From Branchiostoma floridae (Eukaryota > Chordata > Leptocardii > Amphioxiformes > Branchiostomatidae): 64,000 bases of DNA. Positions 1-64,000 of this stretch are shown piece by piece (position 1 is the stretch's first letter; every line of letters starts with the position of its first letter). Under the pieces are notes generated by a model. That model was not told the DNA's origin and made no database searches. It was given only the letters and a program-made list of their open reading frames with translations. The stretch is taken from positions 28,325,273 to 28,389,272 of the forward strand of contig NC_049980.1 in assembly GCF_000003815.2 (NCBI RefSeq), read 5' to 3'. A program made the translations under genes and the position numbers.

Positions 1-292
1 TTCTCTCATGTTCACCTCCAGTAAGACTGTAAAAGACAATCGTCGCCATTTCAATCATGTTTGTATTGCCATTCTTGTTTAAAGAGGGAACAGGGGCACA
101 GTGGTCCCATGCCCTGACCATGTGCCCCCTATCCTGCAGAGCAGGTCCTCTGGTAAGCATGAAATTCTGATTGATATGGGGTGATGAGATCAGGGTTTTT
201 TTTTAGAACAGGCGAAAATCAATGTGTGCGCGGAGGTCATCGATAAAGTTAAGCCAGTGTGGTCTAATGTGTGTAATAGGCATTGAACTCAC
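1..292. other. Intron 3 of KL1, no other feature seen
   Basis: This stretch lies past the exon 3 donor of the minus-strand gene KL1, so it is read as intron 3. Exons 4 and 5 must lie beyond the left edge. I see no coding homology or RNA gene in it. Confidence 0.6.
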
Positions 293-1096
293 CTGAATGC
301 AATGTACTTCCCACTGGCCTCCTGTAGGCCGACGTCCCCCAGCATGTCAGCATACATCATCACATCTGCACAGTTGGACACGTCCAGATGGTCCTTCATG
401 TACTCTGCTGCCCTACGATCTACAAAAGCAATCTGAAAGCCGCAAACATGGTTACACTGACAGACCATTTTGCTATCATCAGTTTATTACACCTTTGGCT
501 TAATCAGGTTGAACTCCTTACCTGCAACAGTTTGGCTGCAGACATCACAGCCTGGACCTGGTCTGGCTCCATCTTAAGGCGTCCAGTGTAGGCGTAGTCC
601 AGAAGGGTTGCCATGGCTACCTTGCTCATTTCCTGAATAGTGACCCTTTCCTGTTTGGCCTCTGCATAGCCTGTGGTGAACATGCTACGGAAGTAGGGAC
701 TGCACGATGCCAGGACAGCACGATGGCAGGGGAAACTGTAGGAGGAAGATACCGTTTCATTCTACTGCACTAAGTAGGGTAACGGTTATCCTGTTGCGCG
801 CGTTGCCCATTATCTTAAGTATCATTCCCGGTTTGGTGAGGTCTAATCAAGTAGTTAGCGATACGATTTATCAATAACTAAATTAAAGCACATTTTCAAA
901 CACACTTGGCTCGCGATCTTTTAGAGTTACGTTACAAACAGTCAGCGATGGATCGAAATGCCCCCCTCCCCCATGTTGTCCCACCTCACCTTCTCCCTTC
1001 CACCTCCAGAACAACGTCAGTCAGCTCTGCCCGCTCCCTCATGGTGTTAAGTTCACAAAGAACATCACTACGGTACCTATGGTTTCTTATGTCCAT
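293..1096 (-). CDS. KL1: Kelch-like BTB protein, 5' three exons (partial)
   Basis: Minus-strand gene with exon 1 at 990-1096, exon 2 at 522-735 and exon 3 at 293-432; exons 4 and 5 are outside the window. The start (MDIRNHRYRSDVLCELN) matches the start position in the other copies and gives the family's invariant 107-bp exon 1. Exon 1 ends with LTDVVLEVEGR. Exon 2 encodes the BTB core (FPCHRAVLASCSPYF, then DYAYTG), and exon 3 encodes the BTB-BACK linker with DHLDVSNCADV. All three exons are open and the splice sites are consensus. BTB-BACK-Kelch proteins are known as CUL3 ubiquitin ligase adaptors; the substrate is unknown. KL1 is divergent to KL2, with 1.7 kb between their start codons. A DR1-like site lies upstream at 1230-1242. 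Whether the rest of the gene is intact cannot be seen. Confidence 0.85.
961..972 (-). promoter_or_regulatory. G-rich run at start of KL1 intron 1
   Basis: On the minus strand this reads GGGGGAGGGGGG, 17 bases after the exon 1 donor. An equivalent run is present in every other copy of the family (KL2 2934-2950, KL4 15783-15796, KL5 24761-24778, KL6 37648-37659, KL7 44433-44448, KL8 48987-48998, KL9 55763-55774). G-runs near a donor are known splicing enhancers; that role here is inference. Confidence 0.5.
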
Positions 1097-1229
1097 GATT
1101 AGCAGCGTTTTGTGAGCCAAGATCGAAGAAGTGTTTGAATGAATTCGTGAGAATCGTTTGGATGGTTCGTGGGTAACGTTACACAAAGTAAAAGAAAGCA
1201 GAGCCTCGCGCCTCGGATGCTGTCAACTT

Positions 1230-1242
1230 TGAACTTTGACCC
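1230..1242 (-). promoter_or_regulatory. DR1-like nuclear receptor site upstream of KL1
   Basis: The minus strand reads GGGTCAAAGTTCA, a direct repeat of the AGGTCA half-site with one spacer base, imperfect in the second half. It lies about 133 bp upstream of the KL1 start codon, matching the arrangement at the other copies. Confidence 0.5.
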
Positions 1243-2106
1243 ATATTGATACCTTATTCTCCATATAGTGCTATTTCTATTTGTCAGGCCTGTTTGCGAT
1301 GGCCGAGCCACGACAGGATAGCAAAATACAGTAGTGATTTCTTGATGTGATACCAAAGTAATTCTTTAGAAGATTGCAGCAAAATATCATACAGTTGTTT
1401 TTAACAGTTAACGTTAATGTACTTATAGCCACAATATCTGCTTTGTTTTTTAGGTGGGTAAGTGAAACATTCGGTGACTTCTGGCACCGATAATTTACCC
1501 GAAGGGTATTCTAGTGCTCATGTACCATCAAAGTGATGATCAATCAGCCGAGACGGGGGCCCGATACCGATTGCCGGGCACCTTTGACTCCTCACTGGCA
1601 TCACAGTCCAACTTGAGAAGGACCAAAGTATATCGAAAACTTGTTCCTAGGCGCTTTACTTTGTGTCTTCCGGGGCTGCAGATCGAGGATATAAAGAACG
1701 TTATATAAAGAACGTTATGGGGGTCGGAGACGCCCGGAAGGAGCGGATGAACCGGGCAACCCACCCATGATGATGATGATACTTTGTGTACGGAGTACAA
1801 AATTTTTACATCAATACAACGTTGAGAAGCCAATGTGCTGATTTCGCCTGCTTAATCACTCTCCTAATTCCCACCTTAAACCCATCACCTCCCACACACT
1901 CTGCTACTTTCCCACTCACAGAATTTAGTGCGCGCTAAATCTAATATATCAGCTAGTCCGTTGTGATTAAAGACAATTAACCATAGTCCTCAGCATAAAG
2001 CCAACGTCCAAGACGTGCGTTGTTGACCAAAGACGTTTCGAAGGATTTAAGACCACGTTAAACAGCCTCATTACTCATTGGGTACCTACTGGCTGGCAAA
2101 ATTTGT

Positions 2107-2128
2107 AGTAGTAGTAGTAGTTAGTGGC

Positions 2129-2165
<37 letters not shown>

Positions 2166-2183
2166 TAATTATAATTATCATCA

Positions 2184-2217
<34 letters not shown>
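2107..2217. repeat. Trinucleotide microsatellites (GTA)n and (TTA)n
   Basis: A run of GTA/TAG units at about 2107-2165 is followed by an ATC/ATT run and a long TTA run up to 2217. The open frame called across it is low-complexity and not a gene. Confidence 0.9.
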
Positions 2218-2715
2218 GCAACAGTCGGGTTTAAGCGCCACTAGCTGACCAGTCCGGATCTCCCATCTAAGGCCAAAAGACTGCACATGAGAATAGTGTA
2301 GGAATAGATGTTTCGGGAAAGATTGTTACATTTTTCTGATTGTTAGGCTAACGTTATATGGTATGGTGATAATGGTGGAGTAAAATAAAAACGTTTACAA
2401 CGTCATAGAATGCCAACGTCAATGCTAAAGTGAAAGAAGAAGATGTGTAACAACAAAAATGAAGAATATGTCTAGCATTGTTCGGTATAACTTACCATAC
2501 TCAGTCTTCACTTATTTGTTCATCCTTCCTGACCACTTAGGTTTCATAATGAAAGGAATTTTTTGAGGGACAGACTTTTGGCAAAACTTATTTTAGTGCA
2601 CACTCGTATCAGTTCTAGGATTCCTATAAATGTAATCCATATAATCATCAACGAGGCCTTGTACAAAACCCCAATTAGCCAATGCGTTACAACGTGGGTA
2701 ATCAGGTTTCAAGAT

Positions 2716-2728
2716 GGGTCAAAGGTCA
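2716..2728 (+). promoter_or_regulatory. DR1 site upstream of KL2
   Basis: GGGTCAAAGGTCA, a near-perfect DR1 (two AGGTCA-type half-sites with one base between), about 92 bp before the KL2 start codon. DR1 is the known binding type for HNF4, RXR heterodimers and COUP-TF. Confidence 0.55.
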
Positions 2729-2819
2729 AAACTGGAGGGAAAGTCGTCAGACAGAAGAAAGTTGAACCTGCACGTACGCTGGTGATTGTTTCTTTAAACC
2801 GTCCAAAACGTTTATAAAC

Positions 2820-5800
2820 ATGAACATAATAAACAAAAAATATCCCAATACTTTTTTTCGCGAGCTGAATGACCTGAGGAAGCGGGCAGAGCTGACTGAC
2901 GTGGTTCTGGAGGTGGAACGGACGAGGTGAGATGGGGGTGGGGAGGGGGGCACATTTTTTAGCTTGTTGCAGCGAATAATTTTTTTTCAAGTGGTGCTTG
3001 TCTGCGACACTACGTACACGTGCTGGACCCAGTTTAATTTGTCACTAAAAAACTAATTGTACTTACGGCAAAGATGAAAACCCAGCATTGGAAGAAGATA
3101 AAAACAGTATTTGAGTCAAGATTGGTAGAGTTGAGTAGAGTAGAGTAGAGTAGAGTAGAGTAACCTTTGTCATCTTTGCTTGAAAAAGCATATATAAGAT
3201 ACACATGTACCTGAAGTATAGGTAAAACTAGTAACGTTATATATGTTGGGGCTTTGCCCAGTAGAGCATAGAAATAGAAATGTAAATATTACACTTAGTC
3301 ATATAGTTCTTGGCATCATTGACGACCTCAGATACCCAAGGACATTATATAAGCTTAATAAAAAAATTGCCTTAAAATGTCCTTGAGTACCATAGTGCGG
3401 GTTAGTTTGTCAAATAATTTGTTCAGGTGCAGGTAATATTTCAGTTTTGGATCTAAAACCGTTTATCGCTTTTTAACCTCCTTGCTATAATAGTTGTACA
3501 TGATTTTATGTTTAGTTATTTACCAGAACTAGTAGTAGCCCTAGTTCTTTCTGTTACCTTTTGGTCAGTGGATGTATGAAAGCCTTCTTGGCATGAATTT
3601 ATAGGACGTATGTCCATGACTATAAATGTGAAACCATACATTGTTTCTCAGTTTTCCCTGCCATCGTGCCGTCCTGGCATCGTGCAGTCCCTACTTCCGT
3701 GGCATGTTTACCAGCGGCTATGCAGAGGCCAAACAGGAAAGGGTCAGCATCCAGAAAGTAACTAAGGAAGCCATGGCAACTATTCTGGGTTACGCCTACA
3801 CTGGCTGCCTTCGGACGGCGCCAGACCAGGTCCAGGCTGTGATGTCTGCAGCCAGACTGCTACAGGTAGTGATTCTCCTCCCTATGGCCCAGTTTTTGTA
3901 TGGAAACAAAGTTGCAAACTGACATGCTTGATAAATTCGTTAGATGTACTATGTATACGCTGTTCATGGATGTGTCTTCACCGTAGAAAGAACCCATAAA
4001 TATTGTACAGTAGACATGTGTGTTGTAGTGCTAAGACAAGGGGGTAGAGGACAGAATAAAATCTTTTGCAGTGGTTTTAAGTTTGCAGTGAAGCAGTTAC
4101 TAGTACCGCAAAATCTGCAATCATGAAACCTTTGCGAACACTTTTGTTTACAGTTTGTGAGTCAATTTACTTGCGAAGAACTAGCTATCATTCCACAGTC
4201 ACACCCAGAACACTGACAGTACCCTGAAGATACCCTCAATTGTTGTAAAAATGCATTGATGGTGTATTATTACATGTACTTTGGAAAAAGGCTCGTTTCT
4301 AGGAAGTCATCCTGTTTTTCCACAACTGTCTGTTTTCATACTCCTACTACTAGGTTGATTTTGTATACCAGAAGGCAGCGGAATACATGAAGGACCATCT
4401 GGACGTGTTCAACTGCACAGATGTGTTGATGTACACAGATATGCTGGGGGACCTTCCCTTACAAGAAGTCAGTGGGAGATTCATTGCATCCAAGTGAGTT
4501 CAATAGCTGTGACATAGATTGTGTTGCATCAATTTCAATAGCTTGTTTCTCTATCATGTAAGCAAAGTACACGAACCATAAACATGACTTCCTGCCATCA
4601 TAACTTGAAAACTCACTTGTGTTGGTAGAAGTCATTCTGAATCAGAGCTGAACTGTAATTTCTATTATAAAAATTGGACTGTCCAACTCCAATGTTGCTT
4701 GTCAAGGAATGAGCAATCCATTGCTTCTGTGATGTCACGTTATGCAGAACATAAGCAGTGACTCGGTGAGCAGCTTTACAACCATTCCCCAAAAGAGACG
4801 GCACCATAGAGTTTCTACAACTCATAATCCAATACTCCACCAAGTCACAATATATCTGCATAATTTGACTTCACAGAAGCAGTTGACTGCATGGGACTGA
4901 GTGTGTGAGTGGGAGTGGGATACTGTAAATGCATTTAATTTCGCGGGGATTTAATTTCGCGGTAGCGGCAAAATGGACATTTCGCGGTGGATTTAATTTC
5001 GCGGTAGCGCCATCCCGCGAAATTCAATGCATTTTCAGCACTGCACTGTAGTCACGAACTGCCGTGTAAAACCCGGCGCCTCTACAAACCGCCAGTCGGA
5101 AAACACTTGCTGGTTACCCGGTAAGGGTCCTATACAGACGGATAGAACAGTTTCCGTGCTTTTGACTTGTTCTTGCGTGAGCCACTGTTACTGATCTAAT
5201 CGTATCTACCCTCTCAATACGTAATAGTATACAGTAGTACGACCTTTGTATCATGGTGAACATACTGTACAGTACTGTAATACAGTTGGTCGTATGAAAA
5301 AATTACATGTGTGTCTTCAGTCAAGACTTCACCGTAGTAAGTATGTCAAACATTTCATATACAGTGACAAAGACAGTAGTAGTATGTACATGGAGCGGAA
5401 AAGGGGCACCTTAGGCGGCGCCAGCAGACGAAATATTCGCGGTGGATTTAATTTTGCGGTGAAGCGGCCGCCGCGAAAACCGCGAATATTAATCCACCGC
5501 GAATATTTCTGCATTTACAGTAACACAAGTCAACATTTTGATACAGATAATGTCACATTTAACCAGTCTCGCAGCTCCGGGTTGGTGTTTGTAAAAACTT
5601 AGTGTTGATGGGGATTACAAGAGAGGTTTCTAAATGTTGCAGGTGCAGTTATTTAGACTGTAAATTTACAAACCAAAACCAAACAAGAGAAACATGTACT
5701 GATTATGAAGTTACTTTATAATCTTACTAAAAGATTACAGGAGCACACTACACGTTGTTTTATATAGGTACTGAAAAAGGGTGAACTTCATCATTTTAAG

Positions 5801-8800
5801 TCATGCTGTGTTCAATGTTCAAGTTCTGCCTGTCTTCCACAGGTTCAACCAGGTGGTCCTGCAATCATCCTTTCTCCAGTTGTCCCTGCCTCTACTACAA
5901 AGGGTGCTCAACAGGGATGATCTAATGGCCAACTCAGAAGAGGTTATTGTGGAGGCCGCGTTCAGATGGATCGACTTCAAGCAAGAAGAGCGCTTACAGC
6001 ACCTTCCTGACATTTGCAAGTCCTTACGTCGTACCTTCATCAGCTCAGACAAACTTGTGGAGCTTGAGAGTAAGTGCCAGTCAACAAACAGCGAGTTGGT
6101 TTACAGTGACAGTACAACCCAGCGTGTGGGAATGACACGAACTGAAATGCAGATTGCTGTGCTAAGGGAGGCATCTACGGAATTTCCGCTGTATACCCGT
6201 TGCTTTGACCTTTCAAGAGGCACAAGATACACCATGAACATGCCTGCCAACCTGGAATGTTTCACAATGATAGGGACTGATGAAGGTGAACTGTACTTGG
6301 CCGGGGGTGTTATCATTGAGGCAGGTGGCACATGCACGGCAACTAATAAATGGGGCGAGAGGAAGTTTTTTCAATACAACCACCTTTTAAACACCTGGGA
6401 ACCGAGGTGTGACATGATTGGAAACAGGATCAGGTAAGTGTTTGTCATACAATCTGCTGCTTTCTTCAGCATAGATAGAAAATATCAGAAAAACTTATTT
6501 ATTTTTTTATAGATAGTCTTAAATCAAAAGAGATACGGAGTTACTGTCTTCAAATACATTGTCACTTACCAAACTTCTTTACAGCAAATTATACATTTCA
6601 TCATAGTCGATTTGTATATTGCACTTCTCAGAAGAGCCTTGGCAAATTCAGAAGGGCACAGTAAGCTTGCCTATCTTTGTTGTCATCAGAATGGTTACAG
6701 TACATGTAATTACATGGCTTGAAATAGTTTGCTTACATTTTGTGTACCACCTCTATATTGCAGTGTAGCTGGCAGTCAAAATTACTTGCACCAGTCATTT
6801 TTGTCTTTCGCCGCGCTTCCGCGGCGAAAGGCAATCAGACCGATATTAGATTTCTGTCCGTCTGTCCGTCCGTCCGTCCGTCCGGGTCGACCATGCCATA
6901 CCGTGCTAGCGAGATATTCTACCCTGCAGATTCGACGGTATGTAACGTTATGACATACGTATCGGCCTACCATGAATGTGCTGCTTGGTTTGCGGTCCAT
7001 GCCATATCGTGCTAGCGAGATATTCTACCCTGCAGATTCGACGGTATGTAACGTTATGACATACGTATCGGCCTACCATGAATGTGCTGCTTGGTTTCTG
7101 TATGGCTTATAAGCAGGAATTTGCAGAGACGGATGTGAACGGTGAGGATTTCTTCGTAAGATTGTATACAATTTATAAACTAACATGTTCGCTGTTTGGT
7201 TATAATAAAACAGACCTTGTAGAGAACAGTTTGACATGTCATTTACTTTGTTTTATGGAAAATCACCGCTACAAAATCTAGAATTGTGTAAGATGCGTGC
7301 GCCGCATCTGACATGGTGTGGGAGGGGGGCGTATTCGGAAATTTCTTACTCTAAGAAATTTCAGGCTATTTTCGTGTAACAAACTTCTTTCAGCAAAATA
7401 GTAGCCCTCGGATGCGTTAAAAATAGAATTACCCACATTTAATTTATAATTTCGAAAGGGAAGATTCTGACCGAGCTCGACGGAGTGAGTCTGACGCGTG
7501 ACGTCACGACTCCGTCAAGTAAAAGCATAATTGCGTTACTAAAAGAAACGAAACGTTCCATTAAACATACCACGGACCTGTTTTAGTTTAAAATATCTAC
7601 CTTTCACATGATCTTGCCATTAAAAAAAATATTTCCATTACTGTATATGCCATGTTAATATTTTATGTTCAGTTGTTTATGGTGACAATACTTTGTTTGT
7701 TCTTGCAGAAATTCAGGACACATCTACTGATAGATTTGATTACTACAGTGCACTTTCATAAAACCCTGTTGTACTGTAACAGAGCCGTTCTTAACAGCGA
7801 AACAATCCGAATAAAGTTAACATCATTCATGCAGTTGTGTTATTATACAGTTCTAGTAAAATATACTCTGTGAGAACCACTACCTTACTAAACAGTTATA
7901 TAACCTAGCACTTGACCAAACTGTGCCAGAGCTGCCAACGTTGCAGACTTGGCACCCACGCTTGACCAAACTATGCCAAACAATTTTACCTACACAATAT
8001 AAGTAAGCGAAAGACTAGCTTTTTTCAGAAGCTCTTGTTTCCCTTTAAGTCTTTCAAAGGCATGTCTTGGAAAAATCTACTGTATTTGGAATCTTGTATC
8101 TGCTGTACTAAAGGATGTTTCTCCAAAGGTTTTAAGGCTTTTGGAGCTCCCTTGGCTGTGCACGTAGGATGCAGGATGATAATCAAGATACCTGCACAGC
8201 TCCAATTTTAAGCACTGGCCTACAAAGGCAGTTGGTATTTCGAATCCTGAATTATGTAGAAGACAAAGTGCAAGTCGCCCTTGAACATCAAAATGCAATT
8301 TAGGGTAGTTTACACTCAAAAGACTAAGTATTTCCAGTCCTGAATTATGTAGAAGACAAAGTGCAAGTTGCCCTTGTACATGTACATCAAAATGCAATCA
8401 GGGTAGTTTTCACTCAAAAGACTGAGCATGTTTTCTTAGAAATTCTCCTTCATGTATTTTTCCAGGTGTAGTCTGGTGTGTCTAGATGGGTACATCTATG
8501 CTATTGGGGATGGTCGAACAAATCGAACAGCAGAGAGGTACGACCCTAGTCGTGACCAGTGGATCTGCATACCAACCATCCCCTATCCAATGCCCAGAGC
8601 ACACTCCCGTATGTTCTCCTCTGTATATTGTGCTGTGGCCCTTGATGACAGCATCTACGTCATGGGTAGGGAAGGCTGCTACTGCTTCAGTACCGCAGAC
8701 AACAAGTGGAAGAAGACAGCAGACATGCTCGAAGCCCCTGGGAATCCACAAGCTGTCACGTATCGGGGACGCATCTACTGTGTGGACACGGAATTCCCAG

Positions 8801-9171
8801 AATACGTGCAGATGTATAACCCTGAGGACGGTGTGTGGGCACATTCTGACAAGGCCAAGACTTTTTCCTGTACTGGTCTGGCCCTTATGCCGCATGGGGG
8901 GTCTTTATACCTCCTCACTGTGAACAACCCAGAGCACCCTTATGAGCAGCACTTAAAGAGGCATGACATCTACCAGTACCAGCCAGAGACAGACACTTGG
9001 CTGAAACCAGAAAGCCCAGACATAGTAGTGACCTCCCTGAAACGGTGGTTTGAAGCCCATATCCTTGAAGATTGGCTTATGGTTAAGATGATTCCCACAA
9101 GCCTGGTTGATGTTACTTCAAATGATGGTAGACGGTTAGGTTCTCCCGACGGAGAAGACAGTGATAACTGA
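2820..9171 (+). CDS. KL2: Kelch-like BTB-BACK-Kelch protein, 585 aa
   Basis: Join of 2820-2926, 3652-3865, 4354-4493, 5843-6433 and 8466-9171, giving 1,758 bp in one open frame. The start is the methionine that makes exon 1 the family-standard 107 bp (MNIINKKYPNTFFRELN). The BTB fold covers about residues 15-120 (PCHRAVLASCSPYFRGMF, then GYAYTG). BACK follows from about 125 to 235 (FNQVVLQSSFLQLSLPLL). Kelch blades run from about 250 to the end (DGYIYAIGDG, RYDPSRDQW, TADNKWKKTADM). The exon 3 donor is AA|GTGAGT, so the split codon is Lys where most copies have Arg. Unlike later copies it has almost no acidic tail, only a short SPDGEDSDN end. Intron 3 carries a TA-flanked MITE and intron 4 carries a 1,245-bp repeat and a 93-bp tandem duplication. 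The expected role is as a CUL3 E3 adaptor, by family. Confidence 0.88.
3124..3161. repeat. (TAGAG)n microsatellite in KL2 intron 1
   Basis: About six copies of a TAGAG pentamer in a row. No other signal. Confidence 0.85.
4923..5520. mobile_element. MITE with CTGTAAATGCA terminal inverted repeats, TA target site
   Basis: The ends are an 11-bp perfect inverted repeat, CTGTAAATGCA at 4923-4933 and TGCATTTACAG at 5510-5520, each flanked by TA. The ends go on with imperfect inverted blocks rich in TTCGCGG. There is no transposase, so it is non-autonomous. It lies in KL2 intron 3. A TA duplication is known for several cut-and-paste families, including Tc1/mariner; I do not assign the superfamily. 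Confidence 0.8.
6796..8040. mobile_element. 1,245-bp interspersed repeat, copy 1 (KL2 intron 4)
   Basis: It matches 22631-23875 over exactly 1,245 bp with no indel and about five substitutions seen by eye. It begins with an 11-bp-stem hairpin (CTTTCGCCGCG, four-base loop, CGCGGCGAAAG), then a TCCG tetranucleotide run, then a 106-bp internal tandem duplication (units from 6891 and 6997). A second inverted repeat (GACGGAGT / ACTCCGTC) encloses a TGACGTCA palindrome at 7499-7506. Near the right end GCGAAAGAC mirrors the left-end GTCTTTCGC. Flanks differ between copies, so it is mobile. No target duplication or convincing ORF is seen; the 67- and 73-aa frames inside are probably chance. Confidence 0.8.
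8238..8430. repeat. 93-bp tandem duplication in KL2 intron 4
   Basis: Two units with a period of 93 bp share CCTGAATTATGTAGAAGAC and TCAAAATGCAAT segments. They lie just before the KL2 exon 5 acceptor. Confidence 0.75.
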
Positions 9172-10269
9172 AAAGCATTCTCTCAGATTTGTAAGGAGCA
9201 AAATTTCATGACTGTGACAGGGCATTAAAAGCCATGTTCTCTGGAACCGAAAGAATAATTGTGACGAAGATGAAGACAGTGTGGAAATGGTGATGGTGAT
9301 ATCTGAAACGGTAGAAAGACAATTTTGCCAGTCATAAAGCCACCAAAGATACTGGGGATCAGGGCAGCAGCAGTGCATTTGTTGTTGTAAACAGGAATTA
9401 TATTGTTTTCTTTTGTTTCTTTGTACTTGTTGGGTGACTAGTAATAGTAGTATGTACCAGACTTTTGTTGTAAACGATATAGTAGTGCTTGTCAGCAAAG
9501 AGAAGTTGTTTATTAGGCCAAGGTGCTTTAGGGTTGGTGAAATGTTATATGTGGCAAGAGAAGCCCATTGAGTTGTAGATTAATAACCAAGCAGTGCTTT
9601 TGTTTTTTCTTAATCGATAGCTGTGTGTTAAAACTGATTTTCAGTGAATGCTTCATCTTTGAATGGAAACACTTGTTTAAGACTTGTTTGTACATAGGGA
9701 CATAACAACATCATTACAGTTAAACTTTTACATGATATTACAGTCAAGCTTTACCTTAAATTAAGATAATATTAACTTTTTTTGGAGTTACTAAAAGTTC
9801 AAGTTTTTACTAACCTTATATTTTATTATGTCATTGAAAGAATTAAAGAGGATGACAGTTCCATGGCTGTGTACGTAATGCTTTTTGATATATATGCAAT
9901 ATGTCCATTTCTACATATATGCATAATATTATCTGACAGGATCTAAGTCTTATACAATGTACACGTACGCAGCACGGTTAGACAGCTTGCTCTTTGATTG
10001 CAGTACAGGCACTTTTACTTTGGAATTTTTTAAAGGCCACATTGATATGATTATATAAAAGACATTAGCACTCACAGAAATTTTTCGTCATTTCCAAAGA
10101 GAAAAAAAGTTTTCAACCATACTGTAAGAAGAAGCTAGTTGCAAAATGTTCAGATATATGCCGTAGATTGCAAAAAAAAATGGAAAATGCAAACCAATGT
10201 CATGGAATGCCAAAGTAAATTCCAAAGTCAAGGAAGAGGATTTGAAGCAACAGAAATGAAGAATCAATT
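9172..10269. other. KL2 3' flank, no gene seen
   Basis: AT-rich non-coding DNA. A short stretch near 10200 (CATGGAATGCCAAAG and following) resembles sequence upstream of KL2 near 2405 and is a low-copy intergenic repeat. I see no RNA gene. Confidence 0.5.
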
Positions 10270-10760
10270 GTTCAGCCCATGTGCTGGGCCAGCCCTTTCT
10301 TGAAGGTGTTCAATGATGGTGATGTGACAAGCTGTGGTGGTAGGCTGTTCCATCGTGGTATTGTTCTGGGGAAATAACTAGATCTGTAGGTGTCTGTTTT
10401 GCATAAGAGTGTGATGAATCTGTGGTGATGGCCTCTAGTGGGGATTTTGTTCATTACAATGTAGTCGTGGATAGGAATGGCTATTAGTCCATTGATGGCC
10501 TTATAGAGGAGGGTTAGACGTGCCTGTTTTCTTCTTTCACTGAGAGTGGGCCAATTGCTAAGTTGGTCTTGAGTTGGGATGCACTGGTAGTGTTTCTGTA
10601 GTCATTGGCCACATACCTAGCCGCCCTATTCTGTACTGTTTCAATCTTATCTTCTAATATGTTGGACTGCGCATATTGACGTCTACACGGGTCCCAGACT
10701 GTGAAAGCATATTCTAGTTTGGGTCTGTGCTTGGTGATAAAAGCAAATTTCACTCTACAA
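10270..10760 (-). mobile_element. LINE fragment, C-terminal end of reverse transcriptase ORF
   Basis: On the minus strand the frames carry hallmarks of the C-terminal region of non-LTR reverse transcriptase ORFs: LEYAFTVWDP, then VQNRAARYV, then SSYFPRTIPRWNSLP. The two frames are shifted against each other, so it is a dead fragment. It sits where exons 1 and 2 of KL3 would be expected. Confidence 0.8.
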
Positions 10761-10856
10761 TAGGGGGAAAATGCGACTTTTTGAACACATCAATCCCTGT
10801 TAAAAGAAGTGAGACATCCGTTCTTATTCATCCCTGGGGCTTTTGTGTTATTCCAG

Positions 10857-13800
10857 GTTGAATGTGTATACCCACGTTAAGAAGCAGAATACATAGAGGA
10901 CCATCTGGACGTGTCCAACTGTGCAGATGTGTTCGTGTATGCAGATATGCTCGGAGATCTCAATCTAAAGGAGGCCACTGTGAGGTACATCACATACAGG
11001 TAAACTTTACAGTAAAGCTCACAGTACTTGCTGGTGGTCACATATACTTTAACTCAGAAATACATATATATAGAGCCATATGGAATGATTTTGCAAACAT
11101 ATTTTTGGCATGAATTTGTCATTATGACTACATGTTATTATATCAGCAATTTTGATGATATCACTTTCAAATTTTTAGGTTGAGGTAAAGCCTTGGTTGT
11201 TTTACATGTGTCTCTACATTTGGTTTGCCCAAAGCAGACCAGTTTACTCCTGGTAAATCATCATGAGCGGGTACTGTATGGATGGCTCAAAAGACTTTTT
11301 TTTTAATGTTGCAGATGCATCTTGGGTATGCAATTGGAAAAACGTATACAATTTTGGTTTATATAGACAGCAAATTAAGTATTGTAATCTTCAATAGCAT
11401 TTGAAATCACACTGACACAAGTAACACATTTTAATTATCACTAGCTCTTGTAAAAATCGATGAAAAAACTCTTGGGCCATGTTATTTCTACAGATTCAAC
11501 CAGGTGGCGATACAACCAGCCTTTCTCCAGTTGCCTCTTCCACAGTTCCAGTCGTTTCTAAACATGGATGATCTAATGGTCGACTCTGAAGATGACGTTG
11601 TGCAAGATGGGTTGATTTTAACCCAGCTGAACGCTTGCAGCACCTTCCTGCAATTTGCAAATCATTCCGCCATTCTTTCATCACCTCCGAACAATGCCTG
11701 GAGCTTGAGAGTAAGTGTCTGCCAGCAGACTGCAAGCTGGTGTACAGTGACAGCACAACCCAGCGTGTGGGGCAGACACGGACTGAAATTCTCATTATCA
11801 TAGGAGATTTCTTTTTTGCCCCTAGTAATAAAAGAAATGCTGTTAGCTGTGACCCTTTGAAAGGCAAGTTGTATGAAATGCATTTGCCTGACACTCTCCG
11901 TTCCTACTCAATGGCAGTGACCCCTATTGATGACCTGTACTTGGCAGGGCTTGTTCAAACGGGGTTCAACGACAAAACATTTCTTCAATTCAATCATCAG
12001 AAGAATACCTGGGAATCCAGATGTGACTTGACTACTCCTCGGGTCAGGTAGGCACTCAGTTAAACACAATATGGTAGTGGAACACATTTGATTGATCAAG
12101 GACATAGTCCTTGTTTTAATTTAGCCTTGATTCATGCCATGTATGGGTCTACATCCTTTTCCACAGTTGTGGACTGCTTCATCTGAAAGGACACATCTAT
12201 GCCATCGGGGGTGACAAGACAAATCAAACAGCAGAGAGGTATGACCCCAGCAGTGACGAGTGGACGTCCATATTATCCATCCCCTATCCAATGCCAGAAC
12301 CACCCCGATACCACCTCGAGCCCTGGGGGTCCACTGTACTTTGTGCGATCTACGTCATAACTAGTAAAGGCTGCTACAAGTTCAATACCACAGAGAACAA
12401 GTGGAGCAAGACAGCAGACATGCTCGCACCTCCTCAGCATCCACAAGCTGTCGCGTTCCAGGGGTCCATCTACTGTGTGGACAGGAGAGGCCAGTTGCCC
12501 AAATATATACAGGCGTACAATCCCAAAGACAATGTATGGAACCATTGCAGGAATGGCACAGGTACAGCTTTCCCAGGAGATGATCTGATGCTGATGCCCC
12601 ATGATGGGTCTTTGTACCTCCTCACCCTAAACACAAATGGCAGACGTCCCATTTGCAATGATTATGATCAAACTGTTAAAAGGTATTCTGAAATTGGTCT
12701 CTTTCAGTACCAACCAAAGACAGACACTTGACTCTAAAGCAAGAGAGTACAGATATGACATTATTCATAGACATATCATGAATCACTTGGAAGGCCACAA
12801 TATACTAACGGACTACCAGCACGGTTTCAGAGCAAAGCGATCAACAGAAACACAGCTTATTTTAACAGTTCACGACATAGCTGGGGCACTGAACAATAAA
12901 AGACAGGTGGATCTAGCAATACTTGATTTCACTAAAGCCTTCGACAAAGTACCACATAGCAGACTCATAACAAAACTGGAGTACTATGGAATACAAGGTT
13001 CTACATTATACTGGTTAAAGGCTTTCCTGACGAATAGAGAGCAAACGGTAGTGGTAGAAGGGAAGGCCTCAGCTCCAGTTAAAGTAGCATCGGGAGTTCC
13101 GCAAGGGACTGTTCTGGGACCATTGCTCTTCCTCTTGTACATAAACGACTTGCCAGACCAGCTCGATTCAAGTGTGAGGTTATTCGCCGATGATTGTCTG
13201 CTATATATAGAGGTATCTGCAAAGAATGACTCACAACTTCTTCAGAAAGATCTGAACACCCTGGAAGAATGGCAAAGGAAATGGCTTATGCAGTTCAATC
13301 CTGATAAGTGCTATATCATGCACATAACGAACAAACGCACACCAAATGTGTCCCCTTATCAGTTTTGTGGTCAGACATTAGCAACCACGAAAAGCCACCC
13401 ATACCTAGGTATTACGTTAACAACTGGGCTGAAGTGGGGTGTCCATGTTAACAAAATAACAACCAAGGCTAAACAGACATTGGGGGTGATCAAACGTAAC
13501 TTGTGGGCATGCCCAGCCAGGGTAAAATCACTTGCATACACGTCACTGGTAAGACCTAACCTTGAATATGCTGCAACAGTATGGGATCCGTATACAAAGA
13601 AAGACAAAGGTAAACTTGAAAGGGCACAGAACCAAGCTGCCCGATTCTGTACAAACAACTACAACAGGGATGCTAGTGTTACCAAAATGAAAACAGATCT
13701 ACAGTGGACATCACTTGAAGACAGAAGGAAAGCGTCAAGACTTTGCATGATGTACAAAATGACCAAAAAGTTGGTGGACGTACCGACTGATAAGTATCTA

Positions 13801-14640
13801 ATACCAGCTCAAAAAAGAACAAGAAACAGCCATGACTTCAAGTACCAGAGTTTCCAAGCTAGGATTGATGTGTTCAAAAATTCGTATTTTCCCAGAACTA
13901 TCGTAGATTGGAATTTGTTATCACCAAGTACAGTAGGGGCATCTTCTCTTGATAGTTTTAAAGAACGCTTGCAGATAGATGTGCAAAATTTAGGTGTGAC
14001 GGATCGTTCAGTGTAATATAACCAGCTGCTGCCGCACCGCGTGCGCTGGTGTGTTACGCCGAATGGCGGTTATACCGGCTATATAAATTTAGATACAGAT
14101 ACAGATATGAAACTCAAGCCCATGTGGTTCCAGTCCGCACACAGGCAAACGTGCCTGGTGGCAACAATGGTTCCAAAGTACCTGGGCTATGTTGAAGACA
14201 AGGATGAAGATGAGTAGGAAGATTCTGAAGACAGTGATGAGATTTATTTTAGGCATCTCGTAGCCTATGGAGATGGGAGGTCTCTCTGGGAAATAGATGA
14301 CAGTGATGATGACAGTTATGATGAACTTTATGACAGACAGGATGAAGATGAAAGTGACATTGAAGATGACTGAGGACAAAGCTGATTCTGAGTGTGAAGA
14401 TGACTCTGATAAGTCATGGTGAAGACAGCTATGATGAAGAAGATGACTATGATAACGAAGAGAAAGACAACTACAATGACAGATGACTGAGGATGTACTC
14501 CGTGAAGAAGATGACAGATAAGTGGTGAAAAAAGGAAGGAGATGACAGAGATAAGTGAAGACAAAGAGGACTTTCATAATAAAGACAACTATGATGACAA
14601 AAACGACTATTGGGACTCAGATGCAGAATGGGAGGGGTAA
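10857..14640 (+). pseudogene. KL3: broken Kelch-like gene interrupted by a LINE
   Basis: Remains of exons 3, 4 and 5 at 10857-10999, 11494-12047 and 12167-12758, with the end of exon 5 resuming at 14101. Exons 1 and 2 are not found. Exon 3 is 143 bp instead of 140 and has an in-frame stop (CGT TAA) just before the AEYIEDHLDVSN segment. Exon 4 lacks 10 bp after GTGCAA at about 11605, shifting the frame. Exon 5 lost 18 bp in a Kelch blade, and the conserved ACTTGG (Thr-Trp) is ACTTGA, a stop at 12729-12731. A LINE then splits it at 12759. After the LINE the text matches the end of KL6 exon 5 and runs into GATGAAGAC-type acidic tail repeats, ending in an early stop. There are several independent lesions, so it is not a functional adaptor. 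Confidence 0.9.
12759..14100 (+). mobile_element. 5'-truncated LINE inserted in KL3 exon 5, with target duplication
   Basis: An open frame to 14016 shows reverse transcriptase blocks in order: HGFRAKRSTETQL, LDFTKAFDKVPH, SGVPQGTVLGPLLF, and the catalytic FADD box in RLFADDCLLY. The C-terminal LEYAATVWDP and SYFPRTIVDWN blocks follow. The endonuclease and the start are missing, as usual for 5' truncation. It is flanked by a 10-bp duplication, ACAGATATGA, at 12749-12758 and 14101-14110. KL6 shows the unfilled sequence. The 3' end carries GATACA repeats instead of poly(A). The clade is probably CR1/Jockey-like; that is inference. Confidence 0.9.
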
Positions 14641-15665
14641 TGGTGACACGTTTCCAAAGCTTCATAGTCCGAATGTGTAAATCTGACTAAATGTGATAAA
14701 GACCAGGTTGCCATGAGGTGACCCTGTGTGGGGGTTGGCAGGGAGGAGGGGAAGACTAGCTATAGTGTTTTGACAAAAACTCTGGTATTGATGTATTTTT
14801 TTAAATAGATTAGAGTAATAATCATATATGAAGTAAAGATACAGTTTAGTATTAATGATATAAACTCTTAAACACTCGTGTCACAACAGAAAGGTTTTAC
14901 TAGTGTGAGTAGTGTCATCATTTAGCTGTACACAAGTACCGTAGATTTGGGGCTATGCATGAAGCTTTTAATGGAATTTACTGAGTTAACGTTAACCATT
15001 CTTCAATGATATTTACAAGCAACATGTTATCAAGTAAATATATATACTGGTACTTGATACTTGAATATCATTATGTTTGTGCCATACAGCCTTTTTCCTC
15101 ACTTTAAGTTTATTGTACTATCATCTTGCACAGGCACACCCTGTCTCCACTATACCTTTCACTGTGGTGAAGAATTTGATAACTAAATCTCCATTTTGTT
15201 TGATCGTCATTGAAATGTTTTATGACAATGTTGGATAATCAAGGATACCTGCACCTCATCAATGCTAAGAAATTCAAATTTATGTACCTTTGTTCCATAG
15301 GCAAGGAATCGCAAATATGATGTTTTATATAAAAGTGACTACAAGTTCATTGTATTTCTATAATGATTATTTTCTTTTCAGTCACATGAACAAAGTCTTG
15401 AACTTTTTTGTCTTTGACAACAAACATTCATAATCTTGTATTAGTTGAGTCTTACTTTCTTAGAATTAAATCTTCCCGTAGGTGTGTATTATCCCCCATG
15501 GTTTGGTAGCCCTGGCTCACAAACATTACACTATGTGGATCATCAGGTATGTAAGGTTAGTTGGGTCAAAGGTCATAGTTGAAATTGAACATAGTTTGCC
15601 CGCCAAATTTCTGAAGAGGTACAAGGAGTAAGTTCTTCGGTTTTGGTACTCGTACATTGTTGAAT
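14641..15665. other. KL3-KL4 intergenic region
   Basis: From about 15055 it is homologous to the region upstream of KL5 (about 24030-24650), so the KL4 and KL5 upstream blocks were duplicated together. No gene is seen. Confidence 0.6.
15563..15575 (+). promoter_or_regulatory. DR1 site upstream of KL4
   Basis: GGGTCAAAGGTCA, about 91 bp before the KL4 start codon. Confidence 0.55.
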
Positions 15666-18600
15666 ATGAACGTATCAAACAACGACCACACGGATGAAGT
15701 TCTCCGAGGGCTTGACGAACTTCGGAGGCGGGGAGAGCTGACTGACGTGGTTCTGGAGGTGGAAGGGAGAAGGTAAAATGTAGGTGGGGAGGGGGGTGTT
15801 CAATTTAAGTTTTGTCTGGTTACTCGCGCCTAAATGTCATTAAGGTTTAAGACAGGCAGATTTCATCTTTCAGTCGGTATTTGTTTGCCTAGAAAATGCG
15901 TTAAAGCCACTTGTTACTTAGGAGGTTGTGTTGCATAAGGCCATGTTGATTTGATTATATGGATAACATCCCCGCTCGCATTAATTTTGGCCGTTTCGAA
16001 AAAAAAAGAAAGTTTTCAACCACCTAGCGAATTGTGCAAAGCAGCTGTAAAATGAACACATACATGCTGGAGATTTAAAAAAAAAGGTATCACAAAACAG
16101 GTAACTAATTCCAAAATAAATCTTAAGTCAAAGAATAAAATGTGAAGCTTGAAAGGACAGAAAGAAAGAAAAAACTATTGTTGGTACGGCGCTATAGGGG
16201 TCAAGGTACCAATACAGAAATTTCAGGTATAGGTTCCGTTCAGGTCCTGAGGATCATTTTCCAGGTTCGGACCTGAGCCTGGATGATCATTAGCATAATT
16301 ACGTTATAGTACCTTTGATAAGTTAGACATTGCTGTTACAAATATGATTACCATGAAACACACTCATGTCAGACATAATGGAACTTTCCTTCCAACAACA
16401 GTAGGACTGTGGAACAAACTTCCAGATAAAATCATTACCATTAGACTTAATTTGGAGATAGACAGAAGTTCAAATGTGAAGTTAATTCTTTCTTCAGCTT
16501 GCACTGACTGCATTCTGCTTAACAATTGGCTTCTAATGCTGTATGAAAGGTTGATATAGATTTTTTTAAAAATTAGATAAACCTTTTTTCAGTTGAGTAA
16601 GTGAACATTATATGATTGTATCATATGAAATTACTGATACAAAAAGCACAAAAAAAGAATATTAAAATGTATGCTGCACCAATTTGGTTTGATTAATCAA
16701 TTATCAGAAACCAATGATCTAGAAATTAATGATTCCCTTTTAAACATTTGACTGGAATAAAAATTTTTAATGAAATTTCTAAAAAAAAAAAAATCTAAAT
16801 TGCTCCAGGCTTGCAGAGAAGATTTGTTGAGAAGCAAACAAAGCAAGTATTACAAAGTCTTTTAAAATTTTGTCATCATCATCGGTCGACGTGATCACAC
16901 ATGTTCGCTCATGTTTACACACGATGGGGTTATTTTAGAAAATTTTGTATGTATCTGTAATAATGATAAAAAGCACTGTTTGTTTTCCAAATAATGTTTT
17001 CCCACTCTAAACTATATTGTGCTAGGTTTGATGTCTCCTGTTGATTTACAAACTCATTGATCGTTCGTAAATATCGTTTCACAACTGCTGTGAGCGGCCT
17101 TTATATGTACTGGTATATGAAGTGATACTGAATATTGGGTGTTCAACCATGCATTAAATAGCAGTCTGAGAGTGAAACGGTATATCCCTCCTCAGTTTCC
17201 CCTGCCATCGTGCTGTCCTGGCAGCGTGCAGTCCCTACTTCCGTGGCATGTTCACCAGCGGCTACGCAGAGGCCAAACAGGAGAGGGTCAGCATCCAGGA
17301 TGTGAGTGAGGTAGCCATGGCAACCATTCTGAACTACGCCTACACCGGCTTCTTTCACGCAGAGCCAGACCAGGTCCAGGCTGTGATGTCTGCAGCCAAA
17401 CTGCTACAGGTAAAGCTATATATGTCTTCCTGATATTTGTAAGGACATGCCGTCTTTGTATATACTACAAATCATGACATATATAAACTTATGAAAAATG
17501 TTTGGTTGATCATGTTTTTAACATGCAATATTTTGTGTTGTATGTCGTGCATATCATTTACTATTGGCTATCCTGTTTTGATTATGGTTACCCTCTGACC
17601 CTTTTTGAGTAACTATGCACATTTATGTAACAAACACCAAGGCTGCTTATGTAGGTTAATAACAATAAAAGGATATGTGTCATATGGATGGCAAACTGTC
17701 AGCTGATGCAAAAGCTGATGCAAGCATGTGGGGAAAAAAGGTGGCCAAAAACATCATGATGAAATCTGTGAAGGGAGGTTGAACCAAGGCCTTTCTGGAA
17801 CAAATAAGTGAACACACAGGTCATTGTATACCAAGCAATACATTCTTCATTCATTTTGCACCTTCTCTTTTGACATCACTCATTAGTACATTTATTTTGT
17901 TGCTATTTTATCTCATACAAATTTATGCTTATTACAGCTTATATTTACGGTTTACATTTTTTAAGTGCTCAGCTATCATCATCATCATAGCGTTCCGTGC
18001 TCAGCTATGGTGCACGGGGATGGCATCCATATGAGATCTAGAGTGCAAAGTGGTCAATAGCAAGCTCTTTTTTTGGGCATCCGAAATATCTCAATTCCTT
18101 GTTCTTGTCTGGTAATCCTCACTTTTTGAGTCCTTCGGTTTTTCCACCATTCCAGATTGAATTTGTAAGCCGTAAGGTAGCAAAGTACATGAAGAACCAT
18201 CTGGACGTGTCCAACTGTGCAGATGTGTTGATGTATGCAGACATGCTGGGGGACCTTACCCTGAAGGAGGCCAGTGTGAGGTACATCACAAACAGGTAAG
18301 TTTAACAGCGCTAGCAGCTCACTGTACTTCTTGTTAGTCACAAGGAATACAGATATAGCCAGTTGTTTCAACATGATTTCCCAAGTATCAATTTTGGCAA
18401 GAAGCAGTCATTTTAATTAACAGCTACAATTGTCATTATATCACTTTCCAGTTGAGAGAAAGTAGTTTTACTTGTCTTTACATTTGACATGCAAACAAAT
18501 CAACTAGTACAAGTAAATGTCACAAAACACTATTACCTTAATGAGTTGGAGCTAGTAATTATAAACATTATTCTACATAATACAGGGGATAAGTGTGTTT

Positions 18601-20986
18601 TTGAATAGTTTGCAAATACATCTTTGGTATTCAATAAGTAAAGCAAAAGTGCATTGTAGATCCTGTATTGTAGGGACCAATAATCTTGCACAGAAAGCAC
18701 ACCAACACAAGTACCAAATTTTGATTAGCAGTTGTCCTTATTTGGTGAAGAAAAATGTACTAGAATCAACTCATGGCTCATGCAATTTCTCCAGGTTCAA
18801 CCAGGTGGCGCTACAACCATCCTTTCTCCAATTGCCACTTCCCCTGCTCCAGTCACTGCTCAACATGGATGATTTGATGGTCGACTCTGAAGATGTCGTT
18901 GTGCAAGCCGCTCTAAGATGGGTTGATTTCAACCAAGAGGAGCGCATGCAGCACCTTCCTGCTCTTTGCAAATCATTCCGCCATTGTTTCATCAGCTCCG
19001 ACCAACTTGTGGAACTTGAGAGTAAGTGCCTGCCAACAGGCTGCAAGTTGGTGTACAGTGACATCACAACCCAGCGTGTGTGGCAGACACGGACTGAAAT
19101 GCCCATCATCCTAGGAGATTTCGCTTTCATATCTTCTAAGAAAAGAAATGCTGTTTGCTGTGACCCATTGAAAGGCAAGTTGTATGAAATGCGTATGCCT
19201 GACCACCTTCAGTCATACTCAGTGGCAGTGACTCCAACTGATGACCTGTACATGGCAGGGTATATTGACAGGGGGTCCAGGAAAAAAGGAATGAAAAAGT
19301 TTCTTCAATTCAATCATCAGGAGAATACCTGGGAATCCAGATGTGACTTGACTACACCTCGAGACAGGTAGACACTTCTAATAATACAATATTGCTTTAT
19401 ATTAGTTTGTAAATGAATTGCATAGATATATGCTATATTCTTTGCAGGCTGTGAGTGTGGCGGGTAATCTTTATAGACATAAGACTTTCCTCTCTATTGA
19501 AAATATATTACACATAATATGTTTTCTCTTGATCTTATTCAGTTCCTTCTCTTTGACACTTTCTAGCATCCATCTTTTTTCCATATTGACCACTTTCATT
19601 TTAAGGCCATATGAACTTGGCTTAAGAAGACTGAAATAAATTTTATATTCTAATGGCCATATTTGCTCCAGGATGTGTTTTTTTTTTAAATTCACTGAAA
19701 ATCTTGCACAAGCGAAGTTTTGAAATACATGCAGTCCATTTCATAGTATATGTGGTACCAATAATTTTATGGGTTTGGATTATTTTTCACCTAAATGTGT
19801 CATACCAGAAGGACAAGGGTTAAAAAAGACAAAGGGTAACATGTTCAATACACAGTCACTGTGGGAGGTAGTTTAATCACATCAATCCCAGGATCCAAAG
19901 GGTTACATGCAAATGTACATATGTGGTGATAGGAATCTTGTATGATGGAATATTTTTTCATTCAGTTCTTCAGCATAACACACTAGAGTTGATATTGGAT
20001 ATACATGCATTTCTTTACACCTTTTCCCCAGTTGCGGACTGGTTCATCTGAAGGGGCACATCTATGCCATAGGAGGTGACAAGACAGATCAAACAGCAGA
20101 GAGGTACGACCCCAGCAGTGATGAGTGGACGCCCATACCATCCATCCCCTATCCAATGCCAGCTCCAGCCCAACCTGGATGTTCCTCTGCTGTGGCCCTT
20201 GATGACAGCATCTACATCATAACAAGTAAGGGCTGCTACAGGTTCAGTACCACAGAGAACAAGTGGAGCAAGACAGCAGACATGGTCAAACCACCTGACC
20301 TTCCACATGCGGTCTCATTTCAGGGGTCCATCTACTGTGTGGAGAAGAGTATTTCGCCTCGTTATGTACAGGTCTACGATCCTAAAGAAAACGTGTGGAA
20401 ATACTCTGGGAATGGCACAGCTTTTTCAGGAGAATTTCTGGTCCTGATGCCCCTTGAGGAGTCTTTGTGCCTCCTGAGCCTAAACAGAAAAAGTATACTC
20501 AGCTTGATCAACTACATTTATGCACCAGCAGTTCAAGAAAATTCTGAAATTGATCTCTTCCAGTACCAGCCAAAGACAGACACTTGGCTGAAGCTTCAGA
20601 GCACAAACATGACACTCAAACCCATGATCCAGTGGTTACAGTCTGCACATAGGAAAGATTGCCTTGTGGCAAAATTGGTTCCAAAGTGCCTCGGTCATGT
20701 CGAAGATACAGATGAGCTTTACAAGCGTTTCCAAGGCTATGATGAGAGTGCAGATGAAGATGACAGTGATGAAGACAGTCCTGACGAATACGACTCTGAT
20801 GATGAAGACAGCTCTGATGATGAAGAGGACTCTGATGAGGGAGATGACTCTGATGATGAAGATGACGATGATGATGATGACAACTATATTGATGAAGATG
20901 CATATGTGGAGGAGGACAACTATGATGATTATGGAAATGACTATGGGGAAGAACGCTGGGAAGAAGACGATAGTGATGACTCATGA
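15666..20986 (+). CDS. KL4: Kelch-like BTB-BACK-Kelch protein with long acidic tail, 662 aa
   Basis: Join of 15666-15772, 17196-17409, 18156-18295, 18795-19367 and 20032-20986 (1,989 bp, one frame). The start MNVSNNDHTDEVLRGLDEL fits the 107-bp exon 1 rule. BTB is at about residues 15-120 and BACK at about 125-235 (FNQVALQPSFLQLPLPLLQ). Kelch blades run from about 250 to 560 (LKGHIYAIGGDKT, RYDPSSDEW, TTENKWSKTADM, FQYQPKTDTW). From about residue 580 the chain is a nearly pure Asp/Glu/Ser tail of about 80 residues, with DSDDE-like repeats coded by GATGAAGAC-type units. Such a tail is not typical of KLHL proteins. It is likely disordered and a good casein kinase 2 substrate, by composition only. 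Acidic-coding repeats carry on past the stop codon to about 21140. Confidence 0.9.
16344..16480 (+). mobile_element. LINE remnant (reverse transcriptase C-terminus) in KL4 intron 1
   Basis: The frame contains RHNGTFLPTTVGLWNKLPD, which has the FxPxTVxxWNxLP form found at the end of many LINE ORF2 proteins. It is very short and degenerate. Confidence 0.5.
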
Positions 20987-22045
20987 TGAAGACAACAACG
21001 ATGATGGAGACAACTATGAAGAAGAAGGCAAATGAATAAGACAACAATGATTATGTGCAGAAAGATAATGAGGACAAAGATGACCATGAAGATTTACTTT
21101 TGGAAGAAGACAGCAGTGATGAGTTAAGACGAAGAGTGGACTGAGATGGTACTAAGCACCATGTTCCCCAAGCTTCATTGGGCTAACCTTGGGGGAGGGG
21201 GTTTAGGTGTAGTCCAGGATCATAAAAGTAGTTGCTAACACATTCAGTATAATAAGATGTCACAACTTTTGTCATACATGTATATTACAGGGCATATACA
21301 AATTATATTGACTACTTAACTAATAAATATTCAGTATGGCGAGTACTAACTCTAATAGCATTATGCAGTTTTGTTAACAAGCCCAATATCAAAGTCGAGA
21401 AAGAATTTATTACAAAGTTTTTCTTCTTAATACTGCTCTTACATCTCTAAACCCAAAATGTGTCATTTTAGAGGTAATTGAATGTATTTTGTAGTTGCAT
21501 GTATTAACCTGCATTAACAGTTTTGAATTTTTATACTAACATGATAGAATGACATGAATCATCAGTAAGATTGAATAAATGTTGCTTTGGCATAGGAAAA
21601 AAATTATGTTTCCTGTTTCCCGACCTATCTTTGAAAAACCAGCTGACCCTAGTCTTTTTTCGGGATGGGTAGAAGAGTCACATAGTTTCCAGTTAGATTT
21701 TTTTCAGCCTAATTCCTATTGAAGGATAATTGTAAATTCAAGTTTGACATTCAAAATATAGGTTTTGCACAAAGTCTTAAAAAGAATTTTGAAAAAAGAT
21801 AATCCCTACCTACTGACCCTAATTATTTTTTCAGGACTGATACAGGAAACAACATTTTTTCCTAAGCCTTACTCAAAAGTTATATGTAATATGTATCTGT
21901 ACCCTGTTTGATAGGTAACTCAGCATAGATTTTATTAGTACCACAGTATAATTAGATATAAGATTATTATTATAATGATAGAGTAGAACAGAGGTAAACA
22001 TGACTATTACAAATAAAGGATCTGTAATGGGAAGATTGTATTTTC
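20987..22045. other. KL4 3' flank
   Basis: It begins with out-of-frame acidic-tail repeats to about 21140, then AT-rich non-coding sequence. No gene or RNA is seen. Confidence 0.5.
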
Positions 22046-22200
22046 ATTTTCATTTCTTCAATGCAATCATAAGAAGAATGCCTGGGAATCCAGATGTGAC
22101 TTGACTATACTCCTCAGGTCAGGTATGCACTCAGTTAAACACAATACGGTACTTGAACACATGTGATTGATAGTCCTTGATTTGATTTAGCTTTTAGAGT
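22046..22200 (+). pseudogene. Orphan scrap of a Kelch-like exon 4 end plus intron 4
   Basis: The end of exon 4 (CCTGGGAATCCAGATGTGAC), its donor (GGTCAGGTA) and the following intron closely match KL3 at about 11990-12120. Nothing else of the gene is present here. It marks a deleted array member or a partial duplication of KL3. Confidence 0.8.
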
Positions 22201-22630
22201 TGATATTAGACACTCGTTCTCATTGAAAAGTCAAAAATGGCATTTTTTGGTCGAAAAATAAATCGGCTTTATTTTCAGTGAAAACTACCTGGTTGTTTAG
22301 CAAAATTCCTCTTTCAACCATAGCCAAAAATGGCAACTTATTTTTGGTCCTATTGGTAATGTATCACAGGGTAACAAACGCTACCAGTAACAGTAAACTT
22401 TTTCTTAAAAAAAAAAAAAACATTATAAGCTACATCATTTAGGCATTAGTTGACGTCCCTAGGGACATTTAAAAAGTGGGCAGCAGTTTTGCACCGGGTC
22501 AGACAGAATGCTTACAAAGCATCAAACAATGGTAATGTTTGTTACAGTCATTTCTGTAAAAAATTTTGTAAGCAAGGTGGGTCCTCACTTTCATGTAGTT
22601 GTTTGTTGTTTGAATAAGTCGTTTAGCTAA

Positions 22631-23875
22631 CATTTTTGTCTTTCGCCGCGCTTCCGCGGCGAAAGGCAATCAGACCGATATTAGATTTCTGTCCGTCTGT
22701 CCGTCCGTCCGTCCGTCCGGGTCGACCATGCCATACCGTGCTAGCGAGATATTCTACCCTGTAGATTCGACGGTATGTAACGTTATGACATACGTATCGG
22801 CCTACCATGAATGTGCTGCTTGGTTTGCGGTCCATGCCATATCGTGCTAGCGAGATATTCTACCCTGCAGATTCGACGGTATGTAACGTTATGACATACG
22901 TATCGGCCTACCATGAATGTGCTGCTTGGTTTCTGTATGGCTTATAAGCAGGAATTTGCAGAGACGGATGTGAACGGTGAGGATTTCTTCGTAAGATTGT
23001 ATACAATTTATAAACTAACATGTTCGCTGTTTGGTTATAATAAAACAGACATTGTAGAGAACAGTTTGACATGTCATTTACTTTGTTTTATGGAAAATCA
23101 CCGCTACAAAATCTAGAATTGTGTAAGATGCGTGCGCCGCATCTGACATGGTGTGGGAGGGGGGCGTATTCGGAAATTTCTTACTCTAAGAAATTTCAGG
23201 CTATTTTCGTGTAACAAACTTCTTTCAGCAAAATAGTAGCCCTCGGATGCGTTGAAAATAGAATTACCCACATTTAATTTATAATTTCGAAAGGGAAGAT
23301 TCTGACCGAGCTCGACGGAGTGAGTCTGACGCGTGACGTCACGACTCCGTCAAGTAAAAGCATAATTGCGTTACTAAAAGAAACGAAACGTTCCATTAAA
23401 CATACCACGGACCTGTTTTAGTTTAAAATATCTACCTTTCACATGATCTTGCCATTAAAAAAAATATTTCCATTACTGTATATGCCATGTTAATATTTTA
23501 TGTTCAGTTGTTTATGGTGACAATACTTTGTTTGTTCTTGCAGAAATTCAGGACACATCTACTGATAAATTTGATTACTACAGTGCACTTTCATAAAACC
23601 CTGTTGTACTGTAACAGAGCCGTTCTTAACAGCGAAACAATCCGAATAAAGTTAACATCATTCATGCAGTTGTGTTATTATACAGTTCAAGTAAAATATA
23701 CTCTGTGAGAACCACTACCTTACTAAACAGTTATATAACCTAGCACTTGACCAAACTGTGCCAGAGCTGCCAACGTTGCAGACTTGGCACCCACGCTTGA
23801 CCAAACTATGCCAAACAATTTTACCTACACAATATAAGTAAGCGAAAGACTAGCTTTTTTCAGAAGCTCTTGTTT
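22631..23875. mobile_element. 1,245-bp interspersed repeat, copy 2
   Basis: The same element as 6796-8040, with the same length to the base. It has the left-end hairpin, TCCG run, 106-bp tandem duplication and TGACGTCA palindrome. Differences seen by eye are single bases only. It lies between KL4 and KL5. Confidence 0.8.
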
Positions 23876-23929
23876 TATATCAAATAGCATCAACAATCTC
23901 CCAATTTCCATATGACATCTTTTGTGAGC

Positions 23930-23984
23930 ATCTATCATATTTTGACTTCTGCCACCATCTATCATATTTTGACTTCTGCCACAA
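23930..23984. repeat. 27-bp tandem duplication
   Basis: ATCTATCATATTTTGACTTC plus a short tail occurs twice in a row with a period of 27 bp, next to the hairpin at 23991. Confidence 0.85.
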
Positions 23985-23990
23985 ATACAA

Positions 23991-24060
23991 TGGCACAAAC
24001 ATAATGATATTCAACAAAGTATTATCAAGTGCTTTGTTGAATATCATTATGTTTGTGCCA
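23991..24060. repeat. Perfect 29-bp inverted repeat with 12-nt loop
   Basis: The left arm is 23991-24019 (starts TGGCACAAACATAATG), the loop is 24020-24031, and the right arm is 24032-24060. The arms are exact reverse complements. In the homologous region before KL4 (about 15058-15095) only the right arm exists, so the left arm is a newly made inverted copy. Confidence 0.9.
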
Positions 24061-24533
24061 TACAACCTTTTTCATTACTTAAAGCTTATTGTGCTATCAT
24101 CTTGCACAATGTCTCAACCATATCTTTCACTGTAATGGAGAATTTTAATAAATAAATCTCCATTTTGTTTCATCGTCATTTGAATGTTTCATGACAATGT
24201 TGAAAAATCAAGGATATCTGCACCTCATCATTACTAAGAAATTTTTATTTATGTACCTTTGTCCCATATGCATGGAATCACAAATATTATATTTTATATA
24301 AAAGTGATTACTAGTTCAATATATTGTTATAATGATTATTTTCTTTTCAGTCACAAAAAGTCTTCACAGTTCTTGTCTTTGACAACAGCATTCGTCATCT
24401 TCTATTAGATGGATCTTACATTCTTAGAATTAGATTTTTCCGTAGTTGTGTCTTACCCCCATGGTTTGGTAGCGCTGGCTATATTGCAAACATTACACCA
24501 TGTGGATAATCAGGTACAAAAGTAATGTTAGTT

Positions 24534-24546
24534 GGGTCAAAGGTCA
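24534..24546 (+). promoter_or_regulatory. DR1 site upstream of KL5
   Basis: GGGTCAAAGGTCA, about 101 bp before the KL5 start codon. Confidence 0.55.
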
Positions 24547-24647
24547 GAGTTGAAATTGAACATACTTTGCCCGCCAAATTTCTAGAGGTGCACTGCTAGG
24601 CTCCTGAGAGTAAGTTCTTCGGTTTTGGCACTCGTACATTGTTGAAT

Positions 24648-27600
24648 ATGAACGTATCAAACAACAACCACACCGATGAAGTTCTCCGAGGGCTTGACGA
24701 ACTTCGGAAGCGGGGAGAGCTGACTGACGTGGTTCTGGAGGTGGAAGGGAGAAGGTAAGGTGGGGGTGGGGAGGGGGGTTGTTCAATTTTTTGTCCTGTG
24801 ACTCCCGCCTAAATCTCAGGTTTAAGATGGGCAGATCTCACCTTTCAGTCGGTATTTGTTTGCCTAGAAAATGCAAATATTAAAGCCTTTTTTTTGCTTA
24901 GGAGGAATTGTGTATATCATTTTTTGGAATGGTCATTAGCATGAGCATGATTAGTTTATAATACCATTGCTTTACATTACATAAAATTTACAAATATAAT
25001 TTTATGATCAATTACCATAAAAACCAACCTTATTTCAATTGAATTTGCACATTGAAGCCTTACAAATTACTGAGGTATAAAAAGTACAAAAAAGAATACT
25101 CTATTAATGTTAAACTGCAATTACTCAATGCTGCAGTGAGTTAGACTGATTTATCAATTGTCAGACACCAATGACATAGAAATTAAAATTTCTCTAACCT
25201 TGATAATATTGCATACTAGTATTGATATACACTTTTTACACAAAACATACACCCTTCTACTAGTAATGTTATTGGACACTGAATAATGAAAAAAATCATA
25301 CCACCAGCTCTTGATACTTCTCCCAGGTGCAATGTACATACAATGTTACCTGTCATAACGTCAAATTAAACATGGCAGCTGGTTTGGAACTTCAACGTCA
25401 ACTGCAAAGACCATTCCTTTGCGAAGCAAAACAAAGCAAGCATTGCAATGTCATTTAATTGTGTATCCATAGTAATGATGATTAAACACTGTTGAGTGTT
25501 TGCTTTTAGAATTATGTTAATGATTGTAGTATGCTTGCAATAGCATTATAATAGCAAAAACTAGTTTCAGTTTCCCCTGCCATCGTGCTGTCCTGGCATC
25601 CTGCAGTCCCTACTTCCGCGACATGTTCACCAGTGGCTATGTGGAGGCCAAACAGGACAGGATCACCATCAAGGATGTGAGTGAGGTAGCCATGGCAACC
25701 ATTCTGGACTACGCCTACACCGGCCGCCTTCAGACAGAGCCAGACCAGGTCCAGGCTGTGATGTCTGCAGCCAAATTGCTACAGGTAAAGCTATATGTCT
25801 CCCTGATATTTGTTTTTATTAAGGGAATGCCATCTTTACCTACATGTAAACATATGAAAAATGGTTGGTTGATCATATTGTTTACATGCAATATTTTATG
25901 TTTTATGTCATGTATGTCATTTACTATTGGTTATCCTGTTTTAATAATGGTTACCCTCTGACCTTTTTTGTGTGACTTGCTAATTGAAAACAACATATAA
26001 CTTGTGTGTAACAAACATCAGGGCTAGGTACCCAAACCCCATGATAACACCTCTGTTGCTGTCATTCTATTACATGGATGACATACTGTCAGCATCTTAA
26101 AGCTGATGTGAGCATTGGCAAAAAACATCTGATGATGAAACATCATGTTTACTTTTTTGAAAATTTCATTTATTAGAGTGCTAATTGCAACATGGGACAT
26201 ACAGAATACATTGTACATAGTAAAAATACTAAAATAAAAGATCTTGGTGTAGATAACAATGGTGACAAGTGGAAACAAGTGACTATTTTAGCAATAATAT
26301 GGACTGCTGAGAGCTACGATCTAAGCATTGGGGGTTTGACTTCTTTTCTGGAAGCCGTGCATGTTAAGTACAGGGGGATGCCATTCATATGAAAGTGCAA
26401 GTAGTTTTATACAATAGCATTACAATCTCATTTTTTCATAGGAATTTGGCACAGTTTTAAAGGTGCATATCTGCAATATCTCGTTTGTTCTTTTCTTTTA
26501 ACTCACTTTTTCTGCCATTCCAGGTTGAATTTGTAATCCGTAAGGTAGCAAAGTACATGAAGAACCATCTGGACGTGTCCAACTGTGCAGATGTGTTGAT
26601 GTATGCTGACATGCTGGGGGAACACACCCTGAAGGAGGCCAGTGTGAGGTACATCACATACAGGTAAGTGTACTTGCTCACTGTACTTGCTGTCACAAAG
26701 AATGCAGGTATAACCAGTCTTTCCAACATGATTTACTGAGTATCAATTTTGGCAAGAAGCAGCCTTTTTAATTAACCGCAATTGTCATGATATCACTTTC
26801 CAGTTGAGAGAAAGTTTAAGTAGTTGTACATGTCTCTACATTTGGTATGCAGACAAATCAACTATAACTTGTAAACAGTGACCAGATACTGTAGGGGTGC
26901 CACAAAACACTATCAATTTAATTAGTTGGAGCTATTATCACAGTACTAAGTAAACTAAGCTTTTTTCTTGTATATTTAAGGATAAGGAGGATATGGTATT
27001 TCACATATTTATTTATAGCAAATTTCAGTTTTATTACCTCAGGATTTCAATTATTCTGCATTGTACATTGCTTTTGAACTAGATACAAACATTTCATGGT
27101 CATATTTTAATTCAGCATGATGTTACAAAACCCCTGTATGCCAAGTTTCTTTGTTGTATCAACTTCAATTTTATTACCTCAGTTTTTCAATTATTCACTA
27201 TTATTCATTGCTTATGAACTAGATATGTCATTTCATGGCCATATTTATTACTAGTAGTACTACTAATACAAATGCTGATCTACATGATACAGGGGATAAG
27301 CATGTATTTTGAATATTGCAAATGCATTGATGGGTATTCAATAAGTAAAGCAAAAGTGTATTGTAAAGACCGCATTGTGCAATCTTGTACAGCAGGACAC
27401 CAACACGAGTACCAAATTTTCATTATTCTTATCCGCAAAAACATTTTCATGAGGAAAAATGCTCATGGCACATGTTATTTCTCCAGGTTCAACCAGGTGG
27501 CGCTACAACCATCCTTTCTCCAGTTGCCACTTCCTGTGCTCCAGTCACTTCTAAACATGGATGATCTGATGGTCGACTCTGAAGATGTCGTTGTGCAAGC

Positions 27601-29339
27601 TGCTCTAAGATGGGTTGATTTCAACCAAGAGGAGCGCATGCAGCACCTTCCTGCTCTTTGCAAATCATTCCGCCATTCTTTCATCAGCTCAGAACAACTT
27701 GTGGAACTTGAGAGTAAGTGCCTGCCCACAGACTGCAAGTTGGTATACAGTGACAGCACAACCCTGCGTTTGTGGCAGACACGGACTGAAATGCCCATCA
27801 TCCCAGGATATTTCTCTTACAAAAATTTCAAGAAAACTAGTGCTGTTTGTTGCGACCCTTCGAAAGGCAAGTCGTATGAAATGCACATGCCTGACAATAT
27901 TCGTTCATACTCAATGGCAGTGACCCCTACTGATGATCTGTACATGGCAGGGTTTATTGATGAGAGGGGTCCAGGAAAAAAGGAATGAAAAAGTTTCTTC
28001 AGTTCAATCATCAGGAGAACTCCTGGGAATCCAGATGTGACTTGACTACACCTCGGGACAGGTAGACATTTCTAGTAATACAATGTTGCTTTAGTTTAGA
28101 TTCTAAATGCATTGCATAGAGATTGTATTCTTTGCAGACTTTGAGTGTAGAAATTGACCTAAGACTAAGAGATTTCCCTCTCTATTGAGAAATGAAAAAC
28201 ATACTCCAAAAAAATTACATACACATATATTTTTCTATGGATCTTATTTAGTTCCTTCTCTTTGACACTTTCTAACATACATATTTTTTTTCCATAGTGA
28301 CCACTTTCATTTTAGGGCCATATGAACTTGGCTTGAGAAGGCTGAAATATATTCTAATGGCCACACATTTGCTCCAGGATGTTTTTTTTTTAATTCACAT
28401 GCAGTCCATTTAATAACATAGGTGGTACCAATATTATTATGGGTTTGGGTTATTTTTTTGCCTAAATGTGTCATACAATGTACCAGAAGGACCAGGGTTA
28501 AAACAGACATAAGACTAACATGTTCAATGCGCAGTCAGTATGCATGTACATGTGGGAGGTAGTTTGATCACAACAATCCTAGGATCCAAAAGGTATGATG
28601 GAAAATTTTTTTCATTCAGTTCTTCAGCATAACACACAAGAGTTGATATTAGATAAATATGCATTTCTTTACACCCTTCCCCAGCTGTAGACTGGTTTAC
28701 CTGAAGGGGTACATCTATGCCATTGGGGGTGACAAGACGAATCAAACAGCAGAGAGGTACAAATGTATGACCCCAGCAGTGATGAGTGGACGTCCATACC
28801 ACCCATCCCCTATCCAATGCCAGCTCCAGCCCGCCCTGAGTGTTCCTATGCTGTGGCCCTTGATGACAGCATCTACATCATAACTATTAAAGGCTGCTAC
28901 AGGTTCAGTACCACAGAGAACAAGTGGAGCAAGACAGCAAACATGGTCAAACCACCTCAGCATCCACATGCGGTCTCGTTTCAGGGGTGCATCTACTGCG
29001 TGGAGAGAAGTCTTTCGCCTCACTATGTACAGGTCTACGACCCAAAAGACAACGTGTGGAAATACTCTGGGAATGGCACAGCTTTTTCAGGAGAACTTCT
29101 GGTCCTGATGCCCCTTGAGGAGTCTTTGTACCTCCTTAGACTAAACAGAAAAAGTATACTCGGCACGGCCAACTATGATGGACCACCATCTGAAATTGAT
29201 CTCTTCCAGTACCAGCCAAAGACGGACACTTGGCTGAAGCTTGAGAGCACAAACATGGCACCCAAACCCATGATCTGGTGGTTAAAATCAACACGTAGGA
29301 ATGATTGCCTCGTGGCAAAATTGGTTCCGAAGTGCCTGG
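24648..29339 (+). pseudogene. KL5: Kelch-like gene with two frameshifts, ends in assembly gap
   Basis: Exons at 24648-24754, 25571-25784, 26524-26663, 27487-28061 and 28685-29339 (cut by N). Exons 1 to 3 are open and very like KL4 (MNVSNNNHTDEVLRGLDEL, FPCHRAVLAS, NHLDVSNCADV). Exon 4 is 575 bp, not a multiple of three. Against KL4 there are two extra bases near 27960-27966, so the frame stops at GKKE. Exon 5 has an 8-bp net insertion after GAGAGGTA at about 28757, shifting the frame again; downstream Kelch blades are intact in the new frame (RFSTTENKWSKTANM, LFQYQPKTDTW). The two shifts do not cancel. It is either a young pseudogene or a poorly assembled allele. Any acidic tail is lost in or after the gap, because sequence past 29440 is unrelated. 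Confidence 0.8.
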
Positions 29340-29439
29340 NNNNNNNNNNNNNNNNNNNNNNNNNNNNNNNNNNNNNNNNNNNNNNNNNNNNNNNNNNNNN
29401 NNNNNNNNNNNNNNNNNNNNNNNNNNNNNNNNNNNNNNN
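29340..29439. other. Assembly gap, 100 N
   Basis: Run of N that cuts KL5 exon 5. A length of exactly 100 suggests a placeholder of unknown size. Confidence 0.99.
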
Positions 29440-30444
29440 ACTGCTCGTTTCAGATTATAGCAACCCATTGGTTCCTGGTTTCAGTGAGGTTTACAAAGGA
29501 CATAGCTGACCTTAATGTGTCAGCGCATCACATGTTCCATGACCTGTCTTTTGTACCAAATGGCTTCAAATAGAAAGCAATTCATGTGCTTGCAAACTCC
29601 ATAGTATGTAGGGCAATCAACTATTTGAGAAAACACATATCTTGAAGCTTGTTAAGGGGAATACGCGTCAGAAGTGTTTTGATTTTTCTCTGTCTAAAAC
29701 AAGTATGCTTTTTTAACAGTTTATCTACACGCAATGTGTTAGTATTCATTTCTAGATTTCACACTAAGTCTATTATTCTTAAACTTCAAAAACAGACTTG
29801 TCTGCTTATTGCTTGGTGGAACTTGGATGGAATGCAATGCTTGGAAATAACCGGTCGTTATTATTTGGGGCAACAAAATGTTTGATTTAAACCACGGAGA
29901 CACCATCTTCAGCCAGGTGTGCACCATTATATATGCGCCCATTTCGTTAGCTGCGTATTATGTTGTCGGAATTTTGCAATTATAAAGATACACTTGTTTC
30001 ATTTAACATCATCTCGCAAACCCACCAAATAAGATTTCGGTAACTTTGTTGTGAAATCGGCACACGTCTAGCCTAGGTAATGTGTGGGCTATTAACGGTG
30101 TCATTTAGCCTTGCTCTAGCAGAATTAATTACAGTACTCTATAGAGCAACTTGTCAGGCTGTAGAGAGTGATGTAAGAAATTTCATGCAAGACTCCATAT
30201 CTGTGCCCACCAGAGGTCATCCGTGGGTTATAACGTTCGCGCAGAAGTTGCTCCATTTTGGATATGTGCATATAAGGTATTGTTTGGTGAAGTCCCTGTG
30301 TATTTACCGTCACATTGAAACCAGTTGCTGTGCTTGGTTGGGCATGGATGAAGTGACTGACAATTTGAAATAACCAAAACGTACCAAACAGATATGTTAT
30401 AAGCCGCCTGAGGTCCAACTTACTCAGTCTCAGTGGCTGTGACC

Positions 30445-30665
30445 NNNNNNNNNNNNNNNNNNNNNNNNNNNNNNNNNNNNNNNNNNNNNNNNNNNNNNNN
30501 NNNNNNNNNNNNNNNNNNNNNNNNNNNNNNNNNNNNNNNNNNNNNNNNNNNNNNNNNNNNNNNNNNNNNNNNNNNNNNNNNNNNNNNNNNNNNNNNNNNN
30601 NNNNNNNNNNNNNNNNNNNNNNNNNNNNNNNNNNNNNNNNNNNNNNNNNNNNNNNNNNNNNNNNN
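30445..30665. other. Assembly gap, 221 N
   Basis: Run of N inside the duplicated region. Confidence 0.99.
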
Positions 30666-31674
30666 TTTATTTCTATATCAGTTACAGTGCAAAGAATTTA
30701 TGTCACGGTACCTTGGTAACGCGTGATATTATCCTTCCATATTGAACGATTACATAAAATGGGATTCGTGCAATTCCTAATCATCATGCCAAAATTGAAA
30801 GACTGTGGAAAGACTGTGTCCACATTGACATTCAACATTTACCTAGCCTAGATACTTTTATACTCAAAGAGCGCACGTTTCCCTGTCACAACTTAAGCAG
30901 ACAGTTGTATAACCGTACAACACACAAAACAAAGTTCCAAATGAGCCGCGATGAAGATATGTAGGAATATGGACTGTTATAGGTGTCCTGGTAAAGATTT
31001 CTGCGCAGAAATTACTGCAGTGGTCCGGAAACTACTTCAAACACGTCACCCTAAATAACAGGAACCTAAAATGTCCATGTCAATGTCAGAGTAAACTCTT
31101 GGACGCCCTATGTACAACTAAGTACGCCCTAAAGTAACGGCGTTAGATGAGTGTTTTAAACATCAATTCGGCACATGTACAGTGAAAGACTAGTTTTAGT
31201 TGTCGGCGAAGTATTTACATGGCTCTTTATTAAATATTGCAATGCCATCATTTGTTCCGTACAGCAATAAACACATCCTCTACCCGACATAACTTGTTAT
31301 GTCAAGATCCTTGCTAAGGACAGGACTGTATGGCAGCCATGGTGTTACCTCTCTGAGTATGAACTGGCCTGAACTGAACTAGGTTACGTTGACAAATTTC
31401 TAAAGACGTTTATTTCTTTCAGGATTACAGTGCAAAAGAGCTTGCCATGGTGACCTACAGGTGAACCAGTGAACGTACGATATGTTTTATCTATTTTTGA
31501 AAGAGTACGTAAATGTGATTCGTAAAATTCCTAATCATCATGCCAAATTCAAAGACTATGGAAAGTCTGTGTCCACAATTTACATTCAACATTTACCTAG
31601 CATAGATACTATCATACTTCAAAGTGCGCACATTTCCCCATGTCATAAGTTTCATCCGTTAAGGCGTTGTACAG

Positions 31675-31958
31675 NNNNNNNNNNNNNNNNNNNNNNNNNN
31701 NNNNNNNNNNNNNNNNNNNNNNNNNNNNNNNNNNNNNNNNNNNNNNNNNNNNNNNNNNNNNNNNNNNNNNNNNNNNNNNNNNNNNNNNNNNNNNNNNNNN
31801 NNNNNNNNNNNNNNNNNNNNNNNNNNNNNNNNNNNNNNNNNNNNNNNNNNNNNNNNNNNNNNNNNNNNNNNNNNNNNNNNNNNNNNNNNNNNNNNNNNNN
31901 NNNNNNNNNNNNNNNNNNNNNNNNNNNNNNNNNNNNNNNNNNNNNNNNNNNNNNNNNN
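31675..31958. other. Assembly gap, 284 N
   Basis: Run of N inside the duplicated region. Confidence 0.99.
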
Positions 31959-33267
31959 GACTAGCTAATTAATTTGTTCCGTACAGAAATGGTCACATTA
32001 TCTACCTGACATACATTGTTATGTCAAGATGCAATTTAAGATGACTGAATAGGCAGCAGTACGAAAGATGATTATTAGAATATGTGGTGACCTATTTAAC
32101 CTTACAGAGTCTTAAGCTGGAATTTTCAGTCACTTAATTCTATTTGAAGACGTAAAGACATAGTTTGACTATGTTTCATATGTTCATGAATGGCATGTTC
32201 TTGGCTGTTAAACTGATCCACGTGTGATATTTGATTGCCCTACATACCCGAGCTGTCGGCCATGTATTTTTATGGTTCTATATGAAATATTGCAATGTGA
32301 TCATTTGTTCCGTACAGCAATGAAAACATCCTCTACCCAATAACTTGTTATGTCAAGATGCTAGTTAAGGGCATGGCCTTATGGCAGTCATGGTGTTACC
32401 TCTCTGAGGATGAACTGAAGCTGACTAGCTAAGGTGACTAAATAGGCAGCATTGTTGATGATTGGGATTAGGGTGGACTGCAAGATGTATATGATAGATA
32501 GTACAATTTCTGGATTACATGGTTCAATGTAATACGATAGAGATATGTGGTACTAATTTCACTTTTTATTTAATTTTAGAAAGTATTTTCAGAAAGCATT
32601 TGTGACAGCTTGTCATAATTATGTAAACAATGATTTAAGAACCCAAACAGTAAAACACTAGCAACTACAAATTAATTTCGAAAACCCCATATTTGAGACT
32701 TTGGGGCTCGCAATGAACACATATCGATCAAACATTTCTATGACTATCTCTGTGAGACATAATTTCGGAAATCTTTGAATACTGAAGTTGCTCAAACACC
32801 TCCTTGTTTTTTTTATGCCACGTAGGTGATATTTTGTGGCCTAAGTCTGTATTCTTTTGTAGTTATTTAAAGGGAAACATTATGCACACTGTCAGAAGAC
32901 TAAAAATGAACAATAGCCAAAACGTGCTAAATAGACATGTTATAAGCCGCTTGAGGTCAAACTTACTCAGTAGCTGTAACCTGGTTATTTAATGCACATT
33001 GCGAAGAGGTGCTTTATTAGCACGGAAACCTTAGGCCATTTGTGATATTAGTAGTCCTTTTTCATAAGGCAGACAATCTTTACATAGCTGTGACTAATAC
33101 TATGAGCATATTTAAAGCTTCATCGATTTACAAAGAACATTTTGGTCACAAGGTCTAGGCAATGACATCGTCATCTTCCGTCCTCTGTTGACAAATTTGT
33201 CATGAAGTCCATTTCTATAAGGCTGACGATGCAAAAGATTTATGCCACGGTGACCTAGCAACACAGG

Positions 33268-33771
33268 NNNNNNNNNNNNNNNNNNNNNNNNNNNNNNNNN
33301 NNNNNNNNNNNNNNNNNNNNNNNNNNNNNNNNNNNNNNNNNNNNNNNNNNNNNNNNNNNNNNNNNNNNNNNNNNNNNNNNNNNNNNNNNNNNNNNNNNNN
33401 NNNNNNNNNNNNNNNNNNNNNNNNNNNNNNNNNNNNNNNNNNNNNNNNNNNNNNNNNNNNNNNNNNNNNNNNNNNNNNNNNNNNNNNNNNNNNNNNNNNN
33501 NNNNNNNNNNNNNNNNNNNNNNNNNNNNNNNNNNNNNNNNNNNNNNNNNNNNNNNNNNNNNNNNNNNNNNNNNNNNNNNNNNNNNNNNNNNNNNNNNNNN
33601 NNNNNNNNNNNNNNNNNNNNNNNNNNNNNNNNNNNNNNNNNNNNNNNNNNNNNNNNNNNNNNNNNNNNNNNNNNNNNNNNNNNNNNNNNNNNNNNNNNNN
33701 NNNNNNNNNNNNNNNNNNNNNNNNNNNNNNNNNNNNNNNNNNNNNNNNNNNNNNNNNNNNNNNNNNNNNNN
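33268..33771. other. Assembly gap, 504 N
   Basis: Run of N. The 235-aa and 173-aa minus-strand frames over it are artefacts. Confidence 0.99.
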
Positions 33772-34057
33772 CTCACTGGACCACATCACCCACTGACCCG
33801 TTTTTGCTAAGTAGGTCATTTCTGGTGGCTTCTTTAGGCACTTATGTGCACAGGAACCCTACTATGTCCAAAGTACGCAGCCCTCAACCAATAATACGAA
33901 TTCCAGACTAAGAGATTGATAGGACGTGGTTACACTGATGAACTTAAACAAACTTCGAAGGCTACAAGGCTTGAACCACATGTCGGTATAGCTCAGAATC
34001 CACTGCTTTACGGCTCTGTGGTAAGACTGCCCTGTTCGAAGCCCACAAGAGCACAGC

Positions 34058-34371
34058 ATGGCGACCCAGGTGGCGATCCAAACTCTACACGATGCCAAGA
34101 TGACTCGAGCTGCTGAGAAGAAACAGCTCTCTATCCTCAACGGCCGCCTCGCCTCCTACATCGTAAAGGTGCAGGCCCTAAACCAGAGCAACACCGCCCT
34201 AGAGAGTCAGCTGCAGGCCGTCCAGGCCAAAGCTGCCCCCGTAAACAAGGGGAAGTACGAGGGGATGCTGAGTGAGCTGCGCGCTCAGGTGGACGAGCTG
34301 TCGAAGCAGAAGGCTCAGGTGGAGGTCGAGAGGAACAGCTGGCAGACACAGGCAGAGGAGTGGCAGGGAAA
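34058..34371 (+). CDS. Intermediate filament protein, first exon (coil 1A to start of coil 1B), isolated
   Basis: The frame opens with ATG in a good start context (A at -3, G at +4). It has a short head of about 18 residues, then the conserved start of the intermediate filament rod, EKKQLSILNGRLASYIVKVQ (coil 1A, about residues 20-52), a linker near QAKAAPVNKG, and the start of coil 1B (KYEGMLSELRAQVDEL). Heptads are clear. A donor, GGAAA|GTACGT, follows at 34371/34372 in phase 2. Codon use is GC-rich, unlike the surrounding DNA. The family forms cytoplasmic filaments. No later rod exon or tail is found before KL6, so this is either a first exon whose other exons lie in gaps or are misassembled, or a stranded duplicate exon. 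The very short head is unusual. Confidence 0.75.
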
Positions 34372-34849
34372 GTACGTTAATTGATATGATATGATATTGC
34401 TTTTGAATATGAAGACAGATTTTAACTTTAACTTTTACCCCATTCCACTCGCCACACTATCTCTGTAACCGAAAATTTGACAGATTGCTCATCAAATTGT
34501 CTGGAAAAAAGACGAACTTCTTTTTTACGATTTGTCTGTTTTGTTGCCTTTTCAGTCACACATTAACATTTACGTTTCCATGATGGACGTAATATTGACC
34601 CAAAGTTTATACACACACGTTTCTGGCCACAGTAAAAGAGCAGCGCTATCGCTGTCTATTGGAAAGAGGGTCTTAATAAATAGCATTAATGATAACTACC
34701 CTTTTGTGTAATGTCAGCTTCAACAAAACTGTTTTTTTTATATTTCAGCCATACCATAGGTATGGTGAAATATATTGTATTCGTAATGTTTCTTTCTTTC
34801 TTTCTCCTGTCAAATCTTCAGAACACGGTATCTCCGTTGTTCCTCAACC

Positions 34850-35608
34850 GAATGACTTGAAATTTGGCACAAGGGTAGAGTGGGCCAATACCCTCTTTTT
34901 TCATTTTTTCCATATCTGTCTCTTAAATGATTTTATTAAGGTTTTTTGGTCATCTTAAGACCAAAACTGTATATTTGGGCCCCCTGTACCCTGGTATTAT
35001 AACCGAATGAGCTGAAATTTGGCACAGATGTGCCTTGATAAGTCCCCCATATAGATTCAATATCAGTTTTGGTGTACAGTACAACAAAATGCTTATTTTT
35101 GCGATTTTTTGACCAATTTTTGACCAAAAAAGGACACTTTTGGCCCCTGTACCCTGGTATTACAACCAAATGAGCTGAAATTTGACAGAGATGTGCCTTG
35201 ATAATGCCCCCATATAAATTTAAGAACACTTTTGGTGTACAGTACAACAAAATGCTTATTTTTGCGATTTTTTGACCAATTTTTGACCAAAAAAGGACAC
35301 TTTTGGCTCCTGTACCTTGGTATTGCAACCGAATGAGCTGAAATTTGACACAGATGTGCCTTGATAATCCCTTCATATAAATTCAATAACACTTTTGGTG
35401 TACAGTGCAACAAAATGCTTATTTTTGCGATTTTTGGCCAATTTTTGACCAAAAAAGGACACTTTTGGCTCCTGTAGCCTGGTATTACAATTAAATGACC
35501 TGAAATTTGGTATAGATAGGCATTAGATACTTGGTAACAAGATTCAAGTAAAATTTTTGACATAAACAACTTTAAAATGATTAATTTTGGCACTTTTCTG
35601 AGGGGAAA
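34850..35608. repeat. 163-bp minisatellite, about four units, running into a gap
   Basis: Units begin at about 34981, 35144, 35307 and 35469 (periods 163, 163, 162). They share CCTGGTATTA, GAGCTGAAATTTG, GATGTGCCTTGATAA and GACCAAAAAAGGACACTTTT. A more diverged unit precedes from about 34850. The array is cut by N at 35609. The minus-strand frames with LRYQGTGAKS-like repeats are just this repeat read in frame. Confidence 0.88.
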
Positions 35609-35708
35609 NNNNNNNNNNNNNNNNNNNNNNNNNNNNNNNNNNNNNNNNNNNNNNNNNNNNNNNNNNNNNNNNNNNNNNNNNNNNNNNNNNNNNNNNNNNN
35701 NNNNNNNN
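35609..35708. other. Assembly gap, 100 N
   Basis: Run of N that truncates the 163-bp minisatellite. Confidence 0.99.
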
Positions 35709-35743
35709 CTGTGTAAATGTTCATTTTCTTTACCACTGTATTG

Positions 35744-35870
35744 CCCAAGTGAAAAAAAATTGATCATGTATCTTATGCTCCATTGTTGTTGAAAAAATGA
35801 CCATGTATTTTATGCTCTATTGTTGTTGAAAAAAATTGATCATGTATTTTATGCTCTGTTGTTGAAAATG
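35744..35870. repeat. Short tandem repeat, about 45-bp period, three units
   Basis: Three units share ATGTATTTTATGCTC and TTGTTGTTGAAAAAA segments. Confidence 0.75.
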
Positions 35871-35915
35871 TGACAAGGTGCGGGAGCACCTTTTCTTTCG
35901 AAGGAGGGGGGTAGA

Positions 35916-36586
35916 TGTAACAGTGGCATATTTGGCCATGTTATGATAATATTGTTGATACTCTCTTTACTTCTATGTATGTTTAGTTACAGCCCATAGC
36001 AACAGTGATGTTTGTCTTTGCGTTCACACCTTGTATATTATGTATGCATGTAGCAGTCTTTGATCTTGTAGGTTGTTATCCTTGTGTTAATTCTGTCTGC
36101 CAGTTCTGTTCTGCAAGACAATAGGATTGTCTGGCCAACACAACCTTGTACTTGTTTGTTAAAAGTAACAGGACTATTTCATCCATATCAATAGAATAAT
36201 GCCGACTAATTAGGATAGAATAAATAGAACAGCAAACTAGAGTTAGGAGTTCAGTCCATGTAAGAGAACAGTCCGTACAGAGGAGCACGTGCACTGTCGT
36301 AACTGGAATACCCGCCGAGCCGCGTTGAAGCCTGATCCGTGCCTGTAACTGTGAGTATAGTATTGTATAGTATAGTAAAACACAACGCAATGTCCTACCT
36401 TATGTAATATTGTCAAACGGCTCGTGTCATGGTTAGGGATTCCTTTGTGCATTGATTGTCATTGTTTGTTACCTGATTGTATTGTTGTGCTCCAATAAAT
36501 GTACTTCACTGGGACCAGAATCTAGTCGAACCGTCTTTGCCTTTCTTTAGTATTAGAGTAAAGTTACGGTAAAGTAAGTGGTTACA
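35916..36586 (+). mobile_element. Possible solo LTR
   Basis: A 671-bp stretch starts TGTAAC and ends GTTACA, a 6-bp perfect inverted end. An AATAAA signal lies near 36496 close to the right end, an order seen in LTRs. No target duplication is visible and no internal retroviral-type coding lies next to it, so the call is weak. Confidence 0.3.
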
Positions 36587-37019
36587 AGTACAAAAGATTA
36601 TGACAATTAAATAATCTTAAATGAAAAAGTGTATTTCCTTTCCTTTAATGTCTCCTGTCTTATTGTCAAAAGTAGCAAATTTGGGGCACACCTGCAGAAA
36701 TATATGGCTGACATTAGACCTCGATATTCGATCATGGTAACATGTATTTTAGAATTTGAACAAAGAAATCTGTAAATGCAGTATAAGTCCAATATATCTG
36801 TAGCTTGTCTCTAAAATTTGACTTTAGAATATGATGTAGGAGAAAAAAAGTGGCGAAGTGGGGCACACGTCTATGTTATATAATGTTACATTAACACGTT
36901 ATAACGTTAACGTTATAAGCAAGTAATAATGGTATGATATCTGATACCTGCATACCATCTTCAGTCGAGGGAGGAGTGGACTCCTGTAGTGGACTGATCT
37001 TGTCACTTCAGGTCAGGCA

Positions 37020-37370
37020 TGCTCATACATCAGATGGCTCCAGTGTTTGTCTAGTTGGTTTTTGAATTGGTTCTGTCTTACTGCTCACCACTTTCTCTGG
37101 CAGGGAGTTCCAGTTATTTACTACTCTTGTGCTAAAAACCTGGGCTCTCGACTTAGCAAGGGGAATCTTCAACTTTAGACTGTGCCCTCTTGTTGTTGTG
37201 TTTTCCGCCCTCTCAAAGAAGGTGTCTACCTGAACTCTCTCCTTGCCTGTTAAAAACTTGTAGACCTGGATCATATCCCCCCGCTGTCTGATGTAAATGT
37301 AGTTGATGTTATGATGGTGTAGTCTTCTACTCAGCAACAAAGTTTTATCCTTTTCTGTCTTATACAATAA
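37020..37370 (-). mobile_element. LINE fragment, reverse transcriptase C-terminus
   Basis: The minus-strand frame has RRGDMIQVYKFLTG, TTTRGHSLKLKIPLAK and FSTRVVNNWNSLPEKVV, a pattern typical of the C-terminal end of CR1/L2-type ORF2 proteins. It ends just upstream of the KL6 promoter. Confidence 0.8.
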
Positions 37371-37415
37371 ACTGACATTACACTTTATGAGTAATCAGGT
37401 ATTCAGGTCAGCCAA

Positions 37416-37428
37416 AGGTCAAAGGTGA
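37416..37428 (+). promoter_or_regulatory. DR1-like site upstream of KL6
   Basis: AGGTCAAAGGTGA, a DR1 with one mismatch in the second half-site, about 88 bp before the KL6 start codon. Confidence 0.5.
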
Positions 37429-37515
37429 TAGAACGTAGTTCAGATTGCCCGCCAAATTTACGAGGATTGATCGTGGTAATTTCTTCAGGTTTGGCACCCA
37501 AATATACTGTTGAAT

Positions 37516-40500
37516 ATGGACGTTAGAAACAAAGAGTACACGGGCGAAGTTCTCCGAGGGCTTAACGAACAGCGGGAGCGAGCAGAGCTGACTGACGTGG
37601 TTCTGGAGGTGGAAGGGAGAAGGTAAATGTACTAGTAGTGTGCCGAAGGGGGAGGGGGGCAGATTTGGTAACTAGTGGTAGTACTGTATGAGTTTTCTGT
37701 TTATCATATGTCCCGCCGTCAGCTCACATTTCTGGCGGCTTTTACCTAGAAGCTGTGTAACGGTACGTGTTTTGCTGGAATGTAACACAAGTGCTACGTT
37801 ATATGTTATTAATGATAAGGGATTCAACCTCCTTGGTCCTGGGGGAAAATAGGGTAAATGGCTATCCCAGCCGTCTGTTAAAGCTAGACAAAAGACAACA
37901 GCTTACTAGTGACATTGTTGTGTGGAGGGGATTTTGGATGGGGCACATTGAACAATAAGCGACCCCAAGTTCTGTACATTCCCTGTGCTAAAGAAAGGAA
38001 CAACACTATACATCTAGTAATCCACCTCAGCTAGTCTAGGCCATTTTTCTTGGGAACCCTGCTTGAACAGCCCAAAATCTCACATGCTCACAAAACTAAA
38101 TGGTACAATAAAATTATAATCCCTCAGTTTCCCCTGCCATCGCAACGTCCTGGCATCCTGCAGTCCCTACTTCCGCGGAATGTTCACCAGCGGCTATGTG
38201 GAGGCAAAGCAGGAAAAGATCACTATCAAGGAAGTGAGCAAGGTAGCCATGGCAACCATTCTGGACTACGCCTACACCGGAAGCCTTAAGATGGAGCCAG
38301 ACCAGGTCCAGGATGTGATGTCTGCAGCTGGACTGCTCCAGGTAAGGCTACTAGTATGTATATGGCTACTAGGATGTATAGGGCCAACTTTACCTGTACT
38401 GTGTATGATTTATTTTTTTTAAACTAAGGAAACTTTAAGTCTGATCATGTTGCATATGTAAAATGTCTTTGCTGTATGTTATTTACCATTTGAAAGCTTG
38501 TTTATCATCCTTTACTGTACCGTGATATCCTGTTCATTTGTGGAACAAACACCATGGTCACAAAGTTGAGTTGGTCACAAAAAGGATGCCAAAATTTGCC
38601 ATGATCATTGCTGTTTTTCTGGGTGAAAAAAGGTGTTGGCACCTCTTTATTTTTGCTACTACCCCATATGTAACCCTGTGTTTTTGTGTTATTCCAGGTT
38701 GAATTTGTAGGTCGTCAAGCTGCAGAATACATGAAGAACCATCTGGACGTGTCCAACTGTGCAGATGTGTTGATATATGCTGACATGCTGGGGGACCTCA
38801 GCCTTCAAGAGACAAGTATGAATTTCATCGCATCGAGGTAAGTTTAACTTCAGCTCACAGAACTTTGTCGCACATATCTTGAACTGCTTCTATTTTCATA
38901 TTTCGGGAATATATGGTAATATCAAGAATAAATCTAGGCTTTTTAATCATTCCCAATTATTGTTTTGGAAAGTGAAGAGTTATGGATGTAACTCCAAATG
39001 TCTGTAAGTAAGTTTCTCCTAATGTAGAGATTGAATTGCCTTTGTTCTTATCTGGATGTATAAATTTCATAAACATACAATTGTCATGATATCACTTTCA
39101 AATTTTTAAACTTAGGACAAGCATTGGTTTTGAATTTCTCTACAGTTGGTATGCCCAATTACAGACAAAGTTGTTTTAAGTAAATTAGCTGCTAAGGTGT
39201 TTTTTTTTTAATTTTGCTTCTAAAAAAAAAAGGCATTTTGGTGTACATGTATTTGAGACCTTGTTGAGACATAAACTTATGCAGAATTTATCCTGGTACA
39301 GATACCAATTTGCAATAGATAATCACTCATTCTAGTAAAAATGGAACTGGACTCAACTCATGGCACATGTTCTTCTCCAGTTTCAACCAGGTGGCTCTAC
39401 AGCCCACCTTTCTCCAGTTGCCGCTGTCCCTTCTCCAGTCACTGCTCAACAGGGAAGACCTGATGACTAGCTCAGAGGACAACATTGTGCAAGCTGCTTT
39501 AAGATGGGTTGATTCCAACCAAGAAGAGCGCTTGCAGTGCCTTCCTGTTCTGTGCAGATGCTTCCGTCATACCTTCATCAGCTCAAACCAACTTTTGGAG
39601 CTCAAGAATAGGTGCCAGTCAACAGACTGCAAGTTGGTTTACAGTGACAAAACGACCAAGCGTCTGGGACAGACACAAACTGAACTGACCATTATCCTAG
39701 GAGCCGACTTTTTCTCATTCAGGAGTGGTAGAGAAAGAAATGCTCTTTGCTATGACCCTTTGTCAGGCAAGTTGCATGTAATGAACATGCCTGACAATCT
39801 TAGTTCGTACACAATGGCAGTGACCCCAACTGATGACCTGTACTTGGCAGGGCATATTTTGGGGGCTAAAGAGAAATCCTTCTTTCAATTCAATCATCGG
39901 AAGAATGACTGGGAATCCAGATGTGACTTGACTACGCCTCGAGTCAGGTAGGTGCTTCGAATATCAAGGCTTCAGACTACTAGTAAGAGGTATTCACATT
40001 TCCCTTGCTAATTGGGAAAGGAAAAAGATGTATCTTTGTCTAATAGTCTTGTTGATTTTGACAGTCTATCCAATGATGGCCATGTTTTTCAAAGTATTTT
40101 TAAAGGCAATTTAAGGCCGTATGATATGAAATTTGTTTGCGGATATCTTGAGAATTCAGTTTACACTCTTTTGTCTATTTGTTCCTTTATAAATTCACTT
40201 CAGTTCATCAGTTCAAGTTCTTCAGAGGAAATTTTGAAGTAATTGCAGAAAAATAACTATTTTGCACAGGTGCAAACCAATCCTAGAATATTTGCTAGTA
40301 CAGGGTTACATGTAAGTTGCATGTAATTGATGGTAAGATGTACATGATGTCTTACACATCTACTGGTATGATTTTGTATTTATTTTTTCTGAATTCTTTT
40401 GTCAGTTGCGGACTGGTTCATTTGAAGGGGTACATCTATGCCATCGGTGGTGACAAGACAAATCAAGCAGCAGAGAGGTATGACCCTGGTAGTGACGAGT

Positions 40501-41279
40501 GGACGTCCATACCATCCATTCCCTATCCGATGCCGGTACCACCCACCTTGCACCCTGACCCTGATTGGTCCACTGTACTTCGTGCTGTAGCTCTTGATGA
40601 CAGCATCTACGTCATAACTAGTAAAGGCTGCTACTGCTTCAGTACCACAGAGAACAAGTGGAGCAAGACAGCAGACATGGTCAAACCACCTCGGCATCCA
40701 CAGACTGTCGCGTTCCAGGGGTCCATCTACTGTGTGGACAGGCGAGGCCGCTCACCCAATTATGTGCAGGTGTACAACCCTAAAGACAATGTGTGGAAAC
40801 ACTCCGGGAATGCCACGGACACAGACTTCCCAGGAGATGACCTGATCCTGATGCCCCACGGAGGATCGTTGTACCTCCTCACCCTACACAAGAAAGGCAA
40901 AAAGGACGTCGTCAATGGATATGGGCAAACAGTTGAGAGGTTTTCTGAAATTGATCTCTTCCATTACCAGCCAGAAATGGACAGCTGGCTGAAGCCAGGT
41001 AGCACAGACATGAAACTCAAGTCCATGGTCAGGTGGTTGCAATCTGCACTTAAGAAAGAGTTACAGGTGGCAAGGCTGGTCCCAAAGTTCCTGGGTTACC
41101 TTGGCAATGCCGACAGCGATGAAGACGAGGATGAAGAGTATGAGGAAGGCGATGAGGAGGACATGTTTGACCATTTCTTCGGCTATGATGAGGAGGATAT
41201 GTGGGGATATCCGGTCACTGATGAAGACTCATATGATGATGACGAATATGATGACGAAGATGAGGAGGAAGACAACTAA
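37516..41279 (+). CDS. KL6: Kelch-like BTB-BACK-Kelch protein with acidic tail, 633 aa
   Basis: Join of 37516-37622, 38128-38341, 38698-38837, 39381-39947 and 40406-41279 (1,902 bp, one frame). The start is MDVRNKEYTGEVLRGLNEQ. BTB is at about residues 15-120; here the usual HRAVLA is HRNVLA. BACK is at about 125-235 (FNQVALQPTFLQLPLSLLQ). Kelch blades run from about 250 to 560 (LKGYIYAIGGDKT, RYDPGSDEW, TTENKWSKTADM, DLFHYQPEMDSW). The tail from about residue 573 is acidic but holds aromatic breaks (MFDHFFGYDEEDMWGYP), so it is less uniform than in KL4. Exon 4 is the shortest intact one, at 567 bp. Past the stop, acidic-coding repeats continue in another frame to about 41640, evidence of a once longer tail. 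The likely role is CUL3 adaptor, by family. Confidence 0.9.
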
Positions 41280-42864
41280 GATGACCGAGGAAGAAGAAGG
41301 AATGATAATTGATGACAAAGAGGACTTTGATGATGAAGACAACTATGATGACAAAGACAACTATGGAGATGTACTTTGATAGAAGAGGACAGTTATGAGA
41401 CATGATAAAGACAACTATGAGGATGTACCCTGGAAAGAAGAAGACAATGTTGACAAAGAGGACTTTGATGATAAAGACAACTATGACGATAGAGATGACT
41501 TTATATTTGACTTGATATGGAGATGTATTTCAGAAAGATGAGTAATAACAAAGACAACTATGATGACAAAGGACACTATGGAGACTGAGATGGAGAATGG
41601 TACAATAGGAGAGGTCAAGGAGACACATAAAAAAAAGCACCATGAGCCCAAAGCTTCACCCTCACCCTTCAACCTGGTTAGGAAATAGTGGATTACTTGG
41701 AAGCTGCCAGGAGTTTAAAACTATAAAAGTTTGTAACGTATGTTTAAGAAACCCCATTGACCAAAACTCCGGCACTGTGTTCTTAATGTTTCTTTTTTAT
41801 GTCTCTAAGAAGGATTAGTCTGAACATAGATTATACATTTATTATTACTTAGCATCAGCCAGTTTTGTTAAGAATACCAATGAAAGACTTTTTGAAGATT
41901 TAAGTTAAAAACCTTTGTTTTTTCTTATGACCTTGCATCCGTAACTATCCTTTTAAAAATTACTTTAACATATGAGTGTAAATATTTTGTACTTCACCTG
42001 AGTTAACAGTCATTGGTTTTTGTAACACAAGAATAGAAGTGCATTGGATGTGCAGCAGTAGCTTATGTTCACTGTTCCTGTTCCACTGGTAGTTAATTTC
42101 TTAGACTAGATTTGAATTAACAAGAATAGAAGTGCATTGTGTATGCAAAAGCACATGTAGCTTATGTTCCTGTTCCATTGGCAGTTAATTTCTTAGACTA
42201 GATTTGAATGAACAAGAATAGAAGTGCATTGCATATGCAGAGGTAGATGTTCATTGTATCCTGTTCCATTGGCAGTTAGTTTACAAAATATGGGAAAGCA
42301 TTCCAATAGCCAAAGGATAGATCATCACTTGTTGAAGACTCATTGTAACCATCTTGAATGTACCTTACTGTAATTTGGAACAATTTGTTACATCTGAGTC
42401 AACCATTTGTTAACAGCATTTAACAAGGAATTATCACCACACGATTCTGGTTTTGGAAGTATACTGGGCATAAAATTTATGTCTGACAAACCTAGTAAGA
42501 GACCTGTTTGCTTTGGTTGTAATGTTACTTTGGTTGTAACGTTAAAGGGATCAGACAATTACAAGGAAAGTTGGTTATTTGATTATATCATATGGTTCTA
42601 GCTCTTGCTAACACGAATTCCGTTCTTGTTGTAACATTTTATTATATTTAAGACATTACAAACCTGCTTTGACTAAGTCCAGTGTTTGTATAATCTATCT
42701 TATTTGTACTACTTTTTATTTGGAGTCTATGGGGTATCACTTGAATCTATCAATCAAGCCATATACAGATTATACATCAAGTCCAAATATTTTGGGGAAA
42801 ATAACATTGATTCATCTTTATTGATACCAACTTCGTCTGAGGTACTGGGCACGTAGTCCTATAG
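41280..42864. other. KL6 3' flank with decayed acidic-tail repeats
   Basis: At 41280-41640 there are GATGACAAAGAC-type units coding acidic residues in shifted frames. Beyond that is non-coding DNA with a three-unit tandem repeat at about 42030-42280. No gene is seen. Confidence 0.6.
42030..42280. repeat. Tandem repeat, about 95-bp period, three units
   Basis: Units share ACAAGAATAGAAGTGCATTG, TTCCTGTTCCA and GGCAGTTAATTTCTTAGAC. Confidence 0.85.
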
Positions 42865-42955
42865 CGTCAGGGTGGTTAATGAATGTAACTCCCTGTCACA
42901 GGAGATTGTAGACACCAAGTCTGTTAATGAGTTTAAGTACACTCTGCAAGTGTGA
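42865..42955 (+). mobile_element. LINE remnant, end of reverse transcriptase ORF
   Basis: One frame reads VRVVNECNSLSQEIVDTKSV then NEFKYTLQV and a stop. This is the RVVNxWNSLPxxVVxAxSVNxFK end motif of CR1/L2-like elements, with Trp changed to Cys. It lies just outside the palindrome element that follows. Confidence 0.7.
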
Positions 42956-43137
42956 AGATCGGGAGCTACAGGCGTCGCCTTCTTCCCGAGGATGGTATCA
43001 AAGTTATCAGGTTTGAACTTTTGTTAATTCTTGGAAGTTCAAATCGGCCTGGTAATCAGTTTCTACGGGCAGACATAGATGTAAAACCTAAAAATCAGTG
43101 AAAGCTTGAAATGACTTTTTCATATTGCCATTAAGCA

Positions 43138-44120
43138 CAAAAAAGGCAAAACTACGAAAGCTTCACCCTCCTTTTTCAGCACTCGGTTCCAGTGCTGAAA
43201 ATGGCCTCAACACTGGATTTCCAGTGCTGAATGTTCTTCACTGGGCTTACAGTGCTGACGCGCTCTCAGCACTGGAAAAGCCTGCGTCAGCACTGGAAAC
43301 CGAGTGCTTGGACGATATTCCGCACTGGCCACTGAAATCAATTCCAGAAGGGCTGTAATTATGATTTGCAATCACACACAATCAAGTTGTTTGCAATCCT
43401 TTGTTACTAACATCTATCTTTTATAGTTATAACGTTACATACATCCAGTTCCAACTACACAACAAATGAAATAACTCAGATTCGGGTTTCTAATGAACTT
43501 GGACCATATCTTTCTTAGAATTTACGCCTAGTACCGCTCTCAGTACTTTTCAAAAATGATATCTATCCCATATACAATAATTTATACATATAAAGTCCAG
43601 TTTCAATTACACATCGGCACAACTTCGGTTTCTTAGCATGAAGTTACTTATTTTTTATTCGAATCTTAGACAAGTACCTTTCTCATCACTAGGACACTGC
43701 AATTCTGGAAAGACTTCAGCACTGGTTTGAAGATCGTTCCAGTGCTGAAATAAAAGACGTCAGCACTCGTTTTCCAGTGCTGAAGATCCCTCAGCACTGG
43801 TGTTCCAGTGCTGAATTGTCCCTGAGCACTGGTAAATACAGTGTGGAAGGTGAAGCTTTTGTATATCAGCACTCGGTTCCAGTGCTGACGCCGATTTCAG
43901 CACTGGGTAACTAGTTCCGACGGCAGTCCAGCACAAGATTCGGCACTGGAATTCCAGTCCTGACAGAGCTTCAGGACTGGAACAGAGCCATTCAGCACTG
44001 GAAAACCAGTGCTGAACTTTCTTCAGCACTGGAAAACCAGTGCTGAGGCGGGTTTGACCATTGAATCAGCACTGGAATACCAGTGCGAAAGGTGAAGCTT
44101 TCGTAGACTTGCCTTTTTTG
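43138..44120. mobile_element. Palindrome-array transposon, copy 1 (foldback-like)
   Basis: Ends are inverted: CAAAAAAGGC at 43138 and GCCTTTTTTG ending 44120, followed inward by CTACGAAAGCTTCACC and its reverse complement. Inside are two arrays, about 43174-43335 and 43710-44095, of roughly 17 imperfect palindromes of about 22 bp (CAGCACTGG, four variable bases, CCAGTGCTG), separated by about 9-20 bp of differing sequence. The middle (43350-43700) is plain AT-rich DNA. An internal copy of the end motif (GGTGAAGCTTTTGTA) lies at about 43848. There is no transposase. Flanks GCCATTAAGCA and GCCGCAAGCA could be a decayed target duplication. The frames rich in SALE and HWKTSA are the array read as protein. 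Confidence 0.8.
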
Positions 44121-44223
44121 GTCGCCGCAAGCAGTATGTATAAAGTACATGTATACACGGATGTCACCCTACTAACGAAATGATTTGTACCATATGTGGG
44201 TAATAAGGTTGGCGAAGGTTTAA

Positions 44224-44236
44224 AGGTTAAAGTTGA
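44224..44236 (+). promoter_or_regulatory. Degenerate DR1-like site upstream of KL7
   Basis: AGGTTAAAGTTGA, the weakest of the set, at the equivalent distance (about 73 bp) before the KL7 start codon. Confidence 0.3.
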
Positions 44237-44309
44237 CAGGACAAGAACTGCCACGTGTATCCCAAACGAACCTGTATTCTTCAATCTTGGCTCATTAACG
44301 TTGCTAATC

Positions 44310-47300
44310 ATGAACGAAAGGAACTTTAACCACCCCACTCAGGTTCTTCGTGAACTTAACGCCATGAGGGATCGGGCAGAGTTGACTGACGTGGTTCTGG
44401 AGGTGGAAGGGAGAAGGTAACTGTTGGAACGATGGGAGGGGGAGGGGGCATGTCAAAAATATCATCCCCCACTCTTCTCTAAAAACGACAGTGTGTTAAG
44501 TTGACTGTCCAAACAGACGTTCGGCTCCGGCTGTTTTTGACGTATTATAGGCGTTTTTGCTGGGTTTCTATTTTGCCCCCATAATTGGATCGGTCCCAAA
44601 AGTAACGTTACTTTATTGACACGACAAAAAAGTACAGGGACTTTTGTAGTACAGGGACTTTTGTATGGTCGAATATTAACTACAAGAAAGTGGTTACACA
44701 AATAATGGGGGGGGGGGGGGAGGTCGGATTTTACAATAGGGGAGGTCCTGGTTCGGAATTTTTTTTACAACAGGGAGTGAAGACCAGTGAAGATAGACTG
44801 GATTCGGATTTTTTAAAACGAGGTCAAAAAAAAAGGTGGATCTGAATCTTTTTATGAAATTTTTAGTTGCAGTAGACTGTCTGGAAAACAGTTGAAAAGT
44901 TGTTTAACGTCATCAGGAAAGGTTTTGAAAATTCTTGTGTCCTAGAATCCCATTGCCTAAGAGAACTGAGTTCTGGTGAGTATATGCAATGCAGTATAAT
45001 TGGTTGGGTAATGAGTAATCTTTTTGTACACCTGCAGCTACAGTCTGGTCTCTTGTAACAAAAGTTACCCAAGTAAAAAAATTAAGACTATGGTTCAAGC
45101 TGCAGGTGCCTATACAAAGTCATATAACAAGCTTTACAGCAGAAATGAGAACTAAAGCTATGATGGCTGAATTTGACGGGAGAGCATGTTGTACCCTCTG
45201 CTGGGAGAGTGTGTGAAGTTAACAGCCTGCTTTCATCAGGCCTGTCAAAGTCAAACCTTGAAAAATGTACTGTACTGTATCTTCTTCCTCAGTTTCCCCT
45301 GCCATCGTGCCGTCCTGGCATCGTGCAGTCCCTACTTCCGTGGCATGTTCTCCAGCGGCTATGTGGAGGCCAAACAGGAAAGGATCACTATCAAGGAAGT
45401 GAGCAAGGTAGCCATGGCAACCATTCTGGACTACGCCTACACCGGCTGCCTTCAAACAGAGCCAGACCAGGTCCAGGCTGTGATGTCTGCTGCCAGACTG
45501 CTACAGGTAAGGATGCTGCTTTGAAGTCATGTGTGGTATAGAGCAGCAATCATACTACACGTCAATACTCAAGTCCCACACATGCAATATATATAGCACA
45601 ACAATTTTGGGGTTTGGTAGGTTCTTTGTACATAAGAAGCACTCTACTTGCCCTTTGTTCACTACATAGGAGTAATAAGCTAATCAATGTAGAATACAGA
45701 AGTGAAAGATTTTTGCTGCTTCTAGGTGGAGTTTGTAGGTCGTAACGCCGCACTATACATGAAGTTCCATCTGGACATGTCCAACTGTGCAGATGTGTTG
45801 ATGTATGCCGACATGCTGGGGGACAGTGACTTAGTGAAGGCCAGTGAGGACTTCATTGCATCCAGGTCAGTGAGATGCCTGTTAACTGTTGGAGAGGGGG
45901 AAGAGTATTCGAGTCCCTGTAGACTGATTAAAAGTAAACAATAAACAATAAGGGACTCATGCTAGACGCTGCACATATTATAACTTTATAATAAACTAAG
46001 ATAAACTTGATTGTCAACTTCAAACAACACTATCTTTTTACAAAAATGCATTCACAATGTATGTGTCTTACCACTTTGAATCAACCCAGCCATTGACTTT
46101 TGACATGTGTGTAACTTCCTCAGCTTCCATCAGGTGGTGCTACAACCATCCTTTCTCCAGTTATCACTCCCCCTTCTCCAGTCACTACTCGACAGGGAAG
46201 ACTTGATGACCAGCTCAGAGGACAACATTGTGCAAGCCGCTCTAAGATGGGTTGGTTTCAACCAAGAAGAGCGCTTGCAGCACCTTCCTGCTCTTTGTAG
46301 ATGCTTCCGCCATTCTGCCATCAGCTCAGAACTACTTGCAGAGCTCGAGAGTAAGTGCCCATCAACAGACGACAAGTTGATTTACAGCAAAAGCACAACC
46401 CAGCGGCTGGGACAGGTGCAAACTGAAATGCAGATTTTCTTCAGAGAAGGGTTCTCTAAATATCAGTCCCAGCAGGTTGCTCCTTGCTATGACCCATCCG
46501 AAGGTGGGTTGTATGAACTCCATATGCCTGACAACCTGGCCAACTTCTCTGTGACAGCCACTCCCAATGATGAGCTGTACCTGGCAGGGGGCATCAACAG
46601 CCTATCAGACAGAAGGCAGAAGGCACTTTACCAGTACAACCACCTGTTAAACACCTGGGAACCAAAGTGTGATATGGGATCACCTAGAGTGAGGTATGTA
46701 TCTCGCTTGCAAGCTGCTGCTTTCTTGCTATAAGGCATTTAGGAAATCAAGAATGCCATCCTCTAAGTTCTTTGGAGAATTGTAAGTAACCTTATCTTGT
46801 ACTTGTATTTGTTTTTCCAGGTGTGGTCTGGTGTATCTGAAGGGCTACATCTATGCCATTGGTGGTGATGACACCAAGAAAACAGCGGAGAGGTATGACC
46901 CAAGTTGTGATGAGTGGACCCCCATACCAGCCATGCCTCAGTCCATGTCCTCAGAACTCTGTGCAGTGACTCTTGATGACAGCGTCTATGTCATAAGTAA
47001 GGAAGGCTGCTACTGCTTCAGTACCACAGAGAACAGGTGGAGCAAGATGGCGGACATGCACAAACCACAAACGTGTCCTCAGGCCGTCACGTATCAAGGC
47101 AGAATCTACAGTGTAGACTGCAACAAAGAAAAAGACTGGACTTGGGTAGAGATGTACAACCCTGCAAACTGTGTTTGGGAGCGGTCCGGTCACCGTACCT
47201 TCAACAAAGTAAACCTGCTGAAGCATGAAGAGACTATTTACCTCCTCTCTGTAATCAAAAACAATGACTTCTGGGGCCAAAATGGTGAGAGTGCATTCAA

Positions 47301-47583
47301 GATTTGCATTTACCAGTACCAGCCAGAGTCTGGCTTTTGGGTGGGTCTAAAAGACAAGGGCAGGCTGGTTCCTCCTATAGCAGACTGGATGGGCTCTAGA
47401 AGAGGAACAGTGATAGCTTGCCTGTCAGCAAGGATGGTCCCATTGTTTCTGGGGGAGCAGATTCACGACCAGGAGCTTTTATCTGACGATGAAGATACAT
47501 CTGGAAGTGGAATCTCAGACCAAGAGGACAGCGATGAGGATAGCAGTGCCAGGGAGAGTGGAAGTGACTATTATGACATCTGA
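44310..47583 (+). CDS. KL7: Kelch-like BTB-BACK-Kelch protein, 597 aa
   Basis: Join of 44310-44416, 45293-45506, 45726-45865, 46124-46693 and 46821-47583 (1,794 bp, one frame). The start is MNERNFNHPTQVLRELNAM. BTB is at about residues 15-120 (the exon 2 sequence has FRGMFSSGYVEAKQE). The linker FHLDMSNCADV differs from the usual DHLDVSN. BACK is at about 125-235 (FHQVVLQPSFLQLSLPLLQ). Kelch blades run from about 250 to 560 (LKGYIYAIGGDDT, RYDPSCDEWTPIPAM, TTENRWSKMADM). The acidic Ser/Asp tail is short, about 35 residues (SDQEDSDEDSSARESGSD). Intron 4 is only 127 bp. It sits directly after palindrome element 1, whose right end is about 190 bp from the start codon. By sequence it groups with KL8 and KL9 (CYDPS, LYLAGGI, NTWEP) more than with KL4-KL6. 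Confidence 0.9.
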
Positions 47584-48865
47584 GACACTGGGATACCATC
47601 AAAGATAAAACTGCTTGAATCACCAATGACAAGGTCATAAAACAGAGCAGAAGTGAAGACACATCAACATGCCATGCTCTGATCACATTCCCAAAGTTAC
47701 ATGTACCAAAATACTAGGTAGATGGGAAATGTGTTGACACAGAGGATAGACATTTTGATTGACGTACATTGAAAACTTGAAAAATCTGATCTAACCGATG
47801 CCTTGTATTTTAGATTGTACATGACCAAAACCATTAGCCGCTTTAGCTTGTGCTGTAGGCATCAGGTATACATGAAGCTGCATTAACATGCACATGATGC
47901 CAACTTTGATGATGCTATATAACATTTACTTAACAGTTTGCAAAAATGTTGTTTTTACTAATTTGTTAATTAACAAAAGGTTACCAAGTATTGTTAGGAA
48001 AAAGGTTACCATGTATTTTTAGGAATATTAACATTGGAAACAGACATCTCATTTAGATAGGACAGCAATGGATTTGTGAAAACAGCAGTTTTGATGATTT
48101 ATATCATGTAAGTATGTGCTTATCTGTCTTAAGTATGGCTTATCTTATGACCTAGATCATTTGAACTGTGAAGAAGGCAGTGAAATGTGTTGATTATTGG
48201 GCTTTGTAGTAATACCCATTGTCTTTTAGGCTTGTAGTACATAGAGAGGATTTGCAATCTGTTCAAAAGTTTAGTATGTAACGTTAGTTAACACATTTAT
48301 TTGTACTTGAGTTCATGTACTGCACAGTTATTTCCACACAAAGACATTAAAGGCTTATAATGCCAAATGCACTATTTTATTTTAATGATTTTAGTTGCTG
48401 TTGTTTCATGATTTACGTACATACATGTTCACTTTAAAATCAGAATATAGCAGTGCTAACCTATGCTACTGTCTATACATGTGTTTAAAAGCTGCCTTAA
48501 ACTTGTTTGTGTTAAGATTCTATTTCATTTACATGCACATGCATCTGGATCGACCCCAAGAGAGATGCTTAGTTGGGTCAAATTGTGAAACCACTTCTTT
48601 TCAAGTTTCAATTATCTCCCTCCGTACACACTCATCCATTGGATCAAATTACAAACAACTGTGTTTGATAAAATGTTCTTTAGTATTGTTTTTGTATGCA
48701 GCCATATTTAAAAAGTCATTCCTCTTTTCCAACATACACACTATGGGAGTATCAGGTATCAAGATAGGTCAAAGGTCAGAGTTTAAGTGCGTATGACCTC
48801 TTGGTGCACTAAGCCAGCAGTGCGATAGTTTCCAGCGTACATTTGGCACCCCGGCAGCTGTAAAG
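47584..48865. other. KL7-KL8 intergenic region
   Basis: Non-coding. ATTAAA near 48345 could be a polyadenylation signal for KL7. The segment near 47850-47930 is homologous to KL8 3' flank after the 397-bp MITE. No RNA gene is seen. Confidence 0.5.
48766..48778 (+). promoter_or_regulatory. Perfect DR1 site upstream of KL8
   Basis: AGGTCAAAGGTCA, an exact DR1, about 88 bp before the KL8 start codon and within a block also shared upstream of KL9 (GTATCAAGAT). Confidence 0.6.
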
Positions 48866-51800
48866 ATGTACGCAACAAATATAGATCACTGTAATAATGT
48901 TCTGCACAAGCTGAACGAACTGAGGGAGCGGGCAGAGCTGACTGACGTGGTCCTGGAGGTGGAGGGGAAAAGGTAAGTTCGGCGATGGGGGAGGGGGGCA
49001 AAGCTGGCTGAAAGCTACTAGTATATGTGTGACCACATCTAGCGAAAGAGTATACGTTAAACAAGGACAGCATCAACAAGAACAAACTTGAGACCATTAC
49101 TATCATGTTATATCGCATAAATTATTCTATTCCACTCTATGCTATATGCATTGCTGTACTGGTGTTGTCCCTTCGTACCCTTGTTCCAATCCAGAAATAA
49201 TTTGCTCCAGTGCTACCCTAGTTCCGATCCAAAATGCTCAAACCCTCTCTAGTTATCAACCAAAATGCTCAAACCCGCAAATATACAAAAGTAACGGTCT
49301 CCTCTGTCAGCACTGGAGCACCAGTGCTGGAGTGGTCGTCAGCACTGGAAGTCCAGTGCTGAGCCAGCGTCAGCACTGGAAATCCAGTGCTGAGGCAGCT
49401 TCAGCACTGCAAGCCCTCCTGTCAGCACTGGAAACCGAGTGCTGAGACTACAATCAGCACTGGTGTTCCAGTGCTGATGACGTTTCAGCTCTGGAAATCC
49501 AGTGCTGACAAATATTCCGCACTGGAAACCGCGTACTGAAGCCGCCGACTCTAAAGTAGCGACACGACTCAATGCGGCATGAGCTGCGGTCACAATTTTT
49601 TTATTTATTTTTATAATGAAATTATTAAACCTGTCTAAAAGTAAAATGTCTTCAATCACGTTACTAACTTCTCAAAACAACTGTGGTTTACCACCTAACG
49701 CAGCTCGAGTCGTAAAAATGGTCCATTACTCAGAATGTGTCGTCCACCTGTAACTAGCTATTCTTTGTAAAAAAAAAAAGCGATCTCTTTACCACACAGA
49801 TAGAGCACCTCTGACTACCTATTGTTTTTTAAATGATGCTACTTTGCCGCACAAGTAAAATGTGTCGTCCACCTGTAACTACCTATTCTTTGTAAAAAAA
49901 CAAGCAATCTCTTTAAAACACAGATAGAGCACCTATGAGTTGTCTACCTCTGACTACCTATTGTTTTTTAAATGACGCTACTTTGCCGCGCACAAGCAGA
50001 ATGTGTCGTCCACCAGAACTACCTATTCTTTGTAAAAAAACAAGCGATCTCTTTACCACATAGAGCACCTATGAGTTGTCTACCTCTGACTACCTATTGT
50101 TTTTTAAATGATGCTACTTTGCCGCACAAGCAGAATGTGTCGTCCACCTGTAACTACCTAGTATCCTTACACGCACAGATATATCTAAGTCTAAAGGAAA
50201 TAACTCGGACAGCCGTTCGGACACATGCAACACAAATATTATGTTCAGCACTGGAACGCTCCAGTGCTTTTTTAACGTCAGCACTGGAAGCCCAGAGCTG
50301 AAGTTTTTTTAGCACTGGTCTTCCAGTGCTGAAAAGTTCCCGAGCACTGGTAACTCCAGTGCGGAACCCGTTACTTTTGTATATCAGCACTCGGTTCCAG
50401 TGCTGACGGCGGTTTCAGCACTGGGTAACCAGTGCTGAATGACCTTTTAACTGGCTCGCCGCCTCTCCGCCATGAGTTCAGCACTGGTACCCGAGTGCTG
50501 ACGGCAGTTCAGCACTGGAAAACCAGTGCTCGGAAAAGTTCAGCACTGGAAATCCAGTGCTCGCATTGGGTTCAGCACTGGAATTCCAGTGCTGAGGGAG
50601 CTTCAGCACAGGAACAAGGCCGTTCAGCACTGGAAAACCAGTGCTGACGTTTCTTCAGCACTGGAAAACCAGTGCTGAGGCCGATTCAACCCATTGGTTC
50701 AGCACTGGAACACCAGTGCGGAACCCGTTACTTTTGTATACTTGCGTGCCTCAAACCCTCCATAGTACCCAGATGTTTTGACCCTACCCTCCAATCCAGG
50801 CTCTTCCAGCACCTCCCCCCCCCCCCACCCCCCTGCCGTTATTTTCTGGAACAGGGCAACAGTATTGCTTTGACAAGCGGCCTTTATCAGTTTATGAAAC
50901 ACAATTGACATTGGGTTATCTTCCTCTTCAGTTTTCCCTGCCATCGTGCCGTCCTGGCCTCCTGCAGTCCCTACTTCCGTGGCATGTTCACCAGTGGCTA
51001 TGCGGAGTCAAAACAGGAAAGGGTCAGCATCCAGGATGTGAGTGAGGTAGCCATGGCAACCATTCTGGACTACGCCTACACCGGCCGCCTTCAGACGGAG
51101 CCAGACCAGGTCCAGGCTATGATGTCTGCAGCCAGACTGCTACAGGTAACATCATCATCATCATCATTCATCCTCAAAGGTGGAGCAGACGAAGTTAGCC
51201 CTCCAGAACTGCTTGTCTTTCATCACAGAGAGTAGCCCTTGCCCTTCCAGCCCTGTTTCATCCTCAATGAGTTTCTTAAAAGTTGTGCTTGGGACTTGTG
51301 CCTGGTAACTATCTGTTACAATACAAGTCCTCAGGCATGTAGGGCCAAGACAAATTCATTATGGAGATGTCTTTTGAAGGCCCATTTTCATTACTTCAGT
51401 CAGGGATCACGAGACAATATTTGGGTACTCGCTTTAGAAGCACTGTACATCTTTGGTCCTTCCATAGGCCATTAGGTGTAATAAATTGTATGAAAGGATA
51501 CTTTTCGGAAGTCTTCATACATGTGCAGCTACAAAAACTTGATCATACTATTCATAGTGATGCCTTTGGCAACTAAGCAGTCAGTCTGTCCTTTTCCCAT
51601 ATATGCACATTTTGGAAGTGTAATAAGTCCAGTATGTACACTTCCGAAAAGTATCCTACAATTTATTACACCCAATGACCTATAGTATGGAAGGACCAAA
51701 GATGTACGAGATACCCTACCCTTTTGCTCCCTTTATAGGTGTAATAAGCTGGTGCAGAATGGTCTATAATCATGTTTGTTGCTTCCAGGTCGATTTTGTT

Positions 51801-53935
51801 GGTCGTCAAGCTGCAGAATATATGAAGGACCATCTGGACGTGTCCAACTGTGCAGATGTGTTGATGTATGCTGACATGCTGGGGGACCTGGATCTAGTGG
51901 AGTCCTGTGGGAGGTACATCGCATCAAGGTTTGTTAGATGGCTGTTACTCACATTCTGACTTATACAATGTATTTTATTCGTTACATTGCCTTTTCCCAC
52001 ACAGCACTGTTAAATTTACAAAAATGCGCTTCAGCAAGTAACCCATTGCACATTTGATTTTCACCAGGTTCAACCAGGTGGCTCTACAACCATCCTTTCT
52101 CCAGTTGCCACTGTCCCTTCTCCAGTCACTGCTCAACAGGGAAGACTTAATGACCAGCTCAGAGGACAACATTGTGCAAGCTGCTCTAAGATGGGTTGAT
52201 TTCAACCAAGAAGAGCGTTTGCAGCACCTTCCTGCTCTTTGTAGATGCTTTCGTGATTCCGCCATCAGCTCAGAACTACTTGCAGAGCTCGAGAGTAAGT
52301 GCCCGTCAACACACAGCAAGTTGGTTTACAGCAAAAGCACAAACCAGCGGCTGGGACAGGTGCAAATTGAAATGCAGATTTTCCTCAGAGAAGGGTTCTT
52401 GAAACATCATTCCCAGTATGCTGCTCCTTGCTATGACCCATCCACAGGTGAACTGTATGCACTTCATATACCTGACAAGCTGAACAACTTCTCTTTGACA
52501 GCCACTCCCAATGATGAGCTGTACCTGGCAGGGGGCATCAGCAGCAGGACTAGTCAGCCTATCAAACAGAAGGCACTTTACCAGTATAACTACCAGTTAA
52601 ACACCTGGGAACCAAGGTGTGATATGGAGTCGCCTAGAGTTAGGTATGTCTCTCTCTTGCAATCTGCTGCTTTCTGGATTTTAACAAATTCTAAAAAAAA
52701 TCCATCCTCTAAGTTCTTTGAGTTAATAAGGGTTATACACGTTCATCTGTGATTGTAATCATCAACAGTATGATACAATTTTAAACTTTATAACTGTACA
52801 CAAAATAAAGTGCTTACCAAGAAGATTTTGATCAGTTCTCAGATCCAAAGCCTATGTCACATCTAGACCGGAATTGTGACATCAGCAAAGGGTCAAAGGT
52901 GCTTGGAAGTTGGTATTGGCCCCCGTCTCGGTTGATGGGCTCTGATGTAGATGGCCTCTTTCATTCCCCTGAAAAAGTAATCCTGTTTGGAATCCAGTTC
53001 AATCTTCTTGTCAATTCTGTAGATTCAATAAGGTGAAAATACTGCATTCTGACAGGATTATATAATGACAAAAAGGGTTGTTAGTAACATTTTCTTGTAT
53101 CTGTTTTTCCAGTTGTGGTCTGGTGTATCTGAAGGGCTACATCTATGCCATTGGTGGTGATAACTCTGAGAGAAGAGTAGAAAGGTACGATCCAAGTTGT
53201 GATGAGTGGACTTGGATACCAGCCATTCCTAAGCCCATGACCTCAGAACTCTGTGCTGTGACTCTTAATGACAGCATCTATGTCATAAGTAAGGAAGGCT
53301 GCTACTGCTTCGGTACCACAGAGAACAGGTGGAACAAGATGGCAGATATGCATAAACCGCAAACGTGTCCTCAGGCCATAACGTATCAAGGGAGCATCTA
53401 CTGTTTAGACTGTGAGAAAGACTGGAGAGACTCTTCCTCAACTTGTGTAGAGAAGTACAACCCTACAGAAGGTGAGTGGAAGTGGTCAGGAAATGGCTCA
53501 TTTACTTTCGACACGGCGACCCTGATGGTATATGGAGATACTCTGTACCTCCTCACTGTACTCAAACGCTGGAACCTGTTGGAAAGGGACATGCAGTCCA
53601 CAATTTGCATTTTTCAGTACCAGCCTGAGATAGACTCTTGGCTGGATCTTAAAGACAAGGGTAGGCTAGTTCCCCCCATGGTAGAGTGGTTAGAGTCCAG
53701 CAGCAGGACAGATTGCCTGACAGCAAGGATGATCCCAATGTGCCTAGGGAATCCATGTCGCTTCGAGGACCTGGAGCTACATTCTATAAATGATGAAGAG
53801 GAGAGCCACGACACTTTTTCAGATCAACATGGAAGTGGATTCCTAGATAACAGTGACGAGGAGGATGGCCTCCCAGACCAAGAGGACAATGATGAGGATT
53901 ACAGGGAGAGTGGAAGTGACAATGGTGACATCTGA
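48866..53935 (+). CDS. KL8: Kelch-like BTB-BACK-Kelch protein, 619 aa
   Basis: Join of 48866-48972, 50932-51145, 51789-51928, 52068-52643 and 53113-53935 (1,860 bp, one frame). The start is MYATNIDHCNNVLHKLNEL. BTB is at about residues 15-120 (GRLQTEPDQVQAMMSAARLL), BACK at about 125-235, and Kelch from about 250 to 565 (LKGYIYAIGGDNS, RYDPSCDEWTWIPAI, TTENRWNKMADM, FQYQPEIDSW). The tail of about 50 residues is acidic and Ser-rich. KL9 has the same exon lengths throughout and only scattered amino acid changes, so the two are recent duplicates. Intron 1 is about 1.4 kb longer than in KL9 because of palindrome element 2. Intron 2 holds a long hairpin. The 3' flank carries a 397-bp deletion form of the element that is still large next to KL9. 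Confidence 0.92.
49277..50749. mobile_element. Palindrome-array transposon, copy 2, in KL8 intron 1
   Basis: It is bounded by inverted ends (GCAAATATACAAAAGTAACG on the left; CGTTACTTTTGTATACTTGC on the right) and a 9-bp target duplication, CTCAAACCC, at 49268-49276 and 50750-50758. The same intron of KL9 has a single TGCTCAAATCC at about 56117 and no element, a natural empty site. There are two palindrome arrays: about 7 units at 49309-49540 and about 13 at 50247-50722, of the CAGCACTGG-N4-CCAGTGCTG form, about 31-35 bp apart. An internal copy of the right end motif lies at about 50361-50384. The order of units and spacers in the right array matches element 1. There is no transposase. A 9-bp (possibly 10-11) duplication points to Mutator-like or hAT-like mobilisation; that is inference. 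Confidence 0.88.
49731..50162. repeat. Tandem repeat core of palindrome element 2, about 125-141 bp units
   Basis: Units start at about 49737, 49862, 50003 and 50137 with GTGTCGTCCACC, and share ACTACCTATTCTTTGTAAAA and GCTACTTTGCCGC. Confidence 0.85.
51445..51707. repeat. Long inverted repeat in KL8 intron 2
   Basis: Two arms of about 65 bp (51445-51512 and 51640-51707), sharing GTACATCTTTGGTCCTTCCA and ATACTTTTCGGAAGT in reverse complement, enclose about 127 bp. KL9 has the same structure. It is probably an old MITE. Confidence 0.8.
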
Positions 53936-54153
53936 GACACTTGGGACAAGGAAGAAGATAAAACTGATTGAGTCACTAATGACAAGGTCTTAGGCAGAGC
54001 AAAAGAAAAGTTCTTGAAACATTTTCTCATTGCAACAAGCAAAAGCAACACAAATATGACACACCTGATGCTTTGACATATATTGAAATACTGGGCAGGT
54101 GTGAAATTGAAAGTGATAACTAGATTTGGAAAATATATGGCTTGTACATGTAT

Positions 54154-54550
54154 ACACCTGTTCTCACGCGGCGGCCATGATAGATCTAAAACGAGTTCAA
54201 TGCGGCAAACAAAAAGTCTGTCTATCATAATTAGCAGTTCAACCAATGATAGCCTGCCAATTAGGAAAGCGACCAATAAGTGAATGGCTGCAAATCCGTC
54301 AAAAATTTGCATTATTATGTTTTTATTTTGCATCTCTTAAGGGACTATGGGGTCAGTCTGCACTACTCCAAATTGCTACATCTTTCGGTGCATAACACAT
54401 CTTGTAATATTTATTATTCTATCTTATATCATGAAAATTTGTGTGGTTTGGGGGAAAACTAAATGGGACCTGATTTTAGAAATAAGTTTTGTCTGTTTGC
54501 CTCATTGACCTCGTCTTCGATCTATCATGGCCGCCGCGTGAGAAAGGTGT
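54154..54550. mobile_element. 397-bp deletion derivative of the ISL2EU-like transposon
   Basis: The ends are ACACCT...TTCTCACGCGGCGGCC at left and its reverse complement at right, with inverted similarity going on for about 55 bp. It is flanked by AT on both sides. The first roughly 105 bp match the left end of the large element at 59540, at the same spot of the duplicated KL8/KL9 3' flank. After GCCTGCCAAT the two diverge, which marks the internal deletion point. There is no coding. Confidence 0.85.
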
Positions 54551-54854
54551 ATTGTGGGTCTTGGCATTACATGAAGCTGCCTTAACAAGTACATGATGCC
54601 AGACAGCTATCATATATAATCTATATTGAATTTACCTATCAATAGTTTGTGACCTGTTCAGAGCTTATTGACCACCTCATCCATGTGCTCATTCAAATGT
54701 TAATATGGCTGTGATCTCCTCAGCATACAAAAAATCTATAGCCTTGTTATGCTGCTGTCTACACAATTAAAAGCAGTTATAAGCTTCGACATGTATCAAG
54801 ATCTGTCCCCACACATGTATGATACCATGAAGAATGATGTGAAAATATGCAATA

Positions 54855-55386
54855 AGCCCTTTTACAGAGCGCATCTGCGGCGATAGGAACTCTAGGTAAT
54901 ATGACAAAGGGTAAGGCCCCAAAATTGTAAGCAGTCATTGTCTCGACCATTGTTCGATTTGCATAACAATGTTCAGACGGGTTCAGTTTTCAATTTCGGG
55001 GCCTTAAGATGGGGTCACACCTGCGTATATATTTAAGTCCGTATGAGGCGCGCATGGGAGTATTTGCCTCCACCAGGCCCCATGGGTTGTGGGAAAGATA
55101 ATTGAAATTGGGCAAACGTAAACAGGTAACATGTTAGACGAGTTAGCAGGGTCGCTAACCATACTTCTCGGTCAGCTAACTCATCTTGCATGTTATGAAT
55201 CTACATTTGTCCAATTTGTACTATTTTTCCCACGACTTGTGGAGCCTGGTAGAAACTAAGAGCTTCATACGCACCTCAAACGGACTTGAATATATACGCA
55301 TATGTGACCCCACCTTTAGTCACCCTTTGACATTTTAACGAGAATTCCTGTCGCCGCACATGCGTTCCAACCTCGATGAAAGGGCT
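54855..55386. mobile_element. Outer MITE of a nested pair, TA target site
   Basis: Inverted ends AGCCCTTTT and AAAGGGCT are flanked by TA. Inner arms share GCATNTGCGGCGA, TGACAAAGGGTAAGGCCCC and complements. The right arm is split by the element at 55007-55315; with that removed the arms pair as one long imperfect hairpin. Confidence 0.75.
55007..55315. mobile_element. Inner MITE, Harbinger-like, TTA target site
   Basis: The ends AGATGGGGTCACA and TGTGACCCCACCT are inverted, followed inward by CGTATATATT and AAGTCCGTATGAGGCGCGCATG-type arms. It is flanked by TTA at 55004-55006 and 55316-55318. A TWA target is known for PIF/Harbinger. It is 309 bp and non-coding. Confidence 0.8.
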
Positions 55387-55540
55387 TATACATGTAACGT
55401 TACTTGTAGTCATCTCCATGTTTACACATTCATTATTAAGTCATTCCGCTTTTCCAAAATACATTCCGTACACACCTTGGTACACACCAGGGTACACACG
55501 TAACAGGCAATACATTATATGGGGAGTCAGGTATCAAGAT

Positions 55541-55553
55541 TGGTCAAAGGTCA
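55541..55553 (+). promoter_or_regulatory. DR1-like site upstream of KL9
   Basis: TGGTCAAAGGTCA, one base from the perfect DR1 of KL8, about 88 bp before the KL9 start codon. Confidence 0.5.
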
Positions 55554-55640
55554 GAGTTGAAGGCGCGCGTATGACCTCTTGGTGCACGAAGCAAGTAGTG
55601 CTACAGTTTCTATACTTTGGGCGCCCAGACAGCTAAAAAG

Positions 55641-58600
55641 ATGTACGCAACAAACAAATCTCACTGTAATGATGTTCTGCACATGCTGAACGAACTGAGG
55701 GAGCGAGCAGAGCTGACTGACGTGGTTCTGGAGGTGGAAGGGAGAAGGTAATGTCGGGCGATGGGGGAGGGGGGCAGAACTGGCTGGAAGGTATAGGATA
55801 CTAGTAGGTGCGTGTGGCCATTTCTAGCGAAATAGTATACGTTGAACAAGGGCAGCAACAGCAACAAAGCTCAAAATCATTGCTATCATGTTCATAATTC
55901 GTCTCCATTCGAGCAGCTCCACTCTAAGCTATGTGCATCGCTCTACTTTCGATGCCCCCCCCCCCCCCAAATAAAATGTATACAGGAGGTGGGGGTAGAA
56001 GAGGTACAAAATCTGGTGTTGTCCCTTCGTACTCGGGTTCCAATCAAGAGATAATTCGCTCCAACTCTACCCTAGTTCCGATTCAAATTGCTAGTTTAAA
56101 CTGTTATCAGTCAAATTGCTCAAATCCTTCCTAGTTCCCAGATGCTTGGACCCTACCCTCCAATTCAGAGTCTTCCAGCAACCCCCCCCCCCTTCTCTGC
56201 CAGTATTTTCTAGAACGGCGCAACAGTAATTTTGTAAATATTGCTTTGACAAGTGGCCTTTATTAGTTTATGAATGACAGTTGACACTGGGTTATCTTCC
56301 TCCTCAGTTTCCCCTGCCATCGCGCCGTCCTGGCCTCCTGCAGTCCCTACTTCCGTGGCATGTTCACCAGTGGCTATGCGGAGTCCAAACAGGAAAGGGT
56401 CAGCATCCAGGATGTGAGTGAGGTAGCCATGGCAACCATTCTGGACTACGCCTACACCGGCCACCTTCAGACGGAGCCAGACCAGGTCCAGGCTATGATG
56501 TCTGCAGCCAGACTGCTACAGGTAACATCATCATCATTCATCCTCAAAGGTGGAGCAGACGAAGTTAGCCCTCCAGAACTGCTTGTCTTTCATCACAGAG
56601 AGTAGCCCTTGCCCTTCCAGCCCTGTTTCGTCCTCAATGAGTTTCTTAAAAGTTGTGCTTGGGACTTGTGCCTGGTAACTTTCTGTTACAATACAAGTCC
56701 TCAGGCATGTAGGGCCAAGACAAATTCATTATGGAGATGTCTTTTGAAGGCCCATTTTCATTACTTCAGTCAGGGATCACGAGGCAATTTTGGGGTACTC
56801 GCTTTAGAAGCACTGTACATCTTTGGTCCTTCCATAGGTCATTAGGTGTAATAAATTGTATGAAAGGATACTTTTCGGAAGTCTTCATACATGTGCAGCT
56901 ACAAAAACTTGATCATACTATTCATAGTGATGCCTTTGGCAACTAAGCAGTCAGTCTGTCCTTTTCCCATATATGCACATTTTGGAAGTGTAATAAGTCC
57001 AGTATGTATACTTCCGAATAGTATCCTTTCATACAATTTATTACACCCAATGACCTATGGAAGGACCAAAGATGTACGAGATACCCTACCCTTTTGCTCC
57101 CTTTATAGGTGTAATAAGCTGGTGCAGAATGGTCTATAATCATGTTTGTTGCTTCCAGGTCGATTTTGTAGGTCGTCAAGCTGCAGAATATATGAAGGAC
57201 CATCTGGACGTGTCCAACTGTGCAGATGTGTTGATGTATGCTGACATGCTGGGGGACCTGGATCTAGTGGAGTCCTGTGGGAGGTACATCGCATCAAGGT
57301 TTGTTAGATGGCTGTTACTCACATTCTGACTTATACAATGTATTTTATTCGTTACATTGCCTTTTCCCACACAGCACTGTTAAATTTACAAAAATGCGCT
57401 TCAGCAAGTAACCCATTGCACATTTGATTTTCCCCAGGTTCAACCAGGTGGCTCTACAACCATCCTTTCTCCAGTTGCCACTGTCCCTTCTCCAGTCACT
57501 GCTCAACAGGGAAGACTTAATGACCAGCTCAGAGGACAACATTGTGCAAGCTGCTCTAAGATGGGTTGATTTCAACCAAGAAGAGCGTTTGCAGCACCTT
57601 CCTGCTCTTTGTAGATGCTTTCGTGACTCCGCCATCAGCTCAGAACTACTTGCAGAGCTCGAGAGTAAGTGCACATCAACAGACGACAAGTTGGTTTACA
57701 GCAAAAGCACAAACCAGCGACTGGGACAGGTGCAAATTGAAATGCAGATTTTCCTCAGAGAAGGGTTATTAAAACATCATTCCCAGTATGCTGCTCCTTG
57801 CTATGACCCATCCACAGGTGAACTGTATGCACTTCATATACCTGACAAGCTGAACAACTTCTCTGTGACAGCCACTCCCAATGATGAGCTTTACCTGGCA
57901 GGGGGCATCAGCAACAAGACTGGTCAGCCTATCAAACAGAAGGAATTTTACCAGTATAACTACCAGTTAAACACCTGGGAACCAAGGTGTGATATGGAGT
58001 TGCCTAGAGTTAGGTATGTCTCTCTCTTGCAATCTGCTGCTTTCTGGATTTTAACAAATTCTAAAAAAATTCCATCCTCTAACTTCTTTGAGTTAATAAG
58101 GGTTATACACGAATGTGATATGATGATGATGATACACGAATGTTAGTTCATCTGTATGATACAATTTTAAACTAACTGTACACAAAAATAAAGTGCTTAC
58201 CAAGAATATTTTGATCAGTTCTCAGATCCAAAGCCTATGTCACATCTAGACCGGAATTGTGACATCAGCAAAGGGTGAAAGGTGCTTGGATCCGGAAGTT
58301 GGTATTGGCCCCCGTCTCGGTTGATGGGCTCTGATGTAGATGGCCTCTTTCATTCCCCTGAAAAAGTAATCCTGTTTGGAATCCAGTATCTTCTTGTCAA
58401 TTCTGTAGATTCAATAAGGTGAAAATACTGCATTCTGACAGGATTATATAATGACAAAAAGGGTTGTTAGTAACATTTTCTTGTATCTGTTTTTCCAGTT
58501 GTGGTCTGGTGTATCTGAAGGGCTACATCTATGCCATTGGTGGTGATAACTCTGAGAGAAGAGTAGAAAGGTACGATCCAAGTTGTGATGAGTGGACTTG

Positions 58601-59321
58601 GATACCAGCCATCCCTAAGCCCATGTCCTCAGAACTCTGTGCTGTGACTCTTAATGACAGCATCTATGTCATAAGTAAGGAAGGCTGCTACTGCTTCGGT
58701 ACCACAGAGAACAGGTGGAGCAAGATGGCAGATATGCAGAAACCGCAAACGTGTCCTCAGGTCATAACGTATCAAGGGAGCATCTACTGTTTAGACTGTG
58801 AGAAAGACTGGAGAGACTCTTCCTCAACTTGTGTAGAGAAGTACAACCCTACAGAAGGTGAGTGGAAGTGGTCAGGAAATGGCTCATTTACTTTCGACAC
58901 GGCGACCCTGATGGTATATGGAGATACTCTGTACCTCCTCACTGTACTCAAACGCTGGAACCTGTTGGAAAGGGACATGCAGTCCACAATTTGCATTTTT
59001 CAGTACCAGCCTGAGATAGACTCTTGGCTGGATCTTAAAGACAAGGGTAGGCTAGTTCCCCCCATGGTAGAGTGGTTAGAGTCCAGCAGCAGAACAGATT
59101 GCCTGACAGCAAGGATGATCCCAATGTGCCTAGGGAATCCATGTCGCTTCGAGGACCTGGAGCTACATTCTATAAGTGATGAAGAGGAGAGCCACTACAC
59201 TTTTTCAGATCCACATGGAAGTGGATTCCTAGATAACAGTGACGAGGAGGATGGCCTCCCAGACCAAGAGGACAGTGATGAGGATTACAGGGAGAGTGGA
59301 AGTGACAATGGTGACATCTGA
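55641..59321 (+). CDS. KL9: Kelch-like BTB-BACK-Kelch protein, 619 aa
   Basis: Join of 55641-55747, 56308-56521, 57159-57298, 57438-58013 and 58499-59321 (1,860 bp, one frame). The start is MYATNKSHCNDVLHMLNEL. The domain layout is as in KL8, with every exon the same length. Differences from KL8 cluster in the N-terminal 15 residues (IDHCNN to KSHCND) and the acidic tail (INDEEESHD to ISDEEESHY), with single changes in the Kelch blades (WNKMADMHK to WSKMADMQK). All splice sites are consensus. Intron 1 lacks palindrome element 2 and so shows the state before insertion. The gene is followed within 220 bp by the large ISL2EU-like element. The role as a CUL3 adaptor is by family only. Confidence 0.92.
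56815..57077. repeat. Long inverted repeat in KL9 intron 2
   Basis: Counterpart of the KL8 hairpin, with a slightly better paired right arm (it keeps CTTTCATAC, part of which is deleted in KL8). Confidence 0.8.
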
Positions 59322-59772
59322 GACACTTGGGACAAGGCAGAAGATAAAACTGATTGAGTCACTAATGACAAGGTCTTAGGCAGAGCAAAAGAAAAGTTCT
59401 TGAAACATTTTCTCATTGCAACAAGCAAAAGCAACACAAATATGACACACCTGATGCTTTGACATATATTGAAATACTGGGCAGGTGTGAAATTGAAAGT
59501 GATAACTAGATTTGGAAAATATATGGCTTGTACATGTATACACCTTTCTCACGCGGCGGCCATGATAGATCTAAAACGAGTTCAATGTGGCAAACAAAAG
59601 TCTGTCTATCATAATTAGCAGTTCAACCAATGAAAGCCTGCCAATGGACCAATCCGGCCTGTCAATCAAACCTAACGGATTGACCAATCAGAGCGCGCCA
59701 TTTCCACCAAGCGACATCCGCCATTTTGTCGGGCAAGAACTTGGAAACCGGCGCCATTTTACATTGGTTTCA

Positions 59773-62700
59773 ATGGGGAAAGTCTGTTGTTTCGGGACTT
59801 GCAATTCAGACTCCAGGTACCCTGAAAGGGTGTCTGGAGTCAGTTTTTACCCTTTTCCGAAGCCAAAGACCCGCATGGATGCATGCATGAGATGGATAAA
59901 GGCCTGTGGTCGTCCACATTCGCAACTCAATGTAACGAAGATTACGAAGGACACATACGTATGTTCAAAGGTGAGAAGGCAGTTTAGCAGTGTCACATAC
60001 GTTATCGGCTAAAATTTAGCACACTTTCATCGACAAACGGGCATAGAAATGAATATTGTACTACTAGTATATCACCATAGCCCTGTTTTATCTCGTAACG
60101 CTCGGCAGTGCTATAATGCCGCCATGACCGCATGGATGTTATGGCGCTTCAAAATACCCCCCTCCCCTTTGCAAAATGCAACAATCTATTTACCTGAATT
60201 TATTTTGCTATTTGTGGGAAGGAAACCTGTACAGTATTTTGTCAGGCACCAGATATGACCCATACTCTATTCCTGGTCCTATGTAGTACCCTGCTGTAAG
60301 ATTTTTGGTAGTACGTGGATATTTTCAAACTTATATCAAACATGTCTCAAACAGCACTTCAAAGATGGGAGACCAACGACACGGTTTCCAGACCCGCAGC
60401 CAGCGGATGGCACCGACGCCGCGCCAGTCAGGACGCCAATGAAACGTCATGTACAGCAGAATGAGTGGTAAGACTTTATACTGTCACTTTTGTGTCGGTG
60501 CCATGTAAGGTGAAACACAAATAAAAGAAGTACATAATGCACAAAAAGTCTACACACACTTTGCACTATTATTTACTAGTAGTACACATATCTGATGATT
60601 TTCAAAACTGTGTTAGTAGTGTGTAGATATTGTCTGCAGCAGAAACACAACAGGGCTTTGAATTAGCAGCCCGTGAAATGAAAGCTTATATTTTAGTGCT
60701 TTAGCAAATGTTACATGAGCATTTTTAATTTTGGCGGTGGGGGGTGAAAACCTGCACTAGTGCAGGCATTATGTCATATGCAGGGTTCGCAATACTTTTA
60801 GGAACATTCAAAATCACCTGCAACACACAAGTTTTACCTGCATATTTTCTTCAGTAGAAAAGCAACTTATTCAGTAAGAGTTGTTGGATTAGACACAGGA
60901 AACTGCTTAGAAACCATTGATTTTTTTAAATTTTATATTTGACAGTATAGCAAAAAGCAGTCAGTGACAAAAGTTTTTATAAACTGGAATGAAATCAACA
61001 GCTACAACACAAGACAATCACATCTCCTACACAAACTAAACCACACTTCAAGAGCAGGTCAGCGCATGTTTGTTTTTGGAGATACATGTACTACAATATA
61101 CAACTCAGTAAATCCTGACTTAAAACTAGCACCCACACCGAAAACAGTCAATCAGGCCTTAACCCCAAAAGATCTATGAAATGACTGGATTATGATAATG
61201 ATTTGTTATGACTTAACTTCATTTGAGTTATGATTCATTTTGCCTTTTGTTTGTTAATATTACCTTCTGTTATTTTGTCCATAGATTGACTATATATATC
61301 TGTTATTATGATGGGTTGTTATTATGTAAGTTCTTTTGAGTACTTTGTTCCATTATTTGTAACTTATACGTGCATTGGACTCGTGTTTGTTGTCTGTTGT
61401 TAAGCATTTTCTTTTGTACATTGTTTTATATATTTTATTCTGTAACTGGGCTATCATGAAAATCAGTTTTACAAACCAAATGATCACCCAAAAGATCAGT
61501 GAATAAATAAATATTTGGCTACTACCACAGTACCTAGATTGCCATGTGATTTTAAGTTCACTGCAAACACAGTATGTACAGCTATGAGGTATGTGTACAG
61601 TTTGAAATATTTGCCATCATGTTATGTTCACAGAGGAAAAGTAAAAGCAAAAACAGTGAACTTAAAAATACAGTGACGAATTCAGGAAATACATGTACAG
61701 TACTTATACAACACTAGTTATAGTCAGTCAATATCATAGTTATTTGCTATGAATGTCCATTAGTCTACTGTTTGACAACATTAATTAGTATCATGTGTTT
61801 TTTTATCCATTTCAGCAACAAAAAGCCCAGACTGACCCCACCCATACAGGAAAGTCAGCTGCAGGGAACACCCACAGAAGGATGTAAGTGAAACACAATT
61901 CATTTTACTTTTCACTTTCCTAAATACTAGTTGCCAGTGGGATTGTTGTTGAGCAAGTATATTTAGTCAACATGGGTATTTTGAGTGATGCGCTGAACAA
62001 ACGGCATAGCATGTGTCTTGTAAAACTTTGCCAACTTAACAAGCATATCTTGGCAGAACTGCACATCAGGGAGGATTCGCTCAACGTGTGTGTCAACACA
62101 GTGACAGACAAAGTCACAAAAGGGTGCCCCTGTGACCAAGAGCTGCCCTTGGACTTGGTAGAAATACTCATGACTCCTATCTAAAGACAAGGAGTCCCCT
62201 TCTGCTTTCAAGTAGAAGTTGGGAAGGTTCAGACTGGCATCCTTGGCAGTCATGTTTCGAGCGCTGTAGGGACACTTCACTTCAAGAATGCCAGTCTGCG
62301 CCCCACAACACACTTTACCATCAGGGGAGGCTCCCAGAAAGGAAAAGAAAGGGTCGACAACAAGACCACACTCATGAATATGAACAGCTTGGTTAGATGA
62401 CTCAAAGGTGCGGATGTATGCCTCCTTAGCCTGGGCTTGTCAGGAACTTGATGTTGTACTCTTTTTTTCTCTTCAGGATCTTTCCAAACATGGATGCTGT
62501 GACCCGTTTCTGCCGCTCAGCATGCCAGAGGGGGCATTCTGATTGCTTTACTGTAGCCCCCTCAAGGGAAACTGCCTCCTCTACCGTTAGGTTACACATA
62601 TTATTACAGACATAGAATTCGTCAGGGAGGACCCATGACTGGTTTGGCTGTGGGAATGTGGTGTTCCCACATGCTGTGGCTGTAGCATGGCAGGTCCTGG

Positions 62701-64000
62701 GTGGGGAACAGTTCAGCTGCAGAATGCAAAAACAGATAATCTTAAATTAAACATGAGTCAGTGCTTATAATGCATTGTTTCTTTACAGCACCTGCCCAAG
62801 AGTCTCACAACAACATCAGAGAGGACAAAGGAAGATCTAACATACATTTTTATTACGGTAGCAATAATTAATAGTTCATTGTTGTTGTCTATTTCAGCTT
62901 CTTCTCCAAGTCTACGTTCCATCCAGAGACTGAAAAAGGAAAATAAGGACCTGAAGAGGGAAAATGATGACCTGAAAAGGAGAAGGAAGACCTGAACAGT
63001 ACATGTGAAGACCTGAGAAGGAAAAATGAAGACCTGAAAAGAGAATGTGCAGACTTGAGCAGGGAGAATGAAGAACTGAAAAAGCATGCGTTTAGTTTTA
63101 ATGTTGTTGCTGGGTCTCGTACAAAGAACTTACTTCAGTATTATACTGGTTTTACCTATGTTACTTTTATGTCCCTCTTCAGTTTCCTTGTTCCAAATGA
63201 AGGTATTAACCCTGTTGCGTACACTTCTAGGAAGACAGCATGTATGGCATTGTCGTTGAAAGACCAGTTGTTTTTGGTGTTGTGTAGACTAAGGAAGGCG
63301 TTTCTTCTGCAGGACTTAGGTTTAAGGTTTAATATCAGTATGCAGGTAGCAGGCATTATTTTCAATTCTTGGATTAACTACATGTATTTAAGACTTGGTT
63401 ATTTGAGCTTATGGCCGGCCCGTGACGTTTTAGTATCAAATATGACTACAGAGTACAAAAGATTATTTCCTACATGTATTGCTTTGATAGACTGCACTGA
63501 GGTTAAAACAGAAACACCATCTTCATTAGTAGTTCAGTCTCAATGTTTTTCTAATTACAAATCTACTACTACTTTAAAAGCACTTATAGTAACAGATTCT
63601 AGAGGTTCTTTTATGTTTTCTACCAAACTTTTTTCAGGTGGCATTTCAGACAAAGATGTATGTCAAAAAGGGGGATTTTTCACACTTCTTAGAGATTTAA
63701 TGGCAGATGGAAAGTTGTTGCCTGGAGATGCCATTATGGCCGACAAGGGTTTTGTGATAGATAAGGAACTTGAGGCGCTAGGACTAAAGCTTAACATTCC
63801 ACCATTTGCATCGTCATCTTGTCAGTTAAGTCCTGGGGATATTGCAGTGACTCGTCGAATTGCTAGTCATCGTGTACATATTGAAAGAACTATAAATAGA
63901 ATAAAGAATTTTAAACTTGTTAGCAGAAAGCTCCCAGCAAATTTGTATGGTACTATCAATGAGATATGGTTGGTTTGCTGCTATCTTACTTCTTTTCAAG
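59773..64000 (+). CDS. THAP-domain DDE transposase (ISL2EU/Harbinger type), 3' end missing, one frameshift
   Basis: Exons read as 59773-59970, 60355-60467, 61816-61883 and 62898 to the edge. Exon 1 starts MGKVCCFGTC and has THAP zinc ligands Cys6, Cys10 and Cys64, with Trp41 and a FYPFPKP box; the fourth ligand, His67 of HF, comes from exon 2 (HFKDGRPTTRFPDPQP). Exon 4 opens with a coiled coil of ENDDLKRE-type heptads, then helix-turn-helix (LRKAFLLQDLGLRF), then a DDE_Tnp_4 domain. The catalytic Asp codons are at 63490 (IDCTEV) and 63742 (MADKGF), and the Glu codon is at 63883 (HIERTINRIK). SNYKSTTTLKALIV and FSGGISDKDV fit the family. One G appears missing near 62980, in the coiled coil. 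Transposases of this type bind the element's inverted ends and cut DNA. The rest lies past the edge. Confidence 0.8.
60968..61180 (+). mobile_element. Possible LINE remnant inside the transposase gene
   Basis: The frame includes NSYNTRQSHLLHKLNHT, like the YNTR motif near the end of LINE ORF2 proteins, then a stop and a tail with AATAAATAAATA at about 61502. Weak, and no other domain is seen. Confidence 0.35.
61963..62716 (-). pseudogene. YqaJ-type exonuclease of the transposon, frameshifted
   Basis: The minus-strand exon starts after an acceptor (TTCTGCAG) at 62716. The first frame has QSECPLWHAERQKRVTASMF then GKIL, the usual YqaJ N-terminal block. It runs to a stop after KFLTSPG at about 62430. 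In a second frame KEAYIRTFESSNQAVHI leads to the nuclease core: FLGASPDG (Asp) and GILEVKCPYS (Glu and Lys of the PD-(D/E)xK centre), then YFYQVQGQLLVTG and VERILPDVQF, with a stop at 61963. Compared with the family, some 25-30 residues around the shift seem to be missing, so a deletion is more likely than a simple read error. It lies on the opposite strand within an intron of the transposase gene. Confidence 0.75.

What the first reader, a model, noticed from the sequence alone, without database searches (positions are those of the whole stretch)
43138..50749. Two transposons built from arrays of short imperfect palindromes
Seen: two elements (43138-44120 and 49277-50749) each contain about 17-20 copies of a 22-bp imperfect palindrome, CAGCACTGG-N4-CCAGTGCTG, with differing 9-20 bp spacers, enclosed by terminal inverted repeats. 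The central bases vary while the arms are kept, and many changes in one arm are not matched in the other. The order of units and spacers in the right arrays is colinear between copies (for instance CAGCACTCGGTTCCAGTGCTG, then a unit with CACTGGGTAAC). I do not recognise this as a named family. The palindromes may be transposase-binding or replication structures, or transcripts may fold into hairpin chains; both are inference.
Basis: partly seen in the sequence, partly recalled or inferred. Interest (0 to 1): 0.78.

Follow-up and report, generated by a model that had tools for sequence, protein, structure and literature searches.

The report
Amphioxus jumping DNA with palindrome arrays
Two stretches of an amphioxus genome are copies of a jumping-gene family whose ends are built from many short mirror-image sites, most likely landing pads for a DNA-binding protein; the family resembles known Mutator-type elements but its own transposase was not found.

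Summary
Both elements (E1 43146-44112, E2 49277-50745) belong to one dispersed family in this amphioxus genome. Its palindrome occurs 838 times exactly, the reversed control 0 times; one array unit marks 88 places on contigs C1-C19 and four others. The copies are transposons: of 14 copies with both ends located, 8 have perfect abutting 9-bp target duplications and 2 more have perfect 9-10-bp ones after 4 extra bases; 4, E1 among them, have none. This size, the composite inverted ends and the unrelated middles fit non-autonomous Mutator-like (Foldback-type) elements. No transposase was found, and none of 27 MULE-domain hits lies within 20 kb of a listed copy. Palindrome arms are kept between subfamilies more than spacers; one-arm changes (179) are never compensated; unit spacing is mostly near whole helical turns. 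This favours arrays of dimeric protein-binding sites over selected hairpins. An 8-bp box by the ends switches version together at both ends and in an internal third end copy. New variant of a known kind.

The parts
43146..44112 (+). Element E1 (967 bp), subfamily B, non-autonomous transposon; no target duplication seen
43146..43167 (+). E1 left terminal inverted repeat with subfamily-B box
43176..43336 (+). E1 left palindrome array (6 segments, one a half unit)
43345..43715 (+). E1 middle, unrelated to the middle of E2; no Pfam match in six frames at E 0.1
43716..43846 (+). E1 right array A
43849..43865 (+). E1 internal third copy of the end sequence, box GGTGAAGC as at the right end
43866..44088 (+). 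E1 right array B
44091..44112 (-). E1 right terminal inverted repeat
49268..49276 (+). E2 left target duplication CTCAAACCC, inside a 31-bp minisatellite
49277..50745 (+). Element E2 (1469 bp), subfamily A, non-autonomous transposon
49277..49297 (+). E2 left terminal inverted repeat with subfamily-A box
49307..49539 (+). E2 left palindrome array (8 segments, one a half unit)
49540..50244 (+). E2 middle, with a 136-bp tandem repeat at 49807-50160; no Pfam match above a curated cut-off in six frames
50245..50364 (+). E2 right array A
50367..50383 (+). E2 internal third copy of the end sequence, box CCCGTTAC as at the right end
50384..50721 (+). E2 right array B
50724..50745 (-). E2 right terminal inverted repeat
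50750..50758 (+). E2 right target duplication CTCAAACCC, after 4 extra bases GTGC

Best explanation
A family of non-autonomous cut-and-paste DNA transposons of Mutator/Foldback type in amphioxus. A transposase supplied in trans cuts at GCAA...TTGC ends and makes 9-bp target duplications (duplications shown; enzyme inferred). End recognition is inferred to have two layers: the terminal 14-15 bp with an 8-bp subfamily-specific box, and subterminal arrays of 24-bp palindromes spaced mostly in whole helical turns. Each palindrome would bind a protein dimer (the transposase itself or an accessory protein), mostly on one face of the DNA, so that a cooperative complex brings the two ends together. 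The right arm carries a second, internal array-plus-end unit that arose by duplication of the right end.
For: Many dispersed copies: 838 exact palindromes and 88 copies of one array unit. Target duplications: 8 of 14 two-ended copies perfect 9 bp at the ends, 2 of 14 perfect 9-10 bp after 4 extra bases; the control, run on the nine copies only, gave 0 of 72 mismatched flank pairs; all 5 held-out copies whose left end was recovered (of 8 tried) show it. Between subfamily A (5 copies) and B/C (4 copies) arms are 4150/4485 (92.5%) identical, spacers 1584/2175 (72.8%), centres 624/880 (70.9%). 181 units: 179 one-sided changes, 2 double, 0 compensated. Spacings cluster at 21, 31-32, 41-44, 52, 63, 73-74. 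Box: same version at internal and right end in 9 of 9 copies and in 17 of 17 with both readable, of 20 fetched. Right arrays A and B of E2 are 115/133 identical. Precedents: Muta1 (active, 8-9-bp duplications, subterminal repeats), Tm1, and a FLYWCH-MULE copy in this genome with repeat-array ends and a 9-bp duplication.
Against: No transposase-bearing copy was found. None of 27 PF10551 hits lies within 20 kb of the 88 unit sites or the 15 listed C1 places; the nearest is 20,225 bp away, but most of the 838 palindromes were never listed. Four of 14 copies, E1 among them, show no perfect duplication. Spacing and arm conservation are shared by descent, so unit counts are not independent, and the alignment anchors on the arms. 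The phase result weakens when each distance value is counted once (R 0.51 for 18 centre values, 0.57 for 21 half-site values), and the 58 distances outside the main class fit 9.8 bp slightly better than 10.5 (R 0.77 against 0.74). Nothing here shows protein binding.
Confidence: 0.65

Rival explanations
1. The palindromes act as hairpins or cruciforms, in RNA (hairpin chain, small-RNA source) or single-stranded DNA, and are kept for pairing.
For: The 4 units folded form DNA hairpins, z -3.6 to -7.7. Any such array would pair if transcribed.
Against: 0 compensated changes among 1629 arm pairs, against 6.2 expected from re-paired arms, and 179 one-sided changes (the filter of at most 4 changes per unit lowers double changes somewhat). 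Near-helical spacing is not needed for hairpins. No Rfam match at gathering scores.
Confidence: 0.12
2. The arrays are neutral tandem repeats carried along by the ends, kept alike by slippage and gene conversion.
For: Tandem Repeats Finder sees 31-bp repeats in both elements. One copy (L010) has a clean extra 31-bp unit. In E1 the internal and right-end boxes are identical, as conversion would make them.
Against: Units are in the same order in both subfamilies with irregular half units kept in place, and arms are better conserved than the spacers inside the same repeat. In 11 of the 12 subfamily-B copies where both were read, the internal and terminal boxes keep the same one-base difference, so conversion is not generally erasing differences.
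Confidence: 0.12
3. The family moves by a superfamily other than Mutator (for example P, Merlin or a new one) that happens to give 9-bp duplications.
For: No MULE gene found is linked to a listed copy. Long composite ends have also evolved with P-type transposases (Galileo, cited in PMC3169594).
Against: Exactly 9 bp in all 8 directly abutting duplications; 8-11 bp is given for MULEs and 9 bp for Tm1 and Rehavkus.
Confidence: 0.2

Closest known systems
Tm1 Mutator/Foldback family of root-knot nematodes (PMC3169594; abstract, results part 1 of 3, TIR section and discussion part 1 of 2 read)
   Same: Composite inverted ends with many copies of a short motif; 9-bp duplications; mostly non-autonomous, MITE-like copies.
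   Different: Tm1 motif C is a 14-bp direct repeat, not a palindrome; Tm1 has 7-bp asymmetric motifs outside the TIR and a known FLYWCH-MULE transposase. Here the ends abut the duplication in 8 copies and no transposase is known.
Muta1 of Aedes aegypti (PMC5225508; passages and discussion section read)
   Same: Mutator-like element with long TIR made of subterminal repeats, 8-9-bp duplications, over 300 non-autonomous derivatives, most with variable internal sequence; the authors suggest that it cuts outside the TIR, compare the 4 extra right-end bases in E2 and L008.
   Different: 9 direct copies of a 12-bp repeat with 3-4-bp spacers and one 10-bp terminal palindrome; active transposase known; a palindrome array or internal third end is not mentioned in what I read.
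FLYWCH-MULE element at about C9:6718850-6722830 in the same genome (L032, L055, L056)
   Same: Ends built from repeated short motifs, 9-bp duplication GTGTGTAGC read by eye.
   Different: Different motif (ACTCGGACCA, 14-25-bp spacing), different end sequence, 7-bp asymmetric end motifs; no palindrome unit of the present family in the pieces held.
En/Spm (CACTA) with TnpA-binding subterminal motifs (recalled, no call)
   Same: Subterminal arrays of short binding motifs, some tail to tail, used to assemble the ends.
   Different: CACTA termini and 2-3-bp duplications (recalled); not met here.

Membership tests
Mutator superfamily (MULE) | 8-11-bp target duplication | tested here: met
   9 bp abutting in 8 of 14, 9-10 bp after 4 extra bases in 2 of 14, none in 4 of 14
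Mutator superfamily (MULE) | long inverted ends in many members | tested here: met
   E2 left end and array against reversed right end 198/244 identical
Mutator superfamily (MULE) | MULE-type DDE transposase in the autonomous copy | tested here: inconclusive
   None in nine ORFs from pieces around C1 copies nor in six-frame scans of the E1 and E2 middles; other copies not scanned; 27 PF10551 hits, none within 20 kb of listed copies
Foldback-type (composite TIR) elements | inverted ends built of internal repeats | tested here: met
Tm1 | 7-bp asymmetric motifs between TIR and duplication, 14-bp motif C | tested here: not met
   Ends abut the duplication in 8 copies; motif is a 24-bp palindrome
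Muta1 | 12-bp direct subterminal repeats | tested here: not met
hAT | 8-bp target duplication (recalled) | tested here: not met
   9 bp in all 8 directly abutting cases
En/Spm (CACTA) | CACTA-like termini and 2-3-bp duplication (recalled) | tested here: not met
   Termini GCAA...TTGC, 9 bp
Rehavkus | PHD-finger transposase with minisatellite before the 3' end | not tested
   No coding copy found; PHD-finger transposases were not searched for

The most novel reading that the evidence does not exclude
End recognition works with two keys. A palindrome array shared by all subfamilies is read by one dimeric protein (host or element-encoded) that assembles a one-faced filament over up to 20 sites, while an 8-bp address box repeated at both ends and at an internal third end is read by a subfamily-specific domain and has switched sequence at all three places at once. 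The internal end would be a second, usable synapsis site.
Probability: 0.28. Interest if true: 0.68.

Novelty: new variant of a known kind. Interest (0 to 1): 0.5.

Why it matters
It adds to amphioxus a dispersed Mutator/Foldback-type family with an end design not seen in the papers looked at: palindromes set mostly at whole helical turns and a box that switches together at three places. If the box follows the transposase, the subfamilies are a natural record of how a transposase and its ends change partners. The FLYWCH-MULE copy with a 9-bp duplication in this genome also bears on a published statement that MULE transposases could not be detected for Branchiostoma floridae (PMC6446971, passages read).

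Tried and rejected
Rfam scan of the window at gathering scores: 0 matches. Exact search for the extended palindrome in viral contigs: 0. MULE loci as partner: no palindrome array in the pieces held around the 27 hits (about 1.5 kb on each side, some with N stretches, one cut short); one weak unit in L049 was read and judged chance. Six further flank pieces around 4 of the 27 gave no array: one read N throughout, and one (L059) held a single weak unit that I did not read further. The long copy at C1:4216143-4221219 holds a reverse-transcriptase fragment (RVT_1) and apparently a second insert of about 1 kb in its right end (my reading). E1's outer inverted CAAAAAAG was considered as part of the ends and dropped: the like-looking flank of L071 proved to be its own 9-bp duplication. 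Simple descent of the spacing is not excluded: the P values (0.003, and 0 of 20,000) use classes chosen after seeing the data, and 52 may be 21+31; I do not rely on them. Rows dropped: one search kept units with at most 3 changes per arm, at most 4 in all and a 3-5-base centre; one search kept distances up to 130; one search skipped columns before the first unit and used 9 of the 10 aligned copies (L009 left out), 3 of 20 copies lacked a readable right end, 3 of 8 lacked a left end in the 401-base piece fetched. Paper listings seen: 20 of 103, 14 of 14 (13), 13 of 13 (14), 20 of 72 (20), 4 of 4 (61), 7 of 7 (62), 10 of 332 (86), 0 (126), 8 of 234 (127).
Full report
What is there. The window (C2:28325273-28389272 of a 513-Mb assembly) is amphioxus DNA. 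A kelch-repeat exon between the elements (46786-47583) has its nine best matches, all that bear an organism name, in Branchiostoma, and the contig length given for a B. floridae protein (35136500) equals that of C2 here, so the host is very likely B. floridae. Read by eye, E1 lies just upstream of one kelch/BTB gene copy and E2 in the first intron of the next; no gene annotation was available.

The two elements. Each has short inverted ends, an inward array of palindromes at each end and an unrelated middle; six-frame scans of both middles gave no Pfam match above a curated cut-off. The right arm is longer because it holds array A, an internal copy of the end sequence, array B and then the real end. 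A and B are related (E2 115/133 identical), so the right end was probably duplicated at some time. Left and reversed right ends of E2 are also related (198/244), so the arrays are part of long composite inverted repeats.

A family of transposons. The exact palindrome occurs 838 times in the genome, the reversed control 0 times. I fetched 14 places on C1 and extended some. Copies share ends and arrays, while middles differ or are shared only in part. Nine copies had both ends located: three are flanked by perfect 9-bp direct repeats, two (E2 and L008) by perfect 9- and 10-bp repeats after four extra bases at the right end, and four show none (E1, L014, L017 and the copy at C1:4216143, which has only a 6-bp match); 0 of 72 mismatched flank pairs match. 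E2 sits in a 31-bp minisatellite, so its duplication alone would be weak evidence. As a test on new data I took one array unit, found 88 exact sites, fetched right ends for 20 of them and left-end pieces for 8 of those. Five left ends were in reach and all five copies have perfect 9-bp duplications directly at the ends. In all, 10 of 14 two-ended copies have a perfect duplication, 8 of them exactly 9 bp and abutting.

What kind. Nine bases, long composite ends and heterogeneous middles are the profile of Mutator-like, Foldback-type elements (PMC3169594; PMC5225508; PMC6446971, passages). The genome holds MULE genes: 27 PF10551 hits, some of them ZSWIM-like and two of the ten proteins scanned (L032, L042) with FLYWCH and MULE domains. 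One of these, at about C9:6718850-6722830, has about 350-bp inverted ends with 6-7 copies of a 10-bp motif, and, read by eye, 7-bp asymmetric end motifs and a 9-bp duplication; the far end of its second copy was not found in the piece held, so that copy's duplication is untested. So array-built Mutator ends do exist in this genome. But none of the 27 lies within 20 kb of a listed palindrome copy, and no transposase was seen in the nine ORFs scanned from pieces around C1 copies or in the E1 and E2 middles. Filing under Mutator therefore rests on duplications and architecture only; the defining enzyme was not seen.

How the palindromes probably work. (1) Between subfamily A and the B/C copies, arms are 92.5% identical, spacers 72.8% and centres 70.9%. 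(2) Among 181 units, 179 arm pairs are changed on one side, 2 on both, none in a compensating way, against about 6 expected from re-paired arms. Pairing is therefore not what is kept; each half-site is. (3) The unit extends to TCAGCACTGG-N4-CCAGTGCTGA. Most centre distances fall at 31-32, 41-44, 52 and 63, and half-site distances also at 21, 73-74 and 84: near whole turns of about 10.5 bp (R = 0.87 for all 153 centre distances, 0.74 for the 58 outside the main class). Against this, counting each distance value once gives only R = 0.51-0.57, the 58 fit 9.8 bp a little better, and a few distances (28, 34, 57, 59-60) are off. Distances are inherited and some are sums of others, so this is suggestive only. 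Together these fit dimers bound mostly on one face of the DNA. That step is inference.

The box. Between the last palindrome and the terminal 14 bases lies an 8-bp box in three versions: CCCGTTAC (A), GGTGAAGC (B) and GGCGAGGT (C). Within a copy the right end and the internal copy carry the same version, allowing one base of difference (9 of 9 copies in the first set where both are visible; 17 of 17 in the held-out set, 6 A, 9 B, 2 C), and so does the left end, again within one base, in the 5 held-out copies where it was reached. Between A and the rest the box is only 25-31% identical while the classes around it are 71-98%. The bases next to the internal box (TTTTGTATA) do not follow the subfamily: they are the same in 20 of 20 held-out copies, whereas the right ends differ. 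In B the internal box differs from the terminal one by the same base in 11 of 12 copies read (9 of 9 held-out, L008 and L013), but not in E1, so gene conversion is not generally equalising them, though it may have done so in E1. Either all three boxes were replaced together early in each subfamily or they track a changing DNA-binding domain; the second is the more interesting reading.

Limits. Repbase and Dfam were not available. Statements that the family was not met in print rest on the listings only, several of them capped.

Noticed in passing
L055+L032+L056 (about C9:6718850-6722830): FLYWCH-MULE transposon in amphioxus with repeat-array ends, 7-bp asymmetric end motifs and 9-bp duplication GTGTGTAGC; a second copy, 97% identical over 2987 columns, exists on C19 (L033/L061). 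A published survey (PMC6446971, passages) reported being unable to detect MULE transposases for B. floridae.
   Followed up: partly
L006/L020/L021 (C1:4216143-4221219): Family copy broken by a reverse-transcriptase (LINE-like) fragment in its middle and apparently by a roughly 1-kb insert in the right end box.
   Followed up: partly
window 50746-50749 and L008 right end: Four extra bases between the right end and an otherwise perfect duplication in two copies, as if the right end were sometimes cut 4 bp outside.
   Followed up: no
window 43138-43145 and 44113-44120: E1 is flanked by an 8-bp inverted CAAAAAAG/CTTTTTTG and has no target duplication; probably chance or a rearranged end.
   Followed up: partly
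window 6891-7097 and 22726-22932: Two places hold the same 106-bp tandem repeat, each about 2 copies with the same consensus, suggesting a segmental duplication in the window.
   Followed up: no
window 49807-50160: 136-bp tandem repeat, 2.6 copies, in the middle of E2.
   Followed up: no
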